From: Terriglobia bacterium
GTDB lineage: Bacteria > Acidobacteriota > Terriglobia > Acidiferrales > UBA7541
Reading direction: 5' to 3'
Length of the DNA: 37,662 nt
NCBI GenBank assembly: GCA_023512135.1
Contig: JAIMAG010000021.1
Span: forward strand, 1-37,662
Under the pieces are notes generated by a model, which worked only from the letters and a program-made list of their open reading frames with translations, had not been told where the DNA came from and did no database searches. The stretch's first letter is position 1, and each line of letters opens with the position of its first letter. Position numbers and translations under genes: made by a program. This document shows positions 1-37,662 of this stretch, one piece after another.

Positions 1-264
1 GGCGGCGGCCAGCTCCGCGTTGAGGCGTACGGCGGCGGGGCCGGCGAGCTCGCACTGCAGCACCACGTCCACGTGGCCGCGGCGGAGCCGCTCGCGAACG
101 CGCTGACGAATCGCCGGCTCGAGCGCTTCGAAACCTTCCGGCAGACGGACCTGGAGATCGAGAAAGCGGTGGTTGACACTGCGCAGACGCAACCGGATGG
201 CACAGCCGTTCGATTCGGCGATCGCCTGCGCGAAACCGGTCATGGATTTCAGGCTGCGGCTCAT
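1..264 (-). CDS. yicC: YicC family endoribonuclease, N-terminal part (cut by window edge)
   Basis: Only the first 88 codons are in the window; the gene continues beyond base 1. The visible protein opens with an MTGFA motif at residues 8-12, then LRSVNHRFLD at about residues 27-36 and ALEPAIRQRVRERL at about 45-58. This succession (MTGF, R-S-V-N-x-R-x-L, E-x-x-I-R) is the N-terminal signature of the YicC/YloC family, stress-linked cytosolic endoribonucleases. Its ATG overlaps the TGA of the upstream msbA gene (ATGA, 4 bases shared), so translation is probably coupled and this gene closes the long minus-strand run that begins with the BMC genes. An internal ATG at 243 would drop the first seven residues; the overlap makes the outer start more likely. 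Confidence 0.85.
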   Translation of the reverse strand, partial: MSRSLKSMTGFAQAIAESNGCAIRLRLRSVNHRFLDLQVRLPEGFEALEPAIRQRVRERLRRGHVDVVLQCELAGPAAVRLNAELAAA

Positions 265-2108
265 TGGGGTTCGGTACGCGCGGCAATGCCGGCAGCGTCG
301 TCGGCGAACTGTAGTTCATAGAGGCGCGCGTAGGTGCCTCCGCGGGCGAGCAGTTCGGCGTGCGTGCCGGACTCCCGAATCGAGCCGCCATCGAGCACCA
401 GGATGCGGTCGGCCCGGCGCACCGTCGAGAGCCGGTGAGCGATGACGAACACGGTGCGGCCGGCCATCAGGGTAGCCAGGGCCTGCTGCACCAGGCGCTC
501 GGATTCGGCATCGAGCTCGGAGGTGGCTTCGTCGAGAATCAGAATCGGAGAATCCTTCAGCAGGGCGCGGGCAATGGCCAGGCGCTGCCGCTGGCCCCCC
601 GAGAGGCTCTGGCCGCGTTCGCCGAGCAGGGTCTGATAGCCCTGCGGGAGCTGCTGGATGAAATCGTGGGCGAGCGCCGCTTTCGCCGCAGCGACGACGC
701 GGGCTTCGGGCAGATCGGGGCGGCCGTAGCAGATGTTGTTCCACACGGTATCGTGGAAGAGGATCGTTTCCTGCGTGACAATGGCAATCTGGTCGCGGAG
801 CGAACGCAGCGTCACCTTGCGCAGGTCGTGCCCATCGATGCGCACGGCGCCGCTGGTGGGATCGTGAAAGCGCGGCAGCAGGTTCACCAGAGTGGTTTTG
901 CCGGCGCCGCTAAGGCCGACGATCGCGACGACTTCGCCGGCGCGCACGGTCAGGTTGATGTGCTGGAGGATGGGCGGGCCGCCGTCGTAGGCAAAGCTGA
1001 CGTCGTCGAATTCGATCACGCGGGAGAAAGGCGGCAGCGGGCGCGCTCCCGGCTGTTCGATCACCTCTTCCGAAAGCTCGAGCAAGCGAAAGGCCTGCGT
1101 GGTGGCGCCGAGGCCCTGCTGGAACTGGTGGTAGATCATGCCCAGGCGCTTGACCGGCTCATAGACGCGGAACAGGGCATAGGTGAAGGCAATCAGCACG
1201 CCCTTGGTCATCAGGCCGTAGCGAATCTGGTCGCGGGCGTAGAGCACGACCAGAGCGACCACGACCGCGCCGAGCAACTGCATGACCGGCGCGGTCGCGG
1301 CATAGGCGCGGACCCAGCGCATGTTTTCGCGGAGCAGGCGCCGGGCCGTTTCGCGGAATTTGCGAATTTCGAACTGCTCCATGCCGAAGGCTTTGACCAC
1401 GCGGTTTCCGCTGATGGTCTCCTGCAGGATTTTGCTCAGCTCGGCCAGCCGGCTCTGGCTGGAGTGCACCGATTGGCGGATGCGCCGACCCAGGCGACTG
1501 ATCGGGGCCACAACCAGCGGAAGGAAAATCAACGAGCCGAGCGCCAGCTTCCAGTCCAGCAAAAACAGCACGGCGACGAGCACCACCAGCGTGAAACTCT
1601 GGCGGAAGAAATCCGCCAGCCACTCGGACAGGGCGCTGCGCGCGCGTTCGATATCGCTGATCGTCGCCGACATCAGCCGGCCGGTGGAGTGGCGGGCGAA
1701 GAAACCGATCGGCTGGCAGATCAGCTTGGCATAGATGCGATTGCGCAGGTCGGTGACGGCTGCGTGGCCGACGTACTGGATAGCAAGATTGCCGAAGAAA
1801 TCGGCGGCGCCTTTGATCAGAAAGAGCACCACCAGCGAAATGGCAAACACCGTCCAGACGTGCTGGATGCCGGGCGGGAAAAAAGCATCGAGATAAAGCG
1901 TCAGGTTCCAAGGGCGCAGGGTGAGCAGGGGCAGGCGGGGATCGGTCGGCGTGGGTTCGAGCACGCGATCCACGAGGGGAACGAACAGCAGGGCGATCGC
2001 GCCATCAGCGATGGCCACAAGCACCATCAGCAATATGCCGATCACCAGCCGGCCCCGATAGGGCCAGACCCAGGCAAGCAGGCGCTTCAGTTCGGCGGCA
2101 AAGGTCAT
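261..2108 (-). CDS. msbA: MsbA-type lipid A/lipid ABC exporter (fused TMD and ATPase)
   Basis: A 615-residue half-transporter with a membrane domain (about residues 15-335) followed by a nucleotide-binding domain (about 365-600), the normal length and order for MsbA. Walker A (GLSGAGKTT) is at 398-406, the LSGGQ signature at 502-506, Walker B (ILILDE) at 522-527 and the switch histidine at 558, so the ATPase looks intact. MsbA homodimers flip lipid A-core from the inner to the outer leaflet of the inner membrane. The assignment to lipid A rather than another lipid or drug rests on family resemblance and on the neighbouring lptB and LptC-like genes. It lies 69 bases downstream of rapZ and shares an ATGA overlap with yicC. 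No clear Shine-Dalgarno sequence precedes the ATG. Confidence 0.85.
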   Translation of the reverse strand: MTFAAELKRLLAWVWPYRGRLVIGILLMVLVAIADGAIALLFVPLVDRVLEPTPTDPRLPLLTLRPWNLTLYLDAFFPPGIQHVWTVFAISLVVLFLIKGAADFFGNLAIQYVGHAAVTDLRNRIYAKLICQPIGFFARHSTGRLMSATISDIERARSALSEWLADFFRQSFTLVVLVAVLFLLDWKLALGSLIFLPLVVAPISRLGRRIRQSVHSSQSRLAELSKILQETISGNRVVKAFGMEQFEIRKFRETARRLLRENMRWVRAYAATAPVMQLLGAVVVALVVLYARDQIRYGLMTKGVLIAFTYALFRVYEPVKRLGMIYHQFQQGLGATTQAFRLLELSEEVIEQPGARPLPPFSRVIEFDDVSFAYDGGPPILQHINLTVRAGEVVAIVGLSGAGKTTLVNLLPRFHDPTSGAVRIDGHDLRKVTLRSLRDQIAIVTQETILFHDTVWNNICYGRPDLPEARVVAAAKAALAHDFIQQLPQGYQTLLGERGQSLSGGQRQRLAIARALLKDSPILILDEATSELDAESERLVQQALATLMAGRTVFVIAHRLSTVRRADRILVLDGGSIRESGTHAELLARGGTYARLYELQFADDAAGIAARTEPQ

Positions 2109-2177
2109 CGGTTTGAACGGCTGCAGGGTGCAGCGCGGCCTGTGAAAGTTAACGCTACGGTTGGGGCCCCAAGATTG

Positions 2178-3065
2178 TCAAGCGGCAGACTTTTCGACAT
2201 CGCGGTGAATGACCTTGACGGCGTAGTTCCGCTTCGCCAGCGCGCGGCCGACCGCTTCGGCCATGGTGACGGAGCGGTGGCGGCCGCCAGTACAACCGAA
2301 GGCCACCGTGAGATAACTTTTCCCTTCCCGGATGTAATGCGGAATCAAGTAGAGAAGCAGCGATTCGATGCGTTGCAGGAATTCCCGGGTCTGCGGGAAG
2401 GAGCGGATGTAGCGAACGACGCGGGGGTTGCGTCCGGAAAAACGGCGCAGCCCGGGCACGAAATGGGGGTTGGGCAGGAAGCGAACATCGAAGACCAGGT
2501 CGGCATCGGCGGGCAATCCGTGGCGGTAGCCAAAGCTGACCACCGAGACGAGCAGGGGGCGGCGGTCGGTGCTCTGCATGCGGGCGATGACGTACTGACG
2601 CAATTCGTGAACGGTGAAGCGCGAGGTGTCAATGACCAGGTCAGCCAGCTTGCGGATGGGAGCCATCAGGTGGCGCTCGCGCTGGATGGCTTCGCGCACG
2701 GTCAGGCCGCGGGCGAGCGGATGCGGACGACGGGTTTCGCTGAAGCGACGGAGCAACACCTCGTCGCTGGCCTCGATGAAAACCAAGCGGACGTTGTACT
2801 GCCGGCGGAGCTGGCGGTAGAGCGCTGGCAGGCGCGCAATCGGCTCTCCTTCGCGCACATCCACGAGCAGGGCGGCGCGTTCTATTTCCTGGCTGCCGTA
2901 AAGATGCAGCTCGGCGAAAGTGGGAATCAGGTCCACGGGCAGATTGTCCACGCAGTAAAAGCCCAGATCCTCGAAGGTACGCAGCACGGTGCTTTTCCCG
3001 GAGCCGCTCAGGCCGGTCAGGATGACCAGTTGCGGGGCCGTAGCAGCAGAACGGCGCCTGGGCAT
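2178..3065 (-). CDS. rapZ: RapZ/YvcJ family nucleotide-binding RNase adapter
   Basis: A 295-residue protein, close to the usual RapZ length. It has an N-terminal P-loop (GLSGSGKS at 18-25) followed by the family pattern FYCVDNLP, and a C-terminal domain carrying the typical CTGGRHRSV segment near residue 262. In enterobacteria RapZ guides an RNase to a small RNA that controls glucosamine-6-phosphate synthase, linking it to amino-sugar and envelope precursor supply; in Firmicutes the homologue is YvcJ. The RNA partner in this organism cannot be inferred. It starts only 7 bases after the rpoN stop codon, so the two are almost certainly cotranscribed. In many Gram-negatives hpf and ptsN lie between rpoN and rapZ; both are absent here. 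Confidence 0.9.
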   Translation of the reverse strand: MPRRRSAATAPQLVILTGLSGSGKSTVLRTFEDLGFYCVDNLPVDLIPTFAELHLYGSQEIERAALLVDVREGEPIARLPALYRQLRRQYNVRLVFIEASDEVLLRRFSETRRPHPLARGLTVREAIQRERHLMAPIRKLADLVIDTSRFTVHELRQYVIARMQSTDRRPLLVSVVSFGYRHGLPADADLVFDVRFLPNPHFVPGLRRFSGRNPRVVRYIRSFPQTREFLQRIESLLLYLIPHYIREGKSYLTVAFGCTGGRHRSVTMAEAVGRALAKRNYAVKVIHRDVEKSAA

Positions 3066-3072
3066 TGCGGGC

Positions 3073-4512
3073 TCAGCCCCTGACCCGTCGCTGGTGGGTG
3101 GAGGGAATGCGCATATCTTCGCGGTACTTGGCTACCGTACGGCGGGTGACGTGGATGCCTTCTTCAGCCAGCCGGCGGGCAATCTGTTCGTCGGTGAGCG
3201 GGTGGGTGGGGTCTTCCGCTTCGATCATTTTCCGGACCCGGCGTTTCAGGGTGAGCAGCGAAAGCGTGCTGCCCTGCGGCCCCTGAACGGCTTCGGTAAA
3301 CAGCTCGCGCAGTTCGAACACGCCCTGCGGGGTGTGCGCGTACTTGTTGGCCACGGCGCGGCTGACTGTCGAGGGGTGCACGCCGACTTCTTCGGCGACT
3401 TCCTTGATCATCATCGGCTTCAGGTGATCGATGCCGTATTCGAGGAAGTCGCGCTGGCGGCGGATAATCGCCTGGCAGACGCGCTGGATTGTGTGTTTGC
3501 GCTGCTCGATATTTTTCAGCAACTGGACCGCGGCACTGAACCGTTCTTTGACGTAGTTGCGGACTTCGCGGTCGGCGGCGTTGCGGGCCAGCAGGCGACG
3601 ATAGACCGGGCTGATGCGGAGCTGGGGCAGGTCATCGTCGTTCATGAAGACCTGCCATTCGTCTCCCACCTTGCGGAAATAGACGTCCGGCTCGACCAGG
3701 CGGGGTTCGGTTTTGTTGTAGCGGAGCCCGGGGCGCGGATCGAGCTTGCGAATCAGTTCGAAGGCGCACTTGACCGCTTCGATGGAACAGTTCAGTGCGC
3801 GGGCGATTTCCTTGAACTGATTCGACTGCAGCAGCGGCAGGTACTCGGAGACGATCTGCTGCGCCAGCGTGTTCTGCGGGTCGAGCGTCCGCAACTGGAT
3901 CAGCAGGCATTCGCGCAGGTCCCGGGCGCCCACACCGAGCGGATCGAACTCCTGCAGCACGGCGAGCGCTTCTTCGACGTCTTCCATGGCGTAGCCGCCC
4001 GACTGGGCAACCTCTTCCAGCGAGACGGTCAGATAGCCGTCCTCGTTCAGGTTGCCGATGAGCAATTCGGCGATTTCGCGAACCCGATCGCTGCAGATGG
4101 TGACGCTGAGCTGCCAGTGCAGATGATCGGCCAGGTTCTGCGGCGAAGAAAGGAACTGTTCAAACGAAGGTTTTTCGATCTCCTCGCGTTCCCGATGATT
4201 GTTCGCTTCGCCGGAATCGAGGTACTGGGTGAAGAAAGAACTGATATCGAATTCGTCGAAGGGGTTCACCGGCTCGTTTTCGGGCAGTTTTTCGCTTTCG
4301 GCCTGCAGAAAAGCCTCGCTGGCATAATCGTCGGCCGATAGCCCATCTTCGGTAACCTCTTCCAGCACCGGATTGGCGATCATTTCCTGATTGATCATTT
4401 CGCGCAACTCGAGCCGGTTCAGCGCCAGCACGCTGACCATCTGGACCAGGCCGGGCGTCAGCGTCTGCTTCTGGGTGAGTTTCAGATTCAGCTTGGGCTG
4501 CAGCCAGCTCAT
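3073..4512 (-). CDS. rpoN: RNA polymerase sigma-54 factor
   Basis: A 479-residue protein with the full sigma-54 architecture. The glutamine/leucine-rich region I at the N-terminus (QPKLNLKLTQKQ, then LTPGLVQMVSVLALNRLEL) contacts the activator and core polymerase. An acidic region follows at about residues 55-110, then the core-binding and helix-turn-helix parts. The RpoN box near residues 456-465 (TRRTVAKYRE) reads the -24 promoter element. Sigma-54 directs transcription that needs AAA+ activators and often controls pili, nitrogen use and envelope functions. It sits 14 bases after lptB, an arrangement widely conserved in Gram-negative bacteria. I found no convincing -24/-12 promoter in this window, so its targets here are unknown. 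Confidence 0.95.
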   Translation of the reverse strand: MSWLQPKLNLKLTQKQTLTPGLVQMVSVLALNRLELREMINQEMIANPVLEEVTEDGLSADDYASEAFLQAESEKLPENEPVNPFDEFDISSFFTQYLDSGEANNHREREEIEKPSFEQFLSSPQNLADHLHWQLSVTICSDRVREIAELLIGNLNEDGYLTVSLEEVAQSGGYAMEDVEEALAVLQEFDPLGVGARDLRECLLIQLRTLDPQNTLAQQIVSEYLPLLQSNQFKEIARALNCSIEAVKCAFELIRKLDPRPGLRYNKTEPRLVEPDVYFRKVGDEWQVFMNDDDLPQLRISPVYRRLLARNAADREVRNYVKERFSAAVQLLKNIEQRKHTIQRVCQAIIRRQRDFLEYGIDHLKPMMIKEVAEEVGVHPSTVSRAVANKYAHTPQGVFELRELFTEAVQGPQGSTLSLLTLKRRVRKMIEAEDPTHPLTDEQIARRLAEEGIHVTRRTVAKYREDMRIPSTHQRRVRG

Positions 4513-4526
4513 CGTTGTGTCTCGAA

Positions 4527-5252
4527 CTAGTGGAGCGAAAAGTTTTCGCCCAAGTAGATGCGGCGAACCTCGGCATCCTGGCTGAGGGCGACCGGGGTGC
4601 CTGCGCGGAAAATTTTCCCCTGGTTGATGATGTACGCGCGATCCGTCACCCGGAGGGTTTCCCGCACATTATGGTCGGTGACGAGCACGCCGATGCCGGA
4701 AGCGCGCAGCGCGCCAATCTGCTGCTGCAGGTCGGCCACGGTGAGCGGGTCGATGCCCGAGAACGGCTCATCGAGCAGGACAAAGGCCGGCTCGAGCGCC
4801 AGCGCACGCGCGATTTCCAGCCGGCGGCGCTCGCCGCCGGACAGGGTATAGGCCCGGTTGTACCGCACCGATTCCAGTCCCATCTGCGCGAGCAGTTCTT
4901 CTACGCGGTCGCGCCGCTGCTCCGGGGTGAGCGGTTGCGTCTCCAGGACGGCGAGCAGATTTTCTTCGACCGTCAGTTTCCGGAAAACCGAGGGCTCTTG
5001 GGGCAGGTAGCTGATGCCGCTGCGCGCACGGAGGTACATGGGGAGGTCGGTGAGGTCTTCACCATCCAGCAGGACGCGGCCGGCATCGGGGCGCGCCAGC
5101 CCGACCAGCATGTAGAACGTGGTCGTCTTGCCCGCCCCGTTCGGACCGAGCAGCCCGACGACCTCGCCCTGTCCGATTTCCAGGCTGACATCCTCAACGA
5201 CCTTCCGCCCTCGATACGATTTGCTCAGCTCAACGGCCTGGAGCTTCGCCAT
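4527..5252 (-). CDS. lptB: LPS export ABC transporter ATP-binding protein LptB
   Basis: A 241-residue stand-alone ABC ATPase of normal LptB length. Walker A (GPNGAGKTT) lies at residues 36-44, the LSGGERRR signature in the middle, and Walker B ([13 protein letters not shown]) after it; the last is characteristic of LptB and its close relatives. LptB powers LptF/LptG to pull LPS from the inner membrane onto the LptC-LptA bridge. Neither lptF nor lptG is in the window. The gene follows the large LptC/LptA-like gene by 6 bases and precedes rpoN, the classic lptB-rpoN pair. Branched-chain amino acid ATPases (LivF/LivG) are similar, but this context decides for LptB. Confidence 0.92.
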
Positions 5253-5258
5253 ACGGGT

Positions 5259-7469
5259 TCAGCGCTCGACCCGGTAGCGGGTCAACGTGCGCGAACCTTC
5301 CTCCGATTTCACCAGAATCGTATCACCCGCTCGATAGAAGGTCAATTCAGCGCCGGAAACGGAGTTGCCCAAGCCGTCATGCAGCACCGGCGCGCCGCCC
5401 CGCAACACGAATTTTTCTTCGCTGGCGAAATATTCGGCGAGCTCGGCCGTGGCACGGCGGCGCCCCTGCTCGACGACCACGCCGCCGGACGCCACCGCCC
5501 GCAGAATCCGGCGCGTGCCGGCTTCGACCGCCGTATCCAGCTCGAGCTGCGGAGCGCGGAGGCGAACATCGGCAGATTCGGCCTGCACCTCGCGCTGCAA
5601 GCGCAGCGTGCCTTCGCCGTTGCGGTATTCCAGCCAGCCGGCTGCCACCCGCCACAGCCGCGGCGGCGTGGCCGCTGCTTCCACCACCGCGGCACGAACA
5701 GCGGTCTCGGCCAGCAAGCGACCGGCAGTGCGATCGAATTCCATCTGCGCCGCTTCGATTGCGACCGTGCCCTGCCAGAGTCGCACACTGCCGGAGAAAA
5801 CGGCGCGACCGAGGGCGCGATGCAGGTGGAGCCGCTCGGCTGCCACATGGGCCGGCGCAGGAGCAAACTCCGGACCGGCGCTGCCCTCGAGAAAGCTGGT
5901 GCGGACGGCGCCTGCGGCCACCAGTTCGCCGCGCTGCGGCCAGACCACGACCGACTCGGCCGCCGTGCGCACGGCGCCTTCGCGCAAGATGACGCCGCCG
6001 CGCAACTGCAGCGTGTTTTCCGCATGGACAAACTGCGCGCGCTCGGCCCGGGCGGTGAGTTCGCCTTCCCGGTAACGGACATCGCCGGACTGTTCGAGCT
6101 CGCTCCAGCCACCCGCGGGCGAAAAGCGCAGGGAGAAGGTGCGCGAGCGACTGAGCTGTTCCGGGCTGCCGGTGACGGCGCGGCGAAGCACAATGTCGCC
6201 GTCACCGCTCAGCTCGTGCAGGCGATTGCTGCGGGCAAACTGCGCCTGCAGACGGTTGCCACTCAGTTGCAGGTGTTCCCCGTCCGCGGACTGCCAGGCG
6301 AGCGCGGCCGCAGTCGCTTCTGCGTCGCGGAGCTCCACGCTGCCGCGGCTCACCTGAGCCAGTCGAGCACGGAGTTCGCTCGCGGTCAGTTCGAGCGCTT
6401 GCCCTTCCCGGTGGGACCGCCCGCGAACACGACCGACAAAGCGCATTTCACGGGGCAGCGCGTCCTGTGCCACGAATTCCGCGACGAGCTGCTCGGCGGC
6501 GAGTTCGTCGCGGCCAGGCGCGCCTTCGCTCCGGAGCTCGACACGGCCGTCGGCGACGAATCGTTCCACTCCGCCAGTGGCACGCAGCTCGACGGAAAAT
6601 TGCTCCGCGCGCAGCAGATGCCAACCCGTCGGCGCGCGCACGACGAGCTGCGGCTGGCCGCGGGCACGGGCGCGGCGGATACGAAAAGAGGAATCGAGCT
6701 CGAACAGCACGGCGTCTGCAGTGAACGAACGAGCGGCCTGACGCGCGCGCACGGGCCCGGCGAGCCGCAGGGTATGGGCGTCGCGGCGGAACTCCAGACT
6801 GGTACCGGAAAGCTCCACCGGGGCTGTACTCGCCGGCACGGCCGGCCAGACACGCAAAGACACCTCACGGTGCAGCCGGGCGACGCCCGCTCGCGAGTCG
6901 TAGGAAATGCCGACGGCGCGGCCCGTGCCTCCCGGGAAGGTGAACTCCACGGGCTGGTCCGTGCGCACGACGCCGGTGGCGCTATCGAAGGTGACCTGAG
7001 CCGTTTCGATGAGCACGGTGCTGGGCGTCGGGACGATTTCCGTCCAGTCGTCGGCCGGGGCGGAGCCGGCGGGCGCAGCCGCCAGCGCCAGTTGTACGGC
7101 TCCGCCGCAGAGGATTCGCCCGGCCGCGGAGTCATAGTCGCACTGGCGGGTGTGGATGCGGTCGAAGCGGTCGCCGCGACGTCCGTAGAGCGTGATGCGG
7201 ACATCTTCGAGGCGGTTCAGGCTGTCGCGAGCAAATTCAGTCGTGCGGGATGCACGAACCGTGAACAGCTTGCGGCCGCCTTCCAGACGGGAGAAAGAAA
7301 ACTCCGCGGCCTGCTGCCGCACCGTGGGCGGGGGCGCCGGGGGCACCTGGCGGCGTTGCTCGGCGGCGCGCCAGGCGCGGTAGCCGTAGACGCCGACGAC
7401 CGTTGCCGCCAGCAGGAACACTGCCAGCGCCGACCAGCGCGCATACCGGGCCGCACGAGACCTGCGCAT
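5259..7469 (-). CDS. Giant LptC/LptA (OstA-like) LPS-transport bridge protein
   Basis: A 736-residue protein with one N-terminal membrane anchor (about residues 12-32, after a basic MRRSRAARYARW start) and a long periplasmic part. The first 200 or so residues resemble LptC. The rest is built from repeated short beta-strand units typical of the OstA/LptA beta-jellyroll (repeats of the form V-x-L-R-x-A, G-x-V-x-L-R, A-x-x-A-x-F), ending in the LptA-like phrase GAELTFYRAGDTILVKSEEG. In Proteobacteria LptC and LptA are separate proteins of about 190 residues each; here both roles seem joined in one chain. The start is the ATG at 7469, with a GAGAGGA ribosome binding site 5-6 bases ahead. The reading frame stays open further upstream, but that part only shadows the aldehyde dehydrogenase gene. 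lptB follows after 6 bases. Confidence 0.75.
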   Translation of the reverse strand: MRRSRAARYARWSALAVFLLAATVVGVYGYRAWRAAEQRRQVPPAPPPTVRQQAAEFSFSRLEGGRKLFTVRASRTTEFARDSLNRLEDVRITLYGRRGDRFDRIHTRQCDYDSAAGRILCGGAVQLALAAAPAGSAPADDWTEIVPTPSTVLIETAQVTFDSATGVVRTDQPVEFTFPGGTGRAVGISYDSRAGVARLHREVSLRVWPAVPASTAPVELSGTSLEFRRDAHTLRLAGPVRARQAARSFTADAVLFELDSSFRIRRARARGQPQLVVRAPTGWHLLRAEQFSVELRATGGVERFVADGRVELRSEGAPGRDELAAEQLVAEFVAQDALPREMRFVGRVRGRSHREGQALELTASELRARLAQVSRGSVELRDAEATAAALAWQSADGEHLQLSGNRLQAQFARSNRLHELSGDGDIVLRRAVTGSPEQLSRSRTFSLRFSPAGGWSELEQSGDVRYREGELTARAERAQFVHAENTLQLRGGVILREGAVRTAAESVVVWPQRGELVAAGAVRTSFLEGSAGPEFAPAPAHVAAERLHLHRALGRAVFSGSVRLWQGTVAIEAAQMEFDRTAGRLLAETAVRAAVVEAAATPPRLWRVAAGWLEYRNGEGTLRLQREVQAESADVRLRAPQLELDTAVEAGTRRILRAVASGGVVVEQGRRRATAELAEYFASEEKFVLRGGAPVLHDGLGNSVSGAELTFYRAGDTILVKSEEGSRTLTRYRVER

Positions 7470-7525
7470 AAGCGTCCTCTCTTTCGATGCGCATTCTACG
7501 CCTGCGGCGGCCCGCTGCCGAGTGC

Positions 7526-9292
7526 TCAGCGAGCGGTTTCGATGAAAACCTGGTTGGCTAGACCCAGATCGCGGGCTGCTGGCGTCAGGATGGTTTTCGG
7601 CCCGATGCAGATTTTCTGCTGCCGGAGCAGGGCGGCGCGGACATCGGCTTCGCTGACGAAGTCGGCGATTTCCGCAGCGGGCTGCGGTGGAACCGACGTG
7701 ACCGAAGCCGGCGGCGGAGCGGGAGCAGCGGCGCCTCGGCGAATGCCGCGTTCGGCAAAGACGCGTTCGACCAGGCGGGCAATCAGCTCCCGCGAGACCG
7801 GCTCCGCAACCGCTGCGGGTACGGGTTGGGCAGTTGGAGGCGGAGCGGGCGGCGTGGCTGCGGCGTGGGCAGCGGCTGCACCGGGATGAGCCACCAAACG
7901 AAACTCCGCCGGCACGGTGCGGTGTTCCACCGGCCGTGACTCCCAGGCAATTCGCTGGATATTCATCAAGTGTTGCGGGCCGATGTTGTCGGAGGTGATG
8001 TTGCCGCCGAGTGCGCCACAGCCGAGGGTCATGGCCGGAAACAGGTTCGTCGAATAGCCGATCGAGCCGTGCACCGCCGAGGTGTTCACGCAGACACGAA
8101 AGGCCGGCACCGCCTGACCGAACTGACGCACCACGGCCTCGTCTTTCGAGTGGATGGCGATGGTGTGGCCCATGCCGCCGTGCTGAAGAATCCGCGTGCA
8201 AAGCTCGATGGCAGCCCCCAGGCCGGGCACGGAATAAAAGGCCAGCACCGGCGACAATTTCTCCAGCGAAAGCGGATGTTCGCGACCCACTTGCTCGGGA
8301 CTGAGCAGAGCGATCAGCACGCGGGTGCCGGAGGGCACGCGCAGTCCGGCCAGTTCGGCAATGTGGGTGGCGGGTCGGCCGACAATCTTCGGGTTCGGTG
8401 TGTAGGCCGGTCGCTGAATGACCAGCTCGCCGACGCGCTGGGCTTCTTCCGGCGAGAGGAAGTAAGCGCCCTGGCGACGACATTCGGCCAGGGCCTGCTC
8501 GCGGATAACGTCTTCGACCACGATGGACTGCTCGGCCGAGCAAATCGTGCCGTAGTCGAAGGTTTTGCCCGCGAAGATATCGGCGATCGCTTTGGGGAGA
8601 TCGGCGGTGCGTTCGATGAACGCCGGCACGTTGCCCGGGCCGACGCCGTAGGCCGGCTTGCCCGAGCTATAGGCAGCGCGCACCAACCCGGCGCCGCCGG
8701 TGGCCAAGATGACCCCGACGTCGCGGTGACGCATCAGCTCCTGCGTGGCGGCCATGGTGGGATGCTCGAGACAGGCAATCAGGCCCTCGGGCGCACCGAC
8801 CCGCGCGGCCGCTTCCGCCATGATGCGCACCGCCTCGCCGATGCAGCGCACGGCAGCCGGGTGCGGACTGTGGACAATAGCGTTGCGCGCCTTTACAGCA
8901 ATCAGCGTTTTATAGATTGCGGTGGAGGTGGGATTCGTCGAAGGGATAATCGCCGCGACCACGCCGACCGGAACCGCCACTTCCAGGATGCGCTTCTCAC
9001 GATCTTCCCGCAGGATGCCGACCGTGCGCAGCGGACGAATGGCCTGGTGGACTTCGAGCGACGCCAGACGGTTTTTGATGATTTTGTCGGGGACGTTGCC
9101 GAAACCGGTTTCTTCGACGGCGAGCCGGGCCAGCGGTTCGGCGGCGGTCGCGGCGGCTTCGGCACAGGCGCGCACGACGGCGTCCACCTGTTCCTGGGTA
9201 AAAGCAGCGAAGCGGCGCTGCGCCGCGGCGGCGCGAGCCACCAGTTCGCGCGTCTGCTCGATGGAGCGCTGCTCGCGGTCGCTCACGCTCAA
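7526..9292 (-). CDS. CoA-acylating aldehyde dehydrogenase with BMC-targeting C-terminal tail (EutE/PduP type)
   Basis: A 588-residue protein. Residues 1-460 form an aldehyde dehydrogenase of the acylating EutE/PduP class, which converts an aldehyde plus CoA and NAD+ to acyl-CoA. The catalytic cysteine is C251 in [12 protein letters not shown], and the segment [15 protein letters not shown] at 108-122 is typical of the class. Unlike free enzymes it has about 120 extra residues: an Ala/Pro linker (466-497), an amphipathic helix ([16 protein letters not shown], 501-516) like BMC encapsulation peptides, a second linker (520-540) and a terminal module (544-588) containing [10 protein letters not shown]. 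That module resembles the N-terminal part of EutT-like BMC proteins. The gene lies 39 bases after the shell gene and 56 bases before the LptC-like gene. The substrate is inferred to be a short aldehyde, perhaps acetaldehyde. Confidence 0.9.
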
Positions 9293-9331
9293 CCGGCCTC
9301 AGTGAAAGATCTGCGCCGCACGGCGTGGCGG

Positions 9332-9634
9332 CTATTTTTTCGCACCGGCTGGAGCCTGGCCGCCACCGGGAAGGATTTTTTCGACCATCTCGTGCGGGCG
9401 CGGAATGACGTGCACGGCCACCAGTTCACCGACGCGCCGCGCGGCGGCGGCACCGGCATCGGTGGCCGCTTTGACGGCGCCGACGTCACCGCGCACCATC
9501 ACGGTGACGTAGCCCGCCCCGATGTATTCCTTGCCGATCAGAACGACGTTGGCGGCCTTGACCATAGCATCGGACGCCTCGATGGCCCCGACCAGGCCGC
9601 GCGTCTCGATCATTCCCAGTGCTTCGTTGGCCAT
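9332..9634 (-). CDS. Bacterial microcompartment hexameric shell protein (BMC-H)
   Basis: A 100-residue single-domain BMC protein of the PduA/EutM/CsoS1 class. It opens [20 protein letters not shown], the standard BMC beginning, and carries [19 protein letters not shown] at about 43-61. Such proteins form flat hexamers that tile a protein shell around enzymes. The pore loop at residues 37-41 reads YIGAG, where PduA has KIGSG at the same positions. The start at 9634 is fixed by GAGGAAGGA directly ahead of the ATG; a longer in-frame reading to 9745 lacks BMC character. It is the first gene of the minus-strand run and lies 39 bases before the aldehyde dehydrogenase. No BMC-P pentamer, BMC-T trimer or signature enzyme is in the window. 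Confidence 0.95.
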
Positions 9635-9858
9635 TCCTTCCTCAACCCTGAAGACGCAGACAGAGACTAGCACGCAGATGGATACCACGCAAGAAGCCGC
9701 CCCCAGCTTGTGGAAAAGACGGAGGACCGTCCAAGCACAAAGCACCGGAAACCGTCAGGACGGAAAAGATGACCCGCAGAACAGGAGCCGATGTGTTCGA
9801 CCGGTAGGAGCCTCCGGCAGGGCTGTCGCCGCGGTGGGGAAACAGCGGTGGGAGCGGT

Positions 9859-10980
9859 TCAGTGCGGCTCGGCCATGGCGTCTTCGGTGAGCTTGCCGAG
9901 GCCAGCGGCGGCGACGTCGTCGCGGGTGGTGTTTTTCACCAGGTACATGGCTTCGTCGGCCAGGTGCAGCAGCTCGGATTTGGTTTTGGCGTCCCCCGGA
10001 TAAGATGCGACGCCGAAGCTGGCCGTGATGCGGACGTTGAGGCCCTCTTCGCGAAGCCAGGTCGTTTCGCGGATCATGCGGTGCAGGCGGCGGGCGACGC
10101 TGCAGGCATTTTCTTTGGAGGTCTGCGGCAGCACCAGAACGAATTCGTCGCCACCGTAGCGGAACGTGAAGTCTGCCAGGCGACACCGGGCCTTGAGCGC
10201 CTGACCGATTTCCGCCAGCAGCTTGCTGCCGGCCAGGTGGCCGTGGGTGTCGTTGACGCGCTTGAAGTAGTCCAGGTCGATGAAGATCAGAGAAAACTCG
10301 TAGCCGTAGCGACGCGAGCGGTAGATTTCCTGTTCCAGGATTTTGTGCAGGTGGCGGGAGTTGTACAGACCGGTGCAGTCGTCGGTGATGGTCAGCTCGT
10401 GGATGCGCTTGACGTGTCGCGCGTTCTCAATGGCGATGGCAGCGTAGTCCGCCAGCGCTTCCAGCAAGGCCAGGTCGCGCTGCTCGAACCCGTTCGGGCC
10501 CACGCAGTTCACCAGCTCGATGACGCCTAGGGAATGGTCGCGGAAACGAACGGGCACGGCGACAATCGAGCGCGTTTCCATTCTGGTTTTTTCATCCACC
10601 TGGTTGAAGAAGCGCGTGTCTTTGCGGACGTCGGGGACAACGGCGGGCTGGCCGGTCTGCGCCACCCAGCCGGCAATCCCCTGACCGATTTTGATGCGCA
10701 CGTCCTTCAGTGCCTGAGCCCCCTGGCCGGTGGCGATTTCAAAGTACAGCTCCTGCCGCGCTTCATCGACCAGCAACAGCGACCAGGTGTCCGGGCGGAG
10801 GAATTCGTTGATTTTCTGCATGATGGTCAGCAGAACCTGATCGAGCTCGAGCGAGCTGGTCAGGGCCTTGCCCAGTTCATGGAAGACGGCGACCTCGCTG
10901 GCCTCGCGGGGCTCAGCCATGCGGTCGGGGCCGGGGTTGCGGCGGCGTTCGATGCCCAGGAATTGTTTCGGTCGCTGCAA
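9859..10980 (-). CDS. GAF-GGDEF diguanylate cyclase
   Basis: A 373-residue protein with a GAF sensor domain at about residues 40-188 and a GGDEF domain at about 190-355. The active-site motif GGDEF is intact at 276-280, and a product-inhibition site RxxD (RLAD, 267-270) lies exactly five residues before it, so it should make cyclic di-GMP from two GTP and be feedback-inhibited. No membrane segment is evident, suggesting a cytosolic sensor of an unknown small ligand. The chosen start is TTG at 10980, preceded by AAAGG with 6-base spacing. An ATG at 10920 (MAEPREAS) gives a protein shorter by 20 residues with no clear ribosome binding site; both retain both domains. A TATAAT-type promoter at 11042-11071 fits. 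The closeness of pilus genes elsewhere in the window makes a surface or motility role possible but unproven. Confidence 0.9.
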   Translation of the reverse strand: MQRPKQFLGIERRRNPGPDRMAEPREASEVAVFHELGKALTSSLELDQVLLTIMQKINEFLRPDTWSLLLVDEARQELYFEIATGQGAQALKDVRIKIGQGIAGWVAQTGQPAVVPDVRKDTRFFNQVDEKTRMETRSIVAVPVRFRDHSLGVIELVNCVGPNGFEQRDLALLEALADYAAIAIENARHVKRIHELTITDDCTGLYNSRHLHKILEQEIYRSRRYGYEFSLIFIDLDYFKRVNDTHGHLAGSKLLAEIGQALKARCRLADFTFRYGGDEFVLVLPQTSKENACSVARRLHRMIRETTWLREEGLNVRITASFGVASYPGDAKTKSELLHLADEAMYLVKNTTRDDVAAAGLGKLTEDAMAEPH

Positions 10981-11041
10981 GAGTCGCCTTTGTTTGCTTG
11001 AAACTGCGTACTGCAGCCGATGCCGGATCGGCTTCCTGGAA

Positions 11042-11071
11042 ATTATACGGAGGCCTTCTGCCTGCGAGCAA
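11042..11071 (-). promoter_or_regulatory. Sigma-70-type promoter for the GGDEF gene
   Basis: On the minus strand a perfect TATAAT (11042-11047) is preceded at 18 bases by TTGCTC (11066-11071). It lies about 60-70 bases upstream of the TTG start at 10980. The -10 box is perfect; the -35 box matches only 3 of 6 positions. Confidence 0.55.
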
Positions 11072-11127
11072 CAGCGTGGATGACAGCCTGTTTCGCATCA
11101 GTCGCCTCCCGAACCGGCCGGGTGGCG

Positions 11128-11156
11128 TTGACAGTGCCGGAGCGGCTGCCTATAGT
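11128..11156 (+). promoter_or_regulatory. Sigma-70-type promoter for the RodZ-like gene
   Basis: A perfect TTGACA (11128-11133), a 17-base spacer and TATAGT (11151-11156) form a near-consensus promoter about 45 bases ahead of the ATG at 11202. Because it lies inside the longer in-frame reading that opens at 10998, it argues that the protein starts at 11202. It is divergent from the GGDEF promoter, about 60 bases away. Confidence 0.8.
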
Positions 11157-11201
11157 CGCACTGCCGGCGCACCGCGGCGCGGAACGAGCCGGCTGCAACC
11201 C

Positions 11202-11942
11202 ATGGCCAAGGGCTCGTTTGGCGAAACCCTGAAGCGAGAACGCGAGATGCGCGGCGTCAGCCTGGACGAAATCGCGGCGGCCACGCGCATCAGTACGCGC
11301 TTTCTGCACGCGCTCGAAAACGAACAGTGGGAAAAGCTGCCCGGGGGCGTGTTCAACCGCGGATTCGTGCGCGCGGTGGCCCGCTATCTGGGCATGGACG
11401 AAGAAGCGCTGATTGCCGAGTACGCACTGGCCGCCCACGACCAGCCCCAGGTGGCCGTCTGGGCGGAAAAGACGCACGCGGTGAAATCAGGCCGCCGCGG
11501 GCGGCTGGCCGCGCTGGCCACACTGCTGCTCGCCGCAGTCGGGGCAGGCGGCTGGCTGCTCTGGCAACACTATGCTGAACGAATACGCGCCTGGTGGTCG
11601 CCACCGGCTCCACAGCCGGCTGCAGCGCCCGTGGCGCCGGTGGCCGAAACGTCCCCCACGGCAGCCGGGGCGGTCGAGCGGCTCGAGCTGAAAATCGAAG
11701 CCGGACGAGACACGACCGTCGCCGTGATGGCCGACGGGCAGAGCCTGTTCGAGGGATTGCTGCGCGCCGGTCAGGTGCAACGGTTCGAAGCGCGCGAGCA
11801 ACTGCAGGTCACCGTGCACGACCCGACCGACGTGCTGCTCGAGCTGAACGGACAAATGCTGCCGCCGCTCGGCCCGCCGGGGGCACCGGCCACGGCGACG
11901 TTGACTCGGGCAGACCTCAAGCCCACCGGAGGACCCCATTAG
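11202..11942 (+). CDS. RodZ-like membrane protein with N-terminal helix-turn-helix
   Basis: A 246-residue protein with a RodZ-type layout. A cytoplasmic helix-turn-helix of the Xre/Cro type spans about residues 5-70 (FGETLKREREMRGVSLDEIA, then RFLHALENEQWEKLPGGVFNRGFVRAVARYLG). A basic stretch SGRRGR comes just before one transmembrane helix at about 101-121. A Pro/Ala-rich linker (133-155) and a periplasmic beta-rich domain of the DUF4115 kind (about 158-240) follow. RodZ binds MreB through the helix-turn-helix and helps keep rod shape; many Acidobacteria carry such short RodZ relatives, so the exact role is inferred. The near-consensus promoter at 11128-11156 supports the ATG at 11202. The TAG stop is overlapped by the proposed ATT start of the next gene. 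Confidence 0.85.
   Translation: MAKGSFGETLKREREMRGVSLDEIAAATRISTRFLHALENEQWEKLPGGVFNRGFVRAVARYLGMDEEALIAEYALAAHDQPQVAVWAEKTHAVKSGRRGRLAALATLLLAAVGAGGWLLWQHYAERIRAWWSPPAPQPAAAPVAPVAETSPTAAGAVERLELKIEAGRDTTVAVMADGQSLFEGLLRAGQVQRFEAREQLQVTVHDPTDVLLELNGQMLPPLGPPGAPATATLTRADLKPTGGPH
11928..11933 (+). promoter_or_regulatory. Ribosome binding site deciding an ATT start
   Basis: GGAGGA followed by CCCC and then ATT at 11938-11940. It is the only strong ribosome binding site near the start of the next gene and lies inside the last codons of the RodZ-like gene. The nearest ordinary start in frame, GTG at 12001, has only a weak GAGAG about 12 bases upstream. Confidence 0.5.
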
Positions 11943-12900
11943 CAACGAGATACGAGCCGAGATTCTCGACCGGCGCGCAACGCGAGAGCGCAAGCTGGCT
12001 GTGTGCAGCGGCACGGCCGGACTGCCACCTGCCGAACGAGCCGAACTGCTGACGGTGCTGGCGGCAGACACCGACCCGCTGGTGGCCGAGCGAGCGGCCC
12101 AGGCGCTGGTCACCGTTCCGGTTGAACATTTCCTGGCGGCGCTGGCACGGAGCGATGCTGCACCGGAGCTGTTTCGCTATTGCGCCGATCAGCTCGGCGA
12201 GCAGACGGCGGTTGCCGATGCACTGGCGCGAAATCCAGCGACGCCGGCCGAAACACTCTGCCGAGTTGCCCGCGCGCTTTCCCCTGCAGCGGTGGAAGCG
12301 CTCCTCGAGGACCTGGACCGGCTGACGCAGCATCCGGCGGTGATCGTGGCGCTGCGGCGACACCCGGGACTGACCGTGTCCCAGCGGGAGCTGCTCGAGG
12401 AGCTGCAGCGGGAAGCGATGAGCGAAACGGAGCTGGCCGAAGCAGTCCGTGCCGCCGAAACCGACCAGGCTGCACGACAAACCCTGCTGCAGCGTCTGGC
12501 GCGCATGACGGTCATCGAGCGGGTGCAACTGGCCCTGAAGGGAAACCGCGAAGAGCGGCTGGCGCTGATTCGCGATCCCTGCAAAGTGGTCCAGCGCGCC
12601 GTGCTGCAGTCGCCCAAGCTCAGCGATGCGGAAGTCGAAAGCTACGCAGCCATGGCCAACGTCAGCGAAGACGTGTTGCGGCAGATCGCGCGGAACCGGA
12701 ATTTCATGAAGAACTATGGGGTCGTGCGCAACCTGCTGAACAACGCAAAAACGCCGCTCGATATTTCCCTGCACCTGCTCCCGCGGCTGAATCCATTCGA
12801 TCTGCGCAGCCTGACGACGAACAAGAACATCCCGGAAACGCTGCGTTCGATGGCCCTGAAGCTGCACCGACAGCGCAGCGAGGCCCGCCTGCGGAGCTAG
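11938..12900 (+). CDS. Conserved helical-repeat (HEAT-like) protein of unknown function, probable ATT start
   Basis: About 320 residues if translation starts at ATT 11938, or 299 to 300 if at GTG 12001. The protein is almost wholly alpha-helical with repeated motifs (PLVAERAAQAL, NPATPAETLCRVA, HPGLTVSQRELL, SPKLSDAEVESYA), suggesting a HEAT-like solenoid. The C-terminal part (ALKGNREERLALIRDP, then KNYGVVRNLLNN) recalls uncharacterised proteins common in Acidobacteria and Myxococcota. No catalytic motif, signal peptide or membrane helix is visible, so it is probably a cytosolic scaffold. I know no function for it. Residues between ATT and GTG (SNEIRAEILDRRATRERKL) continue the helical, charged style, which supports the upstream start. 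It is coupled to the RodZ-like gene by a one-base stop/start overlap and ends 12 bases from the convergent amidohydrolase gene. Confidence 0.8.
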   Translation: MSNEIRAEILDRRATRERKLAVCSGTAGLPPAERAELLTVLAADTDPLVAERAAQALVTVPVEHFLAALARSDAAPELFRYCADQLGEQTAVADALARNPATPAETLCRVARALSPAAVEALLEDLDRLTQHPAVIVALRRHPGLTVSQRELLEELQREAMSETELAEAVRAAETDQAARQTLLQRLARMTVIERVQLALKGNREERLALIRDPCKVVQRAVLQSPKLSDAEVESYAAMANVSEDVLRQIARNRNFMKNYGVVRNLLNNAKTPLDISLHLLPRLNPFDLRSLTTNKNIPETLRSMALKLHRQRSEARLRS

Positions 12901-12912
12901 CCGCGCAACGAC

Positions 12913-14337
12913 TCAGTGTGCCGACCGGGAAGCGGCCACGCGCGCAGCCAGTTGCCGCGCGCGGGCGAGGACCTGCGGCTCATCGAGCGTGAGCACACGG
13001 CCCTGATGGACCACCTGTCGGCCGCCGACCCACACCGCTTCCACATCACTGGCTTTCAGCGCATAGACGATCTGCGAATAGACGTCGAACGCCGGCACGG
13101 CATGAGGCCGGTCGGTGCGGAGCAGGATCAGATCGGCCTGCTTGCCCGCTTCGAGCGAGCCGATCTCCGCTTCCCAGTGCAGCGCGCGGGCACCCCCGAG
13201 GGTAGCCAGTTCGAGAGCCTGCCGCGCGGTGAGTGCTTGCGGGTCCAGGCGCGTAACCTTCTGGAGTTTGGCGGCCAGGTCCATCTCCTCGAACAGATTC
13301 AGGTCGTTGTTGCTGCCGGCCGGGCCATCGGTGCCCAGGCCCAGGCGCAGGCCAGCCGCGAGCATTTCCACGACCGGCGCGGTGCCACTGGCCAGCTTCA
13401 TGTTGCTTGACGGATTGTGCACGCAGCCCGCGTCGCGCAGCCGGAGCAGGGCGATATCGGCGGCATCCACCCAGACACAATGCGCGGCCAGCAGGTCGGC
13501 GCCGAGCAAACCGAGCCGGTCCAGATAGCCCACCGGAGAAAGGCCGTGTTCGCGCCGTACGGCTTGCTGTTCGTGACGGGTTTCTGCCAGGTGGATCAGA
13601 ATCGGGGCGCGGTAGCGACGCGCGAGCTCAGCAGAGGCCCGCAGGGTTTCAGCGGAGTTGGTGTAGAGGGCATGCGGAGCCACGGCAGCGCGAATGCGCG
13701 GATGGCCCTGCCAGCGCTGGAGAAACGCCTCCGTATAGGCCAGGGCCTCGGCGACGGATTTGTGGTCAGGTGCGGGAAAGCCGATAATCGTCTGCCCGAG
13801 CACGGCGCGCAGGCCGGCCTGCTCGGCGGCCTGTGCCACCTGTTCTTCGAAGTAATACATGTCCACGAACGTGGTGGTGCCGCCGCGAAGCATCTCCAGC
13901 GCGGCCAGCCGGGTACCCCACAGCACGAACTCTTCGTTCACGTGACGGGCTTCGGCAGGAAAGATGTAATTCTCCAGCCAGTCCTGCAGGGCGCGGTCAT
14001 CGGCCAGTCCGCGGAGCAACGTCATCGGGGCGTGGGTGTGGGCGTTGATCAGACCGGGAAGCAACAGGCGGCCGCTGGCGTCCAGCCGCCGCGCCGCCGT
14101 GTAGCGGCGTTCCAGCTCGGCGCGGGGACCGAGCGCCGCGATGCGATCGCCGCGGATGGCGAGCGCGCCGTCGGGGAAAACCTGGTGCTCGGCATCCATG
14201 GTGACGATCGTAGCGCCGACAATCAGCAGGTCGGCACGCTCAGCGGGAACACCCCGGCAACCGGTCCATGCGGCCACAGCCACCAGCAGGGCCACGAGCC
14301 GACCGAGCGAATTCATCTGGAGTGTCGTGTCCATCAC
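12913..14337 (-). CDS. Amidohydrolase of the MTA/SAH-guanine deaminase family with a lipoprotein-like signal
   Basis: A 474-residue metal-dependent hydrolase. Metal ligands are visible as H100-T-H102, H249 (IHLAETRHE, with E252), H286 and D337 in GTDGPAGSNND; this is the pattern of the TrzA/MtaD branch, which deaminates methylthioadenosine, S-adenosylhomocysteine or guanine. Ahead of the hydrolase lies a hydrophobic stretch (about residues 10-25) ending in AWTGC at 23-27, a lipobox-like site with Trp instead of the usual small or aliphatic residue. If real, the enzyme is a periplasm-facing lipoprotein. It is the last gene of the nucleoside salvage operon, and its GTG start overlaps the TGA of cdd. 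A start at the second codon (ATG 14334) or at M8 is also possible; all retain the signal. Substrate is unknown. Confidence 0.8.
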   Translation of the reverse strand: MMDTTLQMNSLGRLVALLVAVAAWTGCRGVPAERADLLIVGATIVTMDAEHQVFPDGALAIRGDRIAALGPRAELERRYTAARRLDASGRLLLPGLINAHTHAPMTLLRGLADDRALQDWLENYIFPAEARHVNEEFVLWGTRLAALEMLRGGTTTFVDMYYFEEQVAQAAEQAGLRAVLGQTIIGFPAPDHKSVAEALAYTEAFLQRWQGHPRIRAAVAPHALYTNSAETLRASAELARRYRAPILIHLAETRHEQQAVRREHGLSPVGYLDRLGLLGADLLAAHCVWVDAADIALLRLRDAGCVHNPSSNMKLASGTAPVVEMLAAGLRLGLGTDGPAGSNNDLNLFEEMDLAAKLQKVTRLDPQALTARQALELATLGGARALHWEAEIGSLEAGKQADLILLRTDRPHAVPAFDVYSQIVYALKASDVEAVWVGGRQVVHQGRVLTLDEPQVLARARQLAARVAASRSAH

Positions 14338-14726
14338 AGGAAAGAAGCGTCGAACGGTTCAGGGAACAGTTCGGCGAGACGAAAGGTTTTGGTATCGCCG
14401 CGCAGATTGGCGGCAATCACTTCGATATCGCCGCAGAACTCCCAGAGGAGCTGGCGACAGGCCCCGCAGGGCGGTGTGAGGCGTTCGGTATCCGCGACGA
14501 CGGCGATGGCTTCAAAGCCGCGTTCGCCTTCGGAGAGGGCTTTGAGCAGGGCAACGCGCTCGGCACACACGGTCAGCCCGTAGCTGGCGTTTTCCACGTT
14601 GCAACCGGTGATGACGCGTCCGGAGCGGGCGCGCAGCGCGGCCCCGACACGAAAGTTCGAGTACGGCGCATGAGCGTTTTCGCGCGCGGCGGAAGCAGCG
14701 GCAATCAGTTTTTCGGCAGCGGTCAT
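14334..14726 (-). CDS. cdd: Cytidine deaminase
   Basis: A 130-residue protein, the size of the tetrameric small cytidine deaminases. Zinc ligands are C54 with the catalytic E56 (CAER) and C87/C90 (PCGACRQ); the substrate-contact region FRVGAALRARSG (25-36) and NVENASYGLT are also standard. It converts cytidine and deoxycytidine to uridine and deoxyuridine in the cytosol, feeding the pyrimidine-nucleoside phosphorylase encoded upstream in the same operon. It overlaps punA by four bases (ATGA), a sign of coupled translation. Confidence 0.95.
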   Translation of the reverse strand: MTAAEKLIAAASAARENAHAPYSNFRVGAALRARSGRVITGCNVENASYGLTVCAERVALLKALSEGERGFEAIAVVADTERLTPPCGACRQLLWEFCGDIEVIAANLRGDTKTFRLAELFPEPFDASFL

Positions 14727-15577
14727 GACAGGTCCCGGGCTATGCGGGGAATGACGGCACGCAGCAGAGCTGCAAAGGCATCGCGAACGCGCTCGCCGGT
14801 GGCCAGGACTTCGTCGTGGCTGATAGGCTGGTCGAGAATACCGGCGGCCATGTTCGTGACGCAGGAGATGGCCAGCACGCGCAGGCCCATGTGGCGTGCG
14901 GCAATCACCTCTGGCACGGTGGACATGCCGACCAGGTCCGCACCGATGCGTTCGAGAAAGCGAATCTCAGCGGGGGTTTCGTAGCTGGGCCCGGGCAGGG
15001 CGGCATAGACCCCTTCCTCAACAGACAGACCCAAGCGACGGGCTTCGGCCAGCGCCAGCTCGGCATATGGTTTCCAGTAGGCCTGCGTCATGTCCAGGAA
15101 CCGGGGGCCGAAGCGTTCGTCGTTGGGACCAAGCAGAGGGTTCGTGCCCTGCAGGTTGATGTGATCGCGGAGCACGACCAGACAGCCCTGACGATAGCGG
15201 CGGTTGATGCCGCCAGCGGCGTTGGTCAAAATCACAGCGCGGATCCCTAGCCGGCCGAGTACACGAATCGGGAAAACGACCTGTTGCATCGAGTAGCCTT
15301 CATAGTAGTGCACGCGGCCTTGCAGGGCTGCGACCGGGACTCCTTCGGTCAGGCCAATGACGAGCCGGCCGGCGTGCCCGACGGCCGTCGAAACGGGAAA
15401 GCCCGGAATCTTCTGATACGGGATGCGCGTGGCCCGCTCGAAGTCGTCGGCAAAAGCACCCAGCCCGGAACCAAGCACCAGGCCAATCTTCGGGCGCAGC
15501 CGGGTTTTCGCACGGAGAAATCGGGCCGCACGTTCCACGCGCGTGAATTCAGCCGTTGTTTTTGCCGACGATTTCAT
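14723..15577 (-). CDS. punA: Purine nucleoside phosphorylase (trimeric PunA type)
   Basis: A 284-residue enzyme of the trimeric class that splits inosine, guanosine and their deoxy forms with phosphate to free base and (deoxy)ribose-1-phosphate. Motifs seen are the phosphate-binding VLGSGLGAF (34-42), GHAGRLVIG (67-75), GRVHYYEGY (87-95), LTNAAGGIN, and VGMSTVPEVIAA near the base site. The ATG at 15577 lies 14 bases after the nupC stop; a longer open frame upstream only shadows nupC. The TGA overlaps the start of cdd. The hexameric DeoD class lacks these motifs, so it is excluded. Confidence 0.93.
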   Translation of the reverse strand: MKSSAKTTAEFTRVERAARFLRAKTRLRPKIGLVLGSGLGAFADDFERATRIPYQKIPGFPVSTAVGHAGRLVIGLTEGVPVAALQGRVHYYEGYSMQQVVFPIRVLGRLGIRAVILTNAAGGINRRYRQGCLVVLRDHINLQGTNPLLGPNDERFGPRFLDMTQAYWKPYAELALAEARRLGLSVEEGVYAALPGPSYETPAEIRFLERIGADLVGMSTVPEVIAARHMGLRVLAISCVTNMAAGILDQPISHDEVLATGERVRDAFAALLRAVIPRIARDLS

Positions 15578-15591
15578 CCTCGCGACCGGAC

Positions 15592-16827
15592 TTACAACAG
15601 CATACCGGCAATGGCCGCAGACATGAAGTTGGCCATCGTGCCCGCGAGCATGGCGCGGAAGCCGAGCCGGGCCAGGTCGTCCCGCCGCTCGGGAGCCAGC
15701 GCACCGATCCCGCCGATCTGGATACCGATCGAACCGATATTCGCAAAGCCGCACAGCGCGAAGGTGGCGATGGCCAGCGACTTCGGGTCCAACGCCTCGC
15801 GCGCCAGAACCAATTGTTCGTAGGCCACCACCTCGTTGGTGACCATGCGCAGGCCGAGAAGACTGCCCACCCGGGCGGCATCGTGCCAGGGCACACCCAG
15901 CAGCCAGGCGACGGGACAGAACAACCATCCGAGAATCTGCTCGAGGCTCTGCGGAAACCAGCCGACACCGCGTGCAGCCAGAAACTCGTGGAGACCACCA
16001 AGAATCAGATTGATCAGCGCCAGCAACGCCAGGAAAGCAATCAGCATGGCTCCCACGTTCACGGCCAGGCGCAAACCGTCGGTGGTGCCCCGCGCGGCGG
16101 CGCCGAGCACGTTCGGGTCCTGCCGCTCGACCACCATGCGCACCTGGCCGGCGGTCAGGGGCTGTTCGGTTTCGGGCACCATGATCTTCGCCAGCACGAC
16201 CGCAGCCGGAGCCGCCATCGCCACGGCCATGAGCAGAAAATCCGACCGGGCACCGACACCGATATAGGCACCGAGAATGGCCCCGGAGACGGTGGTCATT
16301 CCCGCCGTCATCACCAGCATCAGCTCCGACTGGGTCAGCTTCGAAAGATACGGTCGGATGGTCAGGGGCGATTCGGTCTGGCCCATGAAAATATTTGCCG
16401 CGGTGTTCAGCGATTCGGCGCCGCTGGTGCCCATCAGTCGCGTCATCACAATCGCCAGGCCGCGGACAATCGCCTGCATCACGCCGTAGTAGTACAGGAT
16501 GGCAAATAACGCGGAGATGAAAATGATCGTCGGCAGCACCTGGAAGGCGAAATAGAAAATTCCACCGGCCGTGGCCTTTGAACCCAGCGGGCCGAACAGA
16601 AAGGTCGAACCGGCTTCGGACACTCGCAGCACACCTTCCACTTTCTGAGCCAGCCAGGCGATGGCCTCCCTGCCCGCCTGTGTTTTCAGGACCAGGACGG
16701 CGAACAGAATCTGGAACGCCAGGCCCCAACCGACGGTCTTGAGACGGATTGCGCGCCGGTTGGAGGAAAGCAACCAGGCAAGTAGCAACAGCACGATGAC
16801 GCCGAGCAGGCCGGTGAAGCGTCCCAT
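15592..16827 (-). CDS. nupC: Concentrative nucleoside transporter (CNT/NupC family)
   Basis: A 411-residue, very hydrophobic protein of CNT length. Family phrases include GQTESPLTIRPYL (near residue 150) and the late segment ANIGSIGIQIGGIGALAPERR (near 365). CNT carriers take up nucleosides with sodium or protons. It has a strong ribosome binding site (GGGAGGGAAGGA directly ahead of the ATG) and lies 24 bases after the pyrimidine-nucleoside phosphorylase stop. Its place between two nucleoside phosphorylases makes nucleoside import the natural role. Which nucleosides it takes cannot be read from the sequence. Confidence 0.92.
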   Translation of the reverse strand: MGRFTGLLGVIVLLLLAWLLSSNRRAIRLKTVGWGLAFQILFAVLVLKTQAGREAIAWLAQKVEGVLRVSEAGSTFLFGPLGSKATAGGIFYFAFQVLPTIIFISALFAILYYYGVMQAIVRGLAIVMTRLMGTSGAESLNTAANIFMGQTESPLTIRPYLSKLTQSELMLVMTAGMTTVSGAILGAYIGVGARSDFLLMAVAMAAPAAVVLAKIMVPETEQPLTAGQVRMVVERQDPNVLGAAARGTTDGLRLAVNVGAMLIAFLALLALINLILGGLHEFLAARGVGWFPQSLEQILGWLFCPVAWLLGVPWHDAARVGSLLGLRMVTNEVVAYEQLVLAREALDPKSLAIATFALCGFANIGSIGIQIGGIGALAPERRDDLARLGFRAMLAGTMANFMSAAIAGMLL

Positions 16828-16851
16828 TCCTTCCCTCCCCCGAGCATGACC

Positions 16852-18168
16852 TCAGGTACCCGCGGCGCCGATCACATCAAGAATCAGCGGGCGGGGCGGT
16901 GGTGGCGCAGGCGCGATGGACCAAGCCGCGCGCAGCCGTTCGAGTGCGGCATCGCGCCGGGCGCGGGCATTATAGTGCAAAGTGCACAGCGGTTCGCCGG
17001 CTTGCACCAGTGCGCCGATTTTTTTGTGGATCGTCAGGCCAACAGCAGGGTCAACGGAATCTTCCTTGCGTTCGCGACCACCGCCGAGCAGCACACAGGC
17101 GCGGCCGATGGCTTCGGTGTCCATGGCCGAGACGAAACCGCTGGTCGGGCTGGGCAGCACGTAGCGGTGCCGGGCGCGCGGCAGGCGTGCGGGATCGTCG
17201 ATGGCGCGCACATCTCCCTCCTGCAGGCGAACGATTTCGCGGAAGCGTTCCAGGGCGCGTCCGCTGGCAAGCAGTTCGCGGGCCAACTGGCGGGCGCGTT
17301 CGACCGTCGCGGCGCGTCCGCCGAGGTGCAGCAGGTAGGCGGCCAGCTCGACCGAAAGCGTCACCAAATCGTCGGGGCCGCTGCCACGAAGCACCTCCAG
17401 CGCTTCGGCCACTTCGAGTGCGTTGCCGACGGCGCGGCCGAGCGGCTGGTCCATGTCCGTCAGCAAGGCGACCGCGCGGGTGCCCATCGCCGCGGCAGTT
17501 TCCACCAGCAGCTCGGCCAGCGCTGCGGCTTCGGCCGGCTGCTTCAGGAAGGCGCCGGAGCCGACTTTGACGTCGAGCACCAGGGCATCGAGGTCTTCGG
17601 CCAGTTTTTTGCTCATGATCGAGGCACAGATCAGCGCCGGACTTTCTACCGTGGCTGTGGCATCGCGCAGGGCGTAGAGTTTGCGGTCGGCCGGGGCGAT
17701 CTGCGCGGTCTGCCCAATCAGGGCACAGCCGGCGCGGGCGAGCACGGAGCGGAAACGCTGCAGGGAAAGGTGCACGTTGAAGCCGGGGATGGCCTCGAGC
17801 TTGTCCAGCGTGCCGCCGGTATGGCCCAGGCCGCGACCGCTGATCATCGGCACATAAAGGCCGGCCGCAGCCACCAGGGGAGCAATCACCAGTGAAGTTT
17901 TGTCGCCAACGCCGCCGGTGGAATGCTTATCCACCTTCGGCGCAGGCAGACGGCTGAGGTCGAGCACGGCACCGGAGCGCAGCATCGCCTCGGTGAGCGC
18001 GGCCGTTTCCGTGCGAGACATCCCGCGCAGCACGACGGCCATCAGCCAGGCGGCCATCTGGTAGTCGGGGATGGCACCACGCGTGTAGCCGCGAACGAGG
18101 AACTCGATCTCCTCGCGCGAGTGCTGGCCCCCATCGCGTTTTTTGCGGATCAGGTCGAGGACGTGCAT
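16852..18168 (-). CDS. pdp: Pyrimidine-nucleoside / thymidine phosphorylase
   Basis: A 438-residue enzyme matching the length of Pdp/DeoA. The phosphate-binding segment DKHSTGGVGDK is at 80-90 and SGRGLGHTGGTLDKLE at about 109-124. The C-terminal domain (TSGFVSAMDTEAIGRACVLLGGGR) is typical of the family. It phosphorolyses thymidine, deoxyuridine or uridine to the base and (deoxy)ribose-1-phosphate. The length and motifs do not decide between Pdp (broad) and DeoA (thymidine-specific). The ATG at 18168 overlaps the end of the metallophosphoesterase gene by 19 bases; a longer open frame is only its shadow. It is the first plain nucleoside gene of the operon. Confidence 0.9.
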   Translation of the reverse strand: MHVLDLIRKKRDGGQHSREEIEFLVRGYTRGAIPDYQMAAWLMAVVLRGMSRTETAALTEAMLRSGAVLDLSRLPAPKVDKHSTGGVGDKTSLVIAPLVAAAGLYVPMISGRGLGHTGGTLDKLEAIPGFNVHLSLQRFRSVLARAGCALIGQTAQIAPADRKLYALRDATATVESPALICASIMSKKLAEDLDALVLDVKVGSGAFLKQPAEAAALAELLVETAAAMGTRAVALLTDMDQPLGRAVGNALEVAEALEVLRGSGPDDLVTLSVELAAYLLHLGGRAATVERARQLARELLASGRALERFREIVRLQEGDVRAIDDPARLPRARHRYVLPSPTSGFVSAMDTEAIGRACVLLGGGRERKEDSVDPAVGLTIHKKIGALVQAGEPLCTLHYNARARRDAALERLRAAWSIAPAPPPPRPLILDVIGAAGT

Positions 18169-19118
18169 CGTGTGCGGCCGTCCGGAGCGACGTCGCGAGG
18201 GTACACCGGTGGGTGGAGGGCGCGGGTCGCCGGCAGCAACCGCAGGTGCGGGATTTCCGCCGGGCAGCGGTAGCGCACGGGCACGACCACAGTGCCGATC
18301 CCGCGGCTGACGTAGATCTGCGTGGCACCCAGGCAATCCCAGCCCAGCTTGAACCGCATACCTCCCCGCCGACGAGCATAGACGTTGCCGAAAAAGGGCA
18401 GATTCACCTGGCCGCCGTGCGTGTGTCCGGCCAGCACCAGGCTGACGCGGTGTGCGGCGGCCTGCTCGATGATGCCCGGGTTGTGCGAGAGCAGCAGCGT
18501 GGGAGCACCGGCCGGGACGCCACGGAGCGCACGGGGCAGATCGGCACGGTAACGAAGATCGTCAATCCCGGCCAGATAGAGCGACTGGCCGCGGCGGCGG
18601 AGCATTGTGTGGCGGTTGCGGAGCACTTCGATGCCCTCGCGCCGCAACGCGCGGGCCACCGCAGTGGCGCCGACGCGGAAGTCATGATTGCCCAGCACCG
18701 CGAAGACCCCATCCCGCGCGCGAAGCCGTCCCAGGACAATCGCCACCGGCTCGATGCACGAGCGCGAAAAGGTGACGAAATCGCCGGTCAATGCAATCAG
18801 GTCCGGCTCGAGCGCGTTGGCGAGCTCAACCGTATCGGCCACCGCCTCCAAAGGCAAAAACAGCCCATAGTGCACGTCGGTGATGTGCACGATGCGATAG
18901 CCGGCAAACGCTTCGGGCAGGCCGGGCAGGTGGATGTGCGGCTCGCTGACTTCCAGGCTTTCGTCAGGATGACGGGCCGGCAGCAGGCGCGGCTGCTGCC
19001 GCCCGCCGAGCAACGCGTAGTCTTCCACGCCTCCACGCTGCCAGCGCCGGACAACGCGGTTCCACCGGCCGATCAGCCCGTTCCGGCCGGTATAAGGGAA
19101 TGCGTAGAGGGTGCCCAT
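18150..19118 (-). CDS. Calcineurin-like metallophosphoesterase (YkuE/YaeI-like)
   Basis: A 322-residue protein with the full two-metal set: D-V-H (ITDVHYG), GDF, GNHD and AGHTHGGQ. Upstream of these is a basic, aromatic N-terminus (MGTLYAFPYTGRNGLIGRWNRVVRRWQ). Members of this branch act on phosphodiesters or pyrophosphates; some cleave UDP-2,3-diacylglucosamine in lipid A synthesis, but the substrate here is not evident. The ATG at 19118 has GAGG three bases ahead, rather close; the frame is open up to 19298 but that stretch has no family similarity. The gene overlaps pdp by 19 bases, so it may be the first gene of the nucleoside operon, acting perhaps on a nucleotide or simply sharing the promoter. 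Confidence 0.85.
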   Translation of the reverse strand: MGTLYAFPYTGRNGLIGRWNRVVRRWQRGGVEDYALLGGRQQPRLLPARHPDESLEVSEPHIHLPGLPEAFAGYRIVHITDVHYGLFLPLEAVADTVELANALEPDLIALTGDFVTFSRSCIEPVAIVLGRLRARDGVFAVLGNHDFRVGATAVARALRREGIEVLRNRHTMLRRRGQSLYLAGIDDLRYRADLPRALRGVPAGAPTLLLSHNPGIIEQAAAHRVSLVLAGHTHGGQVNLPFFGNVYARRRGGMRFKLGWDCLGATQIYVSRGIGTVVVPVRYRCPAEIPHLRLLPATRALHPPVYPRDVAPDGRTRCTSST

Positions 19119-19143
19119 GACCTCAAAGACGCAAATCTTTGGC

Positions 19144-19173
19144 AGCGTAGCAGACGCCCTTTTTGCTTGTAAA
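19144..19173 (-). promoter_or_regulatory. Possible sigma-70-type promoter for the nucleoside operon
   Basis: On the minus strand, TTTACA (19168-19173), an 18-base spacer and TACGCT (19144-19149). The -35 box matches 5 of 6 positions, the -10 box only 3 of 6. It sits 26 bases upstream of the metallophosphoesterase ATG, so the leader would be short. Confidence 0.3.
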
Positions 19174-19343
19174 GCAACTAATTCGCCGGCGCGCACCAAA
19201 CGGCATCGGACACCAAACCGTGAAAAAACGGCTGCTATCAGGTCAGCCTGCAGGACGGTCCTGACTTTTGTCCACAACAACCCTATACCGGAGTGCACTC
19301 AATACGTGTTATAGACTGCCCACCCACGAAGAGGAGGAGCAGG

Positions 19344-20975
19344 ATGGAGCGCAGAGAGTTTCTTCGCAAAACCGCCGCGGCGGCAGCGACGGCGTTCGTC
19401 GCCACGGGATGGCCCGCCCGGAGTGCCGCCTCGCAAACGGCAAGCGGCACGCGAACATTTGAGCTGGAAGAAGTCACGATCGCCGAGCTGCAAGCCGGCA
19501 TGGCCTCCGGGCGCTGGACAGCGCAGACGATCACACAAACCTATCTGGAACGAATCGCCCAGCTGGACCGTCGCGGGCCAGAGTTGCGCGCGGTGATTGA
19601 GACGAATCCGGATGCACTGGCCATCGCCGAACAGCTCGATCGCGAACGCGCTGCCGGACGCGTGCGCGGCCCGCTGCACGGCATCCCGATTCTGTTGAAG
19701 GACAATCTGGACACGCACGACCGGATGACCACCACGGCCGGGTCGCTGGCCCTGGAAGGTTCGATTCCGCCGCAGGACTCGACGGTGGCGCGGAAGCTCC
19801 GCGAGGCCGGCGCGATCCTGTTGGGTAAGGCGAACCTGAGCGAGTGGGCGAATTTCCGCTCGGAGCAAAGCACGAGCGGGTGGAGCGCCCGCGGAGGGCA
19901 ATGCCGGAATCCGTACGCACTGGACCGAAATCCGTGCGGGTCGAGCTCCGGCTCGGGCGTAGGGCCGGCGGCAAACCTGTGCGCGGCGGCCATCGGCACG
20001 GAAACCAACGGCTCGATTGTGTGCCCCTCGAGCGCGAACGGCATCGTGGGCATCAAGCCGACGGTCGGGCTTGTGAGCCGTGCCGGCATCATCCCCATTT
20101 CGCACACACAGGACACGGCCGGACCGATGGCGCGCACGGTGGCCGACGCCGCGACAATCCTGGGCGCACTGGTCGGAGCCGACGAACGCGACCCGGCTAC
20201 CGCGGCCAGTGCCGGGCACTTCCACACCGACTACACAAGGTTCCTAGATGCCGAGGGACTGCGCGGGGCACGCATCGGGGTGTTGCGCCAGGCGTTCGGC
20301 TTCCACCGCGATGTGGATACCATCTTGGAACAGGCGCTCGGTGTGCTGCGCGAACGCGGCGCGGTGCTGGTCGACCCGGTCGAGCTGCCGCGCGGCCGAG
20401 ACCTAGGCCGCAACGAATTGACCGTGCTGCTCTACGAGTTCAAGCACGGACTGAACGCCTACCTGGCGTCGCTCGGCCCAGCCGCACCGGTGAAATCGCT
20501 GAAGGAAATCATCGATTTCAACGAAAAGAACAAAGACCGCGAAATGCCCTACTTCGGCCAGGACCTGTTCCTGCAGGCCGAAGAAAAAGGTCCGCTGACC
20601 GAAGAGGAATACACCCGGGCGCTGGCCAGCATTCTGAAAGCGACACGGGAAGACGGAATTGACAAAGTCATGGACGAGCATCGGCTGGACGCCATCTTTG
20701 CACCCACCGGCGGGCCGGCGTGGGTAACCGACCTCGTCAACGGCGACCACTTCGGCGGCGGGTCTTCGGGCGCGCCCGCCATCGCGGGATACCCGAATAT
20801 CACCGTACCGGCGGGCTTTGTTTTTGGGTTACCGGTGGGCGTGTCGTTTTTCGGGCGGGCGTGGAGCGAGCCGGTGCTGATCCGCATCGCCTATGCCTTC
20901 GAGCAGGCCACCCGGGTGCGACGACCACCGCGCATGCTACCGCACGCAGACCTGACGCCGCCGGCGGTGCGCTAG
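19344..20975 (+). CDS. Tat-exported amidase signature enzyme (peptide amidase-like)
   Basis: A 543-residue amidase signature hydrolase. The N-terminus begins MERREFLRKTAAAAATAFVA, a twin-arginine (RREFLRK) signal, so the folded enzyme is probably exported to the periplasm. The Ser-cisSer-Lys triad is visible: K119 in ILLKDNLDT, a serine in the GSSSGSG stretch at 199-205, and nucleophile S224 in TETNGSIVCPSS. The phrase ISHTQDTAGPMARTVADAA and the Ser-Ile-Val-Cys-Pro context recall peptide amidases, which remove C-terminal amide groups from peptides. The exact substrate is unknown. The ATG is preceded by GAGGAGGAGCAGG. It is divergent from the metallophosphoesterase gene and not obviously part of an operon. 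Confidence 0.85.
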   Translation: MERREFLRKTAAAAATAFVATGWPARSAASQTASGTRTFELEEVTIAELQAGMASGRWTAQTITQTYLERIAQLDRRGPELRAVIETNPDALAIAEQLDRERAAGRVRGPLHGIPILLKDNLDTHDRMTTTAGSLALEGSIPPQDSTVARKLREAGAILLGKANLSEWANFRSEQSTSGWSARGGQCRNPYALDRNPCGSSSGSGVGPAANLCAAAIGTETNGSIVCPSSANGIVGIKPTVGLVSRAGIIPISHTQDTAGPMARTVADAATILGALVGADERDPATAASAGHFHTDYTRFLDAEGLRGARIGVLRQAFGFHRDVDTILEQALGVLRERGAVLVDPVELPRGRDLGRNELTVLLYEFKHGLNAYLASLGPAAPVKSLKEIIDFNEKNKDREMPYFGQDLFLQAEEKGPLTEEEYTRALASILKATREDGIDKVMDEHRLDAIFAPTGGPAWVTDLVNGDHFGGGSSGAPAIAGYPNITVPAGFVFGLPVGVSFFGRAWSEPVLIRIAYAFEQATRVRRPPRMLPHADLTPPAVR

Positions 20976-21073
20976 CCGGGTCATGCCGACCGGACAGCAC
21001 AGATCCACCCCGACAGGGGAAAGCAGACCCTGGCAGGCCCGCGATAACTGCGGTGGGAAAATCGCCACGCGAT

Positions 21074-21889
21074 TCAGAGATGGGTGGTGGCGCGGGCGGC
21101 CACGGCATTGGCCACCTGCTGCATTTCTCCGTGAATGAGACCGTTTGACGCCAGCAGAGCATTTTCGGGGAAGTTGGCCGCCGGGTCGGTAATGCAATAG
21201 GGCTTACCGGTGAAGTCGGTCACGCGCCCGCCCGCCTCGCGCACGAGGAGTACCCCCGCAGCGGTATCCCAGGGCTTCAGGCCGAACTCCCAGAATCCAT
21301 CGAAGCGGCCGCAGGCCACCGCGGCCAGGTCGAGTGCGGCAGCGCCATCGCGCCGGACACCGTGCGAACGCAGGGTGAATTCCCAGTAGTAGTGGATGTT
21401 GGGATTCTGCGTGCGCTTGTGGCTGGGGAATCCAGTGGCGAGCAAGCTGCGATCCAGGCGCGAGACGCGGGAGACGTGGATGCGTTTGTTGTTCAGGTAC
21501 GCCCCTTCGCCACGCACGGCAGCGAACAGCTCTGCGCGGAGCGGATCGAAAACCACACCGACAATCGGTTCGGTGTGTTCGACCAACGCCACCGAGATGC
21601 AAAAGCAGGGATAGCCGTGGGCGAAGTTGGTGGTGCCGTCCAGCGGGTCCACGTACCAGCGATAGCGGGATTCGGACGACTGGCCGCTGCCTTCTTCACC
21701 GACGATGGCGTGTTCGGGGAAGTGCTGTCGCAGGCGTTCCACAATGACCTGCTCGGAACGGCGATCAGCTTCGGTGACCAGGTCCACTTCCCCCTTGTAT
21801 TCGATGCGCTGCGGCCGCTGAAATTCGGCGAGCAGGATGCGACCGGCTTCCTGCGCTGCTTCGATGGCCACGTCGAGGAATTTCTGCAT
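21074..21889 (-). CDS. suhB: Inositol monophosphatase family protein (SuhB-like)
   Basis: A 271-residue phosphatase. Metal-binding residues are visible: E65-E66 (GEEGSG), D81-P-L-D84-G-T-T (DPLDGTTNFAHG) and D in KPWDTAAG near residue 215. The family hydrolyses inositol phosphates; SuhB also modulates ribosomal RNA transcription in enterobacteria, which cannot be assumed here. Other members act on 3'-phosphoadenosine phosphate or fructose-1,6-bisphosphate, so the substrate is open. It begins 30 bases after the VWA gene and ends 98 bases from the convergent amidase gene. Confidence 0.85.
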   Translation of the reverse strand: MQKFLDVAIEAAQEAGRILLAEFQRPQRIEYKGEVDLVTEADRRSEQVIVERLRQHFPEHAIVGEEGSGQSSESRYRWYVDPLDGTTNFAHGYPCFCISVALVEHTEPIVGVVFDPLRAELFAAVRGEGAYLNNKRIHVSRVSRLDRSLLATGFPSHKRTQNPNIHYYWEFTLRSHGVRRDGAAALDLAAVACGRFDGFWEFGLKPWDTAAGVLLVREAGGRVTDFTGKPYCITDPAANFPENALLASNGLIHGEMQQVANAVAARATTHL

Positions 21890-21919
21890 GGGCTCGGAAG
21901 ACCGCCGCTGCGTCGCGAC

Positions 21920-22885
21920 TCATTCCGGCACCTGGCCGGCGTAGTAACCGCGGCGGTACCGGACATGATACCCGGAAGACGCAGGCGAACGCGAACCGGT
22001 TGTGACCGCAGTGTCGGCGGCAGCAACCGCACGCAGGCGAAGCTCGATGCGGCGATAGCTGCCCGGGCTGGGGCGCGGGTCGGGGTAGTAGCCGAGTCGG
22101 TACTGGGTGCGGAGTTCCTGCTCGACGCGCGCAAACAGGGTGTCGAGCTCGGCGACATCATCGGCAGGATAGAGTGCGCCGCCGGTCTGCTCGGCGATGG
22201 TCAGCAGGGCGTGTTCGCCGGCGGTGTTGCGGCCGCTCTCCGATTTCACCGGACGAATCAGGATGGTATAGAGCAGGGCTTCGGCCCGCAGCACGGCGCG
22301 GCGGGCCGATTCGAAGTCAGCGCGACTGGTGGTTTCGCCCGCGTCGGTGACCAGTACGAGCACGCGACGCCGTCCAGCAGGGCGACCTTCGAGCGACTGC
22401 GCTCCCAGGAACAGGGCGTCGTAGAGAGACGTACCGGCACCGGTGGAAACGCGATGCACGGCGCGCTCGAGCACGACCGGGTCGGCAGAGAAGTCTGCAA
22501 GCTGATCCACATCGTCCGAGAACTGAAAAACGGCCAGACGGTCGTCCGGCCGGAGGAGCTGACGGAGAAACCGCACGGCGGCTTCGCGTCCGAAGACCAT
22601 CTCCTTCGCCATGCTCAAGCTGGCATCGATCATCAGAACCACATCCAGGGGCAGGTTCGTTTCCCGCTCGAAGATTTCAATCTGCTGCGGCCGGCCTTCT
22701 TCCAGCAGCTCGAAGGCTGTGACGGGCAGGTCGGGCACCGGCCGCCCCGAGGGGTCGAGCACGCTGGCCAGCACCGTAACCAGATTGACTTCGGCACGAA
22801 TCGGCCGCTGGGCCGCGTGCACTACCACCGCGACAGCCAGCGCAACCGCGACCAACAGACCTGCGCACAAAAATCGTTTGTGCAT
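21920..22885 (-). CDS. Secreted VWFA-related acidobacterial domain protein
   Basis: A 321-residue protein with a signal peptide (MHKRFLCAGLLVAVALAVAVVVHAAQ), a short N-terminal domain with FELLEEGRPQQIEIF, and a von Willebrand factor A domain from about residue 80. The metal-ion-dependent adhesion site is present as DASLS (D87, S89, S91), with threonine in GAGTSLYDAL and aspartate in LVTDAGE. The end (LRTQYRLGYYPD, then RYRRGYYA) is the hallmark of the family found in great numbers in Acidobacteriota. Function is unknown; VWA domains usually bind protein partners. The ATG at 22885 fits the signal peptide; the open frame further upstream lacks any. No other gene is seen in the 268 bases ahead of it. 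Confidence 0.85.
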   Translation of the reverse strand: MHKRFLCAGLLVAVALAVAVVVHAAQRPIRAEVNLVTVLASVLDPSGRPVPDLPVTAFELLEEGRPQQIEIFERETNLPLDVVLMIDASLSMAKEMVFGREAAVRFLRQLLRPDDRLAVFQFSDDVDQLADFSADPVVLERAVHRVSTGAGTSLYDALFLGAQSLEGRPAGRRRVLVLVTDAGETTSRADFESARRAVLRAEALLYTILIRPVKSESGRNTAGEHALLTIAEQTGGALYPADDVAELDTLFARVEQELRTQYRLGYYPDPRPSPGSYRRIELRLRAVAAADTAVTTGSRSPASSGYHVRYRRGYYAGQVPE

Positions 22886-23153
22886 GCGAGTCTTCCCGGA
22901 GCCGTGCGCTGGTGCAAAGCCAGGCAGCTCCTCGGGCTTGTGGTAGCCACCCCTCGGACAAAAACCGAATCCGCGCGGCATCCGGCTGCCCCTACAATAC
23001 CAAACACAATGAAACAAAGGACACGAGCAAGTTCTTCGATCCCGGATACCGCGGCCGCGGACTCCGCGAACCGAATGCCACCTCTCCACGAGCACGGGTG
23101 CTGTTGCGGCAGCACGCGGCACAGCAAGTTTGCTGGCCATCCTCGCCGGCCAT

Positions 23154-23882
23154 CTAAAAATTCGATTCCGCGTCGGGGCGAGTGGTTGGCGCGGCGGGCA
23201 GCTCGCCTTCGGCCCAGGCCGAGCCATCGGTGAAAAATTCTTTTTTCCAGATGGGCACGGTGCGCTTGAGTGCGTCCAGCGCGGCGCGGCAGGCGTCAAA
23301 GGCCTCGCGGCGGTGCGCAGCACTGACGGCGATCAGCACGCTGGTTTCGCCAACCTCGAGCCGGCCGAGCCGATGTACGATCGCCAGACGGTGGATGGGG
23401 AAGCGAGCGCGCAGGGTGGCGCCAATCTCGCGCATTTTGCGCAGAGCCATCGGCTCGTAGGCTTCATACTCAAGGTAGCGGGTCGCACGGCCGCGGGATC
23501 GGGCGCGCACGGTACCTTCGAAGGCTACGACCGCGCCACATTCAGGGGTTCTGAGCAACGACACAATTGCGGACACATCCAGCGGGGCGCGTACCAGCTC
23601 GAAAAGGTCTTCGGCCACGTGGACGCTGGCAGGCTCCGCTCCGCCGCTGACCGGGGGCAGAAAGGCCACTTCGTCGTCCGCGCGCAGGATAGCGTCCCAG
23701 GGAGCAAAATCTTGATTCACTGCGGCCAGCACGGAGGTGTGCAGCTTCGCCAGTTCGGGATGCTGGGCTCCGTAGCGGGCGAACAGGTCAGCGACGCGGG
23801 CCCCTTCGGCCAGTTCCAGATATTCCTCAGCGCGGCCGACGATCTCTCTCAAACGCCCGAAGAAAAGCACCCTGACGCGCAT
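23154..23882 (-). CDS. MoaD-MoaE fusion (molybdopterin synthase)
   Basis: A 242-residue protein joining both subunits of molybdopterin synthase. Residues 1-81 are MoaD (VRVLFFGRLREIVG, LRADDEVAFLPPVSGG), ending with its Gly-Gly at 80-81. From about residue 85 comes MoaE, with GAVVAFEGTVR, HRLGRLEVGETSV and the catalytic-lysine segment LKRTVPIWKKEFF. Together they insert sulfur into precursor Z (cPMP) to give molybdopterin. In separate MoaD the terminal Gly carries the thiocarboxylate, but here the Gly-Gly is followed directly by MoaE. Comparable fusions (MoaX of mycobacteria) are cleaved after Gly-Gly. It begins 9 bases after the M28 peptidase stop; no other moa gene is in the window. Confidence 0.9.
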   Translation of the reverse strand: MRVRVLFFGRLREIVGRAEEYLELAEGARVADLFARYGAQHPELAKLHTSVLAAVNQDFAPWDAILRADDEVAFLPPVSGGAEPASVHVAEDLFELVRAPLDVSAIVSLLRTPECGAVVAFEGTVRARSRGRATRYLEYEAYEPMALRKMREIGATLRARFPIHRLAIVHRLGRLEVGETSVLIAVSAAHRREAFDACRAALDALKRTVPIWKKEFFTDGSAWAEGELPAAPTTRPDAESNF

Positions 23883-23891
23883 GCTGCCATT

Positions 23892-26111
23892 CTAGCGCCG
23901 ACCCAGGCTGGCGCCAACCGGAACCGGTGCCGGAGCGGCTGGCTGCTCCGCGGCAGCCAGACGGCTGACTTCGTCGAGCCGGGCAGCTGCCCGTTCGAGC
24001 GCCGCAGCCAATGCGGCCGCTTCGCGACGTGCGGTGGCCCAGTCACCGCGTTCGAGCGCCTCACGGACTCCCGGAAGCAGAACTGCTGCGTAGCCGGTAT
24101 CGGTGCCCGGAGCAAACACGGTGTGGCGGTACCAGGGGCGTCCGGCCAAGCCTTCGGAATGAAGCAGGGCCTGCTCCACACTGCGGAGCAGACGATTGAT
24201 TGCGGCCCGGCGGCCCGCATCGGGAGTTTCCACCGCAGCGCGCAGCGCCCGGTCGGCGCGCGCCGCAGCGTCTGCAAATGCAGCCGCGGCGGCGGTCACC
24301 GGTGCCAGATCGAGCGGGGCGCGACGCTGGCGAACCAGAGCCGACAGCGCGCCGGCTGCCTTCTGCACTTCGGCAGCATAGGTGGGGAAATCCAGCGGCA
24401 GCAGATCGGCTTCGCTCAGGCGGAGAAGCACCACGCCCGCCAGACGCACCAGCGCGGCGTGGTAGGCAAAGTCGGGATCGCCAAACCAGCGCATCCACTG
24501 ATAGCTGTCGTAGATGGAGTGATAGACGCCGTAGTCACCGCTGAAGCCGAAATCGAGAGCGGCAATACCGGCATGATGGAAGAACGGAGTGTAGTCGGAG
24601 CCGGAGCCCAGCCAACCGACGGGCGGATTCGCATCGGCACCGGCGGGCACGGGTCCGCTGGCACTTTGCTGCTCGCGCCAGACCTCATCGAGGGGGCGAC
24701 CGCTGCGCGGGTCAACGACCGCCTGAGTCGCCTCGTACAACAGCGCACGCAGCGAAGGCGTGGCACTGGCACCGAAGCGGCTGCCGGAAACTGCAGAATC
24801 CAGGTTCAGATAAGCCACGGCCTTTTGTGCGAGCTCGGCGCGACGCTGTTCGACCCATTCGACCGAGCCAATCAGGCCGTACTCTTCGGCGTCCCAGAAA
24901 CCGATCTGAAGCGTGCGTCGGGGCAGCCAGCCGTTGCGGGCAAGCTCGCCGAGCACGCGGGCCAGCTCGAGCAGCACGGCCGTGCCGCTCGAAGGGTCCA
25001 CGGCGCCGAAAGCCCAGGCGTCGTGGTGGTTGCCCGCGAGCACCCATTCGTCGTCCTGCTGGCCAGCCAGATGCGCGATCACGTTCCAGACGTCGCGCTG
25101 CTGCTCGTCCATGCGGAGACGCATGCGCACCGTGGCTGGACCCGGCCCGAGGTGATAGGTCAGAGGCAACCCGCCCTGCCATTCCCGCGGCACGCGCGGC
25201 CCGCCGAGATGGGCCAGGATGTCTGCTGCGTCCCGCGCGGCAACGGGCAGGGTGGGTATGCGCGGCAGGCTGGCGGCCGCAGCAGGGGCAAGGCGCGGAG
25301 CCCCGGCGGTGGCCGCGATACCGGGGGTGAGCGGATCGCCCGGGTACCGGAAGATGTAAAGAATGGAACCGCGCTGAATGCCACTGCCCGGACGGTAGGG
25401 CCCGCGGGGATAGACGTCGCCGGCAGCGTAGCCGTCGTCCGCAGGGTCGGAATAGAGAATCAGCCCTGCGGCACCGTTTTCTTCCGCGAGCCGGGCTTTG
25501 ACCCCGCGGAAGCTGCGGCCGTAGCGAGCCAGCACAACGCGTCCCTCCACGGCCACGCCGAGCCGGCGCAGTCGCGCATAATCTTCCGGCAGACCGTAGT
25601 GGACGTAGACCACCTCGGCCTCGACTTCCGCCGAGGGTGAATAAGCGTTGAAGCCCGCGACGACGTCGGTGCGAAACGATGCGGCATCTTCTTCGACCGG
25701 CTCTTCGGGCCGCGCCAGCAACACCGCTCGCGGTGCCACCAGCTCCAGATGAACTTCGACCGGCTGCGGCAACCACGCCCGATAGCCGACCAGTTCCGCC
25801 TGCCAGCCGTAGCTGCGCAGCGCATCGCGGATGTACTCGGCAACCCTGCGACTGGCCGGCGTACCGGCCATGTGAGGTGCGGCGGTGAGCGCCCGCAGGT
25901 GGCCTTCGATGCTGGCCGGATCCGGCAGGCGCTGCAAGTGTTGCTCGAGGGCCATCTGGGCTGCGGCACGCGAAGTCGAAAATCCCCGCAGAGCGGGCGT
26001 TGCCGGAGCCGGCTGCTGCGCGACCGGACGAGCCAGCGGGCCGAAGGCCATCAGCAGGGCCAGCAGAGCATACGCGGCCAGCGTGCCATGGCGATGCCGT
26101 TGGAGACGCAC
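23892..26111 (-). CDS. Secreted M28 metallopeptidase, glutamate carboxypeptidase II type
   Basis: A 739-residue protein with a signal peptide (hydrophobic segment at about 9-31, then QQPAPATPA), a protease-associated domain (about 140-300), the M28B catalytic domain and a C-terminal helical dimerisation domain (about 590-735). All five zinc ligands of the PSMA/GCPII pattern can be aligned: H362 (NHHDAW), D372 (GAVDPSSG), E409-E410 (WDAEEYG), D438 (LNLDSAV) and H531 (VYHSIYD). It should be an exopeptidase, releasing C-terminal residues from peptides. The chosen start is GTG at 26111, with GAAGGA 7 bases ahead and the signal peptide following. An open frame extends to 26633 but lies antisense to the epimerase gene. 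It may be cotranscribed with the MoaD-MoaE fusion 9 bases downstream. Confidence 0.88.
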   Translation of the reverse strand: MRLQRHRHGTLAAYALLALLMAFGPLARPVAQQPAPATPALRGFSTSRAAAQMALEQHLQRLPDPASIEGHLRALTAAPHMAGTPASRRVAEYIRDALRSYGWQAELVGYRAWLPQPVEVHLELVAPRAVLLARPEEPVEEDAASFRTDVVAGFNAYSPSAEVEAEVVYVHYGLPEDYARLRRLGVAVEGRVVLARYGRSFRGVKARLAEENGAAGLILYSDPADDGYAAGDVYPRGPYRPGSGIQRGSILYIFRYPGDPLTPGIAATAGAPRLAPAAAASLPRIPTLPVAARDAADILAHLGGPRVPREWQGGLPLTYHLGPGPATVRMRLRMDEQQRDVWNVIAHLAGQQDDEWVLAGNHHDAWAFGAVDPSSGTAVLLELARVLGELARNGWLPRRTLQIGFWDAEEYGLIGSVEWVEQRRAELAQKAVAYLNLDSAVSGSRFGASATPSLRALLYEATQAVVDPRSGRPLDEVWREQQSASGPVPAGADANPPVGWLGSGSDYTPFFHHAGIAALDFGFSGDYGVYHSIYDSYQWMRWFGDPDFAYHAALVRLAGVVLLRLSEADLLPLDFPTYAAEVQKAAGALSALVRQRRAPLDLAPVTAAAAAFADAAARADRALRAAVETPDAGRRAAINRLLRSVEQALLHSEGLAGRPWYRHTVFAPGTDTGYAAVLLPGVREALERGDWATARREAAALAAALERAAARLDEVSRLAAAEQPAAPAPVPVGASLGRR

Positions 26112-26217
26112 CTGAGGTTCCTTCACCGTTGCCGGATGCACTGTAGCGGACGCACAGGCTAACACCCCGCTCCTCAGCATGCAATCAGCGAACTGTCGCT
26201 TTCGGTCACGGAATTCC

Positions 26218-26246
26218 TTGACCTGCGCACCCGACAATCTTAGCTT
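26218..26246 (+). promoter_or_regulatory. Possible sigma-70-type promoter for the epimerase gene
   Basis: TTGACC (26218-26223), a 17-base spacer and TAGCTT (26241-26246), 46 bases before the ATG at 26293. The -35 box matches 5 of 6 positions, the -10 box 3 of 6, so this is tentative. Confidence 0.35.
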
Positions 26247-26292
26247 GAAGGCGATCCACCGTAGGCCCGGACGTGGGCCGGGAGGAACTGTG

Positions 26293-27195
26293 ATGCGCGT
26301 GCTCATTTCTGGCGCCTCGGGTCTGCTGGGCAGCGCGCTTGCCACTGCGCTGCGCCGTGAAGGACACGAGGTCAACGCTCTGGTGCGGCCCGGCCGAACG
26401 CCCACACCGGGGGATGTCCACTGGGATCCGCAGAGCGACCAGTTGGACCCGGAAGCCATGCAGGGCGTCGAGGCCGTTGTCCACCTGGCCGGGTATTCGA
26501 TCGCCAGCGGGCGCTGGACACCGGAGCGAAAACAACTGCTGCGCACAAGCCGCGTAGACGCCACGCGAAATCTGGTGGCCGCGCTCGGGCGACTGGAGCG
26601 CCGGCCGGCTGTGCTGGTTTCGGCCTCTGCCACCGGCTACTACGGCAACCGCGGCGACGAGGTACTGACTGAAACCAGCCCGCCCGGAAACAGTTTTCTT
26701 GCCCGGCTCGCCGCAGACTGGGAAGCGGAAGCCGCACGGGCCGAACAACATGGCATCCGTGTGGCGCGACTCCGCTTCGGGGTGGTGCTTGCGGCGCAGG
26801 GAGGAGCGCTCAAACAGATGCTGCTTCCCTTCCGGCTGGGGCTGGGCGGACGGCTCGGCAGCGGGCAGCAGTGGATGAGCTGGATCAGCCTGACGGACGC
26901 AGTGGGAGTGATGCAGTACGCTCTCGTACAGCAAGACCTGCAGGGACCGGTCAACACCGTGGCCCCTAATCCGGTGCGAAATGCAGAGTTCACCCGAACC
27001 CTGGCGCGGGTGCTGCGGCGTCCCGCGATTTTTCCGGTGCCAGCGTTCGCGCTCCGACTGGCGCTCGGGGAAATGGCCGACGAGCTGCTGCTCAGCAGTG
27101 CGCGAGCGGTGCCGGAACGGCTACAGCAACGGGGCTACAGATTTCAACATGCAACTCTGCAGGCAGCGCTGGTCAGTGAGCTGAGCCGAGGATGA
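26293..27195 (+). CDS. TIGR01777-type SDR family epimerase
   Basis: A 300-residue short-chain dehydrogenase/reductase-fold protein. The N-terminal nucleotide-binding signature is SGASGLLGS (6-14). Then come VVHLAGYSIASGRWTPERK and SASATGYYGNRGDEVLTE, where Y and K form the SDR active-site pattern. Next are RLRFGVVLAAQGGALKQMLLPFRLGLGGRLGSGQQWMSWI and the end domain AVPERLQQRGYRF, all typical of the TIGR01777 (YfcH) family. The family is widespread but its substrate is unknown; it resembles nucleotide-sugar epimerases. The ATG has a strong GGAGGA 6 bases ahead. It is divergent from the M28 peptidase gene and stands alone. Confidence 0.9.
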   Translation: MRVLISGASGLLGSALATALRREGHEVNALVRPGRTPTPGDVHWDPQSDQLDPEAMQGVEAVVHLAGYSIASGRWTPERKQLLRTSRVDATRNLVAALGRLERRPAVLVSASATGYYGNRGDEVLTETSPPGNSFLARLAADWEAEAARAEQHGIRVARLRFGVVLAAQGGALKQMLLPFRLGLGGRLGSGQQWMSWISLTDAVGVMQYALVQQDLQGPVNTVAPNPVRNAEFTRTLARVLRRPAIFPVPAFALRLALGEMADELLLSSARAVPERLQQRGYRFQHATLQAALVSELSRG

Positions 27196-27258
27196 GGGGC
27201 GGCAGAACAAAACAATGGGGTAACGAACTGAAAAACAATTCTTTACAGATGTTCTATT

Positions 27259-27287
27259 GACAGGGGTGGGAGCAGTGAGTAGGATTC
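27259..27287 (+). promoter_or_regulatory. Sigma-70-type promoter for the FecR-like gene
   Basis: TTGACA (27259-27264), exactly 17 bases of spacer and TAGGAT (27282-27287). The -35 box is perfect, the -10 box matches 4 of 6. It lies 61 bases before the ATG, whose ribosome binding site is GGAGG at 27338-27342. Confidence 0.65.
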
Positions 27288-27348
27288 CAACGATGTGGGT
27301 GGTTGTGGAAAGGTCTTTCGCTTGCTGTGATTTAATGGAGGCCCGGAG

Positions 27349-28026
27349 ATGGTGGCAAGGCAAATCTTGGCAGTCAAGCTGGCTCTGTTGCTGGCAGTGC
27401 CGGCCTGGACCAACCCGGCGGTAGTCGGCGCGACTATCGGCAGTCAGCAGGCACGGATCGGCGGCGCTGAACTGACGGCAGGCACAACGATTTTCAGCGG
27501 AGACGTCATCGAAGTCGGAGCGAAGGGGCTGGCCTCGCTGAATCTTTCCGGTGGCGGACAGGTGGACCTGGGCGCTGAGAGCCGTGCGCGGTTGACCCGC
27601 GCGGCAGAACGTGTGGTGCTGGAGCTGGGCCGAGGCGCCGCGGTGTTTCGCAGTACCGGGACCGCGCCGCTCGAAGCCCGCATCGCCAATGCCAGCATCC
27701 GCGCAATGGGCCCGGAACCCGCAGTCGGGGTGCTGGCCTGGAAAAGCCCGACTGAAGGCGTCATCGCTGCGCGCAGCGGAAAGCTGCTGATCCACACGAC
27801 GCACGATGCACGCAGCGTGGTTCTGAATCCGGGTGAAGCCATCGAGTTCAGCTACGCACCCGCCCAGGAAGACGAAAGCGATCTGTCGCGCAAAGGCGTA
27901 GTCGTGCTGGGCCTGATTATTGTTGGCATCGCAGCGCTGACGGCTGCCATCCTGAGTGCGCAATCGCGCGACCTGAACGAAAGCGACCGTTGCGACGTCG
28001 TCAGCCCGTTCCAGCCCTGCCCCTAG
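27349..28026 (+). CDS. FecR-like secreted protein with C-terminal membrane anchor
   Basis: A 225-residue protein. It has a signal peptide or N-terminal anchor (MVARQILAVKLALLLAVPAW), a beta-rich middle resembling FecR domains (GTTIFSGDVIEVGAKGLASL, VDLGAESRARL, LELGRGAAVFRS, VLNPGEAIEF) and a C-terminal transmembrane helix (about residues 186-203, after LSRKG) with a short polar tail. FecR domains act as periplasmic relay or carbohydrate/iron-siderophore sensing parts; no FecI-type sigma factor is nearby, so a signalling role is not supported. It stands as a one-gene unit with its own promoter and terminator. Confidence 0.75.
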   Translation: MVARQILAVKLALLLAVPAWTNPAVVGATIGSQQARIGGAELTAGTTIFSGDVIEVGAKGLASLNLSGGGQVDLGAESRARLTRAAERVVLELGRGAAVFRSTGTAPLEARIANASIRAMGPEPAVGVLAWKSPTEGVIAARSGKLLIHTTHDARSVVLNPGEAIEFSYAPAQEDESDLSRKGVVVLGLIIVGIAALTAAILSAQSRDLNESDRCDVVSPFQPCP

Positions 28027-28064
28027 TTGAGAGAAAGCACTCCTAATTTCAATCTGTTTCCCTG

Positions 28065-28094
28065 AGGCCCGCCGAAGGCGGGCCTGATGTTTTT
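28065..28094 (+). terminator. Rho-independent terminator of the FecR-like gene
   Basis: A perfect 9-base-pair stem (AGGCCCGCC, loop GAA, GGCGGGCCT at 28065-28085) followed by GATG and a run of five T at 28090-28094. It starts 38 bases after the FecR-like stop codon. Confidence 0.9.
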
Positions 28095-28242
28095 CCGCCG
28101 TGCGGCCCGCGGAACAGCACCCGTGTGCCCCGCCGGAGACAAACGGCACCCACAGGGAGAATATGGCTCAACCTACAAATTCGTGGAGAAAGAACTGTAG
28201 AGCCAAATTGGAACAGGACATGGCGGAGTGGGAACGGAAGAG

Positions 28243-28608
28243 TCAGACATCCAGCTTTTTGAGCAGGGCGTCGAGGTTGGCAGCATCCACAATCAGGTCT
28301 GCAGGGCGGGCAGCGAAATCCTCGATTTCGTCAAAAGCCTGAAAAAGACGCATCTTAGCGGCGGCGTACTCCTCGGTGCCGGTCAGCGGACGCCCAGCGG
28401 CGTTGCCCCATTCCCGCACGGCCTTGCTGGAAACAAATATGCGGACGGGGAAAGCGGACTTGCGGTCGGCAGAGACCATATAGATGTATTCATTGCCGGT
28501 AGCAAAGCCCCGGCGCGCCGGGCGAACCTCGAAGAAGTAGTACTGATAGACATAGCCGGTTGCGGCGGAATAGCTTTTCACCCGACGGGCTGCATCCGGA
28601 CGCGCCAT
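28243..28608 (-). CDS. Small conserved-looking protein of unknown function
   Basis: A 121-residue protein without signal peptide, membrane helix or known motif. It is rich in aromatic residues near the N-terminus (YVYQYYFFEVRP at about 19-30) and has strand-like FPVRIFVSSKAVREW in the middle, followed by helical EEYAAAKMRLFQAFDEIEDF and ANLDALLKKLDV. The composition looks like a real alpha/beta protein rather than a chance frame. There is no clear ribosome binding site ahead of the ATG. It faces away from the Ig-repeat gene and converges with the FecR-like unit. I do not recognise it. Confidence 0.6.
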   Translation of the reverse strand: MARPDAARRVKSYSAATGYVYQYYFFEVRPARRGFATGNEYIYMVSADRKSAFPVRIFVSSKAVREWGNAAGRPLTGTEEYAAAKMRLFQAFDEIEDFAARPADLIVDAANLDALLKKLDV

Positions 28609-28690
28609 GGGGAAATTATTGGCCGTCAGCGACGCGGCGTCAACACACGCCGCAGGTGGGATAGAGTTATCGAAATGCGAAATAAACTTC

Positions 28691-28719
28691 TTGCAATATA
28701 GTTACACAAGTAGTATATG
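28691..28719 (+). promoter_or_regulatory. Sigma-70-type promoter for the Ig-repeat gene cluster
   Basis: TTGCAA (28691-28696), a 17-base spacer and TATATG (28714-28719), in a distinctly AT-rich stretch. Each box matches 4 of 6 positions. A start about 7 bases further would give a leader of about 60 bases to the ATG at 28786 and would rule out the in-frame ATG at 28717. Confidence 0.5.
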
Positions 28720-28785
28720 CCACTGGCCCGGGTCGGGGTCACCCTTGGCCGGATACAGAGGCGCTATCTACCCGAGCCGACCACC

Positions 28786-31284
28786 ATGCTTCCCTACCGT
28801 CCGTGGCTCGTCGCATCCCTGTTGAGTGTGGCGATGGTGTGCACGGGCTGTGGCGGTGGAGTCACGGAGCCCACGCCGCCGGCGCCGGTCACGATAAGCC
28901 TCACCCCGACCGCTGCCTCCGTGTTTTTCGGTGGCACGCAACAGTTCACTGCCACTGTTTCCAACACGACGAACACAGCCGTGAGCTGGCAGGTGAACGG
29001 GATTGATGGGGGCGACGCAAGCGTCGGCACCATCAGCAGCACCGGCCTGTATACGGCGCCACGACGGCTGCCGACGCCGGCAACCGTGACCATTCGCGCG
29101 ATCAGCCAGGCCGACCCGAGCAAATCCGCCAGCGCCACGGTGACCATTCAGAGCGATGTGGCTGTCAGCATTACACCGGCAACGGCGGCCGTCGAGCTGG
29201 GAGCCAGCGCACAGTTCAACGCTGGCGTCAGCGGCTCGGGCGATCCGGACCGGACCGTGCGCTGGAGCGTAAACGGGATCGAAGGCGGCGATACGAACAC
29301 CGGTACCATCGACGCCACCGGCCTGTACACGGCGCCACGACGGCTGCCGGCAGGGCCGGTGACCGTGACGGCGACCAGCCTGGCTGACCCGAACAAATCC
29401 GCCAGCGCCGCCGTGACCATCACCAGCAACCTGACCGTGGCGATAACCAGCGGGCCGAGCAGCGTACAGAATGGAGCTACGGCGCAGTACACGGCCACGG
29501 TGACACCGGCGCCGGGTTCAAATCCCGACCCGGGCGTGGTCTGGAGCGTAAACGGGATCGCAGGCGGCAACGCCACGGTGGGCACGGTGGATGCGAACGG
29601 CCTGTACACCGCTCCGGTGGTGGCGCCGCAGCCGCCCCAGGTAACCATCACCGCGACCAGTGTGGCCGACCCTTCCAAGTCGGCTTCGATCAGCGTGACC
29701 ATCCAGACCCAGGTGTTCGTGTCCGTCTCCCCGCAAACCGCCAGCGTCGAACTCGAAAAAAGCCTGCAGTTCAGCGCCACGGTGGGCGGCACGACGAACC
29801 AGCGGGTGATCTGGAGTGTAAACGGAATCATCGGCGGCGATCTGACCGTGGGCACCATCACGAACACGAGCACCAACCCAGGCCTCTACACAGCGCCCGC
29901 TGCACTGCCGGCAACGAACCCGGTGACGGTGCGGGCGACCAGTGAATTCGACCCCAGCCTTTTCGCCGAAGCGCAGGTGACGCTGTTCAGCAACATCAGC
30001 GTGGTGATCTCGCCCCCGAGTGCCACCCGCGCGGTGGGCCGCAAGCAGACGTTTTCCGTGCAACTGAGCAACACCACGAACCTGGCCGTCGAGTGGCGGG
30101 TGAATGGGATCCCGGGCGGCAACAGCACAGTGGGACAGATTTGCATTGCCGGCCTGCCCGGCTGCCAGCCGACGAGCAGCGGCAGCACGGTCGAATACCT
30201 GGCTCCGGCAGCGGTACCCGCGACGAACCCGGTCACCGTGGAAGCGGTCAGCCTGGCCGACCCCGAACGCAGAGGGAGCGCGGTGGTGACGGTTCTGGCC
30301 AGCGTAATCGTGCAGGTATCGCCTTCCTCCGTGCTGGTGCCGACCGGGGGGACACAGCAGTTCACCGCGACGGTAGTCGGCACCGACGACCAGCGCGTGC
30401 GCTGGAGCGTGGCAGGCACAGCCTGTGGCGGTGGGCCCTGCGGGACCATCACCGCGGGCGGGCTCTATACGGCACCGGCTTCGGCTCCCGCCGGGGCCAG
30501 CGACACGGTGATTGCCACCAGCGAAGAAGATCCCTCGCGGTCGGGCTCCGCACAGGTGACGCTGGGCAACAGCCCGTTTGTGCGCACCCTGGAGCCATCG
30601 AGCCTGACAGCTGGTGTGGCGAGCAGCATCCCGCTGCGGGTGCTGGGGAGCAACTTCGTGACGGGCAGCTCCGGAAGTGGCTCTGCAATTCTGTTTGCGG
30701 GCACTCCGAAGGCGACCAGCTGCGTCGCCACTGGCAGCGAGATCGCATGCACGGCAACGCTCGAGCCGGCTGAACTGGCTGCGGCGGGCGAGCGTCGCGT
30801 CGAAGTGCGCAATCCGGACGGGACGACATCAAACGCGGTGACGCTGGTGGTGGTGGAGCCGCCCGCCAGCGAAGCCGTCATCCGGCTGGACAGCGCGACT
30901 CCCACCGCGACGCGCGACATCGCTGTGGTGGACGCCAGCACGCTCGGCGCGCAACAGCCGCAGGTGAGTGTGGACACCATCGGACTGCTGGTGAACAACA
31001 CCTGTACACCGAGCGGCAACGCGCTGCGCATCGAGCGGCCGGTTGCGGGCACGCGCGAAGTCATCGTGTGCCTGTTCGGCCCGGGCCTGAGCAGCTCGCA
31101 CCGCTACTTGCTGAGCGGGCCCAGCCCGAACGACATTCTCATTGGCCCGGTAACGGGATCCGGCAACCTAGTGATGGTGACCCTGACGCTCAGCAGCACG
31201 ACGCGTCCCGGGCTGCGCACCTTGTTCGTCGAAACCGGAAACCGTGACCGGACGGCAGCCAGCGGAGCCATCGAGGTGCACTGA
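28786..31284 (+). CDS. Secreted lipoprotein-like protein with six Ig-like repeats and an IPT/TIG-like domain
   Basis: An 832-residue surface or periplasmic protein. The N-terminus (MLPYRPWLVASLLSVAMVCTGCGGG) is a lipoprotein-like signal with Cys22 as probable lipid site, although residue -3 is Cys rather than Leu/Val. Six Ig-like repeats of 90-100 residues follow, each with S-V-x-x-G-x-x-x-Q-F-x-A, W-x-V-N-G-I-x-G-G, G-T-I and GLYTAP; the sixth has AGTACGGG in place of VNGI. Next comes an IPT/TIG-like domain (about 600-680) and a C-terminal unique domain ending FVETGNRDRTAASGAIEVH. Such proteins usually bind carbohydrate or other cell-surface partners; no enzyme domain is seen. No clear ribosome binding site precedes the ATG. 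The stop overlaps the next start by one base. Confidence 0.85.
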   Translation: MLPYRPWLVASLLSVAMVCTGCGGGVTEPTPPAPVTISLTPTAASVFFGGTQQFTATVSNTTNTAVSWQVNGIDGGDASVGTISSTGLYTAPRRLPTPATVTIRAISQADPSKSASATVTIQSDVAVSITPATAAVELGASAQFNAGVSGSGDPDRTVRWSVNGIEGGDTNTGTIDATGLYTAPRRLPAGPVTVTATSLADPNKSASAAVTITSNLTVAITSGPSSVQNGATAQYTATVTPAPGSNPDPGVVWSVNGIAGGNATVGTVDANGLYTAPVVAPQPPQVTITATSVADPSKSASISVTIQTQVFVSVSPQTASVELEKSLQFSATVGGTTNQRVIWSVNGIIGGDLTVGTITNTSTNPGLYTAPAALPATNPVTVRATSEFDPSLFAEAQVTLFSNISVVISPPSATRAVGRKQTFSVQLSNTTNLAVEWRVNGIPGGNSTVGQICIAGLPGCQPTSSGSTVEYLAPAAVPATNPVTVEAVSLADPERRGSAVVTVLASVIVQVSPSSVLVPTGGTQQFTATVVGTDDQRVRWSVAGTACGGGPCGTITAGGLYTAPASAPAGASDTVIATSEEDPSRSGSAQVTLGNSPFVRTLEPSSLTAGVASSIPLRVLGSNFVTGSSGSGSAILFAGTPKATSCVATGSEIACTATLEPAELAAAGERRVEVRNPDGTTSNAVTLVVVEPPASEAVIRLDSATPTATRDIAVVDASTLGAQQPQVSVDTIGLLVNNTCTPSGNALRIERPVAGTREVIVCLFGPGLSSSHRYLLSGPSPNDILIGPVTGSGNLVMVTLTLSSTTRPGLRTLFVETGNRDRTAASGAIEVH
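28888..30570 (+). repeat. In-gene tandem Ig-like repeat array (six units)
   Basis: Units of about 92-100 codons. DNA identity is high between units 1 and 2: bases 29041-29073 and 29317-29349 are the same over 33 positions but one, 276 bases (92 codons) apart. The stretch TGGAGCGTAAACGGGATC recurs at 29263 and 29542, 279 bases apart. Such near-identity at the DNA level suggests recent unit duplication or gene conversion rather than old divergence. Confidence 0.85.
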
Positions 31285-31838
31285 TGCGTACCCACAAACA
31301 TACATGGATAGCCATGGCAGCGCTGCTCGGCGCCGGATTCACTCAGGCCACCACGCTGGAGCGCATGAGCCTGGAGCAGCTCACGGCAGCGGCCGAACGG
31401 GTGGTTCGCGTGCGCTGTGTGGCGGTGGAGAGCCGCTTCGAAGACGGCGAAATCTGGACCCGGGCACACTTTCTGGTGCAGGAAACACTGAAGGGCGCAT
31501 CCACCGAGCGGGTCACGGTGCGACTGCTCGGCGGGCGCGCAGGCCACCTGACCTCAACCGTAGACGGCGTGCCCAGATTCACGCCCGGCGAAGAGCTGTT
31601 TCTGTTTCTCGAGCCCGGCGGAGACGGGACCTTCGCGGTGACGAGCTGGGCGCAGGGAACTTTTCGCATCCGGCGAGGCGCCAGCGGACAGGAATTTGTC
31701 GTGCAGGACACCAGCGGCGTCGTGCTGCTGGACCCTGCCACCGGACGAACGCGGCCGGGCGGGGTGCGCCACCTGCCGGTCGAAGAATTCCGCGAGCGGG
31801 TGCGCGCCGCGGCTCAGGCGCTGCCGCGCGGGAGGTGA
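31284..31838 (+). CDS. Small secreted protein of unknown function
   Basis: A 184-residue protein with a signal peptide (MRTHKHTWIAMAALLGAGFTQA) and a mature part of mixed strand and helix. Visible phrases are LTAAAERVVRVRCVAVESRFEDG, THFLVQE-like RAHFLVQETLKG, FTPGEELFLFLEPGGDG and a C-terminal helix LPVEEFRERVRAAAQAL. The combination of an early helix, V-x-G-x-V/C-V and E-E-L-F-L-F-L is familiar from uncharacterised secreted proteins found beside matrixin-like proteases. No catalytic motif is visible. It overlaps the Ig-repeat gene by one base (TGATG) and is followed after 3 bases by the protease gene, so the three are one operon. Confidence 0.75.
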   Translation: MRTHKHTWIAMAALLGAGFTQATTLERMSLEQLTAAAERVVRVRCVAVESRFEDGEIWTRAHFLVQETLKGASTERVTVRLLGGRAGHLTSTVDGVPRFTPGEELFLFLEPGGDGTFAVTSWAQGTFRIRRGASGQEFVVQDTSGVVLLDPATGRTRPGGVRHLPVEEFRERVRAAAQALPRGR

Positions 31839-31841
31839 ACC

Positions 31842-33056
31842 GTGGTGCCGACAAGCAAAAAAACAGCGAGGTGTGCGGCGCTGGCCGCCGTGCTTGCGCT
31901 GCTGCTCGGCGGCCTCCAGCCGGCCGCACAGGGATACGTGCTGAACTATACGGTGGCGGCTTCGGGTGGCTGTCCGCAACCGAACCGATTCAACACGGCC
32001 ATGGCAGGGATTGTGGACCGGCGCTGGAGCACCTCGCTCAGCAGTTCGCCGCAGACCGTACTGACGGCCGCGACGGATCCGACGGCACGGCTGAATGAAA
32101 TCGAGCAGTCCATTCTCCGCTCGTTCGCCGTGTGGACAGCGGTGAGCGGCACTTCGCTGATGCCGACGTCGTTGGGACCGCTCGGGCGGACGACAACGCA
32201 GTCCGCCTGCCAGTTGCAGGACGGACTGAACACCATCTGTTTCAATCAGTCGAGCAGCCTGTTCACCGGCGGCGTACTGGCATTCACGCGCGTGGTGACG
32301 TCGGACCTGGTGGGCGAGCAGCCGTTCCCGAACAGCCCGCCTTCTTCATTCGTCGGCGAGATTCTCGATGCGGACATTTTGTTCCGGCCGAACGACAGCT
32401 CCGTCCGGTTTGCCACGCCCGCGGCCCTGCCCGCCAATTCCTCGGCATTCGACCTGGAGTCCGTGCTGATCCACGAGCTGGGGCATCTGTTCGGGTTCAG
32501 CCATTCGGGCATCTGGCGAGCGATCATGTTCCCGTTCGCACCGCCGCCGGGCACCTTCGCCGGGGAACGGCCAACGGAGCAACGGCCCGATGCTCCGCTG
32601 GCAGACGACGACCGTGTTGGACTGCGCGTGCTCTATCCGAATCCAGCCGACATCCGGCTGGACACCGTGAACGGCGGCGAGATTCGCGGACGAGTTGTGC
32701 CGGCGAACCCCATCGCGCTGGCCGGCCTGGCAGAGACTTCTCCCGGACGGGCGGTCACCGGAATTTTCGGTGCGCACGTGCTGGCTGTGGATGCCGACAC
32801 GGGAGAAATCGTCGCCGGCGTGCTGGCGGGCTGGTCGTGCGACCCCGCCAGTCCACCCGTGCGCTTTGACGGCAGTTTTGTGCTGGAACGGCTGCCGCTG
32901 GGGCGGAATTACAAGATTTACGTCGAACCGTTGGACGGGCCGGTCAGTGCCGCCAACGTTCAGGGCGGTGTGCAGTCGTTGTGCCGCAGTGACGTGCCGC
33001 AGCCCTGTACGCCACCGCCGGTAAGCACGAGGTTCACCCTGCTGGTCGTGCCCTGA
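31842..33056 (+). CDS. Secreted matrixin-like zinc metalloprotease
   Basis: A 404-residue protein with a signal peptide (hydrophobic about 11-29, cleavage near AAQG). The metzincin zinc motif HELGHLFGFSH is complete at 211-221, and the Met-turn follows as AIMFPF (M229), as in matrixins (M10). The catalytic domain covers about 35-255, ending DDRVGLRVLYP, typical of matrixins. A beta-rich domain (about 265-400, with GEIRGRVV, AVDADTGEIVAGVLAG and LPLGRNYKIYVEPL) resembles carboxypeptidase regulatory-like or Ig-like folds. The start is GTG at 31842, preceded by a strong GGAGGTGA. With no inhibitory pro-peptide cysteine motif seen, activity control is unclear. It may process or accompany the Ig-repeat protein. 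Confidence 0.88.
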   Translation: MVPTSKKTARCAALAAVLALLLGGLQPAAQGYVLNYTVAASGGCPQPNRFNTAMAGIVDRRWSTSLSSSPQTVLTAATDPTARLNEIEQSILRSFAVWTAVSGTSLMPTSLGPLGRTTTQSACQLQDGLNTICFNQSSSLFTGGVLAFTRVVTSDLVGEQPFPNSPPSSFVGEILDADILFRPNDSSVRFATPAALPANSSAFDLESVLIHELGHLFGFSHSGIWRAIMFPFAPPPGTFAGERPTEQRPDAPLADDDRVGLRVLYPNPADIRLDTVNGGEIRGRVVPANPIALAGLAETSPGRAVTGIFGAHVLAVDADTGEIVAGVLAGWSCDPASPPVRFDGSFVLERLPLGRNYKIYVEPLDGPVSAANVQGGVQSLCRSDVPQPCTPPPVSTRFTLLVVP

Positions 33057-33063
33057 GACGAGC

Positions 33064-33097
33064 CTCGGCCCGAGTCTCGAGCCGGACTCGGGCCGAG
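33064..33097. terminator. Perfect 13-base-pair inverted repeat between convergent genes
   Basis: CTCGGCCCGAGTC (33064-33076), an 8-base loop, then GACTCGGGCCGAG (33085-33097). It starts 8 bases after the protease stop codon and ends 15 bases before the PilX stop. No T-run follows on either strand, so it is a terminator-like hairpin, possibly a bidirectional 3' end or a protecting structure. Confidence 0.6.
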
Positions 33098-33112
33098 CGA
33101 TGCGGCGCCGCA

Positions 33113-34987
33113 CTACTGCGCGTTCATGTGTACCCAGCGCAGCCGCTGCGTGGTCGGCGTGAGCGTGGCGCTCAGCACACCGGGCGGGGAAACTGTGGTC
33201 GAAGGGAACCACGGCGGAGCAAAACCGGAGCCAAAGCGGCGGTCGTAGAAAACGTTGCGCGTGGCCGCATTGATGTTCTTGATGCGGTTCTGGATGCGCC
33301 CGCCCACGATGTTCAGCGTCTCGATTCGAGCACCCACGTTGATCAATCCGCCGGTGCCGCCATCCGAGATGGTCGCCAAGCTGGCATCGATTTCGAGCAC
33401 CGGGAGCGACTGGCGGTTGTCGAGCTGGATATCGCCGGTGGCGGTAAAGATGCCGAGCACCTGCCCGTTGTGATTGCCCGGGATGGGCGTGCCGGGGGGT
33501 GTGCCCGGGCAGCAGGGGTCATCGGCCGTTTTGGTGACCGGTGGGGTTTTGTAGATCAAGTCGCCGGTGATGCGGACATTGCTGGAAGCCGTAATCGTTA
33601 TGGCCGCGCCGTCCTGAATGGCAGGCTGCCCCTGTGCCGGTCCCCGGAGCGAAGTGATACTGCCCTGGACATACAGCATGGTGGCAGGTCGCGGAGGTAC
33701 GCTCATGAGATCCATGGGCACACCCTGAATCACCGTGTTCACGGCTCCTTCGCTGACGGTAGTGGTGTTGGCCACGGGATCAATCGTAATCGTGGTGGTG
33801 ACCGTACCCCGCGTGATGGTGAAACGTTGGCCAGATGTGCCTACCGGTGTGAGCACAACCGAAGCGTCGCCTTCGACGTAGATCCCGCCCCCACTGAACA
33901 CATTGGCCCCGGTGACGGGATCAACGGTGTAGGGCAGATAGACGCCAGGAGCTCCGGAGGAAGGATATGGAGTCCCGTTGGCTCTCTTCAATTTGGCAGC
34001 CATCTGAGCAGGGGTAACCGGCGAGGTGTCCGTACCCAGACCATCGAGCACCGCACGCTTCTGGCTGAAGTCGTTATCCGGCAATTCCACCGTGGGTGCT
34101 CCGACCGTGTACCCGGACTGGAAAGTGGGATTGATAGTCTGGTTGCGGCAAGAAACCGGCGGCGAGCTGGATTGGCGGCAGCCGCAGTTCGAGCTGGTGA
34201 ACTGGAAGCCGAAGCGAGAATTCGACTGACTGACCGGATCGGTGAAAATGTAGGCGCCGGTGGTGCCGAACGTCCAGCCGCCGTTGGTGTGTACTGGGCC
34301 ACTGATGGTGCCCGGGACCAGGAAGCCGCCATCGCAAACAGTCTGCTGGTCTACGAAGAAACCCCAGTTGGCGAAGCTGACCTGAGAGGGTGCTGCGGGT
34401 GTCACAGTGGCATTGACGATCAACGTGCCGACTTCATCGATGCGGGCGGCTTCCCCGATGCGGGAACGGCCCTCCGCAGAAACAGAGTAGTTGTAGGTGT
34501 ACTGATAGCCCGTGGGATTGCCCGCGGCATCCACCGTGGTCACGACGGGCTGGGGAGGCGAGCTGACCGGAGCCATCGTGAAATTCAAAACACGGAAGCT
34601 GAGCGGCCAGGACTGTGCAGCCGCTCCCTGGTTCAGGTCGGTGAAACTGCCATAGCGGGACAGCAGGGCCGACTGCACGTTGGCGGCCGCCGAAGCGGGA
34701 AGCGGCTGCGTGCCGACAGCAAACGTGGCCGGGGCCTGTGCAAGCAGCAGGTTGGTCATTTCCTGGCGCACAATGGTGACGCCAGAATCCGCCGCATAGA
34801 AAGCGCCGCGCTGATTGCGGTAGTAGCCGCCGATGAGCAGGTCGGTGCTGGTGGCCAGCACCATGGCGACGCTGATGGCCGTCAACAACAGCAGAAGCAG
34901 CAGCGTGATGACCAGGGCGACGCCGCGCTCGCGGCTGCGTGGCTGCACGTGCAAAGGACCGGCAGGGAAACGAATCCGTGCTGACAT
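33113..34987 (-). CDS. Very large PilX-type minor pseudopilin
   Basis: A 624-residue protein with an N-terminal PilX signature: RSRERG|VALVITLLLLLLLTAI at about residues 17-38, where the prepilin cleavage Gly is followed by a hydrophobic helix lacking Glu at position 5, as in PilX/GspK-like tip proteins. Residues 50-75 (STDLLIGGYYRNQRGAFYAADSG) are typical of PilX. Known PilX proteins are about 170-200 residues; here a long C-terminal region (about 190-624) is added with Cys-rich SSNCGCRQ and a Pro-rich PGTPPGTPIPGN stretch. That region is beta-rich and of unknown function, possibly an adhesive tip. The ATG has a strong GAGGTGA ribosome binding site, overlapping the end of pilW. No PilY1 gene follows. 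Confidence 0.8.
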   Translation of the reverse strand: MSARIRFPAGPLHVQPRSRERGVALVITLLLLLLLTAISVAMVLATSTDLLIGGYYRNQRGAFYAADSGVTIVRQEMTNLLLAQAPATFAVGTQPLPASAAANVQSALLSRYGSFTDLNQGAAAQSWPLSFRVLNFTMAPVSSPPQPVVTTVDAAGNPTGYQYTYNYSVSAEGRSRIGEAARIDEVGTLIVNATVTPAAPSQVSFANWGFFVDQQTVCDGGFLVPGTISGPVHTNGGWTFGTTGAYIFTDPVSQSNSRFGFQFTSSNCGCRQSSSPPVSCRNQTINPTFQSGYTVGAPTVELPDNDFSQKRAVLDGLGTDTSPVTPAQMAAKLKRANGTPYPSSGAPGVYLPYTVDPVTGANVFSGGGIYVEGDASVVLTPVGTSGQRFTITRGTVTTTITIDPVANTTTVSEGAVNTVIQGVPMDLMSVPPRPATMLYVQGSITSLRGPAQGQPAIQDGAAITITASSNVRITGDLIYKTPPVTKTADDPCCPGTPPGTPIPGNHNGQVLGIFTATGDIQLDNRQSLPVLEIDASLATISDGGTGGLINVGARIETLNIVGGRIQNRIKNINAATRNVFYDRRFGSGFAPPWFPSTTVSPPGVLSATLTPTTQRLRWVHMNAQ

Positions 34988-34996
34988 GGCTTCACC

Positions 34997-36028
34997 TCAA
35001 TCCTTGATACTCAAATTCCGCGGATTGACCACGACCGACGCACCCAGAATCTGGTACGGGCCACCATCGAAGGGATTCCGATAGGTATAGGTCGGGTCGG
35101 GATTCGGTCGTGTGCGCCCGAGAATGGAAACGCGTACGGAACGAATCAATGTGAAGTCGTATCCGCAGGACGGCCCGGACGCAATGTCGCATCCGAAAGT
35201 GGAGGAATCGTAGTTGTACTCCGCCGAAGTCGTGGTGGTTCCGTTCCAGAGTGTAGCGCCCACCTTAAAACTGACGATCTGGTCCGCGACCGCTTCGGCG
35301 ACGCCGGATTCGACGCGCTCGAGTACAGGGTTCTCCGGGTCCGCGGTGTTCACCCGATAGGTAATCGGACGGAGTTTGATCACCCAGTCGTTGTCGCAGA
35401 AGACGGTGCCCAGCTTGTTGTTCGGATTGTTGGTAATGAACAGCGGGTCGCCGGCGGTGCCGTCGGCGCCGGTTGGATTGTGCTGGAGCTGCACTTTATT
35501 GCCGCTGGGCTGCCCGTCCTGGGTGAGAACGACGGAAGTCATCTGCGAGCCATCGGCTTTGACCAGCAGAATCTGGTCTCCACTGCGGAAATGTGCCGCG
35601 GTTTGCGCCACGGTGTGATTCGGAGGCGGATTCACGAACAACACGGAGCTGGTGGTGCTGACGCAGTTGGTGCCGATATCGGTCGGGTGCACCGGTGGAA
35701 CCCCCGCAACGGCAGTGACGATATGGAAGGTGTCGTAGCCAGCCGGATTGTTCTCGATGGTGACGCCGATCGGCCAGCTCGGCACATTGGCGCCGACAAA
35801 AACGCCGGTGCCGGCGTTGTTCAAATCCATCTGGATCATAGTCAGGGCATTGCGCAGACTCAGGTTCAATGCGGCCAGGTCCTGCTGCTGGGAATAGACA
35901 CGAATGTGCTGGGCGTAGAGCTGGAAAGCCGCCGCAGAAACAATGCCAAAGACCAACAGCGCCACCAGCAGTTCAACCATGGTGACGCCGGCTTGCCGAC
36001 GGCGTGCCGACGGGAACGACTTGCGCAT
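34997..36028 (-). CDS. PilW-type minor pseudopilin
   Basis: A 343-residue protein with a class III prepilin signal: basic leader MRKSFPSARRRQAG, cleavage site G|V, then VTMVELLVALLVFGIV with Glu at +5. The remaining 300 residues are beta-rich, with a repeat-like style found in PilW proteins. Minor pseudopilins prime type IV pilus assembly and sit at its tip. The start at 36028 has GGAGG 8 bases ahead and gives an ordinary short leader. An ATG at 36061 overlaps the pilV stop (ATGA) and would add 11 residues; coupling could favour it. Residue V at +1 instead of F is unusual but allowed. Confidence 0.8.
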   Translation of the reverse strand: MRKSFPSARRRQAGVTMVELLVALLVFGIVSAAAFQLYAQHIRVYSQQQDLAALNLSLRNALTMIQMDLNNAGTGVFVGANVPSWPIGVTIENNPAGYDTFHIVTAVAGVPPVHPTDIGTNCVSTTSSVLFVNPPPNHTVAQTAAHFRSGDQILLVKADGSQMTSVVLTQDGQPSGNKVQLQHNPTGADGTAGDPLFITNNPNNKLGTVFCDNDWVIKLRPITYRVNTADPENPVLERVESGVAEAVADQIVSFKVGATLWNGTTTTSAEYNYDSSTFGCDIASGPSCGYDFTLIRSVRVSILGRTRPNPDPTYTYRNPFDGGPYQILGASVVVNPRNLSIKD

Positions 36029-36057
36029 ACAGGAAGCCTCCAAAAAAGAATGGCGGT

Positions 36058-36645
36058 TCATGGGCGCACCGTACTCATCTGGAATCGAACCGGACGAACG
36101 GGGTCGAGCGTGGTCACCACCACGGTGATGCGACGCACGCCCGGCACCGGTTGGTCCGCTTCGATCAACCAGCGTCGCTTATAGCTGATCTCTATCGGTG
36201 GCGCATCGCTGACGGAAGTCGTTATGCTGCCGTCGGGCGAATGCGTGGTGGTGGTATAGACGAGTCGCCCCGTGACCGGGTCGAGACTGCTGACCGTTTC
36301 CGAGAACGACCCCGGCGTCAGGCCCTCGCTGACGTCGTCGAAATAGTTCACGCGGGTGATCGTAGCGCCCACGACCACATCGGCCGTGACGTCATCGGTC
36401 AGACTGCCCGCGGTCCCGCCCGGAGGAACCACCACATGCGGGTCCGAAGCCGGCCAGCGGCTCAGGTCTTCCAGCTTCTCCGAAGCCAGCACAGCCGCCA
36501 AACTCATCTGCCGCGAGCGAACGGTGTCTTGCAGCGTGCGGGAAATCAGCAGGGCCGTAGCCATCAGGCCGATGCTCAGCACGCCAATGGCAACCAGAAC
36601 TTCCAGCAGAGTAAATCCACGAAGATGCTTATTGGACCTGTACAC
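36058..36645 (-). CDS. PilV-type minor pseudopilin
   Basis: A 195-residue protein with leader MYRSNKHLRG, cleavage before F, and FTLLEVLVAIGVLSIGLMATALLISRTLQ, giving Glu at +5. The C-terminal part is beta-rich (ISYKRRWLIEAD, RRITVVVTTLDPVRPVRF). It is the expected PilV position, after FimT/GspH. The chosen start is GTG 36645 with GAGGG about 7-8 bases ahead and a 10-residue leader, overlapping the fimT-like gene by 17 bases. An ATG at 36687 would extend the leader by 14 residues and overlap by 59 bases. The stop overlaps the outer pilW start. Confidence 0.78.
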   Translation of the reverse strand: MYRSNKHLRGFTLLEVLVAIGVLSIGLMATALLISRTLQDTVRSRQMSLAAVLASEKLEDLSRWPASDPHVVVPPGGTAGSLTDDVTADVVVGATITRVNYFDDVSEGLTPGSFSETVSSLDPVTGRLVYTTTTHSPDGSITTSVSDAPPIEISYKRRWLIEADQPVPGVRRITVVVTTLDPVRPVRFQMSTVRP

Positions 36646-37105
36646 GGCCTGCCCTCGACACAATGATGGATTTTGTATTGCCGCCATGCGACAGCGTCAG
36701 AGTCAGCGAACCCGCAGTGACGTCCACCATCCCGTTCGGACGGAACTCGAGTCGCGTCGTCTGCGCCAGCACCCCGGCACCTTCCAATGGCACCGGCCCG
36801 CCGACAGGGTTAAAACCTGTCGCATCGGTTGGCCGGCTGTAGACCTGATAGCTGTTGGTTTGTGGATCGAATTCAATGGCAAAAGGATAGCCGTGGCGGA
36901 TTGCCTGAAAGCGGGTGGCCTGGATGGCCATGGCTACCGAAGTGGCAGCCGTACGCAGACGGAAATTTTCCCTCACACCCTGCACGATCGGAACGGCAAA
37001 GGCCAGAAAGGAAAGAATTACCGTCAACGCTATGACCAGCTCGATCATACTGAAACCGCGGCCGGTCAGGCTCAAGCTGCGGGATGCGTTTCGCTGTACA
37101 ATCAT
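36629..37105 (-). CDS. FimT/GspH-type minor pseudopilin
   Basis: A 158-residue protein with leader MIVQRNASRSLSLTGRG, cleavage before F, then FSMIELVIALTVILSFLAFAVPIV with Glu at +5. A GspH/FimT-like middle follows (RLRTAATSVAMAIQATRFQAIRHGYPFAIEFD), and the end is HGGNTKSIIVSRAGRVQVQ. FimT-like pseudopilins help initiate pili and, in some species, bind DNA during natural transformation. The ATG at 37105 has GGAG 5 bases ahead; an open frame continues to 37198 without pilin character. It is the first gene of the four-gene pilus operon. Confidence 0.85.
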   Translation of the reverse strand: MIVQRNASRSLSLTGRGFSMIELVIALTVILSFLAFAVPIVQGVRENFRLRTAATSVAMAIQATRFQAIRHGYPFAIEFDPQTNSYQVYSRPTDATGFNPVGGPVPLEGAGVLAQTTRLEFRPNGMVDVTAGSLTLTLSHGGNTKSIIVSRAGRVQVQ

Positions 37106-37565
37106 TTTTGCTCCAACCGGTTTTGGAAACCTTCCAGGTTCTCCGGATTCGACAAAATTGCCGAAATCCTCAAGAGCAACAGAATCACCAGCAGGCAAGA
37201 TTCAGTAAGCCTTTGAAAAACAATGATTTGCAAAATTGTGCAGTTAGGTGCGAAAATCAGCTCATGCGGCGATTGGGTAAAAACGAAACAAACCCGGTTG
37301 TCGGAGGTAGCTTCGTCAGGTAAAAAGACCGGTGAGCAAACGAGGCCGGTCCATCAGGAAAACAAAGCACATCATGATGGCATGAACCGTCCAGCGAAGT
37401 TATTCGATCTCCCGTTCAAGTTGTTGGGGATATAGCAAAAATCCGGCGGAGCAGAAAACGCGCCACGGAATTTCCATCGCGAGCCTCTTCGACCACCAAA
37501 ATTGCAGGGTTCAGTTTTTCGACGACTCACCTGAGTCGAGTTGTGCCAAAGCATCCGAGAAGATG
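37106..37565. other. Gene-free leader region of the pilus operon
   Basis: About 460 bases with no convincing gene: short open frames here lack ribosome binding sites and family features. Its AT content is higher than the neighbouring genes, especially at 37200-37440. It must hold the minus-strand pilus operon promoter. I found no good -35/-10 pair and no proper sigma-54 site. An inverted repeat lies at 37523-37538. Confidence 0.5.
37523..37538. repeat. Small inverted repeat downstream of tRNA-Glu
   Basis: CGACTC (37523-37528), loop ACCT, GAGTCG (37533-37538), 28 bases beyond the tRNA 3' end. On the minus strand the hairpin is followed by TCGAAAAAC, not by T, so it is not a classic terminator for the tRNA. 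Confidence 0.4.
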
Positions 37566-37640
37566 TGGTAGCCCCAGCGGGAGTCGAACCCGCATTTCCA
37601 CCTTGAAAGGGTGATGTGCTGACCGTTGCACCATGGGGCC
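37566..37640 (-). tRNA. tRNA-Glu (anticodon UUC)
   Basis: A complete 75-base tRNA including encoded CCA. Acceptor GGCCCCA pairs with TGGGGCT (one G-U). The D stem is GTGC/GCAC, the anticodon stem TCACC/GGTGG (one U-G), the loop CTTTCAA with anticodon TTC, and the T arm GCGGG-TTCGACT-CCCGC. The discriminator base is A followed by CCA. It reads GAA and GAG codons. It lies upstream of the pilus operon on the same strand. Confidence 0.95.
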
Positions 37641-37662
37641 ACCGGCGTGCAAACAGGCAGGA

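Follow-up and report, generated by a model that had tools for sequence, protein, structure and literature searches.

A EutQ-related terminal domain, probably for shell docking, on the aldehyde dehydrogenase of an Acidobacteria-specific microcompartment

The window analysed here, a stretch of 37,662 nucleotides that forms contig 51 of a 2.83-Mb Terriglobia genome (GenBank assembly GCA_023512135.1, JAIMAG010000021.1), encodes an aldehyde dehydrogenase (AldDh) with a composite C-terminal tail (Table 1). The catalytic part of AldDh spans residues 5 to 456 and scores 612.8 bits against TIGR02518, just below the NCBIfam cut-off of 620.1; its closest PDB relatives are 5j78 and 3k9d, and Cys251, which sits in GTICSAEQS, is presumably the catalytic residue. 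An EutM-like BMC-H shell protein is encoded upstream on the same strand, its gene lying 39 bases from the earliest possible AldDh start. Contig 44 of the same genome holds one further BMC-H gene and three BMC-P genes; there, a class II aldolase gene, the product of which has a C-terminus resembling an encapsulation peptide by eye, precedes the BMC-H gene and two of the BMC-P genes. An Acidobacteria-only type, ACI, with AldDh encoded on a satellite locus, is described in the text of Sutter 2021 (PMC8217296). The layout of the window genome matches this description, and the window protein is the AldDh of the Acidobacteria-specific ACI microcompartment; a place close to MIC3 in the AldDh tree and a hydroxyacid dehydrogenase gene in the locus would also be expected of this type.

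Table 1. Features of the AldDh gene, its neighbourhood in the window and the shell genes on contig 44 (C44)
Feature	Position	Strand	Evidence
AldDh, acetylating acetaldehyde dehydrogenase type, 588 aa	7526..9292	-	ORF; TIGR02518 E 4.8e-184
Fast-evolving linker 1 (residues 457-499), rich in Ala and Pro	7796..7924	-	dN/dS 0.174 vs G001
Encapsulation-peptide-like helix, residues 500-518	7739..7795	-	Model helix 501-515; motif; dN/dS 0.115 (just 9 changes vs G001)
Linker 2, residues 519-543	7664..7738	-	dN/dS 0.262; 21/25 codons aligned with G001
Terminal module, residues 544-588, EutQ-H1/H2-type domain	7529..7663	-	A1 alignment; NCBIfam; E. coli and Bacillota EutQ matches; model
BMC-H shell protein, EutM-like	9332..9634	-	PF00936 E 4.6e-28; PRK15474 EutM E 8.1e-38
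Cytidine deaminase (putative link)	14334..14726	-	TIGR01354 E 9.5e-43, above cut-off
Purine-nucleoside phosphorylase (putative link)	14723..15577	-	NF006054 E 2.8e-112
NupC-type nucleoside transporter (putative link)	15592..16827	-	TIGR00804 E 5.6e-131, 437.3 bits vs cut-off 442
Thymidine phosphorylase, probable supplier of deoxyribose phosphate (putative link)	16852..18168	-	NF004490 E 5.1e-171
Class II aldolase, then BMC-H and two BMC-P	C44:163996-165872		Family scans
Additional BMC-P	C44:300255		Genome search

The stretch 7526-7897 comprises the last 123 codons of AldDh (residues 466 to 588) and the stop codon. A sequence-only reading had divided this tail into linker, amphipathic helix, second linker and a 45-residue terminal module. 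The coordinates, the two linkers, the helix and the module all stood up to structure prediction, substitution rates and the survey of relatives. The word amphipathic found no backing in the one measure applied: the hydrophobic moment of residues 501 to 516 does not exceed that of shuffles of the same residues (P = 0.24). A model of residues 465 to 588, built from a 24-row alignment, has a helix at 501-515 and a separate, well-ordered element at 543-585, with block-mean pLDDT of 95 to 97 over 545-584 and of 77 for the final four residues. The ten-residue stretch that the sequence-only reading had singled out ([10 protein letters not shown]) falls within the latter element. By model and motif, residues 501 to 515 fit what is expected of an encapsulation peptide, a conserved helix of 15 to 20 residues placed on a linker at a cargo terminus. 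A loose helix motif is present in 21 of 25 tails, the pattern having been drafted post hoc from the tails themselves and carrying no chance rate; for L033, one of the four motif-negative tails, just 22 residues were tested, as its ORF lacks the N-terminus and its tail was cut by position. In some relatives two helices are apparent by eye ahead of the module, and tandem peptides may exist in the family.

The terminal module is a near-constant feature of these enzymes. A whole-protein search of 61 genomes, the window's own included, gave 26 AldDh places in 25 genomes, and the module closes 25 of them, again with the window's among them; the single place without it (L034) is the 35%-identical second dehydrogenase of one genome. 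In the resulting alignment (A1; 24 rows, one of the 25 modules being omitted as identical) nine columns are invariant: F1, V2, E4, A10, I17, T26, P27, A29 and R30. An AldDh that ends in the module occurs in 14 named loci, the titles of which read Acidobacteria, Bryobacterales, Terriglobia or Pyrinomonadaceae. The linkers, in contrast to the module, differ greatly in length and sequence among relatives. Compared with the sister genome G001, dN/dS is 0.040 in the module and 0.047 in the catalytic part, with higher values in the linkers and the helix (Table 1), values for such short stretches resting on few changes. The terminal module is thus under strong constraint, similar to that on the catalytic part.

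The predicted fold of the module is a beta-alpha-beta-alpha-beta mini-domain, with strands at 543-546, 561-569 and 583-585 and helices at 548-556 and 571-580. Its appearance is not that of another encapsulation peptide. Foldseek with the tail model returned no solved structure at E <= 0.001. In a VIA fold comparison of the same model the best Z was 5.0, for a pseudomurein peptide ligase, and IF2/eIF5B followed at Z 3 to 4; kinship with either was rejected, as the Z values are too weak and may reflect merely a common arrangement.

The kinship of the module is best seen through intermediates. The window's tail alone matched nothing significant in Pfam and NCBIfam, where whole sets of modules gave better results, and in a sequence search of the PDB the single module had no match and the module profile none better than E 0.11. 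Run singly against 18,950 NCBIfam models, the 24 ACI modules matched TIGR02536 (17 modules), EutQ (4), PduM (two models, 2 modules each) and a ribonuclease Z model (1), all weakly (best 0.0013; EutQ 0.018); in Pfam, four matched PDU_like (best 0.0029) and there were three single matches to other families. A profile made from ACI modules alone, applied to 17 eut-region proteins from E. coli, placed EutQ first, at residues 8-39 (E 0.0023 for 4,300 targets), and EutT second (E 0.091), ahead of a chance-level match to EutE (90).

For a wider sample the genome_contigs collection, in which each of 84,980 species has one genome, was scanned with a seed of seven rows and a single short peptide pattern. 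Owing to the pattern, the 33 loci found are a sample and not a census. An alignment of 22 rows from these loci and the window (A6) is free of proteins recognised as EutQ, EutT or PduM, and four of its rows come from TIGR02536-type proteins (L084, L085, L099 and L110). When its 22 members were compared with the 18,950 NCBIfam models, 20 matched TIGR02536 (best 7e-14), as is partly expected from those four rows, and 13 matched EutQ (4.3e-5), 12 and 8 the two PduM models (best 6.4e-5) and 2 EutT (0.004); seven other families were matched once each. Of the 30 best Bacillota places fetched with the A6 profile, 15 hold an ORF in which the module is followed by an EutQ-type cupin (best 1e-18). One of these loci, L117, matches the EutQ model NF012001 at 4.7e-48 (163.9 bits, below the cut-off of 193), and residues 2-41 of its protein match the end of TIGR02536. 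Because these intermediates, the A6 members and the Bacillota EutQ-type ORFs, connect the ACI modules to EutQ, we regard homology of the module to the N-terminal H1/H2 region of EutQ as firm overall on sequence grounds, and as weak for the ACI modules taken alone. By the same comparisons the module is also homologous to the N-terminus of EutT and to parts of PduM and TIGR02536 proteins. The by-eye likeness to the start of EutT in the sequence-only reading thus pointed to a true relative and was drawn too narrowly, the EutQ match being the stronger one and TIGR02536 and PduM belonging to the same circle. The cobalamin adenosyltransferase core of EutT itself is absent from the window AldDh, for which Aldedh is the only Pfam family above cut-off and the best 25 of 37 NCBIfam matches are dehydrogenases. 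In the model, the region equivalent to EutQ 9-41 consists of the two helices 548-556 and 571-580 flanked by strands; the account of EutQ in PMC12487888 names helices only in that region.

The module is by no means confined to dehydrogenases. Among 46 Acidobacteriota places (the 30 best and 16 chosen ones), it lies in a dehydrogenase ORF at 41, in RpiB at two, and in a class II aldolase and a 94-aa piece at one each; the remaining match looks like chance. The main carriers in the 33 loci, identified with home-made profiles, are AldDh (14), RpiB (4), class II aldolase (4, one cut by a contig end) and PduL (1); further carriers are TIGR02536-type or similar proteins (6), a Poribacteria protein of 244-248 aa beside PduL (3) and a 249-aa planctomycete protein (1). 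Whole-protein scans found TIGR02536, always below cut-off, in five of those six (L084, L085, L099, L103 and L110; L097 lay outside the scan), and in L085 the match is located behind a match to CoaBC. The one Poribacteria protein scanned gave a weak TIGR02536 match, and the planctomycete protein had no family match in its scan. In Bacillota, PduL carries the module at its C-terminus in L118, L142 and L144, AldDh carries both module and helix at its N-terminus in L151, and a class V aminotransferase beside BMC-H and BMC-P genes carries the module in L152; L154, L156 and L157 encode small module proteins of 88-138 aa. Two candidates were dropped: L071 is a chance match, and L148 resembles an E2 enzyme by eye.

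The sequence-only reading had named, as one outcome that would count against it, homologues that are widespread away from BMC loci; at the genome level this was not what we found. Of 297 Acidobacteriota genomes, among them the window's own, 97 match the ACI module profile and 128 the BMC shell family, and all 97 lie within the 128; the module is found in 0 of the 169 shell-less genomes. Among 299 Bacillota genomes, A6 matches occur in 70, shell genes in 85 and both in 65. The A6 matches in 5 of the 214 shell-less Bacillota genomes are four ACT-domain proteins of 152-156 aa, with a module-like N-terminus ahead of the ACT domain (assigned by Pfam in two of the four, the other two being alike in sequence), and one protein that reads as an E2 acyltransferase by eye. 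Shell genes lie within 26 of the 33 loci from the 84,980-species sample; the genomes of six of the remaining seven have them elsewhere, and in one Poribacteria genome none were found. The module therefore nearly always occurs in genomes with shell genes, and is not strictly microcompartment-bound. Conversely, at the threshold used, it is absent from 31 of the 128 shell-bearing Acidobacteriota and 20 of the 85 shell-bearing Bacillota genomes, and so is not needed in every organelle.

How cargo is attached to the shell of microcompartments is only partly understood. The best guide to what the module might do is EutQ. In the sections cited here, Salmonella EutQ lacking residues 9-41 is reported to stay with cargo and off the shell, so that shell and cargo separate, and EutQ lacking 62-99 to stay with the shell (PMC12487888). 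EutQ without residues 1-100 loses the EutM pull-down, and K53D, D57A, D57K and Q64K in Salmonella EutM each lose EutQ binding (PMC4827028). Encapsulation peptides can drive cargo condensation (PMC12339742), and they have been positioned in a groove between shell tiles that faces the lumen and has helices 1 and 2 of PduA along its sides (PMC11157265). By analogy, helix 501-515 of AldDh would act as an encapsulation peptide of the usual kind and bring the enzyme into the core of cargo, and module 544-588 would be a folded docking domain of the EutQ-H1/H2 type that, on its flexible linker, holds cargo to the shell. The most likely shell partner would be the EutM-like BMC-H protein encoded next door, and AldDh would thus carry in cis the bridge that EutQ supplies in trans in Salmonella. 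We consider it likely that the tail of the ACI AldDh does combine a core-forming encapsulation peptide with an EutQ-like shell-docking domain, and infer from the EutQ system both the binding to BMC-H and the joint action of helix and module. The sequence-only reading had suggested that the module might bind a further protein of shell or core, which agrees with what is published on EutQ 9-41 and the shell.

Several points stand against docking. The window BMC-H protein has R at the position of EutM Q64, and Q64K abolished binding in Salmonella EutM (PMC4827028). In an alignment with E. coli EutM its K53 and D57 are kept, which says little because BMC-H proteins are generally alike. EutQ is assumed to sit on the cytosolic face of EutM in PMC4827028, a face that would not suit cargo inside, whereas the groove of PMC11157265 faces the lumen; which face is used is disputed. 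In addition, the module is found on ACT-domain proteins of four Bacillota genomes in which no shell genes were detected, and the matches of ACI modules alone to EutQ (E 0.0023 and 0.018) are weak. The shell-bearing genomes that lack the module and the hydrophobic moment of the helix count on the same side.

Might the module organise the core instead, its partners being not the shell but further cargo enzymes, such as RpiB, DeoC or the aldolase, or the encapsulation peptides of these? It is fused to several pathway enzymes, and an E2-like enzyme is among the matches of its profile. Moreover, its second helix is similar to the beginning of the E3-binding (peripheral subunit-binding) domain, the part of E2 enzymes by which one enzyme docks to another: E is 0.11 in the PDB sequence match, and 0.0072 and 0.0033 for PF02817 on two carriers, both below cut-off. 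However, this likeness spans one helix only and the predicted module fold has beta strands, and the EutC peptide causes no NMR shifts in EutQ residues 2-62, cargo binding mapping to 63-99 (PMC12487888). A core-organising role is on this evidence unlikely. A permuted E3-binding domain was also considered; only one helix fits, and the likeness is kept as a hint for the core-organising reading. The VIA comparison lists no E3-binding-domain chain, which is no proof of absence.

ACT domains are a ligand-binding family, and the presence of the module on ACT-domain proteins in four genomes without detected shell genes, like its predicted fold as a small beta-alpha-beta-alpha-beta unit, could mean that it regulates the enzyme by sensing or binding a small ligand and that its place in microcompartments is secondary. 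Such a role is hard to square with fusion at either end of unrelated enzymes and to small proteins without a detected enzyme domain, or with the way the module tracks shell genes across two phyla, and we hold it to be quite improbable. It is more improbable still that the tail simply carries two ordinary encapsulation peptides, of which the last is longer: some relatives do seem by eye to have two helices before the module, but the module itself is predicted to be a folded mini-domain with a homologue family of its own and not a helix of 15 to 20 residues. That the module is a structural tail, folding back on the dehydrogenase or aiding its oligomerisation, would agree with the similar constraint on module and catalytic part, but deserves hardly any credence given the variable linkers, with up to 254 residues between residue 440 and the module (L013), and the many other folds that carry it.

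The module also serves as a sequence tag for organelle enzymes whose genes lie far from those of the shell. The A6 profile finds one further module in the window genome, at the N-terminus of an RpiB protein on contig 34 (E 3.0e-6). The RpiB gene is followed by a gene for deoxyribose-phosphate aldolase, DeoC (TIGR00126 E 3.2e-85), with a peptide-like helix by eye at the N-terminus, and no shell gene was found in the 16 kb around the pair. According to PMC8217296, DeoC and RpiB are the signature pair of SPU organelles. The arrangement recurs: across the 297 Acidobacteriota genomes, the RpiB matches listed cover the N-terminal module in at least 57, at least 56 of which have shells and at least 53 of which are among the 97 module genomes. 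DeoC lies within 6 kb of RpiB on the same strand in at least 58 genomes, all with shells, and the N-terminus is covered in at least 47; this count of DeoC proximity is no unbiased test, as RpiB matches without the N-terminus were counted only where DeoC had been noticed nearby. The module profile matches 26 of 30 fetched RpiB ORFs, some weakly (up to 0.007), and the DeoC N-termini from 30 loci mostly form a short peptide-like helix by eye. A module-bearing RpiB beside a peptide-tagged DeoC suggests that the organelle handles deoxyribose phosphate. The tag thus points to the DeoC/RpiB pair, and hence to a candidate substrate of the ACI organelle.

Four nucleoside genes in the window, 4.7-8.5 kb from the BMC-H gene (Table 1), may have a bearing on this. 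Cytidine deaminase, purine-nucleoside phosphorylase and NupC are near AldDh in all 8 same-order genomes whose stretches reach that far (L221 and L230, too short, are excluded), and thymidine phosphorylase is near it in 7 of the 8. None of the four is near AldDh in 6 stretches from outside the order. The nucleoside genes recur only within the order and may therefore be plain synteny. PMC8217296 lists ACI among the types without an obvious aldehyde-generating enzyme, and proposes an aldolase-based role in carbohydrate breakdown. Our hypothesis is that in ACI organelles deoxyribose 5-phosphate is converted into acetaldehyde and acetyl-CoA.

A broader reading can be built on these observations, in which the module is a general plug-in shell anchor that has moved between carriers (EutQ, EutT, PduM, TIGR02536, AldDh at either end, PduL, RpiB, class II aldolase, an aminotransferase and stand-alone adaptors) and, with encapsulation peptides, tags the dispersed proteins of an organelle. 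The ACI organelle would then turn 2-deoxyribose 5-phosphate derived from nucleosides into acetaldehyde, by the tagged DeoC beside the tagged RpiB, and then into acetyl-CoA, by this AldDh. To us this broader reading is evenly balanced between right and wrong.

Movement of the anchor might also bear on Gram-positive Eut organelles. PMC12487888 states that EutQ of Enterococcus faecalis and Listeria monocytogenes is without the first three helices and that assembly may differ. In Lutispora saccharofermentans (L099), a 150-aa ORF has an EutQ-type cupin and no module at E <= 1e-3, but the locus also encodes a TIGR02536-type protein of 232 aa, and this one has the module; other Bacillota EutQ-type proteins, those at the 15 of 30 best fetched places, keep it. 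Drawing on Lutispora saccharofermentans, we suggest that the Gram-positive Eut anchor may have moved to another protein of the locus (TIGR02536 or EutT) rather than vanished. The EutQ domain and its role are already known from published work. What is new here, within the literature searched, is the identity of the module as a mobile domain on the ACI AldDh and many other carriers: a search of titles, beginnings of abstracts and selected sections, with supplements and most subscription papers outside its scope, found no description of it as a shared or mobile domain.

Set beside known systems, the window AldDh agrees with the ACI AldDh of Sutter 2021 (PMC8217296) in its Acidobacteria host, its satellite locus, the class II aldolase, whose C-terminus by eye resembles a peptide of this kind, and the BMC-P genes elsewhere in the genome; it differs in its second C-terminal domain, which the text of that paper does not describe, the supplementary data lying outside the comparison. 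The genome shares with SPU microcompartments the pairing of DeoC, with its peptide-like N-terminus, and a module-bearing RpiB, but is of the ACI kind and has its pair away from shell genes. Residues 501-515 look like the conventional encapsulation peptides of PduP, PduL and EutC, whereas residues 544-588 are longer, are predicted to be folded and belong to another family. EutT, at its N-terminus, PduM and TIGR02536 proteins match the same module and differ from AldDh in being without a dehydrogenase domain. Closest of all is the N-terminal region of EutQ (1-99; Salmonella and E. coli), in which a homologous H1/H2 module and a helical region are likewise joined by a flexible linker. In EutQ, however, the module lies at the N-terminus of a cupin protein, which links the shell with other cargo, whereas in the window AldDh the order is reversed, the module being C-terminal, behind the helix, on the cargo enzyme itself.

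Close to the BMC-H/AldDh pair of the window lies a nucleoside operon, which comprises genes for thymidine phosphorylase, NupC, purine-nucleoside phosphorylase (PNP), cytidine deaminase and an amidohydrolase. NupC, PNP and cytidine deaminase are retained close by in all eight of the readable same-order genomes. On contig 34 of the same genome (G000:C34), an RpiB with the EutQ-type module at its N-terminus adjoins a DeoC whose own N-terminus is encapsulation-peptide-like. The RpiB/DeoC pair is likely a satellite of the organelle, and offers a clue to its substrate.

Features of the window and of loci fetched from other contigs (L-numbers)
Locus	Positions	Feature	Length or strand
Window	12913-18168	nucleoside operon	strand of the BMC-H/AldDh pair
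L160	7964-9568	RpiB/DeoC pair
L154	4925-5341	small module protein	138 aa
L156	3948-4277	small module protein	109 aa
L157	9902-10168	small module protein	88 aa
L152	2807-4764	module-bearing class V aminotransferase
L099	5437-6135, 9475-9927	regions of Gram-positive locus
L151	2615-4444	Bacillota AldDh

The module is also found on other proteins. The three small proteins, which consist of the module and helical-looking extra sequence, are candidate stand-alone EutQ-like adaptors. At L152 the module is N-terminal and BMC-H and BMC-P genes adjoin; the locus is possibly an undescribed organelle type. In L099 the module sits on a TIGR02536-type protein, and was not seen in the EutQ-type cupin ORF of that locus. 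Proteins of 152-156 aa at L146, L147, L149 and L150 have a module-like N-terminus followed by an ACT domain; their hosts are Bacillota genomes in which shell genes were not detected.

Among the tails of relatives, those of L011-L017, L021, L091 and L105 seem, by eye, to have two encapsulation-peptide-like helices ahead of the module, perhaps natural tandem peptides. In the Bacillota AldDh of L151, module and helix are both N-terminal, a mirrored version of the ACI layout.
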